Source: Marinobacter bryozoorum
GTDB taxonomy: Bacteria > Pseudomonadota > Gammaproteobacteria > Pseudomonadales > Oleiphilaceae
DNA length: 64,000 nt
Direction: 5' to 3'
Assembly (NCBI RefSeq): GCF_023156245.1
Contig: NZ_JAKZAH010000016.1
Location: 1-64,000, forward strand
The notes under the pieces: generated by a model
Databases searched by the model: none
What the model was told of the DNA's origin: nothing
Seen by the model: the letters and a program-made list of their open reading frames with translations, nothing else
Program-made: the position numbers and the translations under genes
In this document: one piece after another, positions 1-64,000 of the stretch
How positions within the stretch are numbered: position 1 is the first letter of the stretch
Layout: each line of letters opens with the position of its first letter

Positions 1-65
1 CACCTTCGGACTGGCGCCTTGGCCAGAGGCCCCAGCGTCACGCAGTAGGTCAGCGAATTAACCAA

Positions 66-80
66 ACGGGACACTAGGCG
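66..80. repeat. 15-bp intergenic repeat, copy 1
   Basis: The 15-mer ACGGGACACTAGGCG, just downstream of the CDF gene, recurs exactly at 41501-41515, also at the 3' end of a minus-strand gene. Its complement contains TAGTGTCCCG, which is also found inside the hairpin at 39885-39908. Bases 1-121 otherwise show no gene I recognise. Confidence 0.5.
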
Positions 81-121
81 CCCGGCACTCAAGCCCGGGG
101 TTGGTAAGGCGTGTTCGGGTA

Positions 122-1255
122 TCAGCCGGGCTGCCAGACGCGCAGGCTGCCCAGCCACTCAGGGGTGTCGACTCTGACCTCCACGGTGCCACTGGCCAAT
201 GGCAGGGGTTCGTCCAGGAACAGCTCTACGTGCACCTGGTTGCCGAGATAATGCAGGCGCAGGTGGTGCCGGGCATCGTCAAGCTCCGGCAGCTGGCTGT
301 GCAGCCAGTCACGGATGGTCTTGCGAGATGGCAGCTCGGGGGTGGTAACGGTGCCCTGTTGATCGTTTTCTGCATCGATATGAAAGTTGATATCGCGGAT
401 GTCGGGCAGGGCATCCCGCATCCGGCGAATGACCTGCATGCCGACCTGGTGTCCTTCCGATACGCTGATTTCAGGCTTCACTACCAGGTGAACATCCACC
501 AGGATATCACTGCCCATACGCCGGCTTCGCAGGTCATGGACATTGCGGACCCCTTCGGTAGCCATAGCCGCCGAGCGCAGGCGCTGCGTATCCTCGTCGG
601 ATAGCCCGGTGTCTACGAGTTCCCGCACGCTGCTCCAGGTAAACTGCCAACCCACATGGGCGATGATGATGGCGATAATGATGGCCGCGATGGCGTCCAG
701 CCAGGGGAAGCCTGCCATCGCGCCAACAGCGCCGACCAGCACCACCACGGATGAGAAGGCGTCAGTGCGGCTGTGCCAGGCGTTGGCTATGATCAGGTCA
801 GAGCGAATTTGCTCCCCCACCCGGCGGGTGTAGCGGAAAATCCACTCTTTTCCCAGAATCGAGAGTATGGCGATCACCAGCACTGGCCAGCCCGGTATAG
901 CCAGTTCTGCGGTGGTCATCACGCGCCACAGATTATCCCAGGCGAGGGCACCGCCAATGGCAATCAGGAAGCTGCCCAGAATCATCGTGCCGAGGGTTTC
1001 AAAGCGCTGGTGCCCGTACGGGTGGTCCGCATCCGGTCCACGCCTGGAGAGCTTCATAACGACCAGGACTACCAGGTCTGACGCCACATCCGTAAACGAG
1101 TGTACGCCATCCACGAACAGGGCCTGGGAGTTGAACAGCAAGCCAACGATACACTTCAAAAGGCCCAGTACGGCATCCAGTAGCATACCGATAAGGGTTA
1201 CCCGGGAGGCGGCGCGGAACTCACCATCCAGGCGGTGCTGGTGGCTGGCGGACAT
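122..1255 (-). CDS. Cation diffusion facilitator (CDF/FieF-like) metal efflux protein
   Basis: Inner-membrane divalent-cation/proton antiporter, exporting Zn, Fe or similar ions. The 377-residue length suits the family. Hydrophobic segments fill roughly residues 18-210. The metal-site signature FVDGVHSFTD lies at residues 47-56, followed by GPDADHPYGH, and a second His/Asp pair is seen in WHSRTDAFSS. The C-terminal third is the cytoplasmic dimerisation domain (VDVHLVV, then a DINFHID region). AGGAG sits just upstream of the ATG, supporting the start. It is a single gene facing the left edge. The family is clear; the transported metal cannot be told from sequence alone. Confidence 0.93.
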   Translation of the reverse strand: MSASHQHRLDGEFRAASRVTLIGMLLDAVLGLLKCIVGLLFNSQALFVDGVHSFTDVASDLVVLVVMKLSRRGPDADHPYGHQRFETLGTMILGSFLIAIGGALAWDNLWRVMTTAELAIPGWPVLVIAILSILGKEWIFRYTRRVGEQIRSDLIIANAWHSRTDAFSSVVVLVGAVGAMAGFPWLDAIAAIIIAIIIAHVGWQFTWSSVRELVDTGLSDEDTQRLRSAAMATEGVRNVHDLRSRRMGSDILVDVHLVVKPEISVSEGHQVGMQVIRRMRDALPDIRDINFHIDAENDQQGTVTTPELPSRKTIRDWLHSQLPELDDARHHLRLHYLGNQVHVELFLDEPLPLASGTVEVRVDTPEWLGSLRVWQPG

Positions 1256-1419
1256 GTCAACTCCTGTAAAATGGGCTGGTTTTTGGGGTCTGGGTCACAA
1301 ATCCGCGTTCGTTTTATGCACAAGAACGGTGTGCGGATATTCGATTGGTAAAGCGTAGCGTAAAGCCTGAATCAATGCTTTGACTAATATAAAATAATGA
1401 AAATAAAGGAAAAAATAAC

Positions 1420-1436
1420 TGATCAAAATTTGATCA
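1420..1436. promoter_or_regulatory. Perfect 17-bp palindrome in AT-rich gap upstream of pyrD
   Basis: TGATCAAA-A-TTTGATCA is a perfect inverted repeat with 8-bp arms and a one-base centre, containing two GATC sites. It lies in an AT-rich tract (about 1380-1440) within the 455-bp gap between the CDF gene and pyrD. The form is that of a dimeric-regulator operator; the regulator is unknown. Confidence 0.45.
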
Positions 1437-1497
1437 ATTTGCAGGGGGCGGCTTGAGGCAAGGGATCAGCCCGGTTGAAAGGCGATTTTCAACAGAG

Positions 1498-1506
1498 TTA
1501 TCCACA
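1498..1506 (+). promoter_or_regulatory. Consensus DnaA box upstream of pyrD
   Basis: TTATCCACA matches the DnaA box consensus exactly. A one-mismatch box lies on the opposite strand at 1580-1588 (TGTGGAAAA), and GTGGAAAA recurs near 1513. An AT-rich stretch and GATC sites lie just to the left. It could be a DnaA-titrating or regulatory site; no dnaA, rpmH or gidA is in the window, so an origin is not claimed. Confidence 0.45.
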
Positions 1507-1710
1507 GAATTCGTGGAAAAGGTCACAAGACCTTAACGAGACAGTCATTTAGAGGTCATTGCCGTGCAACAGAAGCCACTGTGGAAAACTTCCGTTATAC
1601 TCGCAGCCCATAATTAGCGCGCAGAATAATACCAGAAGATTTCACAAGGTCACGTTGTTTTGCTGTGTTTTTGGCCGGTTCTGAAATCGGAATTTTGACC
1701 AGGGTTATTT

Positions 1711-2739
1711 ATGTATACGTTGCTTCGCAGGATTTTGTTCACCTTGCCCCCGGAAATGGCCCACCGGGTCGCATTGACTGGCCTGGACGTCGCTGCCGGC
1801 AGTGGCCTGCTGAAGGCGCTGGTACCGCCGCCGGCTAACTTGCCGGTCCGGGTTATGGGGCTGGACTTCCCCAACCCTGTTGGCCTTGCTGCCGGCCTGG
1901 ACAAGAACGCTGATCACCTCCAGGGCCTGGGTGCCCTGGGATTTGGCTTTATCGAGGTGGGCACCGTAACGCCGCAGCCCCAGCCAGGCAATCCGGCTCC
2001 GCGAATGTTCCGTTTGCCAGAACACAACGCGATCATCAATCGCATGGGCTTCAATAACGAAGGCCTGGATCACCTGGTGGCCCAGGTGGCAAAGCGTCGA
2101 TACAGCGGTGTGCTCGGTATCAACGTGGGCAAGAACAAGGTGACTCCGGCGGAAGAAGCTGAACAGGATTATCGTAAGGGCATTGCTGCCGTCTATGATT
2201 ACGCTGACTACATCACCGTTAACGTCTCATCCCCTAACACGCCAGGGTTGCGGGACCTTCAGTTTGGTGACTCGCTGAAACAGTTGCTCGAAGCTATTAA
2301 AAAGGAGCAGCAAGCCCAGCAGCAGGCCACCGGCCGGTACGTACCGCTAGCGGTAAAGATCGCGCCGGACATGGACGACGATGAAATCCGCTTCGTGGCC
2401 AGTGCGCTCCGTGAAGCCGGTATCGACGGGGTTGTAGCCACTAATACCACCGTATCCCGGGAGGCTGTAAAGGGCCACCGGCATGAGGCGGAGCCTGGTG
2501 GTCTGAGTGGTGATCCGGTGCGTGAACCTTCGTTGCGGGTAATCCGTGGCCTGTCTGATGCCCTGGGCGGCGAGGTGCCGATCATCGGAGTGGGGGGTAT
2601 CCGGGATGGAGTGAGTGCGGCAGAGAAAATCCGGGCCGGTGCGAGCCTGGTTCAGGTTTATACCGGGTTTATCTACCGGGGGCCGGCCCTGGTTAAAGAG
2701 TCGGTAGAAGCGATTCGGGCGTTGAAGGCGGGGCAGTAA
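1711..2739 (+). CDS. pyrD: Dihydroorotate dehydrogenase, class 2 (quinone-dependent)
   Basis: Oxidises dihydroorotate to orotate in pyrimidine synthesis, using FMN and membrane quinone. At 342 residues it has the class 2 N-terminal membrane-association helix (residues 1-40). The FMN barrel includes NPVGLAAGLDKN, the substrate and active-site segment NVSSPNTPGLRDLQ carrying the catalytic Ser typical of class 2, VATNTT, and the FMN phosphate loop IIGVGGI. It stands alone, with a 455-bp leader holding a DnaA box and a palindrome. The ribosome-binding site before the ATG is weak, but the start matches the family's N-terminus. Confidence 0.97.
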   Translation: MYTLLRRILFTLPPEMAHRVALTGLDVAAGSGLLKALVPPPANLPVRVMGLDFPNPVGLAAGLDKNADHLQGLGALGFGFIEVGTVTPQPQPGNPAPRMFRLPEHNAIINRMGFNNEGLDHLVAQVAKRRYSGVLGINVGKNKVTPAEEAEQDYRKGIAAVYDYADYITVNVSSPNTPGLRDLQFGDSLKQLLEAIKKEQQAQQQATGRYVPLAVKIAPDMDDDEIRFVASALREAGIDGVVATNTTVSREAVKGHRHEAEPGGLSGDPVREPSLRVIRGLSDALGGEVPIIGVGGIRDGVSAAEKIRAGASLVQVYTGFIYRGPALVKESVEAIRALKAGQ

Positions 2740-2776
2740 CAGGCGCAGGGTGGTGTTTTCATCCTGCAAAAATAAA

Positions 2777-2795
2777 GGGCCCGCTGAGCGGGCCC
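2777..2795 (-). terminator. Rho-independent terminator hairpin
   Basis: GGGCCCGC-TGA-GCGGGCCC forms an 8-bp stem with a 3-base loop. On the minus strand it is followed by TTTATTTTT, so the canonical direction is minus (reading from rmf). On the plus strand it may also stop pyrD transcripts, although no T-run follows there. Bases 2800-3070 hold no recognisable gene. Confidence 0.65.
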
Positions 2796-3072
2796 GTGCG
2801 GGGAATAAACCCCGTGGCGACATGGTTATGTCTGGTTCGGGTCGGGTGGACCCGATTTCAGGTTCCGGCGGTTGTTGAGGGGAGCCGGTACGCCCCTGTA
2901 AAAACCAGATTGTCAGTTTGTGAATCTCGTCAGTTTGACGACGTCAAAATATCGTTCTGTGTTATGTGTCCGCCTGAAAGCGGCAAGTCTCTGGTTGTAC
3001 TATCAAGTACAGAAAAAACATCAGTCAGAGACACTCTCAGCCCGGAGCACGCGGAGTTAACCAGGGTGACCG

Positions 3073-3285
3073 TCAAGTCGTCCCGTTGACGGCAAGCCTG
3101 TGGATGCCGGAAACGCCGGTCATACCCTCCCAGTTGTCGGTGCGTCCTTCCCGCCACCCGTTCAGCCATTCCTGTCTGACTTCTGGCTGGTCCAGCGGGC
3201 AGCTGTCCTTGGATTTTCCGGACACGCCGGCCTGGTATCCCCGCTTGAATGCGCGAGCGTACATGTCTCTTTTCTGTCTTTTCAT
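3073..3285 (-). CDS. rmf: Ribosome modulation factor (100S ribosome hibernation)
   Basis: Small basic protein that dimerises 70S ribosomes into inactive 100S particles in stationary phase. The N-terminus MKRQKRD, then RAFKRGYQAGVSGKSKDSCP and WLNGWREGR, are the Rmf hallmarks. I chose the ATG at 3285 rather than the GTG at 3297 because it gives the conserved N-terminus and is preceded by a GAGG Shine-Dalgarno at good spacing. At 70 residues it is somewhat longer than the 55-residue E. coli protein, with the extra residues at the C-terminus. The 350-bp gap to rlmKL holds both divergent promoters. Confidence 0.93.
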   Translation of the reverse strand: MKRQKRDMYARAFKRGYQAGVSGKSKDSCPLDQPEVRQEWLNGWREGRTDNWEGMTGVSGIHRLAVNGTT

Positions 3286-3635
3286 GCCGTTCCTCACCTA
3301 CATGGATTTACAGAACAAGCGTGTACACGTCTGCCAGTGTACGATAGAAGAAACCCTTTCATAACAAGACCCTCAAGGTCCGGGTTACTTCCCGACAAGG
3401 CAGTCAGGATCCTGAAATCAGGGGGCCCTCTGGGACTCCCCTTTATTTGACGCGTCAATGACACCCTATGATGAATCTGGTGGCGGAGTACAGTACTTAT
3501 TTCATCTATGTGACTGCTCCGTTATGTTTATGTGAAATAACCAGGGTCGGGTACCATGCGCTACCCTGACTCCTGACACCCAATTCCAGCACTGGCGCCC
3601 GCATTACCCACGCAGGCGCTGACCCGGAGGTTCCA

Positions 3636-5813
3636 GTGACCGAGCAATACGAATTCTTTGTGACCTGTCCCAGAGGCATGGATAACCTGCTGCAGGCGGA
3701 GCTGGTCTCTTTCGGACTGGAACCGTTGAAAACGGCCCCTGCCGGCGTATGGGTTCGGGGTGGGCTGGCCGAAGGCTATCGAGCCTGTCTCTGGTCCCGG
3801 CTGGCTAACCGCGTGCTGTTGCACCTGGCGACGGTGGATGCCCGCACCAACGAATCCATCTATCAGGGGGTCCACGAAATACCCTGGGAGTCCCACCTGG
3901 CGGTAACCGGCAAGTTCCGCGTGGTCTTTACCGGTACCAATGAACTGATCCGCAATACCCAGTATGGCGCTCAGAAAGTGAAGGATGCCGTGGTGGACCA
4001 CCTGCGGGGCAAGGGTACTGTGAGGCCCAGTGTGGATGCGAAGGACCCGGACATTACCGTCTCCGCCCGACTTCATCGTGGAGAGCTGGATATTGCCATT
4101 GACCTGAGTGGCGACAGCCTGCACATGCGGGGCTATCGCACCGAGAAGGGCATTGCGCCGGTGAGGGAGAACCTCGCGGCGGCGCTTTTGATGCGTGCCG
4201 GCTGGCCGGAGATCGCCGCCGAGGGAGGAGACTTCATCGATCCCATGTGCGGTTCTGGCACGCTGGTGATCGAGGCAGCCCTGATGGCCCTGGACCAGGC
4301 GCCGGGAAGGTTGCGCAAGGCCTTTGGTTTTGAGCGCTGGCTGGGTCACCAGCCGGAAATCTGGATGGAACTGCGCCAGGAGGCGGAGCGAAGGGCCTGG
4401 GAAGGCAAGCAGGGTCGGATGCCACGATTTATTGGCTACGACCAGGACAGCCGGGTTATCGCCACCGCCTGGCGCAATATCGGCCGTGCCGGCCTGGAAG
4501 GGCTCATCCATGTGGAATCCCGGGGCGTGGAAGATTTCCATCGTGACGGGCAATGGGCCTCCGAGGGTCTTGTACTGGTCAACCCGCCCTATGGTGAGCG
4601 CCTCAGCGAGCGGCAACAGTTAGGTACGCTATACCAGTCCCTTGGGGAGGCTGTCCGTGAGCACCTGCCTGGCTGGCGGCTGGGCGTTTTTACCGGTGTA
4701 CCGGAACTGGGCCACGCCATTGGCCTGCGCAGCCACAAGCAATACCGTTTCTTCAATGGCAAGATTCCGGCGCAGCTGCTGTTATTCGATATTAATGAGG
4801 ACAATGCCGTCCGTCCCCGGGAGATGACCGCCCCCGGCGAGGTTCGTGCCCGAATCACTCACCCCGAACGGGCGCAGATGCTGGCGAACCGGCTGAAGAA
4901 AAACCTGAAAGCCCTTGGTCAGTGGGCCCGCAAGCAGAATATCCAGTGTTATCGCTTGTACGACGCGGATATGCCGGAATTTTCCATGGCGATCGATATC
5001 TACGGCGACCGGGTTCATGTTCAGGAGTACGCTGCCCCGAAATCGGTAGACGAGAAAAGTGCCAGGGAGCGGCTGTCGGAAGCACTGGCGGTGATACCCG
5101 AGGCATTGGGTGTATCGCCGGACCAGGTAGTATGCAAGCAACGCCAGCGCCAGGCAGGAACCCGCCAGTACGAGAAACAGGATGCCACCGGCGAATTCAT
5201 GGAGGTGGATGAGCTGGGCAGTCGCCTGAAGGTAAATCTCAGGGACTACCTGGATACCGGCCTGTTCCTGGATCATCGCCCGGTACGACGCTGGATTCGC
5301 GACCATGCCCGAAACAAACGCTTCCTGAATCTGTTCTGCTATACCGGTGCTGCCACTGTGCAGGCGGTCGCTGGCGGTGCCAGCCGGTCATTGAGCCTGG
5401 ATATGTCCAACACCTATGTGGACTGGGCCCGTGACAATCTGGCGCTCAATGGCGCCGACCCGAAGAAGCACCTGGTGGAGCAGGCGGACTGTCTGAAGTG
5501 GCTGGCGGAGAAGCCGTCACCGGATCAGCGTTTTGATCTGATTTTCATGGACCCGCCCACCTTCTCGAACTCCGCCCGTATGCAGGGGGTGCTGGATATC
5601 CAGAGGGACCACGGCACACTGATCCGTCAGGCCATGTCACGTCTGACCGCCGACGGCGTGCTGATCTTCTCCAATAATTTCCGCCGTTTCCGGCTGGATG
5701 AGGGGCTGGCGGAGTTGTTCGAGGTGGAGGATGTTACCCCGGCCACCCTGGACCGGGACTTCCAGCGCAACCCCCGGATCCATCAGTGCTGGCACATCCG
5801 TCACAAGGTGTGA
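3636..5813 (+). CDS. rlmL: Bifunctional 23S rRNA methyltransferase RlmKL (m2G2445 / m7G2069)
   Basis: Two fused SAM-dependent methyltransferases that modify 23S rRNA during large-subunit assembly. An N-terminal THUMP RNA-binding domain (about residues 45-155) precedes the RlmL domain, with DPMCGSGTL near residue 202 and NPPYGERL near 315. The RlmK domain has FCYTGAATV near residue 566 and DPPTF near 638. Its 725 residues are close to the 702 of E. coli RlmKL. Translation starts at GTG, five bases after GGAGG. The fusion is typical of Gammaproteobacteria. Confidence 0.97.
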   Translation: MTEQYEFFVTCPRGMDNLLQAELVSFGLEPLKTAPAGVWVRGGLAEGYRACLWSRLANRVLLHLATVDARTNESIYQGVHEIPWESHLAVTGKFRVVFTGTNELIRNTQYGAQKVKDAVVDHLRGKGTVRPSVDAKDPDITVSARLHRGELDIAIDLSGDSLHMRGYRTEKGIAPVRENLAAALLMRAGWPEIAAEGGDFIDPMCGSGTLVIEAALMALDQAPGRLRKAFGFERWLGHQPEIWMELRQEAERRAWEGKQGRMPRFIGYDQDSRVIATAWRNIGRAGLEGLIHVESRGVEDFHRDGQWASEGLVLVNPPYGERLSERQQLGTLYQSLGEAVREHLPGWRLGVFTGVPELGHAIGLRSHKQYRFFNGKIPAQLLLFDINEDNAVRPREMTAPGEVRARITHPERAQMLANRLKKNLKALGQWARKQNIQCYRLYDADMPEFSMAIDIYGDRVHVQEYAAPKSVDEKSARERLSEALAVIPEALGVSPDQVVCKQRQRQAGTRQYEKQDATGEFMEVDELGSRLKVNLRDYLDTGLFLDHRPVRRWIRDHARNKRFLNLFCYTGAATVQAVAGGASRSLSLDMSNTYVDWARDNLALNGADPKKHLVEQADCLKWLAEKPSPDQRFDLIFMDPPTFSNSARMQGVLDIQRDHGTLIRQAMSRLTADGVLIFSNNFRRFRLDEGLAELFEVEDVTPATLDRDFQRNPRIHQCWHIRHKV

Positions 5814-5816
5814 CGG

Positions 5817-6335
5817 TCACCACTCATCGTTGTGCTGGTCTGCGTCCGGGGCCTCGATCAGGCCTTCCTGGCGGGCCAGCAGGAGCAGGGCATAGACGCC
5901 GTTTTCCGGCAGCTGGGGTTCCAGGCCCTGTTCGAACATAAGGTCCCGCCGGTGGTCTTCGAGGGCATCCCGGTCCAGGCCCGGTATCAGGTCGTCCAGC
6001 GGTGCCAGTTCGAAGGGTACGGGCATGGCGACGGCATCGAAGATAAGGTCAATCAGGGTTTCGTCCGGGTCAAGGCCGTCGGTGTAGACCTGCTGGTCGG
6101 GCAGGTCTTCATGGAGTGCCCGGGCCAGTTCGATCAGTGGGACGCCCTGTTCCCGCAGGTACCGGAGTTCATCCTCGGCCAGCTCAGCGCCCTGGGGCAG
6201 CCAGCTGTCGTCTGGCTCGATGACGATGGTTTTCATGCGGCCATCGGCCAGGCTCCAGGCGATGGCGGTGGGGAAGAAGAGGTCGTCGTTCTGGAAGTAT
6301 TCGATGTCCAGAAAGTGTGGGATGCCCTGCGGCAT
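5817..6335 (-). CDS. Conserved hypothetical protein, possible DEDD exonuclease-like fold
   Basis: A 172-residue acidic cytoplasmic protein with no signal peptide. The N-terminus reads PHFLDIEYF..., then FFPTAIAWSL and KTIVIEPDDSW, which recalls the D-x-E start of a DEDD 3'-5' exonuclease core. A later VYTDGLDPDETLID could supply further acids. That assignment is my inference and is weak. I moved the start from 6371 to the ATG at 6335, which has AGGAG seven bases upstream. The gene converges on rlmKL with only three bases between stops. Confidence 0.7.
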   Translation of the reverse strand: MPQGIPHFLDIEYFQNDDLFFPTAIAWSLADGRMKTIVIEPDDSWLPQGAELAEDELRYLREQGVPLIELARALHEDLPDQQVYTDGLDPDETLIDLIFDAVAMPVPFELAPLDDLIPGLDRDALEDHRRDLMFEQGLEPQLPENGVYALLLLARQEGLIEAPDADQHNDEW

Positions 6336-6494
6336 ATTTGCTCCTAAGTATTCGATGATCAGCGACTGCAAGATACCAGTCTACCCGAGAAGTAAGGCGC
6401 GGTGTTGGGTACGCTTAACCCCTCAGTAGAGTACACCCCGGTCCCCATGAGATACTCACTTCAACTGAATTTTCGTGCGAGTCTTTGAGAACCT

Positions 6495-7790
6495 ATGGAA
6501 CACACCAGCTTTAACCAGAACCTGCTCGAATTCCTTTCCACTTCACCAACTCCCTGGCACGCAACCCGCAACATGGCCCAGACCCTGGACGATGCCGGGT
6601 TCCAGGCCCTGGATGAACGGGAAGAGTGGAACCTGCAGCAAGGACAGGGCTACTACGTCATCCGAAACGGCTCATCCATTGTCGCCTTCCGGACCGGTAA
6701 CCGGTCGCCGCTGGAGGCGGGTGTCCGTATGGTTGGGGCGCATACCGACAGCCCCTGCCTGAAGGTGAAGCCCAACCCGGAACTGCGTCGGAAAGGGTTC
6801 TACCAGTTGGGGGTGGAAGTCTACGGTGGTGTACTGCTCAATCCCTGGTTTGACCGGGATCTGTCACTGGCAGGGCGGGTAACCTTGCTGGACGGGCAGG
6901 GCCGGGTTCAGGACCGGTTGGTGGATTTCCGGCGGCCGGTGGCGTTTATTCCCAGCCTGGCGATTCACCTGGACCGGGACGCCAACAGCAACCGTTCCAT
7001 CAATGCCCAGACGGATCTGCCCCCGGTGTTAATGCAGGCTCCAGATGATGACAAGACGGCGTTCAACGACCTGCTCGAGGCGCAGGTACTCAAGGAGTAC
7101 CCGGAGCAGTCCATCGGCAAGGTTCTGGGTTACGAGTTGAGTTTCTACGATGCCCAGCCGGCCAGTTTGTCGGGTCTTCGGGACGAGTTTATTGCCTCGG
7201 CGCGCCTGGATAATCTGCTCAGTTGCTACATCGGCCTGCAGTCGCTGCTGGACTCCAATGGAGATGAGCCGGCACTGCTGGTGTGTAATGACCATGAGGA
7301 AGTAGGCAGTATGTCAGCAGAAGGGGCCCAGGGGCCTTTCCTGTCGTCGGTTCTGGATCGCTGGTGCGGGGCGGAGAACCGTAGCCGGGTGATCGCCCGT
7401 TCCATGATGATCTCTGCGGACAACGCCCACGGCGTCCACCCCAACTACATTGACCGGCATGACGAAAACCATGGTCCGCTGCTGAACCAGGGACCGGTGA
7501 TCAAGGTCAACCACAACCAGCGCTACGCCACCAGCAGCCGCTCAGCGGCCCTGTACCGGCATATCAGTGACGAGCTGGGGCTGCCGCACCAGACCTTTGT
7601 GGTGCGCAGTGACATGGGCTGTGGCAGCACCATCGGGCCTATTACAGCGGGTAACCTTGGGGTGACCACCCTGGATATCGGTGTGCCCCAGTTGGGGATG
7701 CATTCCATTCGAGAGCTTTGCGGTACCCGGGATGGTTATACGCTGTACCAGGTGCTCAGCGCGTTTATGGGGTGGCCAGAGGTTAATTGA
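6495..7790 (+). CDS. apeB: M18 family aminopeptidase
   Basis: Dinuclear zinc aminopeptidase removing N-terminal residues, usually acidic ones in this family. The 431-residue length fits. Metal and catalytic motifs appear in order: [11 protein letters not shown] near residue 82, SARLDNLLS near 234, NDHEEVGS near 267 and [11 protein letters not shown] toward the C-terminus. Cytoplasmic; no signal peptide. It is followed by a hairpin shared with the convergent tRNA gene. The name apeB rests on family match and not on demonstrated specificity. Confidence 0.93.
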
Positions 7791-7930
7791 GCTTCGGCGG
7801 GTTGCTGTGCAGCGCCCCGATTTCTGTGGGGTGGTGCCAGCACGCCCGCCCCGGTCTGTACAGCTGAAAGTGCAGAACCGTTTGCTGCCGAAGTGGGCCG
7901 CTTCGGAACAGAAATATAGATGTAAACAGA

Positions 7931-7966
7931 AAAAAGCCGCCTACCTGGCTACAGGTGGCGGCTTTT
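7931..7966 (-). terminator. Intrinsic terminator after tRNA-Asn, possibly bidirectional
   Basis: GCCGCC-T-ACCTG / CAGGT-GGCGGC forms an 11-bp stem around GCTA. On the minus strand it runs into TTTTTTCTG just after the tRNA, and a shorter TTTT lies on the plus strand, so it may also end the aminopeptidase message. Confidence 0.8.
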
Positions 7967-7973
7967 CAGAATA

Positions 7974-8049
7974 TGGCTCCCCGAGCTGGGCTCGAACCAG
8001 CGACAAACGGATTAACAGTCCGTTGCTCTACCAACTGAGCTATCGGGGA
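7974..8049 (-). tRNA. tRNA-Asn (anticodon GTT)
   Basis: A 76-nt cloverleaf on the minus strand. The acceptor TCCCCGA pairs with TCGGGGA, followed by G and an encoded CCA. The D-arm contains AGCTCAGTTGGTAGAGC, the anticodon loop CTGTTAA carries GTT, and the T-arm is GCTGGTTCGAGCCCAGC. All stems pair. It is a single isolated tRNA. Confidence 0.97.
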
Positions 8050-8131
8050 TTGGCGTCGAGATGGCGCGCATATTAAGGTCTTTGCGGGTTGGGGTCAAGC
8101 CCCTGAAAACACAGGATTCAAATATTTTTAT

Positions 8132-9148
8132 ATGTCTGATACAGCGTTATCTGCAAGGCCCCGGCAGGCGCCAGGGGCGTTATCGTCCACGCCTCCTTAC
8201 CGGGCCCCGATTTGGCTCCGTAATGGCCATGCCCAATCCATCTGGCCGAGTATTTTCCGGCGGGTTGACCTGAGGGCGCCGGCAACAGAGACCATTGCCA
8301 CGCCCGATAACGATGAGCTCTGGCTGGACTGGTACCGGCAGGGCTCGGACCGGGTGGTGGTTATCTGCCACGGGCTCGAGGGACACAGTCGCCGGCCCTA
8401 TGTACTGGGGCTTGCCCGTGCCCTCCTGGCGGAGGGGTGGGATGTGCTGGCCTGGAACTACCGCTCCTGCGGTGGCGTGATGAACCATCAGCCCCGGTTC
8501 TACCATAGTGGCGCCACAGATGACCTGGATGTGATCGTTCGCCATGGTCTCGGCCAGGGTTACCGGGCGATGGCGTTGACTGGCTTCAGTATGGGCGGAA
8601 ACCTCGCCCTGCAATACCTTGGTGAGCAGGGTGAGGGAGTGGACAGCCGGATCGCCGGTGCAGTGACCTTTTCAGTACCCTGTGACCTGGCTGGCGGCGC
8701 CGATGTGCTGGCCCTGCCCAGCCGGCGACTCTATATGTCCCGCTTTATCCGGGATCTGAAGCCCAAGATGGCCGAAAAGGCCCGGCGGTTCCCCAACCTG
8801 ATCACCATGGAGGGCTACGACGGAATTCGCAGCTTCCATCAGTTTGATGAACGCTACACGGCACCGCTGCACGGTTTCGCCAGTGCGGAGGATTACTGGT
8901 ACAGGGCGTCGTCCCTGTTCCGGCTCAGGGATATCCGTGTGCCGGCCCTGGTTGTAAATGCGGCTGACGATCCGTTCCTGTCCGCCGACTGCTTCCCCGA
9001 GGACCCGGCAGTGCGGGGGGCGTGGACGCAGCTGGAGGTTACCCGGTATGGCGGCCATGTGGGTTTCGTGCAACGCGGCCTCCGGGGTCGGTACTGGTCA
9101 GAGCAGCGGGCCGCCGACTTCCTTGCGGCGATCACCGGTCAGCGCTGA
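8132..9148 (+). CDS. YheT-like alpha/beta hydrolase
   Basis: Serine hydrolase of the YheT/AB-hydrolase group; likely an esterase, physiological substrate unknown. It has the family hallmark WLRNGHAQSIWPS near the N-terminus, VVVICHGLEGHS (oxyanion strand), the nucleophile elbow GFSMGG near residues 150-155, an acid near VVNAADDPFL and a late His in YGGHVGF. At 338 residues it fits the family. No signal peptide. It stands alone between the tRNA-Asn promoter region and tesA. Confidence 0.92.
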   Translation: MSDTALSARPRQAPGALSSTPPYRAPIWLRNGHAQSIWPSIFRRVDLRAPATETIATPDNDELWLDWYRQGSDRVVVICHGLEGHSRRPYVLGLARALLAEGWDVLAWNYRSCGGVMNHQPRFYHSGATDDLDVIVRHGLGQGYRAMALTGFSMGGNLALQYLGEQGEGVDSRIAGAVTFSVPCDLAGGADVLALPSRRLYMSRFIRDLKPKMAEKARRFPNLITMEGYDGIRSFHQFDERYTAPLHGFASAEDYWYRASSLFRLRDIRVPALVVNAADDPFLSADCFPEDPAVRGAWTQLEVTRYGGHVGFVQRGLRGRYWSEQRAADFLAAITGQR

Positions 9149-9162
9149 TCGCCACAGGTGTG

Positions 9163-9846
9163 CTACCGGCTTGCGGCCGTGGTTTCCTGAAGCAGCGGCA
9201 CCAGGTGGGGCCAGACGTTGTCGAGCAGCAGCGGCTGGGCCTCGCCGGTAGGGTGGATGCCATCGTCCTGCATCATCCCGTCACCGTTATAGATGCCCTC
9301 AAGGAAAAAGGGAACCAGGCCGGTGTTGTACTGGTCGGAAAGGTCCGGGAACATATCCGCAAACATTCGCGTATAACGAGGGCCGTAGTTGGGAGGGATC
9401 TGCATACCTACCAGCAGCACGCTGGCGCCCCCTTCGCGGGAGGCTTCGATCATGGCTGACAGGTTGTCGCGGATCACCGGAGGCTGAAAGCCCCGCAGGC
9501 CGTCGTTACCACCGAGCTCGATTATGACGATATCCGGCTGGTGCCTGTCCAGCAGTGCTGGCAGGCGGCGGGCACCGCCGTCGGTCGTTTCGCCACTGAT
9601 ACTGGCATTGACCACCTGCCATTGATCGTGGTCCTCTTCTGACAGGCGTTCACGCAGCAGGTTGACCCAGGCGGTTTCTGTCTCAACGCCATAGGCGGCG
9701 CTCAGGCTGTCGCCCATGACCAGGATAGTGCTGGCGGCAGCGGCGCCGGGCATGGCCAGGCAGGCCAGCAACCAGAAAATCAGAACCGTTGATCTCTGAC
9801 GTGAAAATACCGTAGTTATAGAAGTAACCACAGAGTTAACGACCAT
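9163..9846 (-). CDS. tesA: Periplasmic SGNH esterase / acyl-CoA thioesterase I
   Basis: Multifunctional lysophospholipase, thioesterase and arylesterase of the SGNH family, acting in the periplasm. A hydrophobic signal peptide (residues 18-38, ending AAAAS) precedes block I GDSLSAAYGVE, the Asn/Gly blocks ISGETTDGGARRLP and ELGGNDGLRGF, and the catalytic Asp-His pair in DGIHPTGEAQ. It is transcribed away from the ABC ATPase with only 36 bases between starts, the same tesA-ybbA-ybbP layout as in E. coli. Confidence 0.94.
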   Translation of the reverse strand: MVVNSVVTSITTVFSRQRSTVLIFWLLACLAMPGAAAASTILVMGDSLSAAYGVETETAWVNLLRERLSEEDHDQWQVVNASISGETTDGGARRLPALLDRHQPDIVIIELGGNDGLRGFQPPVIRDNLSAMIEASREGGASVLLVGMQIPPNYGPRYTRMFADMFPDLSDQYNTGLVPFFLEGIYNGDGMMQDDGIHPTGEAQPLLLDNVWPHLVPLLQETTAASR

Positions 9847-9882
9847 GAAGCGTCCTCTTTTCTTTCCTTCAGGCAGGATAGA

Positions 9883-10635
9883 GTGGCGAATACTGAATCA
9901 GTTCCCGGAGCATACGTGACAGACCTTTCCAGTGGACCCCGACAGACTTCCGAAGCCATTCTCACAGTAACCGACCTGACACAGCGGGTAGACCTGGGCA
10001 GAGATACGCTCACCATCCTGCAAGGGGTCAGTCTTGAAATCAAGCGGGGGGAGTCCGTCGCTATCGTGGGCCGTTCCGGTTCCGGCAAAACGACCCTGCT
10101 GGGCCTTCTGGCCGGGCTGGATACACCGACGGAAGGTGAGGTGGTGCTGGAAGGCAAGGCCATCAGCCGCCTTGGTGAAGATGAAAGGGCTGCCTTGCGG
10201 GCCAGGCGTGTTGGCTTCGTATTCCAGTCTTTCCAGCTGCTGCCGGCCCTCAGTGCCCTGGAAAACGTGATGCTCCCGCTGGAGCTGGCGGACTTCCCGG
10301 ATCCGCAGGGCCGCGCCCGGGAACTGCTGGAGCGGGTAGGGCTTTGTGATCGCCTTACCCACACCCCGCGCCAGCTCTCGGGCGGCGAGCAGCAGCGGGT
10401 GGCCATTGCCCGGGCATTCGCCTGTGAGCCTGTCATCCTGTTTGCTGACGAGCCTACCGGTAACCTGGATAACCAGACCGGACAGGACATCCAGGATCTG
10501 CTGATGGCCCTGAACCGGGAGCAGGGCACCACGCTGGTGATGGTGACCCATGATGAAAACCTGGCGTCCCGATGTCAGCGCCGACTGACCATTGAGGCCG
10601 GGCACCTGGAAGCCGCCGGTGAGGAGACTGCCTGA
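9883..10635 (+). CDS. ybbA: ABC transporter ATP-binding protein (YbbA/LolD type)
   Basis: ATPase partner of the following FtsX-type permease. It has Walker A GRSGSGKTT near residue 63, a Q-loop in VFQSFQLLP, signature LSGGEQQRVAIARA, Walker B VILFADEPT and the switch His in VTHD. Start is GTG at 9883, a few bases after AGGCAGGA; an in-frame GTG at 9916 is a possible alternative. Its stop overlaps the permease ATG by one base, so the two are translationally coupled. The cargo of this ABC pair is not established in the family. Confidence 0.92.
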   Translation: MANTESVPGAYVTDLSSGPRQTSEAILTVTDLTQRVDLGRDTLTILQGVSLEIKRGESVAIVGRSGSGKTTLLGLLAGLDTPTEGEVVLEGKAISRLGEDERAALRARRVGFVFQSFQLLPALSALENVMLPLELADFPDPQGRARELLERVGLCDRLTHTPRQLSGGEQQRVAIARAFACEPVILFADEPTGNLDNQTGQDIQDLLMALNREQGTTLVMVTHDENLASRCQRRLTIEAGHLEAAGEETA

Positions 10636-13121
10636 TGTCCGCCAGTCAGAAACTGGGATCGGTCAGGCGAGACTGGCGTCAGCGGGACGTCAAGGTAGTA
10701 CTCAGTGCCTTGATCATCGCGGTGGCAACGGTCGCCATTATTGCCCTGTTTGCCAACCAGTTGCAGCGCACCCTGATTACCTCTGCCAGCTCTTTCCTGG
10801 CGGCAGACCGCCAGCTGGAGGCTGAGCATGGCAAGCCTATTCCCGCCGAGTGGCGGGAGGAAGCCCGCAACCGGGGGCTGGAAACCGCGCGAATGGTCGA
10901 ATTTTCCACCATGCTCAGTGGCGGCGATCGCTTCCAGCTGGTGTCCATCAAGGCGGTGAGTGATGAATACCCGCTGAGGGGGCAGGTCGAAGTCCAGCAG
11001 GATACCGACAGTGACCGGCAACTGCTCGAGCGCGGCCCGCGGCCGGGGCAAGCCTGGCTGAATCCCCGTTTGATGCGGTTGCTCGAGGTGCAAGTGGGAG
11101 ACACCGTTGACGTGGGTAACCTGCAGCTGACCGTGTCCGGCCTGCTGGTTCGCGAGCCGGATGGCGGCTTCAATCTTGGCGGCCTGGCACCCAGGGTAAT
11201 GATGCACGCGGATGACGTGGCTGCCACGGGTGTCATTCAGGAGGGTAGCCGGGTCGAGTATGTGAACCTGTTCGCCGGCGATGAGGCCGCCCTTGAAGGT
11301 TTCTATCAATGGCTGGAACCTCGACTTGAACCCTCCCATGAGTGGGAAAGCATCCGGGACGGGGAAGCCCTGTCTGAATCTCTGCAGCGTGCAGAGCGCT
11401 TTTTACTGCTCGGTGGCAGCATCGCCGTCTTGCTTGCATCGGTGGCGGTAGCCGTGGCAAGTCGCCAGTTTGCCGTTGGCCAGCGGGATACGGTTGCCCT
11501 GCTCAAGACCCTTGGCCTTTCCAGCCGGCGCATCGGACAGATGTACCTGGTACGCCTGTCAGTGTGGGGCATCGTTGGGATGGCCGGGGGATTGCTGGTG
11601 GCACTGCCGGTCTATGCTTTTCTCAACGGCCTGATGGCCAGGGTGCTGGAGCAGGAGGTTCCCTTCACGGTGGACCTGCCTTCCCTGGCGCCAGCCCTGG
11701 CTACGGCGGTGGTGTCGCTGTTCGCCTTTGCCTATCCACCCATTCGCAGGCTGCGCCATGTGCCTGCCATGCGGGTGCTGCGCAGTCAGCCTGGCGAAGC
11801 GGACAGTCGGGCGTGGGGTGATATCGCCATTGCCGTGGTGGCCGTTTTCGGCCTGGTGTGGCTTTACGCCCGTGAAGTGATGCTGGTCGTGGCGCTGATT
11901 GGCGGGCTGGTTGCGCTATTGGGTATTCTGGCCCTGCTGGGCTGGCTGTTGCTGCTCGCACTGCGCCGCGTCACCGGCGGCGGAAACGCCTGGCGCCTGG
12001 CCCTGGTAGGCCTTTACCGGCACCGTCGCGCCAGCCTCTCCCAGATTGCCGTGTTCGCCATGACGCTGATGCTGGCCAGCACGCTGATCCTGGTGCGCTC
12101 GTCGCTGCTGGCGGACTGGCAGGCACAATTGCCTGAACAGACCCCGAACCATTTCCTGATCAACATTGCTCCAGAGACAGTGGATGAAGTCGAGGCCTTC
12201 TGGGATCAGCAAGGGCAGGGCCTGGACACGCTTTATCCCATGGTGCGCGGCCGGCTAACCGAGATAAATGGCCAGCCGGTAAGGCAGGTGGTCAGCAAGG
12301 ATGACAGCGTTAACGCCCTTAACCGCGAACTGAACCTGACGTGGATGGAAAGCCTGCCGGAGGACAATCGCATCGTTGACGGTGACTGGTTTGCAAACGA
12401 CCAGGCCGAAGGCGTGTCGGTGGAAGCGGAACTCGCGGCGGAGCTGGGCGTGGAACTCGGTGATGTGCTCGGCTTTACCATCGGCTCGCAGACCATCGCC
12501 GAACCGGTGACCAGTATCCGTACGGTGCAGTGGGAAAGCATGAAGCCCAACTTCTATATGGCCTTTCCTCCGGGGGGCGCGCTGGAGGGGTTGCCTGCGA
12601 CCTGGATTACCAGTTTCTATCTGCCAGAGCACCGCAAGGACGCCCTCAACGACTTTACCCGTATGTTCCCGACGGTATCCCTGCTGGAAGTTGACCATAT
12701 CATCGAGCGAATCCAGGCGATTGTGCGGCAGGTGACCCAGGCCATTGAGGCGATCCTGGCCCTGATCCTGGCGGCTTCCCTGGTGGTCATGGCGGCCGTC
12801 GTCAGTGCTACGCTGCAGGACAGGCAGAGGGAGGGTGCCTTGCTGCGGACCCTGGGTGGGCGTCAGTCATTGCTGGTGAACAGCACCATGCTGGAGTTCG
12901 GCCTGGCTGGGTTGCTGGCCGGTATACTGGGGGTGCTGGCGGCAGAAACGGCCGTATGGGCGCTGCAATACCGGATGTTTGGGGGCGAGTTCCGTTGGCA
13001 CTGGCAGGTAGCCCTGCCAATTCCCCTGATCAGCGGGTTCGTACTGGCATTGCTGGGGCGTTGGCAGCTGCGGCCTGTGTTGCAGGTCAGCCCGATGTTG
13101 CTGTTACGACGGCTGGAATAA
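10635..13121 (+). CDS. ybbP: FtsX-family ABC permease (YbbP-like)
   Basis: An 828-residue inner-membrane permease with two FtsX units: one N-terminal anchor helix (about 20-45), a large periplasmic domain, three helices near 255-390, more near 395-460, a second periplasmic domain, and a final three-helix block near 700-810. Such proteins are mechanotransmission or lipid/lipoprotein-related ABC components and often not classical importers. It overlaps the ATPase stop by one base. Placement beside tesA suggests a lipid or envelope role, which is inference. Confidence 0.9.
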   Translation: MSASQKLGSVRRDWRQRDVKVVLSALIIAVATVAIIALFANQLQRTLITSASSFLAADRQLEAEHGKPIPAEWREEARNRGLETARMVEFSTMLSGGDRFQLVSIKAVSDEYPLRGQVEVQQDTDSDRQLLERGPRPGQAWLNPRLMRLLEVQVGDTVDVGNLQLTVSGLLVREPDGGFNLGGLAPRVMMHADDVAATGVIQEGSRVEYVNLFAGDEAALEGFYQWLEPRLEPSHEWESIRDGEALSESLQRAERFLLLGGSIAVLLASVAVAVASRQFAVGQRDTVALLKTLGLSSRRIGQMYLVRLSVWGIVGMAGGLLVALPVYAFLNGLMARVLEQEVPFTVDLPSLAPALATAVVSLFAFAYPPIRRLRHVPAMRVLRSQPGEADSRAWGDIAIAVVAVFGLVWLYAREVMLVVALIGGLVALLGILALLGWLLLLALRRVTGGGNAWRLALVGLYRHRRASLSQIAVFAMTLMLASTLILVRSSLLADWQAQLPEQTPNHFLINIAPETVDEVEAFWDQQGQGLDTLYPMVRGRLTEINGQPVRQVVSKDDSVNALNRELNLTWMESLPEDNRIVDGDWFANDQAEGVSVEAELAAELGVELGDVLGFTIGSQTIAEPVTSIRTVQWESMKPNFYMAFPPGGALEGLPATWITSFYLPEHRKDALNDFTRMFPTVSLLEVDHIIERIQAIVRQVTQAIEAILALILAASLVVMAAVVSATLQDRQREGALLRTLGGRQSLLVNSTMLEFGLAGLLAGILGVLAAETAVWALQYRMFGGEFRWHWQVALPIPLISGFVLALLGRWQLRPVLQVSPMLLLRRLE

Positions 13122-13181
13122 CGATCGGGGCTTGGCTAAGGATGCCTCGGCAGCCGAAACAACCGGGGCGGGTGCATTTGC

Positions 13182-13967
13182 TCAGCGGTACTGATTGAGG
13201 ATCTGCTCCAACTCGCCACTGGCTTTCATGTCGGCCAGCTCTTCGTTGAAGGCTTCGGCAAACGCGGCCCAGTCCGGGCGCAACATCAGGCGATAGCCGT
13301 AGTCGCTGAGTGCCTTCTCGCTATGGCGGAATTGGCCCTGCCAGTCGTTCTGGCGAATGATCCACTGGCCCACACCCAGATCGGCAACCGCCGCGTCCAG
13401 CCCCCGGCCGTGGAGCAGGTAGGTGAAGATATCCCGGTCCTCTGAGACCTCGTAACGTTCAATGGTGCCGTTTTCGAACAGTGGTTTCAGTTCAGGGTAG
13501 TGGTAACCGAGCGGTGTCACCAGGGTCACATCCTGCAGTGTGTCCAGGCCCTCGAACCGGAACCCGGACTCCACCGGTGTAAAGAAGACTTCCCGGATGG
13601 AGACAATGGCATCGGTGAACAGGAAGTTCCCGGGTCTCTCTGTCCACTCCCTGGCCCTTGGCGTGGCGTCAATATAGCCATCCTGCAGCATCGCATCCAC
13701 TCGCTTGCGGGGGATTTTATGGGGCTCCACGCGGTAACCGAGGCGTTCGGAAATCCGGCTGACCACCTCGTAGGCGATACCATGATAACGGTCGTCATCA
13801 TGGTGAATGATATAGGGGGGGTAGCCGCTGGTCGAAACGTTGAAATGCAGGATCGGGTTTTCACCGTTCAACGGTTCTGCAGGTGTGACCGGCTCACTGG
13901 CGCTGGTGAACGCAGAAACCAGTGACATGACAGCCGGGGCAAGCCAGCGCAGGCGCGGGAGTAACAT
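13182..13967 (-). CDS. Periplasmic solute-binding protein, family 3 (amino-acid-type)
   Basis: A 261-residue periplasmic-binding-fold protein. A signal peptide (MLLPRLRWLAPAVMSLVSAFTSAS) leads into the SBP_bac_3 pattern: YPPYIIH with GIAYEVVSRISERLGY, then DGYIDATPRAREW and the ligand-binding segment around GQWIIRQN. No permease or ATPase gene is adjacent, so it may be an orphan sensor or binding protein of the kind common in Marinobacter and Pseudomonas. I prefer the ATG at 13967 over 14060 because it starts right at the signal peptide. Ligand unknown. Confidence 0.85.
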   Translation of the reverse strand: MLLPRLRWLAPAVMSLVSAFTSASEPVTPAEPLNGENPILHFNVSTSGYPPYIIHHDDDRYHGIAYEVVSRISERLGYRVEPHKIPRKRVDAMLQDGYIDATPRAREWTERPGNFLFTDAIVSIREVFFTPVESGFRFEGLDTLQDVTLVTPLGYHYPELKPLFENGTIERYEVSEDRDIFTYLLHGRGLDAAVADLGVGQWIIRQNDWQGQFRHSEKALSDYGYRLMLRPDWAAFAEAFNEELADMKASGELEQILNQYR

Positions 13968-14083
13968 GGTGAAGATACCCTTTGGAGGCGGCTTTACACG
14001 GTTTGTGGTGTCACCGTGGGGCGCAGCGGGGATTGTCACTCGTTTCGCTCTGCGATTCAATCAGCGGAAAGTCGGAGTAGTAT

Positions 14084-15268
14084 TCAGCCCCAGGCCTTCT
14101 CAAGCAAGGATCGGACGTCTTTGAGGCTTGCCTCTCTCGGGTTATAGATAATGGAGCCGTCGTCCAGCGCCTGGCGCGCAATATTATCCAACTGGCTTTG
14201 CTTTACCTTGCCGGTTTCCCGAAGGGTCCGCGGCAGTTCACAGCGATGGTGAAGTTCGTCCCGCAGGTGACGGACAGCGGATATGGTCGTCTCTGCGCGA
14301 CGGGAGGCGGGCGTTGCCGCCCAGACTTCCGGGCCTTCGAGGTACAGCAGCAATTCCGACAGGGGTTCGCGGATATCCTCCAGGTTGTACTCCAGTACAT
14401 AGGGCAGGTACAGGCTCATACAAAGCCCATGTGGCAGGTGACAGATTGCGCCCGTGGCGTGGCCCAGGGAGTGGACCAGGCCTACCATGGAATTGGAGAA
14501 GGCAATACCGGCCATGGTCGAGGCTTCCGCAAGGTCGAGCCGGCCCTGGACATCGTCGGGGTTGTCCATGACGGCCAGTAATGAGCGCCCGATTTTCTTG
14601 ATCGCAGCCGTTGCATAGGCGTCGCTGAGCGGGTTCCTGGCCAGGCAGGTGTAGGCTTCCGTCGCATGGGTCAGCGCGTCCATGGCGGTTGCAGCGGTAA
14701 TGTGGGGCGGCAGCGTGAGCGTCATTCTTGGATCGATAATGGCCGCGTTGGGTAACAGGAACGACGATGTGAAAGGCAGCTTCACAGACCGTTCCGTATC
14801 TGCAATGACCGCAACGGACGTGACCTCTGATCCGGTACCCGCCGTCGTCGGAACCACGAAAAAAGGTCGCAATGGCCGCGTCAGCACACCCGCACCGCTG
14901 TACGCCGCAATGTCATCACCACCCTCTGACACCAGGATGTTCACCGCCTTTGCCGTATCGATGGAAGAGCCCCCGCCGATCGCGATAATGGCATCGCACT
15001 GTTGCTGTCTATAGAGATTCGCGATTTCACGGACCGTCGTTGTGGAAGAGTCCGGCGGCACTTCATCGTAGATGGCCGCGAAGGTGACATCGCTTTCCGT
15101 ACAGGCAGCGATGACCGGCTCGAGCAGGCCCGCTGCCCGTACCCCGGCATCGGTGACGATCATGGGGCGTACCGAGGCGATACTGGTGAGTTCATAGGGC
15201 AGGTGCTCGAGGGCGGCTTCACCGGCGATTACCTTCACCGGGCAGAAAAACTCGTAATAACGACTCAT
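14084..15268 (-). CDS. Iron-containing alcohol dehydrogenase
   Basis: Group III Fe-ADH oxidising or reducing alcohols with NAD(P). It has the nucleotide-binding GGGSSIDTAKA (near residue 97), PTTAGTGSEVT (near 140), and the iron ligands within DALTHATEAY and GLVHSLGHATGAICHLPHG, followed by the C-terminal helical domain. Full length at 394 residues. Its ATG overlaps the stop of the SCP2-like gene by four bases, so both belong to one operon. A role in fatty-alcohol or hydrocarbon metabolism fits the context but is inferred. Confidence 0.93.
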   Translation of the reverse strand: MSRYYEFFCPVKVIAGEAALEHLPYELTSIASVRPMIVTDAGVRAAGLLEPVIAACTESDVTFAAIYDEVPPDSSTTTVREIANLYRQQQCDAIIAIGGGSSIDTAKAVNILVSEGGDDIAAYSGAGVLTRPLRPFFVVPTTAGTGSEVTSVAVIADTERSVKLPFTSSFLLPNAAIIDPRMTLTLPPHITAATAMDALTHATEAYTCLARNPLSDAYATAAIKKIGRSLLAVMDNPDDVQGRLDLAEASTMAGIAFSNSMVGLVHSLGHATGAICHLPHGLCMSLYLPYVLEYNLEDIREPLSELLLYLEGPEVWAATPASRRAETTISAVRHLRDELHHRCELPRTLRETGKVKQSQLDNIARQALDDGSIIYNPREASLKDVRSLLEKAWG

Positions 15269-15825
15269 TGGGACAGGGCCTCTTTGCGCAAATCACGGAT
15301 CATCGAGAATGCCACCCGGCGATACACACCAATGGCTCCGGGTAGCTTTTCCAGCAGGCCCAGCTCAGCTGGGTATTCCTTGATGGCCCGGCGTGCAATC
15401 AGCCGGGGAAGGATAATGGCTTCCAGGCGGTTCAGTATCCTTGTCATCCGTACCGCCAGGGCAATGTCGCCATCCACCACCATGCGGTCATTGGCGAAGG
15501 CTTCCACGGTTTTCTCCTGGAACGAAAGGACAAGGAACGCATGGGCAAGGTGCTTGAAGCGTATCGAAAGGTCCACTGGTCCGTCATAGCGACTGCCAAG
15601 GTAGCGGAGCACACCGTCACCGGTGTGTTCAATCGCCAGCGCCGGGCCCGATGGCAGCACGGTCATCTGGAATACCAGGCCGTCGGGCATACCCCGGGCC
15701 TCGTCAATAACGGTTTTGTCGAAGCGGGAGATGGCCTCAAGGGCATGGCCCATGAAGCGGAACATCAGGCCGACGTACTGTCGGCGCGCCCGTCGGGCGG
15801 CTGAGCGGGAAAAGCTGTCCAGCAT
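15265..15825 (-). CDS. SCP2-like hypothetical protein coupled to Fe-ADH
   Basis: A 186-residue protein whose core (about residues 45-150: LVFQMTVLP, LAIEHTGDGVLRYLGSRYDGPVDLSIRFKHL, VVDGDIALAVRMTRILNRLE) resembles the SCP2 sterol/lipid-carrier fold. No clear signal peptide. I start it at the ATG at 15825; the longer reading from 15957 adds low-complexity residues. It overlaps the ADH by an ATGA junction, suggesting it presents a hydrophobic substrate to the dehydrogenase (inference). Confidence 0.72.
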   Translation of the reverse strand: MLDSFSRSAARRARRQYVGLMFRFMGHALEAISRFDKTVIDEARGMPDGLVFQMTVLPSGPALAIEHTGDGVLRYLGSRYDGPVDLSIRFKHLAHAFLVLSFQEKTVEAFANDRMVVDGDIALAVRMTRILNRLEAIILPRLIARRAIKEYPAELGLLEKLPGAIGVYRRVAFSMIRDLRKEALSQ

Positions 15826-15953
15826 GGGGGTACCTATGCACCTTGATGGGGGGCTCCCATGAGTTTCTGCGGGATTGCCCTGCCAAGTCAATGCCCTGGA
15901 CCAGGAAAGGGAGGTATGACCGGAAGGCGGCGAACCACCCTCCGGTCGATCTG

Positions 15954-17246
15954 TCATCGCTGCAGGTTCGACAACTTGCGCCTGGCTTCTTCAGCCAACT
16001 TGCCTTCCGTCTTGGCCACTTCGTTGTAGTAGGCGGCTGCCTTGTTACGATCACCCTGGTGAGCGGCAATATCACCCAGTCGCAGATAGGCGATGGTTGT
16101 GGGAACCACTTGCGCAGAGGCTTCCAGGTCCGCCTGGGCGCCCTGCAGGTTGCCCTTGTCCAGGCGATAGAGGCCACGGTACAGGCGATAGCTGAACATT
16201 TCCGGATACAGTTCAACCGCTCGGTTAAAGTCCGCCTCGGCTTTTTCCGGGTTGTTCATTGCCTCGTGCAGACGGGCCCGGGTGGCGTGGAAGGCCGCCT
16301 CACGGGGTGCCATCTTCACCGCCTGGTTAACCTTGGCCAGGGCGGCCTGGTAGTTCTTCTCTCCGGCCAGCTTGAGACCTTCATCGTGCAGGTCATAGGC
16401 TGGTTGCAGTCGCTTCGCTTCCGCAATCATTCGCTGGTATCTATCCCGGTTGCGAATGCCACCGGTACCCAGCTCCCGCGCCAGGCGATGATTTTCCTCT
16501 ACCCGCTTCTGTGAGGGTGGGTGGGTGGCGAACAGGCCGTCGAGGAAGCCGGACGAGCGTCCCTCAGACAGTTCCAGGAACAGTTCCTGCAGCTCTACCG
16601 CTGCCTGGGGATCGTAACCGGCCTCCACCATGTACTCGATACCGAAGCGGTCGGATTCCAGCTCGTGGGACTGGCTGTACTGGGCCAGGGCCAACTGGCT
16701 GCCGATGGCGGCTCCGCCCATGATCAGGCCGCCCCATTCGTTATCTCCCAGGGCCAGGCCCAGCCCGGCCATACCGGCGCTCAGCAGCATGCCCTGTTGC
16801 ATGCGCTGCACACTGTGGCGGGCCGCTGCGTGGACAATCTCGTGGCCCAAAACAGAGGCCAGTTGAGCTTCATCGTCGAGCTTTACCAGCAACCCCCGGT
16901 TAATGGCAATCTTGCCGCCGGGGAGCGCCCATGCGTTGGGGACGCTACTGTTCAGTACTGCAAACTCGTAGGGCAGGTCAGGGCGGTCACTGACCTGTGC
17001 CATCTTGTTGCCCACTTCCTGAACGTAAACGGTGAGTTCCGGGTCCAGGTAGAACCGGCCTCCCTGAGACTGGATGGTGGGCGTGTAATTCTCCTGACCG
17101 AGCTGACGTTCCTCGTTCTCTCCGATCAGCGAAAGCTGCGATTCCCCGGTTACCGGGTTTACGGCGCAGCCACCGGCCAGAACTGCCAGTGCCGCTATCG
17201 CGGGAGCGAGAGCCGTCCGGGCCCGGGTAAAAGACAGTTTCCTCAC
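15954..17246 (-). CDS. M48 zinc metalloprotease lipoprotein with TPR repeats (BepA-like)
   Basis: Periplasmic protease/chaperone for outer-membrane protein quality control. A lipobox LAGGC (Cys27) predicts a lipoprotein anchor. The M48 domain has NAWALPGGKIAINRG and the zinc motif HEIVHAAARHS with a downstream Glu (SHELESDRFGIEYM). The C-terminal ~150 residues are TPR-like helices (AALAKVNQAVKMAPREAAF and later units). The 430-residue length is slightly below E. coli BepA (487). Divergent from the thioesterase pair. Confidence 0.9.
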   Translation of the reverse strand: MRKLSFTRARTALAPAIAALAVLAGGCAVNPVTGESQLSLIGENEERQLGQENYTPTIQSQGGRFYLDPELTVYVQEVGNKMAQVSDRPDLPYEFAVLNSSVPNAWALPGGKIAINRGLLVKLDDEAQLASVLGHEIVHAAARHSVQRMQQGMLLSAGMAGLGLALGDNEWGGLIMGGAAIGSQLALAQYSQSHELESDRFGIEYMVEAGYDPQAAVELQELFLELSEGRSSGFLDGLFATHPPSQKRVEENHRLARELGTGGIRNRDRYQRMIAEAKRLQPAYDLHDEGLKLAGEKNYQAALAKVNQAVKMAPREAAFHATRARLHEAMNNPEKAEADFNRAVELYPEMFSYRLYRGLYRLDKGNLQGAQADLEASAQVVPTTIAYLRLGDIAAHQGDRNKAAAYYNEVAKTEGKLAEEARRKLSNLQR

Positions 17247-17422
17247 GTAGGTCTCCTTGCCTGTGGTTGAAGTTGGTGTGCGGAAAATACGGTTCGCACC
17301 GGGGTTATAATAGCGGAAACTGGCGCGACAGACAGCAGCCCCCTGAACCGGGCAGCGACCGCTGAATCCAGTGCCAAAATGGGGTATGATCCGCGCGTTT
17401 TCTGCCTGACGACAGGATCGCT

Positions 17423-17893
17423 ATGACCGATAAAGTACTCGTGGACCGGGTTGACCGGTTCATCAATATTCTTAACCAGGCCCGTGACCTGGGATTGACC
17501 GTGGCGGATGCAGATCCGCAGCAGCTGACCCTGTGCCTGCCCTACAGTGAGAAAATCATTGGCAACCCGGAAACAGGTGTGATCCACGGTGGCGCGATCA
17601 CCACGCTGATGGACACCACCTCAGGCTCGGTCATGATCTGCGCGCTCGACGAGTTCGAGTTATGCCCCACGCTGGACCTGCGGGTGGACTACATGCGCCC
17701 GGCGGAACCGAGCAAGCCGGTGTATGCCCGCGCGGAGATCCGCAAGATGTCCCGTAATATCGTGTTCACCCGTTGCGAGGCGTTCCAGGACGATGGCGAA
17801 ATCGTGGCCACCTGTGTGGGCACCTTCATGCGCATCGGCAAGGATGCGACACCCAAGGCATACCGCGACATGATCATGGGGGTGGACCAGTGA
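17423..17893 (+). CDS. PaaI-family hotdog thioesterase
   Basis: Acyl-CoA thioesterase fold, 156 residues. The signature HGGAITTLMDTTSGSVM (residues 54-70) supplies the hotdog helix and catalytic region, followed by LDLRVDYMRPAEPSKPVYARAEIRK. Cytoplasmic. Its stop overlaps the GTG start of the next hotdog gene (GTGA), so the two are coupled and may form a hetero-oligomer. Substrate not determinable from sequence. Confidence 0.9.
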   Translation: MTDKVLVDRVDRFINILNQARDLGLTVADADPQQLTLCLPYSEKIIGNPETGVIHGGAITTLMDTTSGSVMICALDEFELCPTLDLRVDYMRPAEPSKPVYARAEIRKMSRNIVFTRCEAFQDDGEIVATCVGTFMRIGKDATPKAYRDMIMGVDQ

Positions 17894-18324
17894 CCACTGC
17901 AGATATTCTCCGGGAAACCCAGCAAACCGGTGACTTCACCCGGCTTCTGGAAAGCATTCCCTACGCCGGCTACATTGGCCTGCAATGCGATCGGTTCGGG
18001 GACGACCTGATCTTCCGGCTGCCCCGCAAGGACTCCAACCTGGGCAACCCCATGCTGCCGGCAATACATGGCGGGGTGATCGGGGGCTTTATGGAAGTTT
18101 CCGCCGCCATCTACCTGATGATGTCCCAGGACACCTTCCGCATGCCCAAGATCGTGGACTTTTCACTGGATTACCTGCGTGCGGGCCTGGACCGGGAAAC
18201 CTACGCCGAATGTCATCTGACCCGTCAGGGTAACCGGGTAGCCAACGTGATGATCAGCGCCTGGCAGAAATCCCGTAACGAACCCATCGCGACCGCCCGG
18301 GCCCACTTCCTGCTTGAAAAATGA
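17890..18324 (+). CDS. Second hotdog-fold thioesterase of coupled pair
   Basis: A 144-residue PaaI-like protein. HGGVIGGFMEVSAAIYLM forms the hotdog helix, and FSLDYLRAGLDRETYAECHLTRQGNRVANVMISAWQ the sheet. Start GTG at 17890 overlaps the previous stop; a reading opening 117 bases upstream is only frame extension. The pair probably works together, and the htpG promoter lies just beyond. Confidence 0.87.
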   Translation: MTTADILRETQQTGDFTRLLESIPYAGYIGLQCDRFGDDLIFRLPRKDSNLGNPMLPAIHGGVIGGFMEVSAAIYLMMSQDTFRMPKIVDFSLDYLRAGLDRETYAECHLTRQGNRVANVMISAWQKSRNEPIATARAHFLLEK

Positions 18325-18338
18325 GCCCGTTCCCGGGA

Positions 18339-18366
18339 CTTGAAATGACCGTAACGGCCCCCAAAT
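18339..18366 (+). promoter_or_regulatory. Heat-shock (RpoH/sigma-32) promoter of htpG
   Basis: CTTGAAA (18339-18345) is an exact sigma-32 -35 element. After 12 bases CCCCCAAAT (18358-18366) closely matches the CCCCATNT -10. It lies about 95 bp upstream of the htpG ATG, the expected arrangement for a heat-shock chaperone. Confidence 0.8.
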
Positions 18367-18459
18367 TGTCCTCACGCTTTGAACAAGTGCGCCTGGCCGG
18401 TGGTGGTTGCCGGGCAGGCGCCGACCTTTTGTCAGACATACAGCAGGAGACACCGCGCC

Positions 18460-20352
<1,893 letters not shown>

Positions 20353-20407
20353 TCCGCTTCGCGTTTGCGTAAGCGTTTTCCCGTCGGTATGAGAGCGTGG
20401 TCCGTGG

Positions 20408-20489
20408 CCTTGTTTGCGGGACCTTCAAAAACAGGGAAGTTTTTGAAGAGCCTACAGGGACGTATTCACGGCGTGTCCCGCAAACAAGG
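20408..20489. repeat. Nested hairpin element after htpG
   Basis: Outer arms CCTTGTTTGCGGGAC (20408-20422) and GTCCCGCAAACAAGG (20475-20489) are perfect 15-bp inverted repeats. Directly inside, CTTCAAAAAC (20423-20432) and GTTTTTGAAG (20439-20448) form a second perfect 10-bp stem. A 26-base single-stranded arm follows. It sits between htpG and the DUF2835 gene and looks like a REP/MITE-type palindrome or an unusual bidirectional terminator. Confidence 0.7.
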
Positions 20490-20527
20490 TCTCGGGCGAC
20501 GCTAGCCACCCAAAGTCAGAAATCCGA

Positions 20528-20746
20528 ATGCAGCAAATTATTGTGGACATCCAGATCAGTCCGGACGAGTGGATCAAGCTCTACCAGGGCGTTGCCACGG
20601 ATGTCCACACCACGGCCCGGGACGGACGTTCCGTCCGCTTCCCGGCCCGTATCCTCTCCCGTTTTTTCCTCCGCGATGGCATTCGCGGCAGCTTCCGCAT
20701 CCTGTTTGACGACGCCGGCAAGTTCCTGTCCATCGAGCGGTTATAG
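20528..20746 (+). CDS. DUF2835 family protein
   Basis: A 72-residue protein matching the DUF2835 pattern along its length: QQIIVDIQISPDEWIKLYQG, DGRSVRFPARIL, GIRGSFRILFDD and the ending GKFLSIERL. Function unknown in the literature I know. Found mainly in marine Gammaproteobacteria and Pseudomonas relatives. The ATG follows the nested hairpin element. Confidence 0.88.
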   Translation: MQQIIVDIQISPDEWIKLYQGVATDVHTTARDGRSVRFPARILSRFFLRDGIRGSFRILFDDAGKFLSIERL

Positions 20747-20896
20747 CCTGCTGATATAACCGTTGTCCCTCGAACCTGACTACCTGTTCTTTTTTCGATA
20801 GTAAAAATCTTTCAAAAAAGTTCTTTTAATTAATTGTCGCCCAGTCTGATCCCCGGGGTACAGTGATCCTGTCGCTGATAACGCAGGAGTTGTCCC

Positions 20897-21025
20897 ATGT
20901 CAGTGTTGTTCGAAATCACACCGATAGCATGGCAAGAGACGCTCGGAATCCTCGCCGAATACTACGGTGACTATGCCAGCGCCCAAAGCCTCACTGGTCA
21001 TAGCGATTCGCTATCCCGACGTTAG
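20897..21025 (+). CDS. Candidate 42-residue small ORF upstream of katG
   Basis: ATG at 20897 preceded by AGGAG (20885-20889) at seven-base spacing, with 42 codons ending in TAG at 21025. The product begins MSVLFEITPIAWQ and is mostly acidic/aliphatic. I recognise no family. It could be a leader peptide, a real small protein or chance. The AT-rich stretch at 20795-20840 could hold a promoter for it and katG. Confidence 0.35.
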   Translation: MSVLFEITPIAWQETLGILAEYYGDYASAQSLTGHSDSLSRR

Positions 21026-21118
21026 GAAAGTTTCAAGCAGGGGTGGCCCACTTGACCTATGTTAAGTGATGCCCCTTCAACAACGTGTTCCTTGCCCAAG
21101 TGGTAACAACAGGAGTGA

Positions 21119-23296
<2,178 letters not shown>

Positions 23297-23322
23297 TCCG
23301 CCAGTAGTGTCGTAAAAAATCG

Positions 23323-23352
23323 GCCGGGCATCCTGATTTCAGGGTGCCCGGC
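23323..23352 (+). terminator. Hairpin after katG
   Basis: GCCGGGCA...TGCCCGGC forms an 8-bp stem, extended inward by CCTGA/CAGG pairs. The poly-T needed for a canonical terminator is on the minus-strand side (AAAAAA precedes it), so its role on the plus strand is less certain. Confidence 0.5.
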
Positions 23353-23444
23353 TACCATCTTCCCGCCTGATTCCTTACAATCCTCCCCGCCTGATTTTTG
23401 ATCAGCAGCAACCTGACCCACTTCGTTCAGCCCCTGGAGCTCCC

Positions 23445-24410
23445 ATGCGAATTATCCTTGCCCCTATGGAGGGGCTGGTGGACGCACCTATCCGCGAAAC
23501 CCTGACCCGGGTTGGCGGTATTGACCGGTGTGTCACCGAGTTCATTCGCGTGACCCACGGCATGTTGCCGCCAAGGATTTTCTACAAGTACGCACCGGAA
23601 CTTCACAACCAGGCTGTCACCGGGGCCGGGACACCGGTTGCCGTCCAGCTGTTGGGGTCTGACCCCGAAATGATGGGCCGCCATGGTGCCAAAGCCGCCG
23701 AGCTGGGTGCAGGGCAGGTGGATATCAACTTCGGTTGTCCCGCCAAGACCGTCAACAAACACAAGGGCGGTTGTGTGTTGATGCGCGAACCCGAGCTGAT
23801 GTACGAGATTGCCGCTGCTGTGCGCAGGGCGGTGCCGGCTGAGATCCCGGTGACCGCCAAGATGCGCCTGGGCTACGATGACCGGTCCATGGGCGTCGCC
23901 TGCGGCCAGGCCCTTGAGGCCGCAGGCGCGGCGGAAATCGTTATCCACGCCCGCAGCAAGGTCGATGGTTACAAACCGCCGGCCTACTGGGAGGAAATTG
24001 CCCGGGTAAGGGAGGCGGTCAACACCCGTGTGATTGCCAATGGAGAGATCTGGACCGTCGATGACTACTGGCGTTGCCGCAGGGTATCTGGCTGTGACGA
24101 TGTGATGATCGGTCGTGGCCTGATCGCACGTCCGGACCTGGCCCGGCGCATCAAGGCCAGCCAGGATGGAGAGGTCGCGCCGGAAATGACCTGGCTCGAG
24201 GTGATTCCGCTCATTGACGAGTATGCCACCGCGTTGCAGACCCGGCTGGAAGACCGCTATGTAACCGGGCGCATCAAGCAGTGGCTGAACTACCTGCGCC
24301 AGGGTTTTTCCGAGGCGGAACAGGTATGGTCCCGTGCACGCAAACTGAAAGAGGTGGATGCTATGCTTGCCTGCCTGGCCAGCGCTGCCGGAGAAGTACA
24401 GGCGGCGTGA
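23445..24410 (+). CDS. dusC: tRNA-dihydrouridine synthase, DusC type
   Basis: FMN enzyme reducing uridine in tRNA (position 16 for DusC). MRIILAPMEGLVDAPIRE binds FMN; VQLLGSDP, DINFGCPAKTVNKHKGG (with the catalytic Cys) and VTAKMRLGYDD follow, then IHARSK (not the IHGRT form) and the VMIGRGL phosphate site. 321 residues, family-typical. Assignment to DusC over DusA/B rests on the LAPMEG-LVDAP and INFGCPAKTVNKHKGG forms. Confidence 0.92.
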   Translation: MRIILAPMEGLVDAPIRETLTRVGGIDRCVTEFIRVTHGMLPPRIFYKYAPELHNQAVTGAGTPVAVQLLGSDPEMMGRHGAKAAELGAGQVDINFGCPAKTVNKHKGGCVLMREPELMYEIAAAVRRAVPAEIPVTAKMRLGYDDRSMGVACGQALEAAGAAEIVIHARSKVDGYKPPAYWEEIARVREAVNTRVIANGEIWTVDDYWRCRRVSGCDDVMIGRGLIARPDLARRIKASQDGEVAPEMTWLEVIPLIDEYATALQTRLEDRYVTGRIKQWLNYLRQGFSEAEQVWSRARKLKEVDAMLACLASAAGEVQAA

Positions 24411-24444
24411 AACCTTCGATAATCTGACTGTAAAGGACTATCCG

Positions 24445-25155
24445 ATGAAATTCCTGGTTGCTCTGGTACTTGGTATCAGCATGATTTTCTCCGCGTCCCT
24501 GCTGAAGGATGGCCTCACGGAAATGCGCACCGGTGACCGCTATGTCACCGTCAAGGGCGTGGCCGAACAGGAGGTTACTGCGGACCTGGCCCTGTGGCCG
24601 ATCCGCTTTGCGGCCACCGGCGACACACTGGATGAAGCCCGGGAGCAGGCCCGCAAAAGCAGGGAGGGGGTGATGGCCTTCCTGAAGCTGCAGGCTATCT
24701 CTGACGATTCGGTGGAGCTGCAACGACTCGATGTGGTGGATACCGGGGCGAACCCTTACCAGCCCGAGAGCGGGACCCGCAAGTTCATTATCAACCAGGT
24801 GCTGATGGTGCGCACAGATGAAGTGGCAAAGGTGCGCCAGGCAGCCCAGAGCGTCAGCGACCTGGTGGACTCCGGCGTTATATTGTCCTCTGACTACGGC
24901 CCCACCGGGCCGACCTATCTGTTTACTCGCCTGAACGATATCAAACCCGACATGATCGCCGAGGCCACGGCTGCGGCTCGCGAGTCGGCGCGCCAGTTTG
25001 CCCGTGATGCTGACGCCGAGCTGGGTGGCCTGCGCCGAGCCAACCAGGGCGTGTTCCAGATCCTGGCCCGGGACCAGGCGCCGGGCGTCATGGCTGAGCA
25101 GCAGCCTGTGAAGACGGTGAGGGTGGTCTCCACCTTCGACTATTACCTGAGGTAG
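24445..25155 (+). CDS. SIMPL-domain (DUF541) envelope protein
   Basis: A 236-residue protein with an N-terminal hydrophobic helix (residues 3-20) acting as signal or anchor, then a SIMPL/DUF541 domain: GDRYVTVKGVAEQEVTADLALWPIRF, repeated helix-strand units, and the late ATAAARESARQFARDADAELGGL. Function not well defined; the fold is related to periplasmic oxidative-stress proteins. I chose the ATG at 24445 because it begins the hydrophobic leader; it lies 34 bases after the dusC stop. Confidence 0.85.
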   Translation: MKFLVALVLGISMIFSASLLKDGLTEMRTGDRYVTVKGVAEQEVTADLALWPIRFAATGDTLDEAREQARKSREGVMAFLKLQAISDDSVELQRLDVVDTGANPYQPESGTRKFIINQVLMVRTDEVAKVRQAAQSVSDLVDSGVILSSDYGPTGPTYLFTRLNDIKPDMIAEATAAARESARQFARDADAELGGLRRANQGVFQILARDQAPGVMAEQQPVKTVRVVSTFDYYLR

Positions 25156-25156
25156 C

Positions 25157-25184
25157 GTGTCCGGGACGGGCCCGGCACTATCCG
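25157..25184. repeat. REP-like palindrome in convergent gap
   Basis: Between the convergent SIMPL and thioesterase genes, a GC-rich palindrome with GTGTCCGGGAC / CCCGGCAC arms ends in CACTATCCG. Read on the minus strand it starts CGGATAGTG, as does the hairpin at 39885-39908. Confidence 0.45.
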
Positions 25185-25594
25185 TCTGATTCGTTTTTCG
25201 ACGGTCCCGGGTTTCCGTTACTGGCCTTGATCCGGAATATGGCGTAATTGCCGTTAGCCTGGGCCACCAGCACATCATCCACATACAGCCGGGACTCCAG
25301 GTTGGCAATGGTCTTGCCCCGGTTGACCATTTCGGTGCGGCAGACCACCCGCCCGGCGAACACCGGCTTGAAATACGTCATCTTGATCTCGATGGTCGCA
25401 CACACCTGACCTTCGTCCAGGGTGGGGAACAGGGCGGAGCCCATGCCGGTATCGGCCAGGGCGTATAGCACGGCGCCGTGAGCCACGTTATTGGTGTTCT
25501 TGTGCTTCTCGCCAATCTGGATGCTGTTGACACTCCAGCCCGGCTCGCTTTCATCCATAACCATGTCGATCAGGTCGGGGAAAGGGTGTTTCAT
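25178..25594 (-). CDS. PaaI-like hotdog thioesterase
   Basis: A 138-residue single hotdog domain: NNVAHGAVLYALADTGMGSALF is the conserved helix region, then ATIEIKMTYFKPVFAGRVVCRTEMVNRGKTIANLESRLYVDD. Likely acyl-CoA thioesterase; substrate unknown. Converges on the SIMPL gene; a 158-bp gap with a short GC hairpin separates it from the next minus-strand gene upstream. Confidence 0.85.
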   Translation of the reverse strand: MKHPFPDLIDMVMDESEPGWSVNSIQIGEKHKNTNNVAHGAVLYALADTGMGSALFPTLDEGQVCATIEIKMTYFKPVFAGRVVCRTEMVNRGKTIANLESRLYVDDVLVAQANGNYAIFRIKASNGNPGPSKNESDG

Positions 25595-25752
25595 GATGGG
25601 TTTTCAGCCTGTTATTGGGGTTATTGTTCTTGTGGTCAGGTGCGCGGCGTGTCGGCACCAGTAAAGAGGGTAGTTTGCAAAGGATTTGCAAGAATTGGAA
25701 GCCCGTTGTTGCGCGGCATCAAAGGGAGACCCCCGCAGGGGCCTCCACAGAC

Positions 25753-26673
25753 TTAGCCAGCGGCTTCTTCGTCGTAGTGTGGATAGGAGTGCTTCAGGGT
25801 GGCGTGGTTGAGCAGCATTTCCGCCTTGAGGGTCTCGCCACTGGCATCATAGATGCGGGACCGCACCCAGTAGGACTCGGTGCGCTTGCTCTCTGACAGG
25901 GCAACGATTTCCCGGCGAATCAGGTAGTCTTCATCGACAAAGAGCGGACCGTCCACCATGCGGATTTCCTGGTCGGCAAACAGGCCAACGGCGGGCTGCT
26001 TTACCGGGAAGCCTGCCTCCTTGCTGGAGTATTCAGCCAGCACGCTGACCATCTCAAGGGGAATAATCGCTCGCCCCCAGGGAGTTGAGCTGCCATCGCT
26101 GTACCAGGGGGTGTTCTCGGTAATGCGCTCGAGTTTCTGGTTCAGAGAGAAAGGGTACAGCTTGCCCATGTTCTGGTCCGGGCCCATACGGACCTGTTCA
26201 TCTTTTTTACCGGCCATGCCGACATGCAGGTCTGACAGTATGACCAGCTTTTCCGGCTCACGAAGTTTCGCCATGCGCTGGTCCAGCAGGGTATCGCCAT
26301 CATCCGGCCCGAGGCTGGCGCTCGCTTCAAGAACCGGGGTGCCATCGGCCTTCTCGGCCCAGGCCCTGATGCGGGTAGCGCCGGGTGCCGGACGCTCAAT
26401 GAAGGCACGGACCTGCTCACCTTCCACTACCATATTCTGGAAGTGCGCAGAAAAGCAGCCGCGCTCGAACCAGTCCTGTCCCCAGACCTCGGCCAGCAGC
26501 GGGACAAACTGGCTGAAGTGAGTCGGCCCTTCGATGGGGCCTGCCTGGAAACCCAGCTTCTCGGCCATGCTGTCGTCATGGATGGAGGTATGCCCGCTGT
26601 ATTCCTGGTCAGCCAGCATCTGCCTGGGTTCGCGCAGGGGACCGCACAGGTAGAGGGGAGTTTCGAATGTCAT
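25753..26673 (-). CDS. Hypothetical protein, possible double-hotdog (MaoC-like)
   Basis: A 306-residue cytoplasmic protein. The N-terminal half (GFQAGPIEGPTHFSQFVPLLAEVWG, CFSAHFQNMVVEGEQVRAFIERP) resembles a MaoC/hotdog helix and strand pattern. The C-terminal half contains a second HATLKHSYPHYDEE segment and a tail of strands. No catalytic Asp/His is certain to me. It may be a hydratase or thioesterase relative. The 363-bp gap beyond its start holds the divergent promoters and no gene I can support. Confidence 0.6.
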   Translation of the reverse strand: MTFETPLYLCGPLREPRQMLADQEYSGHTSIHDDSMAEKLGFQAGPIEGPTHFSQFVPLLAEVWGQDWFERGCFSAHFQNMVVEGEQVRAFIERPAPGATRIRAWAEKADGTPVLEASASLGPDDGDTLLDQRMAKLREPEKLVILSDLHVGMAGKKDEQVRMGPDQNMGKLYPFSLNQKLERITENTPWYSDGSSTPWGRAIIPLEMVSVLAEYSSKEAGFPVKQPAVGLFADQEIRMVDGPLFVDEDYLIRREIVALSESKRTESYWVRSRIYDASGETLKAEMLLNHATLKHSYPHYDEEAAG

Positions 26674-27036
26674 GGCTTGTCCTTGTTGTGGATGATCGGG
26701 AACTGGTGCCAGCGCCTGACACCGGAAGTTATTGGAAAGCTAACTTTAGTCGATTCCCGGGGCCGGAAGAAAGCACCTTCCGGTGGTCGCTGCGATACAT
26801 ACAGCGGAGGCCATGGCCTTACTGATGTTGCCAATCCGGACAACGGATACTTAATGATTGATTCGGATCACTTGCTGCTGCTGGTACAAGGCGTACCCTT
26901 GGTCATGCAGGCTATCGGATCTGTGATGGTCCCCTGGGTTACCAACCAGGTCGCACCTGGCCAACTGCCGTCCGACAGCCTGCCAGACTGATTGACAGAT
27001 CACGCCATTCATCCGGCCAGCAAAAGGAGGCCGATC

Positions 27037-27456
27037 ATGTACAGCAAGATTCTGGTACCCGTGGATCTGGGGCATCTGGACAAATTGTCCAAGGCCCTTA
27101 ACACTGCCATCGACATTGCCCGGCACTACAACGCCAGGCTTCACTATGTGACGGTCACCAACACCACGCCTTCATCCGTTGCCCACAATACCCGTGAACT
27201 GGAACAGGAACTCGAGCGCTTCGCCGAGGAACAGGGCAAGGATCATGGCATCGAGACCTCCTGCTCGATGATCACCACACCGGATACCGCGGTTGAACTG
27301 GAGAAAAGGCTGGTGTCCGCCGTCAGGGAAACCGGCGCCGACCTGATCGTCATGGCTTCCCATGTGCCCGGTATTGGAGACAAGCTGCACTTTATTCATT
27401 CCAATGCCGCTAACCTGGTCAAGGATACCGATGTCTCGGTTTTCGTGGTGCGCTGA
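27037..27456 (+). CDS. Universal stress protein UspA family
   Basis: A 139-residue Usp domain: MYSKILVPVDLGHLDK at the N-terminus, a middle helix-strand set, LIVMASHVPG and the ending SVFVVR. The nucleotide-binding G-x2-G-x9-G-S/T pattern is incomplete (VPGIGDKLHFIHSNA), so ATP binding is uncertain. I start at the ATG at 27037, preceded by AAAGGAGG. It converges with the next Usp gene. Confidence 0.9.
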   Translation: MYSKILVPVDLGHLDKLSKALNTAIDIARHYNARLHYVTVTNTTPSSVAHNTRELEQELERFAEEQGKDHGIETSCSMITTPDTAVELEKRLVSAVRETGADLIVMASHVPGIGDKLHFIHSNAANLVKDTDVSVFVVR

Positions 27457-27536
27457 CAGCCCCGCCGGTATTCGGGCATGGAAGGCTCCGTGGGAGCCGG
27501 CAGAACGGCTCCCCGTCGTTTTCGCGCAAGCCGGAT

Positions 27537-27989
27537 TCAGGACTCCGCGGGCTCCTGTTCCTTCTCCGTTGCGGGCAGCACCAGAACGGCACAGCTAGCG
27601 TTTACTGCCACATACTCCACGGTTGCCTTGCGCAGCGGCCAGTGCCCGCTACTCCCCCTCGAGACGAGGATGAGCAGGTCCACGCAAAGTTGTCCCGCCA
27701 GGGCTACCAGTTTTTCGCCGGCATTGCCGGCAACCACGTGAAGGCTGGCATCGCGGTTCAGTGGCAGGTACTTGCGGACCAGCAGGTCCAGCCTTTCCGT
27801 GACTTCATTTTCCCGTTCTTCCGGGGCTTCTTCGGTGACATGGGGAAAGAAGCCGCCACTGTCAGGGCGGAATACGCTGGCCAGGTGCAGCTCACCGCTG
27901 TCGTCCAGTAACTCCAGGGCAGCTTCCAGCGCCCGCTTGCCTTCGCCATCATCGTCCGGGTCAATCGCGATCAACAGCTTCCGGTACAT
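27537..27989 (-). CDS. Universal stress protein UspA family, last gene of the protease/transporter operon
   Basis: A 150-residue Usp domain (YRKLLIAIDPDDD; LLILVSRGSSGHWPLRKATVEYV; CAVLVLPA). The GSSG-x-WPLRKATVEYV region gives a near-complete nucleotide loop. ATG at 27989 with AAGGAGA upstream; the frame open to 28106 lies inside the transporter gene. Its start overlaps the BCCT 3' end by 29 bases, so it is co-translated with the transporter. Usp partners of BCCT carriers are known in halotolerant bacteria (TeaD-like), which suits this pairing. Confidence 0.9.
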   Translation of the reverse strand: MYRKLLIAIDPDDDGEGKRALEAALELLDDSGELHLASVFRPDSGGFFPHVTEEAPEERENEVTERLDLLVRKYLPLNRDASLHVVAGNAGEKLVALAGQLCVDLLILVSRGSSGHWPLRKATVEYVAVNASCAVLVLPATEKEQEPAES

Positions 27990-29598
27990 ACTCTGTCTCC
28001 TTGGGTTGAGTCGGGGTGGCTTCCACTTCAGGGAAGGCCTGGCCTTGCACCAGTTCGTCCATACTGTAGCCCCGGTAGTCCGCATGCAGGGCGCGATAGA
28101 GGGCAACGGCCATGAAAATCAAAAGGATACAGAACGGCAGACCCAGCGAGGTAATCACGTTCTGCAGGGCATCCAGGCCACCGGCCAGGAGCAGTGTGGC
28201 CGCAATCACGCCCTGGGCGGCCGCCCAGAAAATACGCTGACGCACCAGGGAGGGCTGGTCCTCTCTCCGGGTAAGCAGGTCGATGACCAGCGAGGCGGAG
28301 TCAGATGATGTGGTAAAGAAGATGACAATAATCACCACGCTGAGGGCGGACGCGAATCCGGCCAGGGGGAAGGCTTCCAGGAAGGCGAAGATGGCGACGG
28401 AAGGGTCCTGTTGCACCTGCTGCGCAAGGGCAATCTGGCCGCTGGCTTCCACCTGTATGGCCGACAGTCCGAACACACCAAACCAGACCAGGGTGAAAAT
28501 GGTCGGGGCAAAGAGTACCCCTGCCACAAACTCACGGATGGTGCGTCCCCGGGAAATCCTCGCGATAAAGATACCGACATAGGGCGCCCAGGAAATGGTC
28601 CACGCCCAGTAGAACAGGGTCCATTGCCGTTGCCAGTCGGTCTCACGGAAGGTTTCGGTCCAGAAGGCCAGCCAGGGCAGGGCATGCAGGTAGTCCCCGA
28701 TGCTCTGCACCATACCTTCGGCAATGAATACGGACGGCCCGATCGCTACCACAAACCCGACCAGCAGGATCGCAAGAAGGATATTGAGCTGGGACAGGCG
28801 GCGAACGCCCTTGTCCAGGCCCAGTGCCACGGATGTGGCAGCGATACTGGCGATTACCGTGATCAACAAAACCTGGACGAAGCCACTGACCGGTACGCCA
28901 AACAGGTAATTGAGGCCACTGTTCAGCTGCAAGGTCCCCAGTCCCAGGGATGTGGCGACGCCAAACAGGGTGCCAAGAACGGCAATGACATCAACAGTCC
29001 AGCCCCAGGGGCCGAAGGTTTTCTCACCCAGGATCGGGTAGAACAGGCTGCTGATTCGCATCGGAAGGTTATGGCGGTAGGCGAAATAGCCGATGGCCAG
29101 CCCCGGCATGGCGAAGATGGTCCAGGTGTGCAGACCAAAATGGTAAAGCGCCAGGGTCATGGCGTCGCTGGCGGCTTGTTCGGAGCGGGCCTCGACACCG
29201 TCAAACGGCGGACTGGCAAAGTGCGACACCGGCTCTGCTACGCCCCAGAACATCAGGATCGTGCCAATGCCGGCGGCGAACAACATGGTGAACCAGGTGA
29301 GGTTGGAGTAGTCCGGCCGGCTGTCGTCCGCCCCCAGGCGAATGCGACCGTAGCGACTGAGGGCCAGGGTCAGCAGGAACACCAGTAGTGAGCTGACCGA
29401 CAGGATATAGAACCAGCCCAGGTTCCGCGCGACCCAGCCGGTCAGTGCACCGAACCAGGTGGCCACCTGATGGTCGAAGGGAATGGCCAGCGCCGCAAAT
29501 AATATGGCGATGCCTGCCGATGTAAAGAACACCCCGGGGATGGTTTGCAGGCCAAGCCGGCGTTGCAGCCGCTCTAACACAATCGCCTCCGTGAACAT
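27961..29598 (-). CDS. BCCT family osmolyte transporter (betaine/choline/carnitine)
   Basis: A 545-residue inner-membrane carrier with about 12 helices. Family motifs: MLFAAGIGTILMFWGVAEPV (near residue 110) and WAWTISWAPYVGIFIARISRGRTIREFV (near 320). Na+- or H+-coupled uptake of trimethylammonium compounds for osmoprotection is the usual role. It sits in a minus-strand operon after a LonB-like protease and tandem Usp protein and overlaps a second Usp gene. Exact substrate not determinable. Confidence 0.92.
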   Translation of the reverse strand: MFTEAIVLERLQRRLGLQTIPGVFFTSAGIAILFAALAIPFDHQVATWFGALTGWVARNLGWFYILSVSSLLVFLLTLALSRYGRIRLGADDSRPDYSNLTWFTMLFAAGIGTILMFWGVAEPVSHFASPPFDGVEARSEQAASDAMTLALYHFGLHTWTIFAMPGLAIGYFAYRHNLPMRISSLFYPILGEKTFGPWGWTVDVIAVLGTLFGVATSLGLGTLQLNSGLNYLFGVPVSGFVQVLLITVIASIAATSVALGLDKGVRRLSQLNILLAILLVGFVVAIGPSVFIAEGMVQSIGDYLHALPWLAFWTETFRETDWQRQWTLFYWAWTISWAPYVGIFIARISRGRTIREFVAGVLFAPTIFTLVWFGVFGLSAIQVEASGQIALAQQVQQDPSVAIFAFLEAFPLAGFASALSVVIIVIFFTTSSDSASLVIDLLTRREDQPSLVRQRIFWAAAQGVIAATLLLAGGLDALQNVITSLGLPFCILLIFMAVALYRALHADYRGYSMDELVQGQAFPEVEATPTQPKETEYVPEAVDRD

Positions 29599-29702
29599 AA
29601 GAAATGAGTGGGCAGGTGATTGCCTGCTGAACCTACGCTATCACATCAGGTCATCGCTATAGCGGTGTCAGATCAATTGACGGTGGATCCATCGCCCGAA
29701 GA

Positions 29703-30560
29703 TCAGGGTGTTACCGTCAGCGGAAGATTGAGCTCCATCAGCAGGCTGTCTGCCCCCGGTTCCGTGAACAGGCTGCAGCTGCGGCTGATGACCAGTTGCG
29801 ATGCGCCTTCCTCCTTCAGTGCCCGTGCTGCGGCGCTGGCGGATGCCATGGGGAGCAGTCGCACACGGGCTGCAATGCCTTCCTGTTGCAGGTAGCCCAG
29901 CAGGTCCTCGGTGATGCGCTGAGGGTCGCTGTCGGTGGTGCGCACCAGAACCGACAGGGGCTGGTGGTACTGCAGGGCGAGGTCAGCACCGACACGAACA
30001 GCCCGATGGTTGGCGCCCTGGTCATGGTTGAGCAGAACCACCACACGGCCCTGTGGTCGTGGCCGGGAGCGGGTCCATAACAGAACGTCGCCCGGGGCCT
30101 GGAGAACCAGCGCACGGGCCGTGGAGCCGATACGTGCACCCGGTATGCCAGACCACCCCACGCGACCAAGCACAAGCAGGTCGCCGGGGCTGGCCAGGTT
30201 CAGCACTTCGGACACCACCTGGCCACGGCAGAGCTTAAGGTCCTGGGGTATACCCCGGCGCGCCATGGCCAGGCTCAGGGACCGCCTGGCCTGCTCGGCA
30301 AGCGCCTGCATGCGGGCATGCACCCGGGCAGCATCCAGCGGCCGGGCCTGGCCGGAACTGGCCCCGACTTCCCGGGACCAGCCATAGCCCGCGGAACGCA
30401 GCAGGTTCACTTCCTCCACAAATATGCCGAGAACCTCGGCGCCACGGGCATGGGCAATGTCCGCTGCGGCTTCGAGGGCATCGAGGCTCAGGCGGGAGCC
30501 ATCCAGCAGCACCAGCACCCGTCCCGCGGGCTGGTTGGCGGTGTCCGGTTTACTGGTCAT
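29703..30560 (-). CDS. Tandem-domain universal stress protein
   Basis: A 285-residue protein with two Usp units: RVLVLLDGSRLSLDALEAAADIA to LLVLGRVGWSGIPGARIGSTARALV, then GRVVVLLNHDQGANHRAVRVGADLA to LVISRSCSLF. The first unit has a good nucleotide loop (GARIGSTARALV); the second is degenerate. I start at the ATG at 30560 after AAAGGA. It overlaps the protease 3' end by 11 bases, so it is coupled to it. Confidence 0.85.
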   Translation of the reverse strand: MTSKPDTANQPAGRVLVLLDGSRLSLDALEAAADIAHARGAEVLGIFVEEVNLLRSAGYGWSREVGASSGQARPLDAARVHARMQALAEQARRSLSLAMARRGIPQDLKLCRGQVVSEVLNLASPGDLLVLGRVGWSGIPGARIGSTARALVLQAPGDVLLWTRSRPRPQGRVVVLLNHDQGANHRAVRVGADLALQYHQPLSVLVRTTDSDPQRITEDLLGYLQQEGIAARVRLLPMASASAAARALKEEGASQLVISRSCSLFTEPGADSLLMELNLPLTVTP

Positions 30561-32958
30561 CGTCCTTTGCTCCATTGCCGTTTTCACCATTGTCCCCGTT
30601 GTCGTCTTTCTTGCGTCCGACTTCGGCAAACTCCGCCAGGCGGTCAGCAACCCGGCGGTTGAAGCTACCCTCGGGGAAGGCGCCATCTTCGTCCGGCTCA
30701 CCCGGATCCATGCCGGTCATCAGGGCAATGGCTTCGTTGATATGGCGGACCGGATAGATGGAAAAACGGCCCTCACGCACGGCAGTACGAACGTCGGTGT
30801 TGAGCATGAGATGCTCAACATTACTCGCGGGTAGCAGGATACCCTGGCCGTCAACATCCCCGGCCTGTTTACAGACATTGAAGAAACCTTCGATCTTTTC
30901 GTTGACGCCGCCTACGGCCTGTACCTCGCCGTGCTGATTCATGGAGCCGGTAACCGCCAGGGACTGGCGCAGGGGCACGCCGCTGATGGCCGACAGCAGT
31001 ACGCAGGTTTCGGCCACCGAAGCAGAGTCGCCTTCAACGCCCCCGTAGGACTGCTCGAACGCCAGGCTGGCAGACAGGGACAGTTCGCTCATGGGGGCGT
31101 ACCGGTTAGCGAGGAAGCGGGACAGGATCATCACCGCCTTGCTGTGAATCGGGCCTCCCAGTTTGACTTCCCGTTCGATATCCACGACCTGGCCCTTGCC
31201 CGGCCGCGCGGTGGCAGTAATACGGGTGGGTTGGCCAAACATCACAGCCCCCAGACGCAATACGGACAGCCCGTTGACCTGGCCGGTAACGTCGCCGCTG
31301 GTATCGATCATTACCACGCCACGGCGGATCTGCTCCAGGCTACGCTCGCGGACCCGGCTGGCCCGGTAGTCCCGCTCATCAATGGCCTGCTGGATGTGGC
31401 TGTCGGTGATGAGGTCGCTGTCGGACCGGGCAGCCCAGTGGTCAGCCTCACTGAGCAGGTCCTTGAGCACCCGGTCATGGGCGGTGAGCTTTTTCTGGTC
31501 ACTGGCCAGGCGGCTGGCGTGTTCGATCAGGCGTGCAACGGCCCCCCGGTCCAGGTGTCGGGTCTTCGCCGACCGGGCCATGGTGGCAATCATGCGCGCG
31601 TAGAGTTCGTAGCTGCCGTCGTCCCGGTCCACGTCATCCTCGAAGTCCGCCTCCACCTTGAACAGGTCGAGGAAGTCAGGGTCGTAGTGGGAGAGCAGGT
31701 AATAAAGCATCCGGTCGCCCAGCAGCACGACCTTGACGTTCACCGGTATTGGCTCGGGTTGCAGGCTGACGGTACTGACCAGGCCATAAAGGCGTTCCAG
31801 GGACTCGATACGGATCTCGCCGGAGAACAGCACCCGTTTGAGGCTTTCCCAGGCCATGGGGTGGGTGAGAATCCGGCGGGCATCAACGATCAGGTAGCCG
31901 CCGTTGGCCCGGTGCAGGGAACCGCCCTTGATCAGGGTGAAGTCCGTGTACAGGTTGCCCTGATGGGACCGGTGCTCGATCTGTCCCGCCAGGTGCTGGT
32001 GATTGGGCAGGTCTTCATAGATCACTGGCGCGCCTTCGGTGCACGCATTGTCGACCATCAGGTTTACCCGGTAGCGGTTGAGCAGGCCCGCAGGCGGTCC
32101 GTTGCCATCATCCTGGAAGGCCTCGGCGTGCTCCACGATGTCGTTACGCACGGTATTCAGGTGCTCAAGCACCGGGGGTACACCGGCCCATTTTTCCCGT
32201 AACTCTCCGAAAGGACTGCCGAGGGTGAGCTGGACCATTTCCTCGTTAAGGGCATGGATGCGTTCGCGAACTTCCTTGCGCAGCCGGGGAATCTGCTGGA
32301 TGGCCTGCTGCAGTTTTTTTTGCAGATCCTCTACCTTGGATTCGACGAGTTCCTTCTCCTCATCGGAGAATTTCTTGTACTCGTCCGGTTCAATGACCTC
32401 GCCATCCCGCATGGGCGCGAAGGTAAAACCCGCCTGCGTGGTAATCATGGCAATATTGCTGCGGTTGGCCTCTTCCTGGATTTCAAAGAGACCCTGGTGC
32501 TGACGTCGGGCGACTTCCTCCTGCAGTTCCTGCAGCCTTGCCTGGTATTCCTCACTTTCGAAAGTAGCGGGGACAGCGGTTTTCAGTTCGTTGGTCAGTT
32601 CCTGCATGTCCTTACGGAATTCCCGGCCTTTACCGGCGGGCAATTCCAGCACACGGGGCTTGTCAGACGATTCGAAGTTATAGACGTGGCACCAGTCCGG
32701 TGGCACGGGTTGGCTGGAGGAATGCTTCGCCAGGAAGCGCTCAACCAGCTCATTCTTGCCCGCACCGGAGGGGCCGAGAACGAACAGGTTAAAGCCTCGC
32801 GCCGCCATGCCGGCGCCGAACTCCAGGGCACGGAGCACACGCTCCTGGCCAAGGGGCTGGTCCAGGTCTTCCAGCGTTTCCGTGGTTTCGAAAGACAGCT
32901 TGTCAGGGGGGCAGCGATGGTAGATCTGGTCCTCTGTCAGCGCGGTGGGCGACGTCAT
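30550..32958 (-). CDS. LonB-like ATP-dependent serine protease
   Basis: An 802-residue AAA+/S16 protease distinct from housekeeping LonA. It has an N-terminal segment, Walker A GPSGAGKNE near residue 60, an inserted coiled-coil domain (about 130-260, many Glu/Lys/Gln), Walker B GGYLIVDARR, a LonB-type lid, and the C-terminal protease domain with Ser in EGDSASVAE (about residue 643) and Lys in GVNEKIEGFF. The final residues are a charged tail. First gene of an operon with Usp, BCCT and Usp. Confidence 0.9.
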   Translation of the reverse strand: MTSPTALTEDQIYHRCPPDKLSFETTETLEDLDQPLGQERVLRALEFGAGMAARGFNLFVLGPSGAGKNELVERFLAKHSSSQPVPPDWCHVYNFESSDKPRVLELPAGKGREFRKDMQELTNELKTAVPATFESEEYQARLQELQEEVARRQHQGLFEIQEEANRSNIAMITTQAGFTFAPMRDGEVIEPDEYKKFSDEEKELVESKVEDLQKKLQQAIQQIPRLRKEVRERIHALNEEMVQLTLGSPFGELREKWAGVPPVLEHLNTVRNDIVEHAEAFQDDGNGPPAGLLNRYRVNLMVDNACTEGAPVIYEDLPNHQHLAGQIEHRSHQGNLYTDFTLIKGGSLHRANGGYLIVDARRILTHPMAWESLKRVLFSGEIRIESLERLYGLVSTVSLQPEPIPVNVKVVLLGDRMLYYLLSHYDPDFLDLFKVEADFEDDVDRDDGSYELYARMIATMARSAKTRHLDRGAVARLIEHASRLASDQKKLTAHDRVLKDLLSEADHWAARSDSDLITDSHIQQAIDERDYRASRVRERSLEQIRRGVVMIDTSGDVTGQVNGLSVLRLGAVMFGQPTRITATARPGKGQVVDIEREVKLGGPIHSKAVMILSRFLANRYAPMSELSLSASLAFEQSYGGVEGDSASVAETCVLLSAISGVPLRQSLAVTGSMNQHGEVQAVGGVNEKIEGFFNVCKQAGDVDGQGILLPASNVEHLMLNTDVRTAVREGRFSIYPVRHINEAIALMTGMDPGEPDEDGAFPEGSFNRRVADRLAEFAEVGRKKDDNGDNGENGNGAKDDDQ

Positions 32959-33062
32959 CCGGTCCTCCTGTGTTGTGTGTACTGCTGCGGCAGCAACAGG
33001 TAATCACATCAAGGATAGACCAGTTAACGTCCCCCACGACTGACAGGGATCAAGCCAGGTGT

Positions 33063-33854
33063 TCAGTCGTTGTAAGGCAGCTTGGCGTAGGCGTGGCCGC
33101 CGTCTACGGCAATGGTGTCGCCTACGACATAGTCACCGGCACGGGAGGCCAGGAATATCGCGGCGCCAGCCATGTCCTCGTCGTTGCCGACCCGCCCCAG
33201 AGGGGTCTTGTTGGCGACTTCGTCACCGTTATCACGGGCATCCCGGTTCATTTCTGACGGGAAGGGGCCCGGGGCAATGCCGCTGACCACGATGCGGTCC
33301 TGTACCAGGCGCGCAGCGATGCGGCGGGTCAGGAAGATCAGGCCGGACTTGGACGCGTGGTACGAGTAGGTTTCCCACGGGTTCAGACGGATGCCGTCAA
33401 TGGAGGCGATGTTGATCACCTTGGCGGGCTTCTGGTCGGATGCGCCGGCCTTCAGCATATCGTGCAGGGACTGGGTCAGGAAGAACGGCGATTTCAGGTT
33501 CAGGTCCATCACCTTGTCCCAGCCGTGCTCAGGAAACTCGTCAAAGTCAGCGCCCCAGGCGGCGCCGGCGTTGTTGACCAGGATGTCCAGGTGATCTTCC
33601 CGCTCCTGCAGCTTGCGGGTCAGTTCCCGGCAGCCTTCTACCGTGGACAGGTCCTGTGGCAGCGAGAAGCAGCGGCCATTGCCCTGGGAAAGCTCCTCGG
33701 CGGCGGCATCACACTGATCGGCCTTGCGGGAGGAGATATAGACCTTGGCGCCCTGAGCGATAAAACCGGCGGCAATCATCTTGCCGATACCGCGGGAACC
33801 GCCAGTGACCAGTGCCGTACGGCCTTCAAGTGAAAACAGGTTCTCAAACATCAA
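33063..33854 (-). CDS. Short-chain dehydrogenase/reductase (RhlG/FabG-like)
   Basis: A 263-residue NAD(P)-dependent SDR. It has TGGSRGIGK (cofactor loop), VNNAGAAWGADFDEFPEHGWDKVMDLNLKS, catalytic Ser in INIASIDG and Tyr-Lys in YSYHASKSG, plus GDTIAVDGGH. The motif between the active site and the tail (IVVSGIAPGPFPSEMNR) is like RhlG, a 3-oxoacyl reductase relative; the substrate is inferred only loosely. It is separated from the protease gene by about 100 bp. Confidence 0.9.
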   Translation of the reverse strand: MMFENLFSLEGRTALVTGGSRGIGKMIAAGFIAQGAKVYISSRKADQCDAAAEELSQGNGRCFSLPQDLSTVEGCRELTRKLQEREDHLDILVNNAGAAWGADFDEFPEHGWDKVMDLNLKSPFFLTQSLHDMLKAGASDQKPAKVINIASIDGIRLNPWETYSYHASKSGLIFLTRRIAARLVQDRIVVSGIAPGPFPSEMNRDARDNGDEVANKTPLGRVGNDEDMAGAAIFLASRAGDYVVGDTIAVDGGHAYAKLPYND

Positions 33855-33991
33855 AGTTGCTCCGGATTGTCGTTATGGATAAGTGACCGTGCCGGGGTCA
33901 GCCCTGCCGGTCAAGGCATGGCTGACTGCACGGTTTGGCAACATAGCGCACCCATTCTGACGTTTTCCGGACTGGATGAGAAGTTGTTGAT

Positions 33992-34657
33992 TTATGAGGG
34001 CGGGTGCACCACCGGAAGATGACCGGTCTTTACCCAGATCACCGTCTCCTGCTCTACAAATGGGTGATGCTGGCTCAGGTGCGGGCTGCGCAGCCAGGTG
34101 CCGGCCGGATACTGACCGTTTTCGTCCCGGAATTCACCAGTCAGCACGAAGATTTCCTCGCCGCCAAAGTGCCGGTGGGGCTGGAAACGCTCCCCGGCAG
34201 GCCATTTCACCAGGGCCACGTGCTCGTGCTCGAAGTGGTGCAGCGGCATGACCTGCAGGCCGCCCTGACCGGGCAGCCATGGTGCCTTGTGCGTATCCAC
34301 CCGGACGGTTTCCAGGTCCCTGGGGTCAAACTGATGCAGCTTGACCAGCAGGGTGCAGCCCTCACGGGAGAAGGGCGCGTGGCCACTGCCGGGTGGGTTG
34401 CGCAGATAGGTGCCTGCGGGGTAATCACCAGTTTCGTCAGAGAACACCCCGTCAAGGACCAGTATTTCCTCACCCAGCGGATGCTCGTGGCGGCTGAAAC
34501 GGGCGCCGGGCTCATAGCGCACCACCGAGGTGGCATGGCCGCGCTCAGCCTCCTCACGGGCCAGGGGCTTGCGCAGGACACCGCCGGAGGGGCTTGGTAC
34601 CCACTGCTGGTCGTTGGTGTTGATGACCACCCGTTCTTCAAAATTCATATTGAGCAT
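33992..34657 (-). CDS. Double ChrR-type cupin protein
   Basis: A 221-residue protein with two ChrR-like cupin repeats: HEHPLGEEILVLDGVFSDETGDYPAGTYLRNPPGSGH (residues 57-93) and HRHFGGEEIFVLTGEFRDENGQYPAGTWLRSPHLSQHH (about 160-197). Each retains the H-x-H-x5-E metal set. It lacks the N-terminal zinc anti-sigma domain of true ChrR and no ECF sigma gene is nearby, so a metal-binding oxidoreductase or sensor is possible. ATG is preceded by GGAGG. Confidence 0.85.
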   Translation of the reverse strand: MLNMNFEERVVINTNDQQWVPSPSGGVLRKPLAREEAERGHATSVVRYEPGARFSRHEHPLGEEILVLDGVFSDETGDYPAGTYLRNPPGSGHAPFSREGCTLLVKLHQFDPRDLETVRVDTHKAPWLPGQGGLQVMPLHHFEHEHVALVKWPAGERFQPHRHFGGEEIFVLTGEFRDENGQYPAGTWLRSPHLSQHHPFVEQETVIWVKTGHLPVVHPPS

Positions 34658-34792
34658 GTCGGCCTCCAGTTATGTTCCGGCCAATGTTACGTCCGCTCGG
34701 GGACGGCGGATGACGTTCAATGAGCGCCTCATGAGTCCTTGACCCGAGAGATGGGTAAAAACCACTAGTCTGGTCGTCCGTCGAACCAACAG

Positions 34793-34806
34793 TTGATGGG
34801 CGTCAA
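34793..34806 (+). promoter_or_regulatory. FNR/Anr-like box upstream of ttrBCA
   Basis: TTGAT-GGGC-GTCAA differs from the FNR/Anr consensus TTGAT-N4-ATCAA at one base. It lies about 90 bp before the ttrB ATG, the only clear regulator-like site in the gap. It fits expression of an anaerobic respiratory operon under low oxygen. Confidence 0.55.
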
Positions 34807-34895
34807 TTACCGCGTCGGGTAGGCCCATAAACTGTATTCAGACCTAATCAATCGCCTGCAAACCTTATTGATAAACGTTCCCATCAGGAGGAGCC

Positions 34896-35675
34896 ATGGA
34901 TTTCGCCCGACGCACGCTGCTGGGCCAGATGGCACGCCTCACCGCTGGCGCAGCACTGGTTCCGCTAAGCAGCCTGGCCAACGCCGGCATCAATGACCAG
35001 CCACCCAGACGTGAAGGTGACAGCTCGAAGCGCTATGCCATGCTGATCGACCTGCGCCAGTGTATTGGCTGCCAGGCCTGTACCGTCTCCTGCCACATCG
35101 AGAACGAAGCGCCCCTGGGCAGCTTCCGCACCATTGTCTCCCAATATGAGGTGGAGAACGAGGATACCGGTGACATCGCCACCATGATGCTGCCCCGGCT
35201 GTGTAACCACTGCGAAGCGCCCCCCTGCGTGCCGGTGTGCCCGGTGCAGGCCACCTACCAGCGGGAGGATGGCATCGTGGTCGTGAACAACGAGGCCTGC
35301 GTGGGCTGCGCCTACTGTGTGCAGGCCTGTCCCTATGATGCGCGGTTCATCAACGAGAAAACCCAGACCGCTGACAAGTGCACCTTCTGTGCTCACCGGC
35401 TGGACGTGGGGCTGCTGCCCGCGTGCGTGGAATCCTGTGTCGGTGGGGCGCGGATCATCGGGGATATCCGCGATCCGGACAGCCAGATCAGCCGGATGAT
35501 GGCCGAGCACCATGACGACCTGATGGTGCTGAAGCCGGAGCAGGGCACATCACCCCACGTGTTCTACCTGGGTATGGACGAGCGCTTTGTCACCCGTCCG
35601 CTGGCGGACCCCGCAATCTGGGATGTCCGGGATAATGAGGGTAAGGAGATAGGGTATGAGTTTGCTGGCCACTGA
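34896..35675 (+). CDS. ttrB: Tetrathionate reductase subunit B (four [4Fe-4S] electron-transfer protein)
   Basis: A 259-residue Tat-exported iron-sulfur subunit. A twin-Arg leader (RRTLLGQMARLTAGAALV) is followed by four Cys clusters: CIGCQACTVSC, CNHCEAPPCVPVCP, CVGCAYCVQACP and CTFCAH...CVESC. It passes electrons from the NrfD-type quinol subunit to the molybdenum subunit. AGGAGG precedes the ATG. Its last 20 bases overlap ttrC. The exact label rests on the linked TtrA-like gene. Confidence 0.9.
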   Translation: MDFARRTLLGQMARLTAGAALVPLSSLANAGINDQPPRREGDSSKRYAMLIDLRQCIGCQACTVSCHIENEAPLGSFRTIVSQYEVENEDTGDIATMMLPRLCNHCEAPPCVPVCPVQATYQREDGIVVVNNEACVGCAYCVQACPYDARFINEKTQTADKCTFCAHRLDVGLLPACVESCVGGARIIGDIRDPDSQISRMMAEHHDDLMVLKPEQGTSPHVFYLGMDERFVTRPLADPAIWDVRDNEGKEIGYEFAGH

Positions 35676-36774
35676 AATACTCACACCGCGTTATGAGCTG
35701 GCCTGGTATCCCTGGGCGGTGCAGTACTTCTTCATGATCGCCATTTCCTACTCGGCGCTGATGCTGTCGCTGCCCGGGCTGGTGTTCCGTCGGGAGCGGT
35801 TCCTGCCCCTGGCCCGGCTGGCCCTCCTGGTGGCGGTCACCTGCACGCTGGTGGGGCCAGTGGCCTTGCTCGCCGACCTGCACCAGCCGGCCCGCTTCTG
35901 GCACTTCTACGCCAGCCCGGCGCCCTGGTCCTGGATGTCTATTGGTGCCGTGCTGCTGCCGCCTTATGTGGTGCTGACCATCCTCTATGGTTACTTTGCC
36001 TGGCGCCCGGCGCTGGTGACCCGGGGCGCCGAGGGGCAGGGCTGGGACGCGAAGCTCGCCCGGCTGCTGTGCCTGGGAAACTGGCAGACACCACAGCTGG
36101 CGGTGATTGTATTCGGTGCCCTGGCGGCGCTCTTTGCCTGCGGCATCATGCTCTACACCGGCGCCGAGATTGCCATCCTTGCCTCCAGGCCGCTGTGGAA
36201 TACCAACTGGCTGCCGGTCATGTTCGTGCTCACCGGACTGATCGCCGCCTCTGGCCTGGTGATGCTGCTCAATCGTCTGATGGCCGGTGCCAATGCTGAC
36301 GTCTACCGTCAGGGCCTCAAAGTGATCCTGGTCGCCATTCTCGGCGCAGCCGTCGTGGCCGCTACCTGGTTTATCCAGGGCATGACCGGCTACAGCCCCT
36401 CTGTGCAGGCGGCGCTGGAATCGGTGCGCCATAACCCGGACTGGACCGCCATAGCAGCCTGGGCACTCAGTGCCGGCGTGGTGTTGTTCCTGGTCACCGT
36501 TGCCATGCTACGGGCGCCGAAGTGGCAACGCTGGGCCTGGCTGCTGGGCCTGCTGGCCATCCATATGGGCTGGGCGTTCCGCTGGCTGGTGCTGATGGAA
36601 GTGCAGACCGTGGCCAAGAACACCGCCGGTTACTACCACCTGGCGGTGGAAGCGGGGTCCTATGGCCTGCTGGGCATTATCGGCACCTTCGGGCTGTGGC
36701 TGGCGGTGCTGCTGATTATCGACATCCTGGTGCCCTGGCGTGATGTAAACAACGCCAGAAGTGCCACCTACTGA
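35656..36774 (+). CDS. ttrC: Tetrathionate reductase subunit C (NrfD-type membrane quinol oxidase)
   Basis: A 372-residue integral membrane protein with about nine hydrophobic helices, NrfD/PsrC family. It opens with LLATEILTPRYELAWYPWAVQYFFMIAISYSALML and has the typical LADLHQPARFWHFYASPAPWSWMS segment in the second-third helix region. It anchors the periplasmic A-B complex and oxidises menaquinol or ubiquinol. It overlaps ttrB by 20 bases and lies 19 bases before ttrA. Confidence 0.9.
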   Translation: MSLLATEILTPRYELAWYPWAVQYFFMIAISYSALMLSLPGLVFRRERFLPLARLALLVAVTCTLVGPVALLADLHQPARFWHFYASPAPWSWMSIGAVLLPPYVVLTILYGYFAWRPALVTRGAEGQGWDAKLARLLCLGNWQTPQLAVIVFGALAALFACGIMLYTGAEIAILASRPLWNTNWLPVMFVLTGLIAASGLVMLLNRLMAGANADVYRQGLKVILVAILGAAVVAATWFIQGMTGYSPSVQAALESVRHNPDWTAIAAWALSAGVVLFLVTVAMLRAPKWQRWAWLLGLLAIHMGWAFRWLVLMEVQTVAKNTAGYYHLAVEAGSYGLLGIIGTFGLWLAVLLIIDILVPWRDVNNARSATY

Positions 36775-36793
36775 TTGAAGCCGGAGTTTTACC

Positions 36794-39700
36794 ATGGACA
36801 AGAATCGCCGTAATTTCCTGAAGGGTGCCGCCGCAGCGGGTGGTGTCGCCACCTTCGCCGCCGGTTATTCCGGCCCCCTGGAAAAAATTGGCAAGGGCCT
36901 GGTCAACGGAACTGCCGGTGCAGACACCAATCACCGGATTCACGGCAACTCCCTGGCACCGGAATACACCGTCGATCCGGTGACCGGTGATGTCAGCCTG
37001 AACCCGGACCAGCGCATTGCCTTCACCGTCTGCTATGGCTGTACCACCAAGTGTGGGGTACGGGTTCGTATCGACAACAACACCGAGCAGGTGCTTCGGG
37101 TAGCGGGTAATCCATACCACCCCCTGTCGGCGGACGACCACCTGGACGAGCAGACCCCTGTCCTGGACGCGCTGAAGCAACTGAGTAACTTCAGGGACCA
37201 GGGCCAGCTCAACCGCTCCACGGCCTGTGCCCGGGGTAACGCGGCCATGGCCCAGCTCACCAGCGAGAAACGGGTAACGAATGTTCTCAAGCGGGTAGGT
37301 CCCCGGGGCGCCAACCAGTGGCAGAGCATCTCCTTCGAGCAGATGCTGGACGAGGTGGTTGAAGGTGGTGACCTGTTTGGAGAGGGTGCCGTAGAAGGCC
37401 TGAAAGACCTCTATGACCACGAAACCCCGCTTGACCCGGAAAACCCGGAATTCGGCCCCAAGGCCAACCAGCTGCTGGTCATGGAGGCCACCGACTACGG
37501 CCGTTCCTCGGTGCTGAAACGGTTCGCCATGAATGCCTTCGGTACCCGCAACTACGGGCACCACGGTTCCTATTGTGGCCTGGCCTTCCGTATGGGCTCC
37601 GGGGCCATGTACGACAACCTGGCCACCAATACCCACACCAAGCCGGACTACAACAACGCCCGGTTTGCGCTGTTTATCGGCACCGCACCGAGCCAGGCCG
37701 GCAACCCGTTCAAGCGGCAAGGTCGCCTGCTGGCAGAGGCCCGCGCCACCGGCAAGCTGGAGTACGTCGTTGTTGATCCTGCGTTGAACGCGACCGCGTC
37801 CCACTCCGCCGGTGACCGCAGCCGCTGGATTCCCATCACACCGGGCACGGATACGGCGATGGCCATGGGCCTGATCCGCTGGATGCTGGAGAACGAGGGC
37901 TTTGCGGCGGATTACCTGTCAATCCCGGGGCAGAAGGGTGCCCAGGCCGCGGGCGAAACCGTCCACACCAACGCCACTCACCTGGTGATCGAAAACGACG
38001 ACCACCCCAATGTGGGTCGTTTTCTGCGGCTGTCCGACCTGGGCCGTGCCGAGGCAGGCGCCGACGATGATGTGCCCGTGGTGATGTCCATCGAAGGTAA
38101 CCTGAAAAGCTCCGAGGCCCTCGACCGTGCCGAGCTTTTCGTGGAAACCAAGGTCGAGACCGCAACGGGCACCACACGGGTGAAAAGTGCCCTGTTCAAA
38201 CTCCGTGAACAGGCCCAGCGCCACACCATTGAGGAATACGCCAGGAACTGTGGCATTCCTGCGGACACGATCCGCAAGCTGGCAGCAAAGTTTGCCTCCC
38301 ATGGCCGGGAATCCGTGGCGGATACCCACGGCGGCATGATGTCCGGCACCGGATTCTATGCTTCGTTTGGCATCAACATGCTCAACCTGCTGGCGGGCAG
38401 TGTGAACCAGAAGGGAGGCATGGCCCTGGGTGGCGGCTCCTTCAACGGGACTGGTGCGGGCCCACGGTACGACCTGGCGAACTTTCCGGGCAAGCGTGGG
38501 CCCAAGGGTGTATTCCTGTCCCGGTCACGGTTCCCCTACGAAAAGACCGCCGAGTACAAGCGGCGTGTGGCCAACGGTGAGTCTCCGTACCCGGCGCCGG
38601 CGCCCTGGCGGACCCTGGCACCCCCGCTGTTGACCGAGCACCTGATGTCCGGCCTTGAGGGCTACCCCTACCAGGCCAAGGCGCTGATCAGTTGTATGGC
38701 CAACCCCCTGTATGGCCAGGCGGGTCTCAGTGCGCTGATCGAGGACAAGCTGAAAGATCCGAAGCGGATCGGCCTGTTCGTCGCAGTTGACGGGTTTATT
38801 AACGAAACCAACCGCTTCGCCGACTACATCGTGCCGGATTCGGTCATGTATGAAGTCTGGGGCTTTACCGGCGCCTGGAGCGGCACACTGACCAAAATGA
38901 CCACCGCCTGCTGGCCAGTGGTTGAGCCCCGTCAGGTAAAAACCGCTGATGGTGACCCGGTGAGCCTGGAAACCTTCTTTATCGGGGTGGCCAGGCGGTT
39001 GGGACTACCCGGATTCGGTGAAGGGGCAATTTCCGACAAGGAAGGCAACACCTACCCCCTGAACCGGGCCGAGGATTATTACCTGCGTGCCGCTGCCAAT
39101 ATCGCACTCAGTGGTGAACCCCTGCCCGCCGCCAGTGATGAAGATATCCTCGCAGGCGGCGTTGAGCCCTTGATGGAGCGACTCCACACGTACCTGAAAC
39201 CGGAAGAGGTGGGTCCGGTGGCGCACCTGTACTCCCGGGGCGGTCGCTTCGAGAAGCACAGTGCCGCCTACCAGGGCGACAAGCTGACCCACGGCTGGAA
39301 GAAGCCCCTGTGCGTGTATAACGAGCAGGTGGGGACCACCCGCGACAGTTACACCGGTGAGCGGCTGTCCGGCACACCCTGCTTTCAGGAGGCAAAGTTC
39401 TGGAACGGCACGGCCATGCGGGAGCACTTCCCGGAGAACGACTGGCCGTTGCTGGCCTTCTCCTTCAAGTCAAACCTGATGAACCCGTATGCCATTGGCC
39501 TCGAGCGCCTGCGGATGATCAAGCCCTACAACCCGGTATTGCTCCACAGTGCAGACGCTGAACGGTTCGGGGTAGGGCACGGTGATACCATCGCCATTGA
39601 AAGCCCCGGGGGCTCAGTGACCGGCGTCGCGCTGGTGTGCGAAGGGGTGCAGCGGGGTGCCATTGGCATCGAGCATGGCTACGGTCACCGGGAACTGGGT

Positions 39701-39883
39701 GCCTCAGACCATGTTATCGACGGCGAGCTCCACCCGGGGCAGAAATTCCTGGGGGCGGGCGTTAACCTGAACGACCTGGGCTTTGCGGATCCGACCCGCG
39801 ATGGCGCAGCGACCTGGCTGGAAAACGTCTCAGGAGCATCTATCCGGCAGGGACTGCCGGTGCGGGTGAGAACGGTCAGCTGA
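36794..39883 (+). CDS. ttrA: Tetrathionate reductase subunit A (molybdopterin catalytic subunit)
   Basis: A 1029-residue Mo-bisMGD enzyme reducing tetrathionate to thiosulfate in the periplasm. A twin-Arg leader (RRNFLKGAAAAGG) is followed by the [4Fe-4S] binding CYGCTTKCGVRV ... STACARG set, the Cys Mo-ligand region HGSYCGLAFRMGSG, SQAGNPFKRQ and the C-terminal AGVNLNDLGFADPTR. Length and long colinear similarity to the 1020-residue Salmonella TtrA as I recall it support TtrA over DMSO or arsenate reductases. No ttrRS sensor genes are visible in the window. Confidence 0.92.
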   Translation: MDKNRRNFLKGAAAAGGVATFAAGYSGPLEKIGKGLVNGTAGADTNHRIHGNSLAPEYTVDPVTGDVSLNPDQRIAFTVCYGCTTKCGVRVRIDNNTEQVLRVAGNPYHPLSADDHLDEQTPVLDALKQLSNFRDQGQLNRSTACARGNAAMAQLTSEKRVTNVLKRVGPRGANQWQSISFEQMLDEVVEGGDLFGEGAVEGLKDLYDHETPLDPENPEFGPKANQLLVMEATDYGRSSVLKRFAMNAFGTRNYGHHGSYCGLAFRMGSGAMYDNLATNTHTKPDYNNARFALFIGTAPSQAGNPFKRQGRLLAEARATGKLEYVVVDPALNATASHSAGDRSRWIPITPGTDTAMAMGLIRWMLENEGFAADYLSIPGQKGAQAAGETVHTNATHLVIENDDHPNVGRFLRLSDLGRAEAGADDDVPVVMSIEGNLKSSEALDRAELFVETKVETATGTTRVKSALFKLREQAQRHTIEEYARNCGIPADTIRKLAAKFASHGRESVADTHGGMMSGTGFYASFGINMLNLLAGSVNQKGGMALGGGSFNGTGAGPRYDLANFPGKRGPKGVFLSRSRFPYEKTAEYKRRVANGESPYPAPAPWRTLAPPLLTEHLMSGLEGYPYQAKALISCMANPLYGQAGLSALIEDKLKDPKRIGLFVAVDGFINETNRFADYIVPDSVMYEVWGFTGAWSGTLTKMTTACWPVVEPRQVKTADGDPVSLETFFIGVARRLGLPGFGEGAISDKEGNTYPLNRAEDYYLRAAANIALSGEPLPAASDEDILAGGVEPLMERLHTYLKPEEVGPVAHLYSRGGRFEKHSAAYQGDKLTHGWKKPLCVYNEQVGTTRDSYTGERLSGTPCFQEAKFWNGTAMREHFPENDWPLLAFSFKSNLMNPYAIGLERLRMIKPYNPVLLHSADAERFGVGHGDTIAIESPGGSVTGVALVCEGVQRGAIGIEHGYGHRELGASDHVIDGELHPGQKFLGAGVNLNDLGFADPTRDGAATWLENVSGASIRQGLPVRVRTVS

Positions 39884-39884
39884 T

Positions 39885-39983
39885 CGGATAGTGTCCCGGA
39901 CGGGGCACCAGGAGTCTGCGCGGCAGAAAGTCGCGCAGACTCCTGGGTCGAATCCCTGACGATAAGTTTGTCGGGGATTCGAC
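39885..39983. repeat. Three consecutive hairpins after ttrA
   Basis: First, a hairpin at 39885-39908 with TGTCCCG/CGGGGCA arms containing TAGTGTCCCG. Then CCAGGAGTCTGCGCG (39908-39922) pairs perfectly over 15 bp with CGCGCAGACTCCTGG (39932-39946). Then GTCGAATCCCTGAC (39947-39960) pairs with one mismatch to 39970-39983. No T-run follows, so this is not a classic terminator. The element fills the convergent gap between ttrA and the next gene. Confidence 0.7.
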
Positions 39984-40019
39984 CATTAGGTTGCTTTGTG
40001 TACCGGAAAGGTGGCTGGC

Positions 40020-40595
40020 TTACATGGATTTCAGTTGATCCATATGGGGCCTGACGGCGTCGATATCGGATTGTGGAGCGTTTTCGGCCGCTTTGAGCAT
40101 GCTCTGCATGGCACTGAACATCTGTTGGATCTCGGCTTTCTGGGCTTCGCTGAGATTTCTCGGCATGTTCTCGGGAGAGCTTTGCTGTTCCATCCTCGCC
40201 CGCTGGTTGGCCGGCATCTCCTGCAGGTTGATGGCCATCATTGCAGAAAATATCCGGTCTCCGGTGTCCGCCCAATCCCGGGCGTTGGAAAATCCATACT
40301 GCTGGGTAAGCTCATTCAGCCTTTCCAGGGCTTCCGGATGTTTGTCGAGTTTTTGTACGGAGCTGGTAAATATCTGGCTCATATCCTCGACTTCGTTATC
40401 ATCCATTTCGGCAAGCTCGGGGAATTCATCCTCCAGTGACTCGGTATCCTCCATGGTTTCGATAAATGACTGAACCCGCTGTTCGGTTAGCGGAGCAGCC
40501 TGCACGAGTGCGGGGACGATAAGGCTGAGTATGAAAAAACAGGCCAGAGGCAACGTGGCCAGGCGGCTCGTATGGTCTTGCAGGTTATTTTTCAT
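40020..40595 (-). CDS. Secreted hypothetical protein
   Basis: A 191-residue protein with a signal peptide (residues 12-33, LPLACFFILSLIVPALVQA, cleavage near AAP). The mature part is acidic and helical (TESLEDEFPELAEMDDNEVEDMS) with a Gln/Met-rich C-terminus (SEAQKAEIQQMFSAMQSML). No family recognised. A GGGGTTGT-GAGAT-ACAACCCC hairpin (40646-40666) lies about 50 bp upstream of the start and could be an operator. The rest of the 265-bp upstream gap shows nothing else. Confidence 0.7.
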   Translation of the reverse strand: MKNNLQDHTSRLATLPLACFFILSLIVPALVQAAPLTEQRVQSFIETMEDTESLEDEFPELAEMDDNEVEDMSQIFTSSVQKLDKHPEALERLNELTQQYGFSNARDWADTGDRIFSAMMAINLQEMPANQRARMEQQSSPENMPRNLSEAQKAEIQQMFSAMQSMLKAAENAPQSDIDAVRPHMDQLKSM

Positions 40596-40860
40596 AGATA
40601 GCTACCTCTATAAATGTCAGGCTTTTCTCGTGGCTGGCAAGCCATGGGGTTGTGAGATACAACCCCTCCGATAAGTCCATCACTACTTCCCCTGTTTCTC
40701 AAGTTTCCCTCGGGCCGAATCGATAGGGCGATATTTGCCCTGTCATGCCTGGCGGCCTTTACTGATGTGCCAAGCGGCGTACAGAAACCTGACAGTGGCA
40801 TGGACAACTGACATTATGGTCAAGGCGGCTGGCCTTGTCTTGTTCAGCCTGGCTTGGTAC

Positions 40861-41376
40861 TCACACCGTAGCTTCGGCGTCCTCTCTGCCATGGGCCTGC
40901 TCGGTGAGTTGTCCCGTGTCGACCCGCACGAACACCGAATCAGCCACCACCGTCATCACATCTCCGGCCCAGACCTCACAGATCACCCGGCTCTTGCGAC
41001 CTGCCTCGCCTTCGACCCGGGCCTTAAGGATAAGCTCAACCCCCATGGGTGTTGGCTTCAGATAGGTAAGGTTGAGCTTACCGGTTACGCAGCCAATACG
41101 TGGCAGGGTATCAGCTTCGCGGCCCTCAGCCCGGTAATGCCATGCCATGGCGGTCCAGTTGGAATGGCAGTCAACCAGCATGGCAAGCAAGCCGCCGTAG
41201 ACCAGCTCAGGCCAGCCGGTATATTCAGGGGCTGGCGTGTGCCTGGCAATGACATGGGTGCCGTCTTCCGACCAGTAACTTTTCAGTTGCAGGCCAGTGG
41301 GATGGACGCTGCCACAGCCGAAACAGATACCATCGGGGCTGGCCAGGTCCTGCAGAGCGGTGGGGGTTTCAGTCAT
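40861..41376 (-). CDS. Hotdog thioesterase with N-terminal CFGCG motif
   Basis: A 171-residue PaaI-like protein. An N-terminal Cys pair (ICFGCGSVHPTGLQ) precedes the hotdog helix (LVYGGLLAMLVDCHSNWTAMAWHYR) and the strands (GKLNLTYLKPTPMGVELILKARVEGEAGRKSRVICEVWAG). The Cys-x2-Cys form is seen in some thioesterases and may bind metal; that is inference. Upstream is the 132-bp gap after the OsmC-YcaO gene. Confidence 0.85.
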   Translation of the reverse strand: MTETPTALQDLASPDGICFGCGSVHPTGLQLKSYWSEDGTHVIARHTPAPEYTGWPELVYGGLLAMLVDCHSNWTAMAWHYRAEGREADTLPRIGCVTGKLNLTYLKPTPMGVELILKARVEGEAGRKSRVICEVWAGDVMTVVADSVFVRVDTGQLTEQAHGREDAEATV

Positions 41377-41500
41377 GAATGCTATCCTTTTATCGGTTCT
41401 TTAGATCGCGATAGCATAACCTGAGATCAAAAAAGAATCGAGCGGTTGCTCGGTTATGACCGCCAGCCCCAACCAGGGACTGGTGCCGAAGAGCCCTCCG

Positions 41501-41515
41501 ACGGGACACTAGGCG
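41501..41515. repeat. 15-bp intergenic repeat, copy 2
   Basis: Identical 15-mer to 66-80. Here it includes the stop codon of the OsmC-YcaO gene (41509-41511). The complement contains TAGTGTCCCG. Confidence 0.5.
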
Positions 41516-43710
41516 GACTGACTATTCGACGCCTGTTCACGGGCCGCCCGTGCTGCATGCAGCTTGTTGTAGCTCTCCAGTAGCCGCAGGTGCCGGTCAA
41601 GGCCCTCCAGCTGCATGTTGGTGGGTGTCAGACCCTGGAAGCGGACAGTGCCTTCTACGGAGCCCACCACAGCATCCATGGTATCGTCGCCGAACATACG
41701 GCGCAGGTTGACGATGAAGTCGTCCAGTTCCAGCTCATCGTCCAGCACGATTTCCAGTACCGCATTCATGGCCTGGTAGTAGAGGTTGCGCTCAACGGTG
41801 TTGTCGTTGAACTGCAGGAACGCCTCGACCGTGTCCATGGCTTCTTCATGCTGCTGCAGGGCCAGGTAGATCATCAGTTTCAGCTCGAGGATGGTGAGCT
41901 GGCCCCAGATGGTGTTCTCGTCAAACTCCACGCCGATCAGATTGATGATCTTCATGTAGTTGTCCAGCTGGCTTTCTTCCAGGCGCTCCACCAGGTCGGC
42001 CAGCTGGTCGTCATCCAGCCGGTGGATATTGAGGATATCTTCCCGGTAGTCCAGGGCCATGTTGGTGTTGTCCCACACCAGGTCTTCTACCGGATAGACT
42101 TCTGAAAAGCCGGGCACGAGGATGCGGCAGACCGGGGCCCCCAGGTCCTCGTGAATGGTCATGTAAACCTCTTTGCCCAGGTCTTCCAGGATGCCGAACA
42201 ACCGGTCCGCCTCTTCCTGGTTGGTGCCGGAGAAGTCCCAGTGACTGAACTCGTAGTCAGAACGGGCACTGAAGAAGCGCCAGGAGACCACGCCGGTGGA
42301 GTCGATAAAGTGCTCCACATAATTGTTGGGCTCGGTGACGGCCAGGCTGTTGAAGGTGGGGGCAGGCATGTCGTTCAACCCTTCAAAGCTGCGGCCCTGC
42401 ATCAATTCAGTCAGGCTGCGTTCCAGCGCCACCTGGAAATTCGGGTGGGCACCGAACGAGGCATAGACGCCGCCGGTTTTCGGATTCATCAGCGTGACAC
42501 ACATGACCGGGTACTGACCGCCGAGGGAGGCGTCTTTCACCAGGATGGGGAAGCCCTGCTTCTCAAGTGCCTGCACACCTTCGAGGATATGGGGGTATTG
42601 CTCCAGTACGGACAGGGGTACGTCTGGCAGGGCAACTTCCTGTTCAATGATCTGTTTCTTGATCGCCCGCTCGAAGATCTCTGACAGACACTGAACCTGG
42701 GCCTCCTGCAGGGTGTTGCCGGCACTCATGCCGTTGCTGAGGAAGAGGTTCTCGATCAGGTTGGAAGGGAAGTACACCACTTCGCCGTCAGAGCGCCGCA
42801 CAAAGGGCAGGGAGCAGATGCCCCGGTCCACGCGACCGGAATTGGTGTCAATCAGGTTGGACCCCTGCAGCTCGCCTTCCGGGTTGTAGATGGCCAGGCA
42901 ATGGTCGTCCAGGATGCCTGCAGGCAGTTCATCATCCGGTCCGGGTTTGAACCACTGTTCATTGGGGTAGTGGACGAATTCCCGGTTGGCGATCTCCTCG
43001 CCGAAATACTGGTCGTTGTAGAAGAAGTTGCAGCTCAGCCGCTCAATGAACTCACCCAGTGCGGAACACAGCGCGCTTTCCTTGGTGGAACCCTTGCCGT
43101 TGGTAAAACACATGGGAGAGGACGCATCCCGAACGTGCAGCGACCATACATGGGGCACGATATTGCGCCAGGAGGCAATCTCGATCTTCATGCCCAGGTC
43201 CCGCAGGAGGCCGGACATGTTGGCGATGGTCTCTTCCAGTGGCAGGTCCTTGCCTTCGATATAGGTGCGGCCGTCTCCGGGCGTTGCCATCAGCAGGGCC
43301 TGGGCGTCTTCGTCCAGGTTGTCCACCGTTTCTATCTCGAAGGTAGGGCCGGTCTGGACCACTTTCTTGACGGTACAGCGATCGATAGAGCGCAGGATAC
43401 CCTGGCGGTGCTTCTCCGGAAGGTCTTCTGGCAGTTCTACCTGGATCTTGAAGACCTGGTTATAGCGGTCCTCCGGGTCGACAATATTGTTCTGGGACAA
43501 TCGGATATTGTCGGTGGGGATGTCCCGCGCCAGGCAGTAAACCCGCACAAAGTAGGCCGCGCACAGCGCAGAGGAGGCCAGGAAATAGTCGAACGGGCTG
43601 GGGGCGGACCCGTCACCCTTGTAACGAATGGGCTGGTCGGTGAGAACGGTGAAGTCGTCGAACTTCGCTTCCAGTCTCAGGTTATCGAGAAAGTTAACGT
43701 TGATTTCCAT
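41509..43710 (-). CDS. OsmC-YcaO fusion protein
   Basis: A 733-residue protein with an N-terminal OsmC-like domain (residues 1-130: RLEAKFDDFTVLTDQPIRYKGDGSAPSPFDYFLASSALCAAYFVRVYC, Cys residues 49 and 59) joined to a full YcaO domain (about 150-700) with ATP-binding Glu/Arg positions in KGSTKESALCSALGEFIERLSC and SAGNTLQEAQVQCLSEIFERA. YcaO enzymes activate amide backbones; E. coli YcaO acts in ribosomal S12 methylthiolation. The Cys-containing OsmC domain suggests a peroxide or thiol function. No azoline-type precursor or E1-like partner is next to it. Confidence 0.9.
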   Translation of the reverse strand: MEINVNFLDNLRLEAKFDDFTVLTDQPIRYKGDGSAPSPFDYFLASSALCAAYFVRVYCLARDIPTDNIRLSQNNIVDPEDRYNQVFKIQVELPEDLPEKHRQGILRSIDRCTVKKVVQTGPTFEIETVDNLDEDAQALLMATPGDGRTYIEGKDLPLEETIANMSGLLRDLGMKIEIASWRNIVPHVWSLHVRDASSPMCFTNGKGSTKESALCSALGEFIERLSCNFFYNDQYFGEEIANREFVHYPNEQWFKPGPDDELPAGILDDHCLAIYNPEGELQGSNLIDTNSGRVDRGICSLPFVRRSDGEVVYFPSNLIENLFLSNGMSAGNTLQEAQVQCLSEIFERAIKKQIIEQEVALPDVPLSVLEQYPHILEGVQALEKQGFPILVKDASLGGQYPVMCVTLMNPKTGGVYASFGAHPNFQVALERSLTELMQGRSFEGLNDMPAPTFNSLAVTEPNNYVEHFIDSTGVVSWRFFSARSDYEFSHWDFSGTNQEEADRLFGILEDLGKEVYMTIHEDLGAPVCRILVPGFSEVYPVEDLVWDNTNMALDYREDILNIHRLDDDQLADLVERLEESQLDNYMKIINLIGVEFDENTIWGQLTILELKLMIYLALQQHEEAMDTVEAFLQFNDNTVERNLYYQAMNAVLEIVLDDELELDDFIVNLRRMFGDDTMDAVVGSVEGTVRFQGLTPTNMQLEGLDRHLRLLESYNKLHAARAAREQASNSQSA

Positions 43711-43854
43711 GGCGAGGCTACCGGATTCGGGAAAATGGCGGGCTTACAGAATGAATGGTCGCCATTATCCAGATTTTGCCGGGCCCCGTCTTGGTGGATT
43801 ACCCCGATGCGCTGAAGGCCCTGCCCGCAGTCGTCAGTGGTCAGGGCATGGGGC

Positions 43855-44346
43855 CTACAAGGACTTGCGCATGTTGTATCGGAGAAAGTGGGCGCCGCGG
43901 ACGGTGGTCTGGTATTCCTCCTCGACCTCGAAACCGTGACGCAGGAAGAACGGGCGGGCAACCACGCTGGCTTCGGTGAACAGCTCCTTCACCCCGAGCT
44001 TCTTGAGATGCTCCTCGGCCCTGCGCAGCAGGGCGGACGCGACCCCCTTGCGAGCGTAGTTGGGTGCTGTGTAGATCAGGTCAATCTGGCCGGTGAGCTC
44101 ATAGGAAATGAAGCCGGCGAGCTGGTTCTCTTCTTCCGCTACCAGGGTTTCCAGGGAGTCCAGGCGCTGCTGCCAGGAGTCCAGGTGAGGTGTCCGGGAT
44201 GCCCAGGCGTAGCGCTGGGTTTCGTCATAGGCGGTTGCAGTCAGCTCATGCACCGACTCGGTAAACACCCGAACCAGCGGACTCAGGTCCTGGATCTGGT
44301 ATTTACGGATACTGATATTACTGTCGAGCGGCATTGGCGAATCCAT
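43855..44346 (-). CDS. GNAT family N-acetyltransferase
   Basis: A GNAT domain with ISIRKYQIQDLSPLVRVFTESVHEL, the acetyl-CoA loop ARKGVASALLRRAEEHLKKLGVKELFTEAS and FFLRHGFEVEEEY, about 163 residues. Substrate unknown; it resembles YafP-like acetyltransferases. The start is unsettled: ATG at 44346 or 44334 both precede the domain, and 44394 is possible. Separated from the OsmC-YcaO gene by 144 bp. Confidence 0.88.
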   Translation of the reverse strand: MDSPMPLDSNISIRKYQIQDLSPLVRVFTESVHELTATAYDETQRYAWASRTPHLDSWQQRLDSLETLVAEEENQLAGFISYELTGQIDLIYTAPNYARKGVASALLRRAEEHLKKLGVKELFTEASVVARPFFLRHGFEVEEEYQTTVRGAHFLRYNMRKSL

Positions 44347-44485
44347 CAGGTCTGTTACTGATGAACACAGTACGACAAAACCGCTCTGCGGCAAACCGGG
44401 AATCGGGTTAAAAGACAGAAAGGGGGGGCTGGCAGCCTGGGTCAGACCCTCTTGCAGGGCCTGACGGTTACCACAGGTTACTTGT

Positions 44486-44743
44486 TCAGGAAACCGGGTC
44501 GCTGGCGTCGCTGGTCAGTACAGCAAGTGTTTTCTGTACAAGTTCGGCCACTTCCGCACCGAGTGGCGTCAGGTAGCCACCATCCTTCTGGGAGATCAGG
44601 CCTTTCTGGTACAGGCGTTCGGCTGCCGCTACCACCGCCGGGTCAGCGGAGTGTTGGTGTACCTTGATGCCTTCCTGTGAAGAAGATGAATCGAACAGGG
44701 CCAGCAGGTTAATCTCGCTGAGGTGATCGTTGGAAAAGGGCAT
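44486..44743 (-). CDS. TIGR02647 family DNA-binding-like small protein
   Basis: An 85-residue protein that reads LSEINLLALFDSSSSQEGIKVHQHSADPAVVAAAERLYQKGLISQKDGGYLTPLGAEVAE, a compact winged-helix pattern matching the TIGR02647 family. Function unestablished. Acts alone, downstream of GNAT in reverse order. Confidence 0.88.
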   Translation of the reverse strand: MPFSNDHLSEINLLALFDSSSSQEGIKVHQHSADPAVVAAAERLYQKGLISQKDGGYLTPLGAEVAELVQKTLAVLTSDASDPVS

Positions 44744-44873
44744 GGGGTTTTCCTTTTAAATGATGACCGGGGCACGCGTTATCCCGGCGCAAAGCCGGGG
44801 AAAGGCCCCAGTCTGTGATTTTTTGCAGTGTCGGTCAGATCGGTGCCCTTGTCCAGACAACCGTATGAACTCC

Positions 44874-46463
44874 CTACACTGCGACGCCCAGATTCCGGAG
44901 GTAGTCGTCGTAGGTGCCGCTGAAGTCGGTGACTCCGTCTGCTGACAGTTCAATGATGCGGGTGGCCAGGCTGGAAACGAATGCCCGATCATGGCTGACG
45001 AAGATCAGCGTGCCCGGGTAGTGCTCAAGGGCCAGGTTCAGGGCTTCGATAGATTCCATGTCCAGGTGGTTAGTCGGCTCGTCCATCACCAGTACGTTGG
45101 GTTTTTGCAGGATGAGTTTGCCGAACAGCATGCGCCCCTGCTCACCACCAGAAATTACCTGGACCGACTTACCGATGTCATCGTTGGAGAACAGCATGCG
45201 ACCAAGCGTGCCGCGGACTAGCTGTTCACCTCCGTCGGTCCACTGTGACATCCAGTCATAGAGGTTGTCTTCGCTGGCAAAGTCATCGCCGTGTTCCTGG
45301 GCAAAGTAACCCACCTGGGCCGCATCCGCCCATTTGACAGTGCCTTCACGGGGGGGCAGGTCACCGACCAGGGTGCGCAGCAGGGTGGTCTTGCCAATGC
45401 CATTGGGGCCGATAATGGCGACACGTTCACCGGCTTCGATCTGCAGGTCCAGGTTGCGGAACAACATCTCGTCGTCAAAGCCCTGGCTGACCTTCTCTGC
45501 CACCACGGCCTGGCGGTGCAGTTTGCGGTGCTGTTCAAAGCGGATAAAGGGACTCATCCGGCTGGACGGCCGGATTTCTTCCAGCTGGATCTTGTCGATC
45601 TGTCGGGCCCGGCTGGTGGCCTGCTTGGCCTTGGACGCATTGGCGGAAAACCGGCTGACGAAGGTCTGCAGCTCCGCAATCTGGGCCTTCTTCTTGGCGT
45701 TGTCTGCCTGGATGCGCTCCCGGGCCTGGGTAGCGGCGGTCATGTACTCGTCGTAGTTGCCCGGGAACTGGCGCAGCTCACCATAGTCCAGGTCAGCCAT
45801 ATGCGTACAAACGCTATTCAGGAAATGACGGTCGTGGGAGATGATGATAATCGTGCTGTCACGGGCGATGAGAATCTGCTCCAGCCAGCCGATGGTGTTG
45901 ATGTCCAGGTGGTTGGTTGGCTCATCCAGCAGCAATACATCGGGGTCGGAGAACAGCGCCTGGGCCAGCAGTACACGCAGTTTCCAGCCGGGAGCGATCT
46001 CACTCATGGGGCCGTTGTGCTGCTCGAGCGGAATGCCCAGGCCAAGCAGGAGTTCCCCTGCACGGGACTCGGCGGTATAGCCATCGAGTTCCGCGTATTC
46101 ATTCTCCAGCTCACCCACGGCCATGCCGTCTGCTTCGGTCATTTCTGCCTGGCCGTAGATACGCTCCCGCTCGGCGTGCACCTGCCAGAGGCGCTCATGG
46201 CCCATGATGACCGTGTCCAGTACCGAATAGTCTTCATAGGCGAACTGGTCCTGGCGCAGTTTGCCCAGACGCACATCCGGTGCAAGCATGACCTGGCCGC
46301 TGGAGGGCTCCAGTTCACCGCCAAGAATCTTCATGAAGGTGGACTTGCCGCTACCATTGGCGCCGATCAGGCCGTAGCGGTTGCCGCCGCCGAACTTGAC
46401 GGAAACGTTTTCGAACAGGGGCTTGGCCCCGAACTGCATGGTGAGGTTTGCGGTAGAAATCAA
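44874..46463 (-). CDS. ybiT: ABC-F ATPase, YbiT type (ribosome-associated)
   Basis: Two ABC cassettes without transmembrane domains, the ABC-F translation-factor family. Cassette 1 has ANGSGKSTF and [11 protein letters not shown]; cassette 2 has [24 protein letters not shown] and [11 protein letters not shown], joined by the linker [20 protein letters not shown] place the start at a TTG (46461-46463) because it aligns with E. coli YbiT's N-terminus ([12 protein letters not shown] here) and has AGGA nine bases upstream; the ATG at 46472 is immediately next to the AGGA and too close. About 530 residues. Confidence 0.92.
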
Positions 46464-46810
46464 AAGAAACATTCCTGGGAGGAAGAGGGCGACCCGGCAG
46501 GAGGGGGACTGCCCGAAAAATTGGGTGCGTAGTGTACAGGTAGTCGCCGAGTGTTGATAGCCTGGTAACGGCAATCCGGGTTCAGGGGTTTGTACTTATA
46601 AAATAAATTAGGTAATGGGGACTTTATGCGGTACTGTGGGTGGGTAGAAAAGATTTGTTTCGAACTTCAAGAATAAGACGTTTCTCTGGTTATTACTGGT
46701 AGTCCACCGTCCTGTTTTCGAGTCTTCATATTTTTTCCGCATACCGCTGACCAGTCATTATTCAAATGTGCTGGCGGCAACCAAAATTAATGATTACAGG
46801 ATAATCTTAT

Positions 46811-47017
46811 ATGTCTCTTACTACCGGCACAGTCAAGTTCTTCAACGAAGCAAAGGGTTTTGGTTTTATCACTCGTGAAAGCGGCCCGGACGTTTTTGTT
46901 CACTTCAGCGCCATCCAGGGCAGCGGTTTCAAAACCCTGGCCGAAGGCCAGCAGGTTGAGTTCAACGTCAGCGACGGCCAGAAAGGCCCGCAGGCGGACA
47001 ATGTAGTCGCTATCTGA
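46811..47017 (+). CDS. Cold shock protein, CspA family
   Basis: A 68-residue OB-fold nucleic-acid chaperone: [19 protein letters not shown] and DVFVHFSAI are the RNP1 and RNP2 motifs. A leader of at least 230 bp (46575-46810) fits the long structured 5' UTR common for csp genes. Followed by a strong terminator. Confidence 0.95.
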
Positions 47018-47038
47018 TATAGCCAACTACATGATCTG

Positions 47039-47064
47039 AAAAAGGCAGCTTCGGCTGCCTTTTT
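47039..47064 (+). terminator. Rho-independent terminator of csp gene
   Basis: AGGCAGC-TTCG-GCTGCCT with a UUCG tetraloop, followed by a T-run and preceded by an A-run; it can work in both directions and lies just after the cold-shock gene. Confidence 0.9.
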
Positions 47065-47149
47065 GCTTTGTGTCTGAAATAAAAGCCGCTGTTCTGGCTC
47101 CCGTGCCGTTAGACTGTAGCAGCTTGCCGGTGTGCTTGATATCCGGGTA

Positions 47150-48271
47150 TCAGGTTTCTTCACCGAAGGCCGAGCGATGGAACGCCAGGGCCTCCTCAGC
47201 CTCCGCAATACCGGGTTCCTTCAGAACGGGCGCCTCGCCGCCGGCGAGAACTTCCAGAACGGCATGGACACCACGGCCCAGGGAGGTCAGGTTATAACCG
47301 CCCTCCAGAACGCAGGCGACCCGCCCCTGGCAGTGCCGGTCCGCGATGTCCCGGACAATGCTGGCCATCATTCTGAAACCGTCATAGGACACGTTGAAAG
47401 CCATATCGTTGCGGTGGGGGTCGAACCCGGCTGAGACCAATACCAGGTCTGGCTTGAAGTAATCAGCGGCAGGTACCAGGATCTCCCGGAAAACCTTTTC
47501 AAAAGCGATGTCACCCGCCGCCTCCGGCAGGGGAACGTTGATGGTGTAGCCTTCCCCCATACCCTCACCCACGTCCTGTAACAGTCCGGAGCCGGGATAG
47601 AAGGGTGCCGCGCAGTGGGTGTCAAAGAACAGCACATCGGGGTCTGCCCAGAAGATTTCCTGGGTGCCGTTGCCATGGTGGGCATCCCAGTCGACGATCA
47701 GAATGCGCTCGCAGCCGAGTTTCGCATGGGCATGGGCCGCTGCTATGGCGACGTTATTGAGCAAGCAGAAGCCTCGGGCACGTACCGGCTCGGCATGGTG
47801 GCCTGGTGGTCGCACCAGGGCAAACGCACTGTCAGACTTCCCGGCCATGACGCTCTCTACGGCGGCAATGGCATTGCCTGCAGCCGTGGTAGCGGCATGG
47901 ATGCTGTCCGGTGATACGGCGGTTGTGTCCCTGTCCAGCCAGGCGCGTTGGCCCTCCAGAGAGAAAAGGTGGTCCAGGTAGGAGGTGGTATGAACCCGGG
48001 AGAGCTGTTCATAGGTTGCCGGAGCAGCACCCTGCTCAATTCGCACGCCGGGCACCGGGTAGTTGTCCAGCCAGGCCTTGATTGCAGACAACCGGCCCGG
48101 ATGCTCCGGGTAACTCCACTTGAACTCCAGGTTCTGAAGAATCGACCGAACACGTTTCTCAACCCGGCTCGGAATGAACGGCAGGTCAACCTGGGGGTTG
48201 TGTCCCAGCATGACCTCATCATAAAAGACACTGACAGTTCGATCGCCTATCACGGGGCTTTCCCTTCCCAA
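47150..48271 (-). CDS. Histone deacetylase-like zinc deacylase (AcuC/AphA superfamily)
   Basis: A 373-residue class II-type deacetylase. Motifs: EHPGRLSAI, ALVRPPGHHAEPVRARGFCLLNNVAIA (catalytic His pair), zinc ligands in IVDWDAHHGNGTQEIF and SAGFDPHRNDMAF, and a Tyr/Gly-rich GGYNLTSLG. In bacteria these act on acetyl-lysine, acetyl-polyamines or acetoin metabolism; the partner is unknown here. Confidence 0.93.
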   Translation of the reverse strand: MGRESPVIGDRTVSVFYDEVMLGHNPQVDLPFIPSRVEKRVRSILQNLEFKWSYPEHPGRLSAIKAWLDNYPVPGVRIEQGAAPATYEQLSRVHTTSYLDHLFSLEGQRAWLDRDTTAVSPDSIHAATTAAGNAIAAVESVMAGKSDSAFALVRPPGHHAEPVRARGFCLLNNVAIAAAHAHAKLGCERILIVDWDAHHGNGTQEIFWADPDVLFFDTHCAAPFYPGSGLLQDVGEGMGEGYTINVPLPEAAGDIAFEKVFREILVPAADYFKPDLVLVSAGFDPHRNDMAFNVSYDGFRMMASIVRDIADRHCQGRVACVLEGGYNLTSLGRGVHAVLEVLAGGEAPVLKEPGIAEAEEALAFHRSAFGEET

Positions 48272-48372
48272 ATGTTGGATTATCTCCCTTCAGCCTAGTC
48301 TGCCCGGGGCCGAATTGGGAGGAAATCAACGATGAGTGGGGGTAGGGCCAGGGCCTTGCTGGCCTGTAGCGT

Positions 48373-48762
48373 TTACTGGCTGGTATCAACAGCGGTGGGG
48401 AGGTTGCCGCCCAGCATGTTTTCCACAACAGCGGCGTTATAGAACGCTTCCACTGTGTGAATCCGGTCACCCCGAACACGGAACCAGAGGGCAAGCCTTA
48501 CATCCCCGATCGGCTCGAAGTGAGTCTGGTAATCGAGGATGGCGAAGACATGCTCGCCGTCGGCGCTAAGCTGGCGGACAATCAGGTCCTTCTGTATGGC
48601 CGCCATGCCAAACTGGTAAGCCAGCATGTCGTCGCGACTGAGGAAGCGCATATTGGGGCCAACATATTCGAAGCCGTCGGTGGCCAACAACTCTTTTGCC
48701 TCATCAAAATGCTGGGCATGAATGCGGGCAATAAAATCAGCCACGAGATCTTTGGGTTTCAT
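48373..48762 (-). CDS. SnoaL/NTF2-like hypothetical protein
   Basis: A ~129-residue protein with an NTF2-like pattern: DLVADFIARIHAQHFDEAKELLATDGFEYVGPNM, then strands ending DRIHTVEAFYNAAVVENML. Such domains serve as small enzymes or binding proteins; no catalytic residues are evident. I start at the ATG at 48762 (AAGGG upstream); 48792 is also possible, and the longer frame to 48918 is unlikely. Confidence 0.7.
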   Translation of the reverse strand: MKPKDLVADFIARIHAQHFDEAKELLATDGFEYVGPNMRFLSRDDMLAYQFGMAAIQKDLIVRQLSADGEHVFAILDYQTHFEPIGDVRLALWFRVRGDRIHTVEAFYNAAVVENMLGGNLPTAVDTSQ

Positions 48763-48914
48763 GAAGGGGTTCCCTTTAGAGTCAAGTACCATCGATCCAC
48801 CGGCAAGGGGCTCCGATTCAACAAGGCTCCGGTGTTCCGGACCTATGTTCCATGCGACGCCGGGTGATGGGCGATCAATTGATGCGAGATTTTCAGCCGC
48901 GAGGCAACATGCCG

Positions 48915-49103
48915 TCAACCCCGGTTCTTGTCGAAGTCATCAAGCGCAGCTTCGTTGACTGTCGGGGCTGGCGTCATGGGCCTGAAGGGCTCGCCGTTTT
49001 CGTCCGGTAACTGATAGTCATAAGCCGCCTGAAGGCCCCCCAATACGAAACTGATAGGCGGCAGTGCGCCAATCAGGCCGATCACATCTGATGAAAGGTC
49101 CAC
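48915..49103 (-). CDS. Doubtful small ORF
   Basis: A GTG-opened 62-codon frame with a hydrophobic start (VIGLIGALPPISFVLGGL) and an acidic end. No good Shine-Dalgarno and no family known to me. Could be a small membrane protein or a remnant. Confidence 0.25.
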   Translation of the reverse strand: MDLSSDVIGLIGALPPISFVLGGLQAAYDYQLPDENGEPFRPMTPAPTVNEAALDDFDKNRG

Positions 49104-49195
49104 TGCCCCCGTATCGAGGGTGGCCTCAGGGCCCGGGCAAAGTGCTCCGGGCGCCGGTGTGTTTCAGCGGTGAAGAAGTGTTGGGGCAGGGCGGA

Positions 49196-49873
49196 TCAGG
49201 AGCCGTAGAGTGCCTTCAGGTGAGCCATGAACTGTGGCCTGTTCTCGGCAGCATCGGCCTGGACTTTCTGCACAGCCGGTCTTTCTGCCATGCGCTTGAG
49301 ATAGGCGAGCAGTCCTGGCACTTCGGCCAGCGGGTCACGGTCCAGGAAGACCTTGCCAACATTACGTACAATCGGAAGGTTCAGAATCGCGCCGATATCC
49401 GCCACGGTGAATTTGTCGCCATAGGCAAACTGGTCAAAGGACGAAAGTTTGGGCAATGCCGCTACGGCCTTGTTGAGTCCGCTCTCAACCTCTTTCAGCA
49501 CGGCAGGATCAGGTTGGGTGCCGCCGATAAGGTTCGGGATCAGGCGTCGGGCCACCAGTTCGAAATAGAGCTCGATGAATTGCGACAGCTCCTGGACCTT
49601 GGCCACGTCAAACGGCGACTCGGGCAGCAGGGAAGGCTCAGGGTAGGCCCGTTCGATGTATTCCAGGATAGCTCGGGACTCGCTGATAAAGCCTTCAGGT
49701 GTCTCCAGGGCAGGTACTTTGCCGAGGGGGCTTTTGTCCAGGTATTCGGGCTTGTATTTCGGACCGACGCCAGTGTAGGAAAGCACTTCCTCAAACTCGA
49801 TACCTTTTTCCAGAAGCGCGAGCTTGGGCACGTTGTAGTAGTTACTGGCAGAAAAGCCGTGGAGTTTGATCAT
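49196..49873 (-). CDS. Glutathione S-transferase
   Basis: A 225-residue protein with the thioredoxin-fold N-terminus (MIKLHGFSASNYYNVPKLALLEKGIEFEE, GKVPALETPEGFISESRAILEYIE with cis-Pro and the Glu-Ser glutathione-binding pair) and an all-helical C-terminal domain (KFTVADIGAILNLP). Detoxification or redox role; substrate unknown. The 265-bp gap beyond it shows nothing I can name. Confidence 0.92.
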   Translation of the reverse strand: MIKLHGFSASNYYNVPKLALLEKGIEFEEVLSYTGVGPKYKPEYLDKSPLGKVPALETPEGFISESRAILEYIERAYPEPSLLPESPFDVAKVQELSQFIELYFELVARRLIPNLIGGTQPDPAVLKEVESGLNKAVAALPKLSSFDQFAYGDKFTVADIGAILNLPIVRNVGKVFLDRDPLAEVPGLLAYLKRMAERPAVQKVQADAAENRPQFMAHLKALYGS

Positions 49874-50138
49874 TGTTGTATCCGCAGTTGGTGGTCTGGT
49901 CTGGAGGCTTTGTAGTATAGGGTTTTCGGATCACAGAACGCCACCGGCAAGGCGCGGTAACCAAGGAGGGATCAGGCAGGATAGGGTGATCGGCAAGGGC
50001 GAGGCACAACCGGCGCCCGAGGCTGGCGCTGTCCAGGTTTCCGGAGCCGGACTACCAGAAGCCCGGGGCCATACTGTCTAACTTCGCCAGGCTTCACAAC
50101 GGGTAGCTGGCTGCAGGAAGCCAGAGAGTTTGCCGTTA

Positions 50139-50303
50139 TTATTTATTAGCTTTCAGGTTAATGTGTTTTGAACCTGTAGGGTAAAGCTGTCCACTTTTGC
50201 CCTTGTTTACATACTCAACAGCACCGCCTGATTTCAAAAAAGCAGCGGTCTGCTCCTCGATCATTTCCCTAGTTAATGTGGCTTTTACCGGTTTCTTGCT
50301 CAT
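50139..50303 (-). CDS. 54-residue small protein
   Basis: ATG at 50303, with GGAG seven bases upstream, opens 54 codons ending in TAA at 50139-50141. The product (MSKKPVKATLTREMIEE..., then a FLKSGGAVEYVNKGKSG segment) is basic at the N-terminus with a short helix followed by a Gly-Gly turn. The FL-x-x-GG form recalls the C-terminal part of the Pseudomonas SutA protein only weakly. Composition and a clean RBS suggest a real gene; function unknown. Confidence 0.6.
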   Translation of the reverse strand: MSKKPVKATLTREMIEEQTAAFLKSGGAVEYVNKGKSGQLYPTGSKHINLKANK

Positions 50304-50427
50304 TTTATTCTCCAGGTTAACGGCTGCCTTTTGCCACCGTCAAACGACCATCTTATCTGAAACGGGAAAATATTGCTGGACTATATGTTCTAAGGCGGCG
50401 AACGCCTTGCGTAGGGGTGGGGTTTTC

Positions 50428-50542
50428 GTAGCCTCGGTTATAGCAATGTCAGTCAAAATACAGGGGGCCATAACCGAGACCAGGTGTGGCTACATTATTT
50501 CGGACCGGAAGGGCCCAGACATCACTGCGGGTGCCTGGGCCC
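50428..50542. other. Hairpin-rich non-coding segment
   Basis: Within the ~420-bp gap before the diguanylate cyclase gene, GTAGCC (50428-50433) and CTCGGTTAT (50433-50441) pair with ATAACCGAG (50470-50478) and GGCTAC (50488-50493). Then GGGCCCAG (50511-50518) pairs with CTGGGCCC (50535-50542). No plausible protein-coding frame covers it. Structured RNA, palindromic repeat or leader are all possible. Confidence 0.45.
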
Positions 50543-50721
50543 TGGGTGTACCTCTCTCCGGTCTCGAGCGGATCAGCGTTTGCAGCTGACCGGGCAGCGT
50601 CATTGAGATGTAAAGGCGCTGGCTGTTTGCTGGTTTCGTGCGGTGGAGCAAACCCCTGGATCTTGTATCGATAACTCCAAAGCGTTAACTTTGCCAGAAA
50701 CAAAAAGAGCCCATCACATGA

Positions 50722-52848
50722 ATGCGCATTGCCTGGCTGTACACTATGGCTGACTCGCTAACGAGCCCGGAAGGAACGCGGGAGCAAGATCTGATCGCCC
50801 TGTTGGGGCAACTTCCCGTGGCCTGCATGCTCGTGAGCGCGACCGACGATATCGTGGTGGCCGTCAACCCGGCACTCGAGCATTTACTGGGTTGGAGTGC
50901 ATCCGGACTAATCGGTCACCATTCCGCCGAGTTGCCACTCTGGGCCAGCCCGAAACAGCGGGACGGCGTTCTCCAGCTACTGTTCACCAGCGGCAGCATT
51001 CAGCAACATGAGGCCCGCTTCCAGTGCCATGACGGTCAGTCCAAACCCTGCCTGATCTATGTGGAGCAGGTCCGGATCGGTGACCAGTCCTACCGGCTGG
51101 CCATGGTCCATGACATTTCCGAACGCAGCAACGCCGACCGGGAACTGAGGCAGAGCGAAGCCAAGTTTGCGGCCCTGTTCATCGACTCTCCCGAACCCTA
51201 TGTGCTGTTTGACAAACGCAGTGCGCAAATAACCGAGGTCAACCACCGGTTTACCGAGGTGTTCGGCTACCAGCCCCAGGAGGTGATTGGAAAGACTGCG
51301 GCCGAATTCGGTTTCTGGCGCTATCCAAGTAAACGTCCGGCAGTCATAAACAAGCTGTTACGGGATGGCTGTCTGCGCAATGAGTCGGTTGACCTTATTG
51401 CCAGGGACGGACGCGTGCTGAATTGCGAGGTGTCCAGCAACTTTATACTGATCGGCAACGAGCCCTGCACGCTGTCCTGCTTCAAGGATGTCACTGAGCA
51501 GAGAAGCATCGAGGCGCGGGTTAAGTACCAGGCCTATCACGATGCGCTGACCGATCTCCCCAACCGCCTGTTGCTGCACGACCGGCTGCAACAGCATCTG
51601 GCATTGGGTGAACGCCATGGCCTGAGTTGCGCCTTGCTCTTCTTCGACCTGGACCATTTCAAGCGCGTCAACGACTCCCTGGGCCACACCTGCGGTGATG
51701 CAGTACTGCAGGAGGTAAGTCGCCGCCTGCAGGCACGGGTACGTAAGGCCGACACGGTCGCCCGCCTGGGTGGCGACGAGTTTGTCATTCTGCTGACCGG
51801 CCTGTCCGGCAATCCGGAGCAGAGTGCCGAGCGGGCGCGAGTCAACGCTGCCGAACTCCTCGAGGCCGTGTCTGCACCTATGAATATCGAGGGTCACGGG
51901 CTACAGCTGAGCTGCAGCATTGGTATTGCCCTGTCATCCGAGCACGGCAATACGCCGGAGGACCTGCTCAAACATGCCGATACCGCTCTGTATGGGGTCA
52001 AGGCCAGTGGACGCAACAACATCGCGTTTTTTGAACCGCAGATGCAGGTGGTTGTCAGCCAGCGCCTGCAACTGGAAGCCGAACTGCGCCAGGCACTGCA
52101 GGCGGGGGAATTCCGGTTGCACTACCAGCCACAGGTGGATGCCCGCACGCAACGCATCACCGGTGCGGAGGCCCTGTTGCGCTGGCAGCATCCCGAGACA
52201 GGGCTGATCGGCCCGGCTGCCTTTATGCATGCGCTCGAAGAGAGTGGCATGATCCTCGAAGCCGGCCACTGGATCCTGGAGCAGGCCTGCGACTTCCTGG
52301 CCCGCCTTCTGGACCGGGAGCTGGTTAGCGCAGACCAGTTCAGCCTCAGTATCAACATAAGCCCCCGACAGTTTCGCCAGGCCGACTTTGTCGCGCAGGT
52401 AGCCGCCATCATTGCCCGACAGCAGATCCCCGTGCAGTGCCTGAAACTGGAAATCACCGAAAGCATCATGATCCACAACATATCCGACACGGTGAAAAAG
52501 ATGAATGAGCTGCGGGACATGGGCGTGCGTTTCGCGATCGATGATTTTGGCACCGGCTACTCGTCGCTGAGCTATCTCAAACGGCTACCGGTCGACCTGC
52601 TCAAGATCGACCAGTCGTTCATCAACGACTGCACCCGGGACAGCAACGATGCCGAGATCGTCCGTGCCATCATCGTCATGGCCCGCAGCCTGAACATGGA
52701 GTTGATCGCCGAGGGCGTGGAGACCGCTGAGCAGCTTGCCTTCCTGCAGCAGCAGGAGTGCCATACCTATCAGGGCTTCTACTTCAGCCAGGCGGTTAGC
52801 GAAGACGCCTTCTGTGCGCTGCTTGGCCCTCCTCCCGCGACCCGTTGA
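50722..52848 (+). CDS. PAS-PAS-GGDEF-EAL cyclic-di-GMP regulator
   Basis: A 708-residue soluble protein. Two PAS domains (about 25-130 and 145-265) precede a GGDEF domain with intact RLGGDEFV near residue 350, an RxxD inhibitory site (RKAD) five residues before it and an EAL domain (EALLRW near 482, then DDFGTGYSSLSYLKRLPVDLLKID). Both catalytic motifs look intact, so it could make and break c-di-GMP, with PAS input. ATG at 50722 or 50746. The hairpin-rich leader precedes it. Confidence 0.93.
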   Translation: MRIAWLYTMADSLTSPEGTREQDLIALLGQLPVACMLVSATDDIVVAVNPALEHLLGWSASGLIGHHSAELPLWASPKQRDGVLQLLFTSGSIQQHEARFQCHDGQSKPCLIYVEQVRIGDQSYRLAMVHDISERSNADRELRQSEAKFAALFIDSPEPYVLFDKRSAQITEVNHRFTEVFGYQPQEVIGKTAAEFGFWRYPSKRPAVINKLLRDGCLRNESVDLIARDGRVLNCEVSSNFILIGNEPCTLSCFKDVTEQRSIEARVKYQAYHDALTDLPNRLLLHDRLQQHLALGERHGLSCALLFFDLDHFKRVNDSLGHTCGDAVLQEVSRRLQARVRKADTVARLGGDEFVILLTGLSGNPEQSAERARVNAAELLEAVSAPMNIEGHGLQLSCSIGIALSSEHGNTPEDLLKHADTALYGVKASGRNNIAFFEPQMQVVVSQRLQLEAELRQALQAGEFRLHYQPQVDARTQRITGAEALLRWQHPETGLIGPAAFMHALEESGMILEAGHWILEQACDFLARLLDRELVSADQFSLSINISPRQFRQADFVAQVAAIIARQQIPVQCLKLEITESIMIHNISDTVKKMNELRDMGVRFAIDDFGTGYSSLSYLKRLPVDLLKIDQSFINDCTRDSNDAEIVRAIIVMARSLNMELIAEGVETAEQLAFLQQQECHTYQGFYFSQAVSEDAFCALLGPPPATR

Positions 52849-52890
52849 TCGCCCCCTATACGCTCCCGTTCGGTACACAGCCTCTGACCT

Positions 52891-52918
52891 TGTCATTCGT
52901 CGCGGATGTCGAATGACA
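52891..52918. promoter_or_regulatory. Inverted repeat upstream of mipA-like gene
   Basis: TGTCATTCG and CGAATGACA are perfect 9-bp arms 10 bases apart, about 80 bp before the MipA-like start. One-turn-spaced dyads of this form suit a dimeric regulator; no T-run follows for termination of the upstream gene. Confidence 0.45.
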
Positions 52919-52996
52919 TATTTGATCTGTTCTTTCGCCGCCCACGTACTTTCTGCCAGGTTGTTTTCCAACAATTTATAACCGAGCAGAACTAAA

Positions 52997-53824
52997 ATGA
53001 AAAAATTCACGGGCGTAGTTTTGGCAATGTGCACTCCGGCATTGTTTGCTCAAACAGCGTTAGCACAGGACGAGAAAACGGCGCTGGTGCCGTTACCCTC
53101 GCTGGAAGACTTCACTCGGGGTGAAGACGGCTGGGGCTTCGGGCTGGGCCTGGGTGTTGAATATGAATCTGCCTACGAAGGGTCGGATGAGTTCGGCTTC
53201 GAAGCCAGTCCCGCCGGCGCTGTGCAATGGCGCAGGGGTGATAACATCTTCTATTGGGCTGGTGAAGCGCTGGGGTGGCGTGGCCTGCGTTCTGACACCT
53301 GGCTTTTACAGGCTTCAGTGGGCTTTGAAGAAGGGCGTGAAGAGAGCGACTCTGATGACGGCCGGCTGGATGGACTTGGCGACACAGATGAGGGTGCTGA
53401 ATTCGTACTGCAGGCACGTCGTGCGTTCGATGCTGACTGGCGTTACTGGCTGGATGGTCGAATTGTAGCCAGTGAAAATGGAAACCTGGGTATTGTGGGC
53501 GTGGGTCGCCGCTTCGGCGAGCAAAAGGACGGAACCGGCTCCGAGTTATCAATCGTGGCGGTTTTTCACGACAGCGACCTTGCCAATGAGCAGTTTGGCG
53601 TAGACCCGTCCCAGGCTGCTGCGTCAGGCCTGAGCGAAACCGATCTGAGCGGCGGATTCCGCTCCATTGGGGCCAACTATAATTATCGTGCCTACATCAA
53701 CGACAACTGGCAGGTTTTCGGCGAAGTGCTCTATGAGCACTATAGCAGCGATATTGCCGATAGCCCGATCGCACGCAACGATTATGAAGCCGAAGTAGGT
53801 GTCGGGTTCATTTACGTTTTCTAG
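52997..53824 (+). CDS. MipA/OmpV family outer-membrane protein
   Basis: A 275-residue beta-barrel protein. The signal peptide (MKKFTGVVLAMCTPALFAQTALA) is followed by GWGFGLGLGVEYESAYEGSDEFGFEASPAGAVQWRRG and the family ending NDYEAEVGVGFIYVF. MipA scaffolds murein enzymes in E. coli; OmpV homologues are often induced by two-component systems. Start is a clear ATG with the signal peptide. No cognate regulator adjacent. Confidence 0.93.
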   Translation: MKKFTGVVLAMCTPALFAQTALAQDEKTALVPLPSLEDFTRGEDGWGFGLGLGVEYESAYEGSDEFGFEASPAGAVQWRRGDNIFYWAGEALGWRGLRSDTWLLQASVGFEEGREESDSDDGRLDGLGDTDEGAEFVLQARRAFDADWRYWLDGRIVASENGNLGIVGVGRRFGEQKDGTGSELSIVAVFHDSDLANEQFGVDPSQAAASGLSETDLSGGFRSIGANYNYRAYINDNWQVFGEVLYEHYSSDIADSPIARNDYEAEVGVGFIYVF

Positions 53825-54053
53825 GCTCCCGCGTTGATCCGGGGGAGGTAAGCCATGGCGTACGTGAGCCGATAAAGCAATGATACACCCGGTCGCTACG
53901 GTATCGACCAGGTGGTGGCGGCTGTAGTACTTGGGTTTGGTATCGGATAGTGTGGCTACTGCCAGGCCGGCATGTGCTGGATACCTGCCCCACTTTATGG
54001 GGTAACATCGGTCAGCGACGAGCCATACCCCGCAAACTTTGCAGGAGAAAAAA

Positions 54054-55181
54054 GTGTCAGATAACAACATCGAACTTACTTCCACCATCAGCGACGACAA
54101 CAAACTGGAACTTGCCCTGCGTGAGATCGAGATCCCGCAGCCGGGCGAAAACCAGGTGGTTATCCGCGTCGAAGCCGCCCCTATCAACCCGTCTGACCTG
54201 GGCGTGATGTTCAGCACGGCTGATATGACAACTGCCAGCCAGTCCGGTAGCGCTGATCGTCCAGTTATCAATGCCGATGTTCCGGCCAAGTTCATGGGCG
54301 CGGTTAAAAAGCGTGTTGGCAAGGCGATACCCGTGGGCAATGAAGGCGCCGGTACCGTCGTCGCGGCAGGCTCCTCCGCCGCAGCGCAAAACCTGATGGG
54401 CAAAACCGTTGCGTTCATTGGCGGCGGTAGCTACCGCAAATACCTCTGTGCCAATGTGCAAAGCTGTCTGGAACTGGAACCGGGTACGACCGCTGTCGAA
54501 GGCGCTTCAAGCTTCGTGAATCCGCTGACGGCATTGGCGATGGTAGAAACCATGCGCGCTGAGGGCCACAAGGCTATCGTCCACGCGGCCGCCGCCTCTA
54601 ACCTCGGGCAAATGCTCAATCGCATCTGCATCGCTGACGGCATCGACCTGGTCAATATCGTCCGCAAACCGGAACAGGAAGCACTCCTGCGCGACCAGGG
54701 CGCCAAGTACGTGGTCAACTCCAGTAGCGACAGCTTCATGGCAGACCTGACCCAGGCACTGATCGACACCGGCGCCACGGTAGCTTTCGACCCGATCGGT
54801 GGCGGACGCCTGGCGAGCGATATCCTCACCTGCATGGAAGCCGCCGTCTCTCGCGACATGACGGAGTACAGCGTGTATGGATCTGACATCTACAAACAGG
54901 TTTATATCTATGGCGGCCTTGATCGCGGCCCCATCACGCTGAGCCGCAACTTTGGCTTTGCCTGGGGTGTGAACGGCTTTCTGTTGTTCAATGCGCTGGG
55001 AAAACTGGGTAAGGAAACCAACATCGCCATGCGCAAACGCGTAGCGGCCGAAATCAAGACTACGTTCGCCAGTCACTACACCCACGAAGTCTCCCTGGCC
55101 GGTGCGTTACAACTGGATGCCATCTCGGAGTACGGCAAAATGGCGACCGGTCAGAAGTTTATGATCAAGCCACAGAGCTGA
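54054..55181 (+). CDS. MDR-superfamily alcohol/quinone oxidoreductase
   Basis: A 375-residue medium-chain dehydrogenase/reductase. The N-terminal GroES-like domain holds RVEAAPINPSDLGVM and PVGNEGAGTVVAAGS; the Rossmann domain has VHAAAASNLGQMLNRI and the FDPIGGG region. No zinc-ligand set is obvious, so a quinone- or enoyl-reductase-type activity is as likely as alcohol oxidation. I start at GTG 54054, six bases after AGGAG; the frame opened at TTG 54039 is only its ribosome site. Confidence 0.88.
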   Translation: MSDNNIELTSTISDDNKLELALREIEIPQPGENQVVIRVEAAPINPSDLGVMFSTADMTTASQSGSADRPVINADVPAKFMGAVKKRVGKAIPVGNEGAGTVVAAGSSAAAQNLMGKTVAFIGGGSYRKYLCANVQSCLELEPGTTAVEGASSFVNPLTALAMVETMRAEGHKAIVHAAAASNLGQMLNRICIADGIDLVNIVRKPEQEALLRDQGAKYVVNSSSDSFMADLTQALIDTGATVAFDPIGGGRLASDILTCMEAAVSRDMTEYSVYGSDIYKQVYIYGGLDRGPITLSRNFGFAWGVNGFLLFNALGKLGKETNIAMRKRVAAEIKTTFASHYTHEVSLAGALQLDAISEYGKMATGQKFMIKPQS

Positions 55182-55395
55182 CCTTTAGCTACTCGCCGCA
55201 AGGGCGAGCCCAGGTAAAAGGCAACCTGCGGATCATTGCCCGTGACCCCTTTGAACCGGGGTCGGGGGCAGTTTTTCACCCCCGGGAGTGCCCGTCCAGA
55301 TTCCACCCCTTGCTTTAGCAGAAACTAAACTATGTTTACAGGCAGGTGCTGGTTCAAATTCAGCACCACCATGTTTCAGGGGAGGAGGTCTTTGC

Positions 55396-55887
55396 ATGAA
55401 TCGATATCTCGCGGGTGCGCTTGGCGGGTTGCTCGCCACCGTGCCAATGACCATCAAAATGGAAAAGGGACACCGCAAATTGCCCAGGGAAGAGCAATAC
55501 CCGTTGCCCCCGCGGGAAGTGACCGAAGACATAACTGACCGGTTACCCGTCCATAAGCCCCGTAGTGACACATCCATGACGCTACTTACCCTGGGGGCGC
55601 ACTTTCTCTACGGTGCCGCTGCGGGAAGTCTCTGGGGAGCGGTCGCAGACAAGAGTTCCCGTCCGGCGGTCGGTGGTGCGGCATTTGGGGCCGCTGTCTG
55701 GGCGGCAGGTTATCTTGGCTGGATTCCCGCTGCAAAAGTGCTGCGCCCGGCAACGCAACACCCGGTCCGACGAAACCTTTTGATGCTGGCGGTACACTGC
55801 ATGTGGGGCGCTTCCACGGCGGGATGGACCCGGGTGCTGACCGAACCTCGAACTCACGGGTTTGGGCGAAAGGCCCGACGGAGGTAG
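55396..55887 (+). CDS. Small hydrophobic membrane protein
   Basis: A 163-residue protein with a hydrophobic N-terminal segment and two later hydrophobic stretches (LLTLGAHFLYGAAAGSLWGAVA; AVGGAAFGAAVWAAGYLGWI), likely three or four helices with a basic tail (GFGRKARRR). DUF1440/YagU-like by general shape only. Strong GGAGGAGG Shine-Dalgarno; the longer frame from 55288 is unsupported. The 214-bp gap before it shows no gene. Confidence 0.7.
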   Translation: MNRYLAGALGGLLATVPMTIKMEKGHRKLPREEQYPLPPREVTEDITDRLPVHKPRSDTSMTLLTLGAHFLYGAAAGSLWGAVADKSSRPAVGGAAFGAAVWAAGYLGWIPAAKVLRPATQHPVRRNLLMLAVHCMWGASTAGWTRVLTEPRTHGFGRKARRR

Positions 55888-55986
55888 TGAAGGTTGGCTG
55901 ATACTCCGGTGGTAAGCGTGACCGTTAAGCGTGGACAGGCATCGAAAGAAGGTCTGTCCCGGTTTCCGGGCCCGACGCTCCGAGTC

Positions 55987-56521
55987 TTACCCGGTACCGT
56001 TCCTACCGTACCGTCGAACGTCCTCCAGGCTGGAAGGCCCGCCGCATGAGCTGCGGCGAACCACGCTCAGGGATCCATCGGTCTCCAGCACGACAGCTTC
56101 CACATCGTCCAGGGCCAGAATGCCCGATGACCTGCCCGCCGAGCGCACTTCATCCCGGGTCACCCGGGCCTGGCGAAGCGCCTGGTCCACAAACTGTCCC
56201 CGGTAGAGCAGGAGGGTCGGCTCGCCGGTCAGCACCTTGCGTACCCAGCGCAAGCGAAACTGGACCAGGTAACGACAAGCTGAAGCCCGATAAGGAGCGC
56301 AAAAGCCACTAGCCCGTTGGTCAGGGATATATTCCGGCTCAATAGCACGGTAGCCAGGGTGGAGCCCAGTGCCACAGTGAGAATCAGGCCAAAGGCGTTC
56401 AGTTCTGACTGAGTGCGCCTCCCTGAGGGTCGTAGGAAAACACCAGGAACACGTACGCCAGCACGCCTGCGATGAGCGTGCGCGCCAGCCCGGATCAACC
56501 GCTGAAAACCATCTCTGGCAT
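55987..56521 (-). pseudogene. Decayed YetF/DUF421-family membrane protein
   Basis: Three lesions break one recognisable DUF421 reading. The true start is the ATG at 56519-56521 (MPEMVFSG), codon 9 is TGA (56495-56497) where the family has Trp, one T is missing from the run at 56437-56440 (between YVFLV and LRPSGRRTQSELNAFG), and a further frameshift near 56265 separates QLVVTW from FRLRWVRKVLTGEPTLLLYRG. The tail DLDDVEAVVLETDGS-like ending (ALDDVEAVVLETDGSLSVV) is the family's C-terminus. Not functional unless the assembly is wrong. Confidence 0.85.
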
Positions 56522-56821
56522 AGGTTATTCCCCAGTATGCTGGTCCGGGCAAGTTCGGGAGACGTTGAACGTATTGAATACCTCTAAACCTAGGTGGGCT
56601 TACGTCTTCTGACAAGCTGCGTCCAAGTGTACCTGCCGTGGTGTGCGTCATTTTCCCATGTTACTGAGAGTGGTAATCTTACACCGCCTTGTAGGTGGTT
56701 TTTCTGATCTGAAAGTTGGTCTACGGCGCGGGAGATTGACTCCACCGGTTTTGTTTCCTCGCCGCCACATCATTAATGGATTGATTTGCCCATATTCATT
56801 TTGGGCCCAAGGAGGATTCTT

Positions 56822-57255
56822 ATGTCTGCCCGTCCCGATACATACACTCTGAAAGTGACCGTTGCCCGGTTGCTGGAACTCTCATACGCTCGCAATGAAG
56901 GTCTTACAGCTCGAATTTGCGTGAGGTCGGTCCAGCATCAGTCTCCGTCGCAAGTGACGGCACAGCAACATTGAGGGGCAAGGCGGGTAACGTCACGTTT
57001 TCCGCTAGTGAAGTGGTGCAGTCAATTGGTTTTCAGATTCGGCGGATAGGCGTCAACATGGAGGTGACAGAAGACGGCGAACTCGAATATACAGCGAGGT
57101 TTATGTTCGCTGGCGCCCTCGCATTATCTGCCCGCGGTACGATCGACGTAGAAGAGCTCATCCTCTCATGCTCGGGCCTTCTGTGCAGGGCTGCCAGGGC
57201 TCTGAGGTCCCGGACAGCCAGTACCGACCGGGAAATTGAGAGGGCGCTCAAATGA
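56822..57255 (+). pseudogene. Frameshifted hypothetical gene
   Basis: An ATG at 56822 with AAGGAGG seven bases upstream opens MSARPDTYTLKVTVARLLELSYARNEG, then ends early in its own frame. A second frame picks up after 56898 (SYSSNLREVGPASVSVASDG...) and continues to 57255. The join needs a -1 shift between 56897 and 56916. No family recognised. Its 3' end overlaps the lipoprotein start (ATGA), so the two are one operon. Sequencing error or true decay cannot be separated here. Confidence 0.5.
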
Positions 57256-57731
57256 ATCTGGCTCAATTCGTCCGTGGCTCAACGCTTGGGCTGGCGTTTG
57301 TGATCGCAGGCTGTGCAGGAAATCCAGGGCAGAAGCTGACAAGTGCCTCCCCGTTACAGGTTGCGTATCAGGAAATGGCAGCCGATTTGAATGCAGATCC
57401 CAGCTTGGCAACCTACGAAAAGCATTTGTCTCGCGAACTGCGCAAAGACATGGAAGCGGACCTAGGCCCCGATCGTGATGATCAAATTGAGTTCCTTGCA
57501 CCTCCGTTCTGGTATGAAGAGGTACAAAACTTCTATGAAGGAATCCGCGATGGAAGACAGTGCCTGACCGTGAACGGTATTTCTGTTGATGGCGACCCGA
57601 TAAGCGCTGGTATTGAGTATGTGGATGAGCAGGGAGCAAAAAAGATCAGGGCCGTAGAGATAGCTCTCTTTGAGCAGGCGGGGGAATTGCCGTTAGAGGT
57701 TTGGTGCCCAGTGCGTCCCGATGAAATTTGA
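57252..57731 (+). CDS. Hypothetical lipoprotein
   Basis: A 159-residue protein with a lipobox (VIAGCAG, Cys about residue 21). The mature part is acidic, with LATYEKHLSRELRKDMEADLGPDRD and IRDGRQCLTVNGISVDGDPISAGIEYVDEQGAKKIRAVEIALFEQ. No family recognised. It is coupled by four overlapping bases to the frameshifted gene upstream. Confidence 0.65.
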   Translation: MNLAQFVRGSTLGLAFVIAGCAGNPGQKLTSASPLQVAYQEMAADLNADPSLATYEKHLSRELRKDMEADLGPDRDDQIEFLAPPFWYEEVQNFYEGIRDGRQCLTVNGISVDGDPISAGIEYVDEQGAKKIRAVEIALFEQAGELPLEVWCPVRPDEI

Positions 57732-57778
57732 GCGACCCGTAAGAGAGTAACACCGACAACAGAGTGGAAAGGATTTCC

Positions 57779-58559
57779 ATGACACGTCCAAGGGAACAAC
57801 TCGTTTCGATCGCCGACACACCGTACTACCATGTTGTATCTCGGTGCGTACGTCGCACCTTCCTGTGTGGCTACGACCGGGACACCGGCAGGAACTACGA
57901 ACACCGTCGGCAATGGATTGAAGACCGGATTCGAATTCTGTCATCCCTGTTTTCGATCGATATCTGCTCGTATGCGGTGATGAGCAACCACTATCATCTG
58001 GTTGCAAAGCTGTCTCCGGAGTCGGCGGCGGAGTGGGATGACGACGAGGTCCTGGCTCGTTGGAGCAGCCTGTACAAAGGACCGCTGATTATTCAGCGTT
58101 ACCTCAAAGGTGAGTCGCTGGCCAGTGCCGAGCGCCGGTTCCTGGAGCGCACTGTCGCCGTCTACCGAAAGCGGCTTACGGAACTCAGCTGGTTCATGAA
58201 ATGCCTGAACGAGCCCATTGCCCGTGAAGCGAACCGGGAAGATGACTGCACTGGCCACTTCTGGGAATCCCGTTTTAAATCGCAGGCGCTGCTAACCGAG
58301 CAGGCCGTCCTGAGCTGCATGGCCTATGTGGACCTCAACCCGGTTAGAGCCGCCATGGCCGAAACACCGGAATCCTCGGACCACACCAGCATCAAGGAAA
58401 GGCTGGCGCCACAGTTTGATCTTGTGCAGGCGATCCAGAACCAGCTGGACTCCGGCTACCTGCGCCAGTTTCCGGTTTCCCTGAAGCCGCTACTGAACTT
58501 TGAGGGAAACGAGCGGAATGACCTCCGACGCGGCATTATGTTCAGCCTGCGGGACTACC
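57779..58559 (+). pseudogene. 5' part of Y1-type (RAYT/REP-associated) transposase gene
   Basis: Tyrosine single-strand transposase of the Y1_Tnp family. The N-terminus has YYHVVSRCVRRTFLCG, the HUH motif in VMSNHYHLVAKL, and a Tyr-containing helix region (WFMKCLNEPIAREANREDDCTGHFWESRFKSQALL; CMAYVDLNPVRAAMAE). The reading is cut after LRDYP where an IS is inserted; the rest resumes at 62072. Start ATG at 57779 with AAGGA upstream. Confidence 0.88.
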
Positions 58560-58579
58560 CTATGTGTCAAGGTAGTTGT

Positions 58580-60459
58580 GTGTGCCACAGCAGTGCGCAC
58601 AGTAAGACAGGAGTCATATGTGTAGCATGAGAAGCTGTTGAAATGATGGAGGAATCGACCCTCCGGAGTCTGCCTGCAGGGGCTGGCTTCAAACCATCCT
58701 GAGCGGCATTGGCTGAAGACCGTTGTCGTAAGCGTCAGGAGAAAAGGCTCACCCATGTGGTGTGTCAGGTAGGGACCGAGAAGGCGAGCACAAGCGAATC
58801 ATCGTTCAGGTGTCGAAATTGAAAACGGACATCAAAACCGGGGGCCACAACTATCCCCGGGATAAATCCATCGGAAACCTGCTTACTGGGTGGGTGGTGT
58901 CCGGCATAGAGATGGCGCGAGCTCGGTTCAGGCGTTTCAGCGGAACTGTGGGAACTCGAATCCATGATGCCAAGGGAGAGCATCAAGTGAAGAAAAGCAA
59001 GATGCAGAGTACCGATGCATGGTTCGAGGACGGATTGGTTCGTAGTAGCGATGATGGGCCTGTAATGGGCTCGGAGCGAAGGAGCCGAGTTGCTTCGGCT
59101 GATTCCATGGCCAACTTTATTTTAGGATGAGCCTGTGAACTCAGCGAAACCGTTTGATATTTCCAAGCGCCAGGTATGGGAGGCGTATCAGCGCGTTAAA
59201 TCAAATCGAGGTGCGGCCGGTGTAGATGGCCAGACGATTCAGGACTTTGATCGAGACTTGAGCAAGAACCTCTATCTGATTTGGAATCGGATATCGTCCG
59301 GCAGCTATTTCCCGCCGGCCGTCAAAGCAGTTCCAATTCCGAAGAAAAGTGGAGGGGAAAGATTGCTCGGGGTACCCACGGTTAGCGATCGTATAGCGCA
59401 AACTGTGGTTACTATGACGCTGGAACCTATCCTGGAACCTGTCTTTCATGTGGACTCGTACGGGTATCGGCGCGGGAAATCCGCGCATGATGCGCTTGCG
59501 ATCACGCGAAAACGGTGCTGGGAAAGGGACTGGGTGCTGGAGTATGACATCCGTGGCTTGTTTGATCATATTGATCATGAGCTATTGCTCAAGGCTCTTG
59601 ACCACCATTGCTCTGAATCCTGGGTGCTGCTGTATGTGAGGCGCTGGCTAACGGCACCGATGCAGACGAAAGATGGTAAGCAGGAAGGACGGAACGTTGG
59701 CACACCACAAGGTGGCCCGTTATCGCCAGTTCTGGCAAACCTGTTTCTGCATTATGCATTGGATCGTTGGCTGACGGTTCATCATCCGGATATCCCATTC
59801 TGCCGATATGCAGATGACGGAATACTGCATTGTCGAAGTGAGCGTGAGGCTCAGTATCTGCATTCGCAGTTAGATATGCGGCTAAGACAATGCGGTCTCG
59901 AAATGCATCCCGATAAAACGAAAGTTGTGTACTGCAAGGATAGTCGGCGACAAGGAAATCATGAAAACATTAAGTTCGATTTTCTTGGATATACGTTCAG
60001 GCCGAGGCGCATCGTCAACCGGAGCGGGAGAAGCTCGCTTGGTTTCACGCCAGCAGTAAGCCGTCAGTCGATGACGTCTATGAGGCAGGCGGTAAGACGA
60101 TGGCACCTGAACCTTCGAAGCGAGTTATCCATAGACCAGATTGCCAAAGCTTTGGCTCCACGAGTCCGGGGCTGGATCCGGTATTATTGTCGCTTCAGAG
60201 GGTCTGAATTTCAGCCGGTAGCAGATCACATCGATCGAGCCATCATTCGATGGGCGATGCGGAAATACAAGCGCTTGCGCGGCAAGAAGATGAGAGCAGT
60301 CTCATGGCTTGATCGTATAAAGCGCAAACACCCGAATTTGTTTGTCCACTGGAGTGGACGTGGTGCGTTTGCGGTTGAAGCAATGGGAGCCCGGTGAGCC
60401 GAGAGGTTCACGCCGGGTTCTGAGAGCAGCTGAGGGGGCAGTTCCCTTGGCTGACTCAC
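58580..60459 (+). mobile_element. Group II intron inside the IS left end
   Basis: About 1.88 kb. The likely 5' end is GTGTGCC at 58580 (GUGYG-type). The likely 3' end is CTCAC at 60455-60459, after a domain V-like stem (GAGCCGAGAGG...CGCCGGGTTCT near 60397-60421) and a domain VI-like hairpin (GCAGCTGAGGGGG...TTCCC). The enclosed RT/maturase ORF supports it. It sits directly after GTAGTTGT of the IS terminal repeat, so it is 15 bp from the tip. Boundaries are estimates by eye. Confidence 0.8.
59135..60397 (+). CDS. ltrA: Group II intron reverse transcriptase/maturase
   Basis: A 420-residue RT with the RT fingers-palm motifs in order: NRGAAGVDGQTIQDF, VPIPKKSGGERLLGVPTVSDRIAQ, SYGYRRGKSAHDAL, YDIRGLFDHIDHELL, GTPQGGPLSPVLANLFLHYALD, and the catalytic CRYADDGILHC. 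The C-terminal maturase (domain X) region is present (LAPRVRGWIRYYCRF). No H-N-H endonuclease domain, as in RmInt1-like introns that rely on replication-fork invasion. GTG start after AGGATGAGCCT. Confidence 0.92.
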   Translation: MNSAKPFDISKRQVWEAYQRVKSNRGAAGVDGQTIQDFDRDLSKNLYLIWNRISSGSYFPPAVKAVPIPKKSGGERLLGVPTVSDRIAQTVVTMTLEPILEPVFHVDSYGYRRGKSAHDALAITRKRCWERDWVLEYDIRGLFDHIDHELLLKALDHHCSESWVLLYVRRWLTAPMQTKDGKQEGRNVGTPQGGPLSPVLANLFLHYALDRWLTVHHPDIPFCRYADDGILHCRSEREAQYLHSQLDMRLRQCGLEMHPDKTKVVYCKDSRRQGNHENIKFDFLGYTFRPRRIVNRSGRSSLGFTPAVSRQSMTSMRQAVRRWHLNLRSELSIDQIAKALAPRVRGWIRYYCRFRGSEFQPVADHIDRAIIRWAMRKYKRLRGKKMRAVSWLDRIKRKHPNLFVHWSGRGAFAVEAMGAR

Positions 60460-60485
60460 CCGCCTGATGATTTCAGAGGACAACC

Positions 60486-60986
60486 ATGCCCCATTACTCA
60501 CCGGAACGAAAGGAAGCCATCCTTCAGAAGATGGCCCCACCGCATAGCCTGACTGTGTCTGAGTTGGCCAGGCAGGAAGGCATCAGCACCGCAACCTTGT
60601 ACAATTGGCGTAAAGCCGCCAGAGAACGAGGTGCCGTTTTGCCGTCGAACTCAGCCACGCCTGAAAGGTGGAGTAGCGAAGAGAAGTTCCGCATTGTTCT
60701 GGAGACCGCCCCGATGACCGAGGCGGAACTCGGTGAATATTGTCGCAAGCACGGTCTGTATCCGGAACAAATCGAAGCCTGGAAGACCGCCTGCATGGGT
60801 GCCAACGCCCAGTCTGACGAACAAGCCAGGCGTAACCGGAAAGCGGCGACAGACGAGAAAAAGCGCGTCAAAAAGCTTGAATCCGAATTACGTCGTAAGG
60901 AAAAAGCCCTGGCTGAAACAGCAGCGCTACTGACGCTGTCAAAAAAAGCCGAGGCGATCTGGGGCCCCAAAGACGAGGACGAATGA
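60486..60986 (+). CDS. IS transposase OrfA (helix-turn-helix)
   Basis: A 166-residue protein with an N-terminal HTH (PHYSPERKEAILQKMAPPHSLTVSELARQEGISTATLYNWRKAARERG), a middle domain and a C-terminal basic coiled coil (EKKRVKKLESELRRKEKALAETAALL), typical of two-frame IS3-like elements. It begins 26 bases after the intron and overlaps OrfB by four bases (ATGA). A decayed second copy lies at 63731-63953. Confidence 0.9.
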   Translation: MPHYSPERKEAILQKMAPPHSLTVSELARQEGISTATLYNWRKAARERGAVLPSNSATPERWSSEEKFRIVLETAPMTEAELGEYCRKHGLYPEQIEAWKTACMGANAQSDEQARRNRKAATDEKKRVKKLESELRRKEKALAETAALLTLSKKAEAIWGPKDEDE

Positions 60987-62029
60987 CCAGCCTCCCGGAT
61001 CGCCAGCAGGCCGTCGCTCTGATCGAAGAAGCGCAGAGCAACGGAGCCCGGCTGGTCAAGGCCTGTGCCTTGCTACATCTGAGTGTGCGCACCTTCCAGC
61101 GCTGGACGGCGGACAAGGCCGTCAAAGCGGACCAGAGACCGGTGGTGCCCAGACCGACGCCGACGAACAAGCTGACGGACGAGGAGCGTCAGGCTGTGGT
61201 GTCACTCAGCAATCAAAAGAAATACCAGAGCTGTCCGCCGGCATTCATCGTTGCGGACCAAATGGATCAGGGGCATTACCTAGCGTCGGAGTCGACCTTC
61301 TACCGTGTGCTGCGGGAACACGGTCAGGTTAACCCCAGAGGCCGCCAGAGAGCCCCACAGCCCAAGCGGCAGGCGACCACGCATAAAGCTACGGAACCCA
61401 ACCAACTGTGGTCGTGGGATATCTCGTGGCTGCCGGGACCGGCACGAGGCACCTGGTTCTATCTGTACCTGATGCTGGACGTCTACAGCCGCAAGATCGT
61501 TGGTCACGAGGTCTACCAGAGTGAAACGGGTGAGCTGGCCAGCGAGTTCATCGAAAAGGCGTACTGGCGCGAGCACCTGGCAGTCAGGGAGAAGCCTCTT
61601 GTGCTGCACTCGGACAATGGCAGCCCCATGAAGGCCTCGACCTTCCTGGAAAAGCTGTACGACCTGGGCATTACGCCCTCAAACAGCCGGCCCCGAGTGA
61701 GCAATGATAACGCCTACTCGGAGTCGCTGTTCAAAACCCTGAAGTTCCGACCAGGGTTCCCGGTCAATGGCTTCAGCACCATCGAGGACGCCCGTGACTG
61801 GGTGCTGGCCTTCGTGCGCTGGTACAACACCGAGCACCGTCACAGCGCCTTGAATTACGTAACACCTCAGCAGCGTCACGATGGCGAGGCTGGTCAGATC
61901 CTGGCTCAGCGCAAACAGGTGATCGAGGCTGCGAAGGCCAAGAACCCGCGGCGCTGGTCCGGTGATATCCGAAACTTCAGCTTGCCGGAATCAGTGACCC
62001 TGAATCCGGAAAAGGCGGCGAACTGTTAA
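60983..62029 (+). CDS. IS transposase OrfB (DDE integrase core)
   Basis: A 348-residue rve-fold transposase. The DDE residues fit NQLWSWDISWLPG (first Asp), VLHSDNGSPM (second Asp) and NDNAYSESLFKTLKFRP (Glu). The N-terminal part has a helical DNA-binding region. Starts inside OrfA's stop. No frameshift element is obvious between the two. Confidence 0.92.
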   Translation: MTSLPDRQQAVALIEEAQSNGARLVKACALLHLSVRTFQRWTADKAVKADQRPVVPRPTPTNKLTDEERQAVVSLSNQKKYQSCPPAFIVADQMDQGHYLASESTFYRVLREHGQVNPRGRQRAPQPKRQATTHKATEPNQLWSWDISWLPGPARGTWFYLYLMLDVYSRKIVGHEVYQSETGELASEFIEKAYWREHLAVREKPLVLHSDNGSPMKASTFLEKLYDLGITPSNSRPRVSNDNAYSESLFKTLKFRPGFPVNGFSTIEDARDWVLAFVRWYNTEHRHSALNYVTPQQRHDGEAGQILAQRKQVIEAAKAKNPRRWSGDIRNFSLPESVTLNPEKAANC

Positions 62030-62071
62030 AGAGCTGATGACTTAAACGCGACAACTACGTTGACAGACTCC

Positions 62072-62269
62072 GACTACCTGGAACTGGTTGATTACACCGG
62101 CCGGATTATCCGCCCTTCAAAGCGCGGCTATATACCTGACACCAAACCGCCGATCCTAAACCGCCTGGGCCTCTCGCTCGACGAATGGCTTCAGGAGGCC
62201 TGCGAATTCGAAGCGCGCTACGCTCAGAACCTGCGGGCAGAGCAGGGCAGGCGACGACGAGCTGTATAA
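62072..62269 (+). pseudogene. 3' part of the interrupted Y1 transposase gene
   Basis: Resumes DYLELVDYTGRIIRPSKRGYIPDTKPPILNRLGLSLDEWLQEACEFEARYAQNL and ends in an Arg-rich tail. This is the usual C-terminal DYLxLVDxTGR segment of Y1_Tnp proteins, joining LRDY of the 5' part across the IS. The flanking GACTACC copy lies at its first codons. Confidence 0.85.
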
Positions 62270-62297
62270 CGCCCCCCACCCTTTAAGTCGAAATATC

Positions 62298-62468
62298 GGA
62301 ACTGGCCATGGCCAGCGCCATCGCGTGCGTTAAATTCGGCGATTAATGCCTGATTGTCGCAAAATTGGTCAAAACATAGCCAACGATGCTATGCAGAGTG
62401 CGATCACGACTGGAGCGGCAGTCTCGGCACGCGGTTTATTGGTTTTCTTTCTTGGCAGTGCCTGTCCC
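62298..62468. repeat. Direct repeat, copy 1 (about 170 bp)
   Basis: A diverged copy of 62757-62935. It includes a perfect CTGGCCATGGCCAG palindrome (62302-62315) and a 22-bp segment (62398-62419) identical to 62854-62875. Aligned blocks share about 70 to 80 percent identity by eye. Confidence 0.65.
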
Positions 62469-62487
62469 TGCATTTCGCTGCATTTTC

Positions 62488-62724
62488 GCTTTCGAAGAGG
62501 TCGGGAGCGTTCTCCAGCAGCTCGCGCTTCCAGGTACTGACCATGGTGGGGTGAATCTGGAAACGGGCGGCAATTTCGGATGTGGTCTGGTCACCCTTGA
62601 GGGCGGCCAGAGCAACTTTGGACTTGAATGATGCGCTGTATTGCTTGCGTTTCTTGCTCATGATTCTCCTCCTTGTGGAGATGATGAATCAGAGCTTAGG
62701 CACCTGTCCAAAATTTGGGGTCCA
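62488..62724 (-). mobile_element. Truncated IS3-family remnant (OrfA fragment plus end)
   Basis: On the minus strand, a TGGACCCCAAATTTTGGACA end (62705-62724), a AAGGAGGAG ribosome site and an IS3 OrfA fragment starting at 62661 (KRKQYSASFKSKVALAALKGDQTTSEIAARFQIHPTMVSTWKRELLENA) that breaks off after about 57 residues. Lies between the two direct repeats. Confidence 0.8.
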
Positions 62725-62756
62725 CTTCATTCCAGTCCCAGATATTGTTTTTCCAA

Positions 62757-62935
62757 ACTGGCCTCAGCCAGGAGGCCCGCGCGAACTCAATTCGTCGATC
62801 TACGCCTGATTGTCGCGAAACTGGTCAAAATACAGACAAAGATGCAGGGCTGCGTGCGATCACGACTGGAGCGGCCGCCTCCGGACGCGGTTTGTTGGTT
62901 CTTTTCTTAGCAGTGCCTGTCCTTGTTTGTTCGTG
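62757..62935. repeat. Direct repeat, copy 2, ending in a tandem 20-mer
   Basis: Homologous to 62298-62468. At its end a 20-bp unit (CCTGTCCTTGTTTGTTCGTG) is repeated head-to-tail at 62916-62935 and 62936-62955. Confidence 0.65.
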
Positions 62936-62990
62936 CCTGTCCTTGTTTGTTCGTGACTTGGTTGAGACCGAGGCTCAGAAGGTTGAAGAG

Positions 62991-63446
62991 TTATTTTTCC
63001 AGCTTGACGGCTGTCCCTGAGGCAACCAGGAACAACATTGATTTGTTGCCACCAGATATTTCACTGTAGTCTAAATCAATGCCAACAACTGCATCAGCAC
63101 CAATAGAGGCAGCCTCTCTACGAAGTTCATTCAAAGCGTAGATTCTGGCATCTCGCAAGGAACTTTGAGTGGCTTTACTCCGGCCTCCAAAAAAATCTCT
63201 ACCAGCAGAGAAGATATCTTTAAATATATTCATGCCCAGAACACACTCTGCAGTAATAATGTCCAGGCGCTCAGCAATTGGTAAATGTATGACACTTTCC
63301 GTAGTCAACACGACTCTGGCTTCGGTGTCCGATAACACGTCTTGACCGTCAGCCTCTTTATTATGCTTTTCGACACAGTCTTTACAAACGTCACCCTTTG
63401 CTGCCATAAATCCGAGATCTCGCCCACACTCTGCACATCTTGCCAT
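62991..63446 (-). CDS. YbjQ/UPF0145-domain protein with N-terminal zinc ribbon
   Basis: A 151-residue protein. An N-terminal Cys-x2-Cys / Cys-x2-Cys ribbon ([12 protein letters not shown] ... [10 protein letters not shown]) precedes a YbjQ-type domain ([67 protein letters not shown]). Members form pentamers and are of unknown function. ATG at 63446 (AAGGGGG upstream); the frame to 63488 is extension. Confidence 0.85.
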
Positions 63447-63619
63447 TGGAACCCCCTTTCTGAGTTGTAAGTTCAGTGTACACCACATAACGCTTGCAGC
63501 ATGCGCATCCTTGAAATGGAATCGAAGGCGTAATGTAAAAGGCGTCGCCTTGCCTGTACTGGTGTACGCCCAGCATGGGCATGAACTAATGGGATGAAAA
63601 TACCCTGTGGGAAGATCAC

Positions 63620-63953
63620 CGTCCAGCGCTGGAAGGTGCGTACACTAGGCACAGGCCTTGACCAGCCGGGCTCTGTTGCTCTGCGCTTCCTCGATCAGAG
63701 CGACGGCCTGCTGGCGATCCGGGAGGCTGGTCATTCGTCCTCGTCTTTGAGGCCCCAGATCGCCTCGGCTTTTTTTGACAGCGTCAGCAACGCTGCTGTC
63801 TCAGCCAGGGTTTTTTTCTTGCGCCGTAATTTTGGTTCAAGCTTTTTGACGCGCTTTTTCTCGTCTGTCGCCGCTTTCCGATTACGCCTGGCTTGTTCGT
63901 CAGACTGGGCGTTGGCACCCATGCAGGCGGTCTTCCAGGCTTCGATTTGTTCC
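63620..63953 (-). mobile_element. Decayed partial second copy of the two-ORF IS
   Basis: On the minus strand, the OrfA C-terminal part (63731-63953: MGANAQSDEQARRNRKAATDEKKRVKKLE and on) and the start of OrfB (MTSLPDRQQ onward) match the intact copy at 60800-61120. About 14 bases of OrfB are deleted, giving an early TAG (near 63647), and homology stops near 63620. It shows the element has been present more than once. Confidence 0.75.
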
Positions 63954-64000
63954 TGGAAACCGGGACAGATTTATTTACTAGGGGGCAACTGTTGCCAAGG

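Follow-up and report, generated by a model that had tools for sequence, protein, structure and literature searches.

The 64,000-nucleotide stretch of Marinobacter bryozoorum DNA analysed here (the window) very probably contains an IS3-family element that has inserted into a RAYT-like gene and carries, at its left terminal repeat, a mobile group II intron related to class D and guided by its EBS1 loop. The three nested layers proposed in a preliminary description, namely RAYT-like gene, insertion sequence (IS) and group II intron, are borne out by empty sites, Rfam matches and the rejoined gene; the structure is real, but all three layers belong to familiar types. The features of the locus are as follows.

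57779..58557, forward: RAYT-like gene, part 1; frame continues into the IS, stop at 58630
58554..58557, no strand: target duplication ACTA, left copy (comparison with other IS copies)
58558..62072, forward: IS3-family element, 3515 bp with the intron and 1634 bp without (intron-free copies)
58558..58579, forward: IS left terminal repeat, which is also the intron 5' exon (end pairing, copy alignment)
58573..58579, forward: IBS1, TAGTTGT (pairing analysis)
58580..60460, forward: group II intron of 1881 nt, with TTGT and CGCC of the IS on its two sides (empty sites, Rfam)
58648..58770, forward: match to Rfam group-II-D1D4-2 (92.0 bits, cut-off 36)
58847..58853, forward: EBS1, ACAACTA (loop of a 7 bp hairpin)
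59135..60397, forward: intron-encoded RT/maturase, 420 aa, YADD at residue 225
60385..60460, forward: intron domains 5 and 6, Rfam Intron_gpII (50.3 bits, cut-off 40)
60486..60986, forward: OrfA of the IS, with HTH_Tnp_1; starts 25 bp 3' of the intron
60983..62029, forward: OrfB of the IS, IS3 transposase; D146, D211, E247
62051..62072, reverse: IS right terminal repeat (end pairing, copy alignment)
62073..62076, no strand: target duplication ACTA, right copy (comparison with other IS copies)
62077..62269, forward: RAYT-like gene, part 2 (joined reading aligned over 1–323 with intact homologues)

The insertion sequence

The ends of the IS were set by intron-free copies in other Marinobacter genomes; the three intact intron-free copies measure 1634 bp, equal to the window IS minus its intron. 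The inverted ends noted earlier do match, at 93% over 15-base arms (58565-58579 and 62051-62065) and at 16 of 22 positions over the full ends, and the edges hold across other copies. The insert had been placed at 58560-62071, which is corrected to 58558-62072. The preliminary description also took GACTACC, present on both sides, as the target duplication; the true duplication is ACTA (4 bp), lengthened by chance, with the G being the last base of the IS and CC its first two. The 7 bp version was rejected because other IS copies show 4 bp duplications (GAGG, GCCC and CTAT). A 4 bp duplication is found in four of the five IS copies with both flanks read and is absent from the other (L091).

OrfB scores 206.2 bits against NF033516 (curated cut-off 160) and is preceded by an A6 run with an open -1 frame. 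The IS has these traits of the IS3 family: an IS3 transposase above its cut-off, a DDE triad, two overlapping frames and a short direct duplication. OrfB is 53.8–54.5% identical over 99% to those of ISSpu6, ISSba13 and IS1240, all of the IS3 family. A copy labelled ISSpu6 in L255 begins CCCCCTGTGTCAGGATTGTTGTC, resembling the left end of the window IS, but no intron was seen in that copy.

The interrupted gene

The RAYT-like frame opening at 57779 meets a stop at 58630, inside the insert, and its missing 3' end picks up at 62072, as expected from the earlier reading of an interrupted Y1 transposase with its 3' part further on. Omission of the insert (58557 joined to 62077) takes out 3519 bases, keeps the frame and yields a product of 323 aa, residues 1–323 of which align with uninterrupted homologues (77.7% for L059 and 75.5% for L060); the rejoined gene thereby passes the end-to-end check set in the preliminary description. 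Its identity as a Y1 transposase or RAYT (REP-associated tyrosine transposase) is tentative: the gene weakly matches Y1_Tnp and REP_Tyr_transpos, but part 1 scores below both curated cut-offs (19.2 against 23 and 40.5 against 80, respectively). Among three intact homologues tested, one passes Y1_Tnp and none passes REP_Tyr_transpos, so that the product, at 323 aa, and its homologues differ from RAYTs in falling mostly under the cut-offs. The motifs HYH and YVDLNPVRA, read by eye, are a further likeness by their presumed role in RAYTs.

A search of 124 genomes of the genus with 55200-57770 as the query, followed up at its one good match, found no IS-free orthologue of the gene. Any match at all was present in ten genomes, the source genome included, and the match was good only in G030 (88% over 56621-57729), where a RAYT-like remnant comprises residues 275-317 only. 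The unbroken target sequence is present in homologous RAYT-like genes, and the exact target 16-mer occurs in L059, L060, L066 and L068 and also in L250, which overlaps L060.

The group II intron

The intron lies on the inner border of the left terminal repeat, outside the transposase genes, and its exact empty site (TTGT joined to CGCC) is found in intron-free IS copies of other Marinobacter genomes. In addition to the two Rfam matches, its protein scores 399.9 bits against group_II_RT_mat (cut-off 300); a domain search of these 420 residues found no endonuclease domain. Judged from its sequence, this is a complete-looking group II intron encoding an RT without an endonuclease domain. The earlier placement of an intron with RT in the left end of the IS, 5' of OrfA, agrees with the Rfam matches, the RT profile and the exact empty site, and the intron boundaries hold in alignment with other copies. 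Anatomy, boundaries and empty sites are established by these comparisons, and the IS and the intron are presumably still active, with the intron presumably spliced in the cell.

EBS1 pairs with IBS1, which is part of the terminal repeat, at seven of seven positions. Pairing was analysed in 17 of 19 hand-chosen introns, the window intron among them; L151 and L178, both missed by the pattern, were left out of the counts and pair well by eye. The 14 distinct EBS1/IBS1 pairs average 6.57 matches of seven with their own exon versus 4.76 with the exons of others, and none of 20 000 permutations was as good; L174 pairs poorly (5/7). An earlier way of picking EBS1, which took wrong hairpins in several introns (own mean 5.83, cross mean 4.92), was replaced. 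Across this set, the predicted guide and its target covary among related introns.

Introns are found at the left terminal repeat of related ISs in the window, G143, G132 and L150, and at the right terminal repeat in G003 and L149 and, by reading, in G014. Six relatives have the transposase genes on the predicted side of the intron (tblastn). The exon of L151 is unlike an IS end, and its RT (64%) is as near as that of L150 (65%). Fragments are common among the relatives.

Comparison with known introns

The inverted repeats at both ends of ISRm17 are reportedly used by RmInt2 of Sinorhizobium meliloti, a class D group II intron, and the window intron and its relatives likewise sit at left and right terminal repeats. 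Two introns of S. meliloti GR4 have flanks that differ up to CTAGTGCCCATCCATA, after which the intron begins, and the EBS1 TATGGAT pairs with ATCCATA at 7/7 positions. We infer that these two are RmInt2 from the replicons listed in the paper that describes it. Their intron-encoded proteins (IEPs) are 57.1% identical to the window IEP, and the DNA is about 64% identical over the aligning part only. RmInt2 and ISRm17 differ from the window system in bacterial class, in IS and in target sequence. RmInt1 (in ISRm2011-2 of S. meliloti), of class D/IIB3, resembles the window intron in lacking an endonuclease domain; as reported, it lies within the transposase coding region and the transposase depends on its splicing, whereas the window intron and its relatives lie in the OrfA leader or beyond OrfB. 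By sequence comparison, the window intron appears to be a relative of RmInt1 and RmInt2, both of class D.

The suggestion that nested hosts of this kind are rare finds no support. One paper places most bacterial intron-encoded proteins within mobile elements, for example plasmids or ISs (PMC7923331), two others describe introns in ISs (PMC4238363, PMC5894124), and a second intron lineage lies in OrfB of related ISs (L013, L222 and, as a 3' half only, L048).

Alternative explanations

The IS and the intron might instead form an IStron-like composite, in which the intron is a fixed passenger that moves as one with the IS by transposition and reached the RAYT-like gene with it. The intron leaves the IS ends and the two transposase frames undamaged, and joint transposition is therefore possible; moreover, G143, from a different species representative, has an intron at the same place in the same kind of IS. 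However, identity between the window and G143 is 97.7% for the introns and only 84.0%, over 538 columns, for the host ISs; the intron thus moves on its own, and these two introns share a more recent common origin than their hosts. The nearest IS (G100, 94%) is intron-free, as are 11 of the 13 IS copies with a readable left end (the others being those of the window and G143), and close introns occupy different ISs as well as right ends. A fixed unit was excluded on the identities and the intron-free nearest IS, and the composite as a whole is improbable. The intron may nevertheless have been aboard the IS on its arrival in the RAYT-like gene. The preliminary description held that the order RAYT, IS, intron can be read off directly; at each level the host does precede its insertion, but the full order is not readable because nesting dates each host only before its own insertion. 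For the last two insertions the order is one that we infer, and the intron may already have been part of the IS when the gene was struck.

A wrong contig path joining pieces of IS, intron and gene would be conceivable in a draft genome of 126 contigs, and two other IS copies of the same kind stop exactly at contig ends (G100). Against such an artefact, the genome holds one full copy only of the IS and of the intron, the duplication is clean on both sides of the IS, and in a separate assembly (G143, on a contig of 1 276 166 bases) IS and intron meet at identical junctions, leaving the artefact a very slight chance. Decay, with IS and intron as remnants and the EBS1 match as inherited history rather than present targeting, is somewhat easier to entertain, given that both are single-copy in the genome and many relatives fragmentary, but it is still unlikely with reading frames and motifs intact and a 97.7% identical intron in another species representative.

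Proposed mechanism and implications

For the mobile, EBS1-guided intron favoured here, we propose that an ISSpu6-like IS3-family element inserted into the RAYT-like gene, duplicating ACTA (4 bp) and breaking the gene. The EBS1 loop would recognize the intron site by pairing with the terminal-repeat motif TAGTTGT, and the intron would reverse splice at that site, where the endonuclease-free RT that it encodes would make the DNA copy, a route presumed by analogy with that described for RmInt1. Intron relatives occur at either IS end, outside the transposase genes, because both ends carry the motif. Counting against this explanation are the missing duplication at L091, the poor pairing of L174, the L151 exon and the weak folding signal of the intron's 5' part. 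More tentatively, there may be an endonuclease-free intron lineage that has specialized in using ISSpu6-like IS3 elements, at the left or the right terminal repeat, and leaves transposase genes and outer ends intact. If so, this lineage would spread by IS-to-IS retrohoming as well as by riding on IS transposition and, together with RmInt2/ISRm17, would show that the targeting of end repeats is a recurrent strategy by which the spread of a transposon becomes the spread of an intron. The nested locus alone is a catalogue entry; the IS ends without an intron, the insertions at left and right ends and the covarying guide loops make a well-bounded natural series that serves the question of whether a retroelement in a terminal repeat is a block to its host transposon, tolerates it or exploits it.

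Literature searches on nested introns, introns in Marinobacter and RAYT genes disrupted by an IS gave nothing usable, and one on phosphite genes in Marinobacter found nothing; absence from print is not claimed in either case. A promoter to which both IS ends would contribute, with TTGACA from the right one, was dropped, its spacing being poor by eye, and a scan of 58300-60700 gave two promoter-like sites versus 1.6 expected. The 5' 551 nt of the intron fold only slightly better than shuffled sequences (z of -1.45, with five of 100 shuffles as good).

Structure of the nested insertion

The RAYT-like frame that opens at 57779, on contig C35 (1–64000) of a draft assembly of 4.26 Mb in 126 contigs, enters the insert and ends with a stop at 58630, and its missing end picks up again at 62072. 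Removal of the 3519 insert bases leaves a 972-base frame (323 residues and a stop), and the rejoined protein aligns end to end (residues 1–323) with intact homologues (77.7% in G068 and 75.5% in G030). On contigs C92, C38 and C97 of the same genome, three further sequences match the first part of the protein over its full length (66–73%). By curated cut-offs the assignment to the RAYT family is weak, for the interrupted piece and the intact homologues alike. The insert contains the following features.

58558–62072, IS3-family element, 3515 bp with the intron and 1634 bp without it, delimited by intron-free copies and by a right end seen at differing flanks
58580–60460, group II intron, delimited exactly as the extra DNA relative to the empty site TTGT/CGCC

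Intron-free copies of the IS elsewhere in the genus match from 60461 to 62072 and carry, directly upstream of that match, CCCTATG(T/C)GTCA...AGTTGT joined to CGCCTGA; the right end, TTGACAGACTCCG, is seen at sites whose flanks differ, and the element therefore spans 58558–62072. The intron-free length of 1634 bp was also measured for three other copies (L005, L090 and L091). A 4-bp duplication is present in four of the five copies for which both flanks were read (ACTA in the window, GAGG at L005, GCCC at L090 and CTAT at L093), and none was found at the fifth, L091. The 7-bp duplication GACTACC proposed in the preliminary description thus reduces to ACTA, the remainder being the last base (G) and the first two bases (CC) of the IS; the nested structure itself stands, with the IS ends corrected. 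OrfB scores above the cut-off of the IS3 model (206.2 bits versus 160) and possesses residues D146, D211 and E247. Named elements among the 20 plasmid matches listed are ISSpu6, ISSba13 and IS1240, at 53.8–54.5%. Downstream of the RAYT gene, at a distance of 1.5 kb, is part of another copy of the IS (63619–63953, minus strand; 92% to 60764–61109).

Neither boundary of the intron can be shifted, as the bases differ there. Rfam matches cover domain 1 and domains 5–6, and the only Pfam domains matched by the 420-residue intron-encoded protein (IEP) are reverse transcriptase (RT; 130.8 bits) and maturase (53.4 bits). No IS frame is broken, since the insertion point is in the OrfA leader, 25 bp ahead of the start codon. 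The same intron is carried by records of Marinobacter sp. ATCH36, M. iranensis and Marinobacter sp. DY40_1A1.

Intron mobility and order of insertion

Thirteen IS copies at least 78% identical, with a readable left end, were counted (the window, L005, L006, L024, L033, L089–L093, L096, L105 and L145). The intron is present in two, the window and L033 (genome G143), and absent from 11, including L093 with its shortened end. At L033 the intron-bearing IS ends abruptly inside OrfA and is followed by a frame resembling, by eye, another transposase. The introns of the window and G143 are 97.7% identical, whereas identity between their IS bodies is 84.0% (538 columns), and the IS nearest to that of the window (G100, 94.4%) lacks the intron. 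These sequence comparisons indicate that the intron moves from IS to IS on its own, independently of its host. Its arrival in this IS may have preceded or followed the insertion of the IS into the RAYT gene, and the mobility data fit both; the full order RAYT, IS, intron proposed earlier is therefore not established.

Target recognition

A 7-bp hairpin in the 5′ part of the intron displays the loop ACAACTA (58847–58853), complementary to the final seven bases of the 5′ exon. Folding of the entire 5′ part is marginally better than that of shuffled sequences (z = −1.45). This guide loop (EBS1) was located by one pattern in 17 of 19 hand-picked introns, the window among them. Over 14 distinct pairs, mean pairing was 6.57 of 7 with the intron's own exon versus 4.76 with the exons of others, a result equalled by none of 20000 permutations. 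Among the compensated changes are ACATCTA/TAGATGT (L150), TTTCTAC/GTAGAAA (L179) and TATGGAT/ATCCATA (L251, Sinorhizobium meliloti); the fit is poor at L174 (5/7 paired).

Twelve introns were treated as near relatives, with a DNA match extending to intron position 1 or an RT at least 64% identical (the window, G143, G014, G003, G132, G102, G079, G273, G169, L149, L150 and L151). In all except L151 the 5′ exon resembles, by eye, a terminal repeat of this IS group, ending in AGTTGT (eight), AGATGT (two) or AGTTGC (one). Placement at either end covers those with a 3′ exon read, which leaves G102, G079, G273 and G169 outside. OrfA follows the intron in the window, G143, G132 and L150, which therefore hold it at the left end in sense; a reversed OrfB end follows in G003 and L149 (the latter weakly, E = 3.6 × 10^−5), which therefore hold it at the right end in antisense. 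The G014 intron is likewise antisense at the right end, as judged by reading its ORF and by comparing the locus with the right end of the G132 element, where no intron is present.

Among more distant introns the targets differ and include OrfB itself (L013 and L222). A related lineage, about 64% in DNA (L013, L222 and L048), occupies OrfB in related IS3 elements, and its EBS1, TGTCCCA, matches TGGGACA or TGGGATA. The G132 intron (L042/L057/L143; G132:C1:502105–507469) is interrupted near intron positions 1127–1136 by an insert of about 3.5 kb, the reversed frames of which resemble, by eye, three tyrosine recombinases; if this reading is correct, that nest would be four deep.

Comparison with known systems

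Mobile elements, for example plasmids or ISs, are reported to house most bacterial IEPs (PMC7923331), and RmInt1, of class D, lies in the transposase region of ISRm2011-2 (PMC4238363). RmInt2 is reported to use both inverted repeats of ISRm17. The flanks of two introns of S. meliloti GR4 differ up to CTAGTGCCCATCCATA, at which the intron begins, consistent with RmInt2 in ISRm17; we infer their identity as RmInt2 from the replicons named in PMC5894124. Their IEPs are 57.1% identical to that of the window. One of the two loci contains a second, facing copy. At L252, on pRmeGR4d of GR4, two introns of the same kind face each other within 7.2 kb, an arrangement to be expected from occupation of both ends of a single IS. 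The nested state is ordinary in kind, and what is new here is the IS group and the host. What the locus usefully adds is the targeting of terminal repeats at both ends of an IS3 subgroup, together with a guide loop that covaries.

Intron fragments and other repeats

A piece of the RT gene of this intron, 97–98% identical within the genus, always ends at intron position 1301 (window 59880). It occurs in 11 genus genomes (L036–L041, L043–L045, L008 and L025), at L112/L139 (G379, another family) and at L205, L210, L211 and L217 (Halomonas, two Vibrio and Marinobacter). The piece adjoins a near-identical block (99.67–99.94% over 3058–3059 bases in the four loci from named organisms) encoding a LysR regulator, a 2-hydroxyacid-type dehydrogenase and a PhnE permease, a putative ptx phosphite cassette. 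The other edge is variable, starting at seven different positions across the 11 loci of the genus. The far side resembles, by eye, the end of a Tn3-type transposon; the widely shared cassette was perhaps spread by one-ended transposition. Among the matches listed, plasmids of M. nauticus VT8 and Marinobacter sp. NP-4(2019) match the same part of the intron.

Two further repeats lie in the window. One, dispersed and about 250 bp long (62483–62730), is 90–99% identical in several genus genomes and overlaps the beginning of an IS3-type orfA (62404–62661, minus strand) that stands alone, with no orfB. The other, of about 76–80 bp (about 63483–63563), resembles an integron attC site and lies directly upstream of a reversed YbjQ-like gene (62991–63488); many genomes of the genus contain several matches to it at 82–89%, at times a few kilobases apart.
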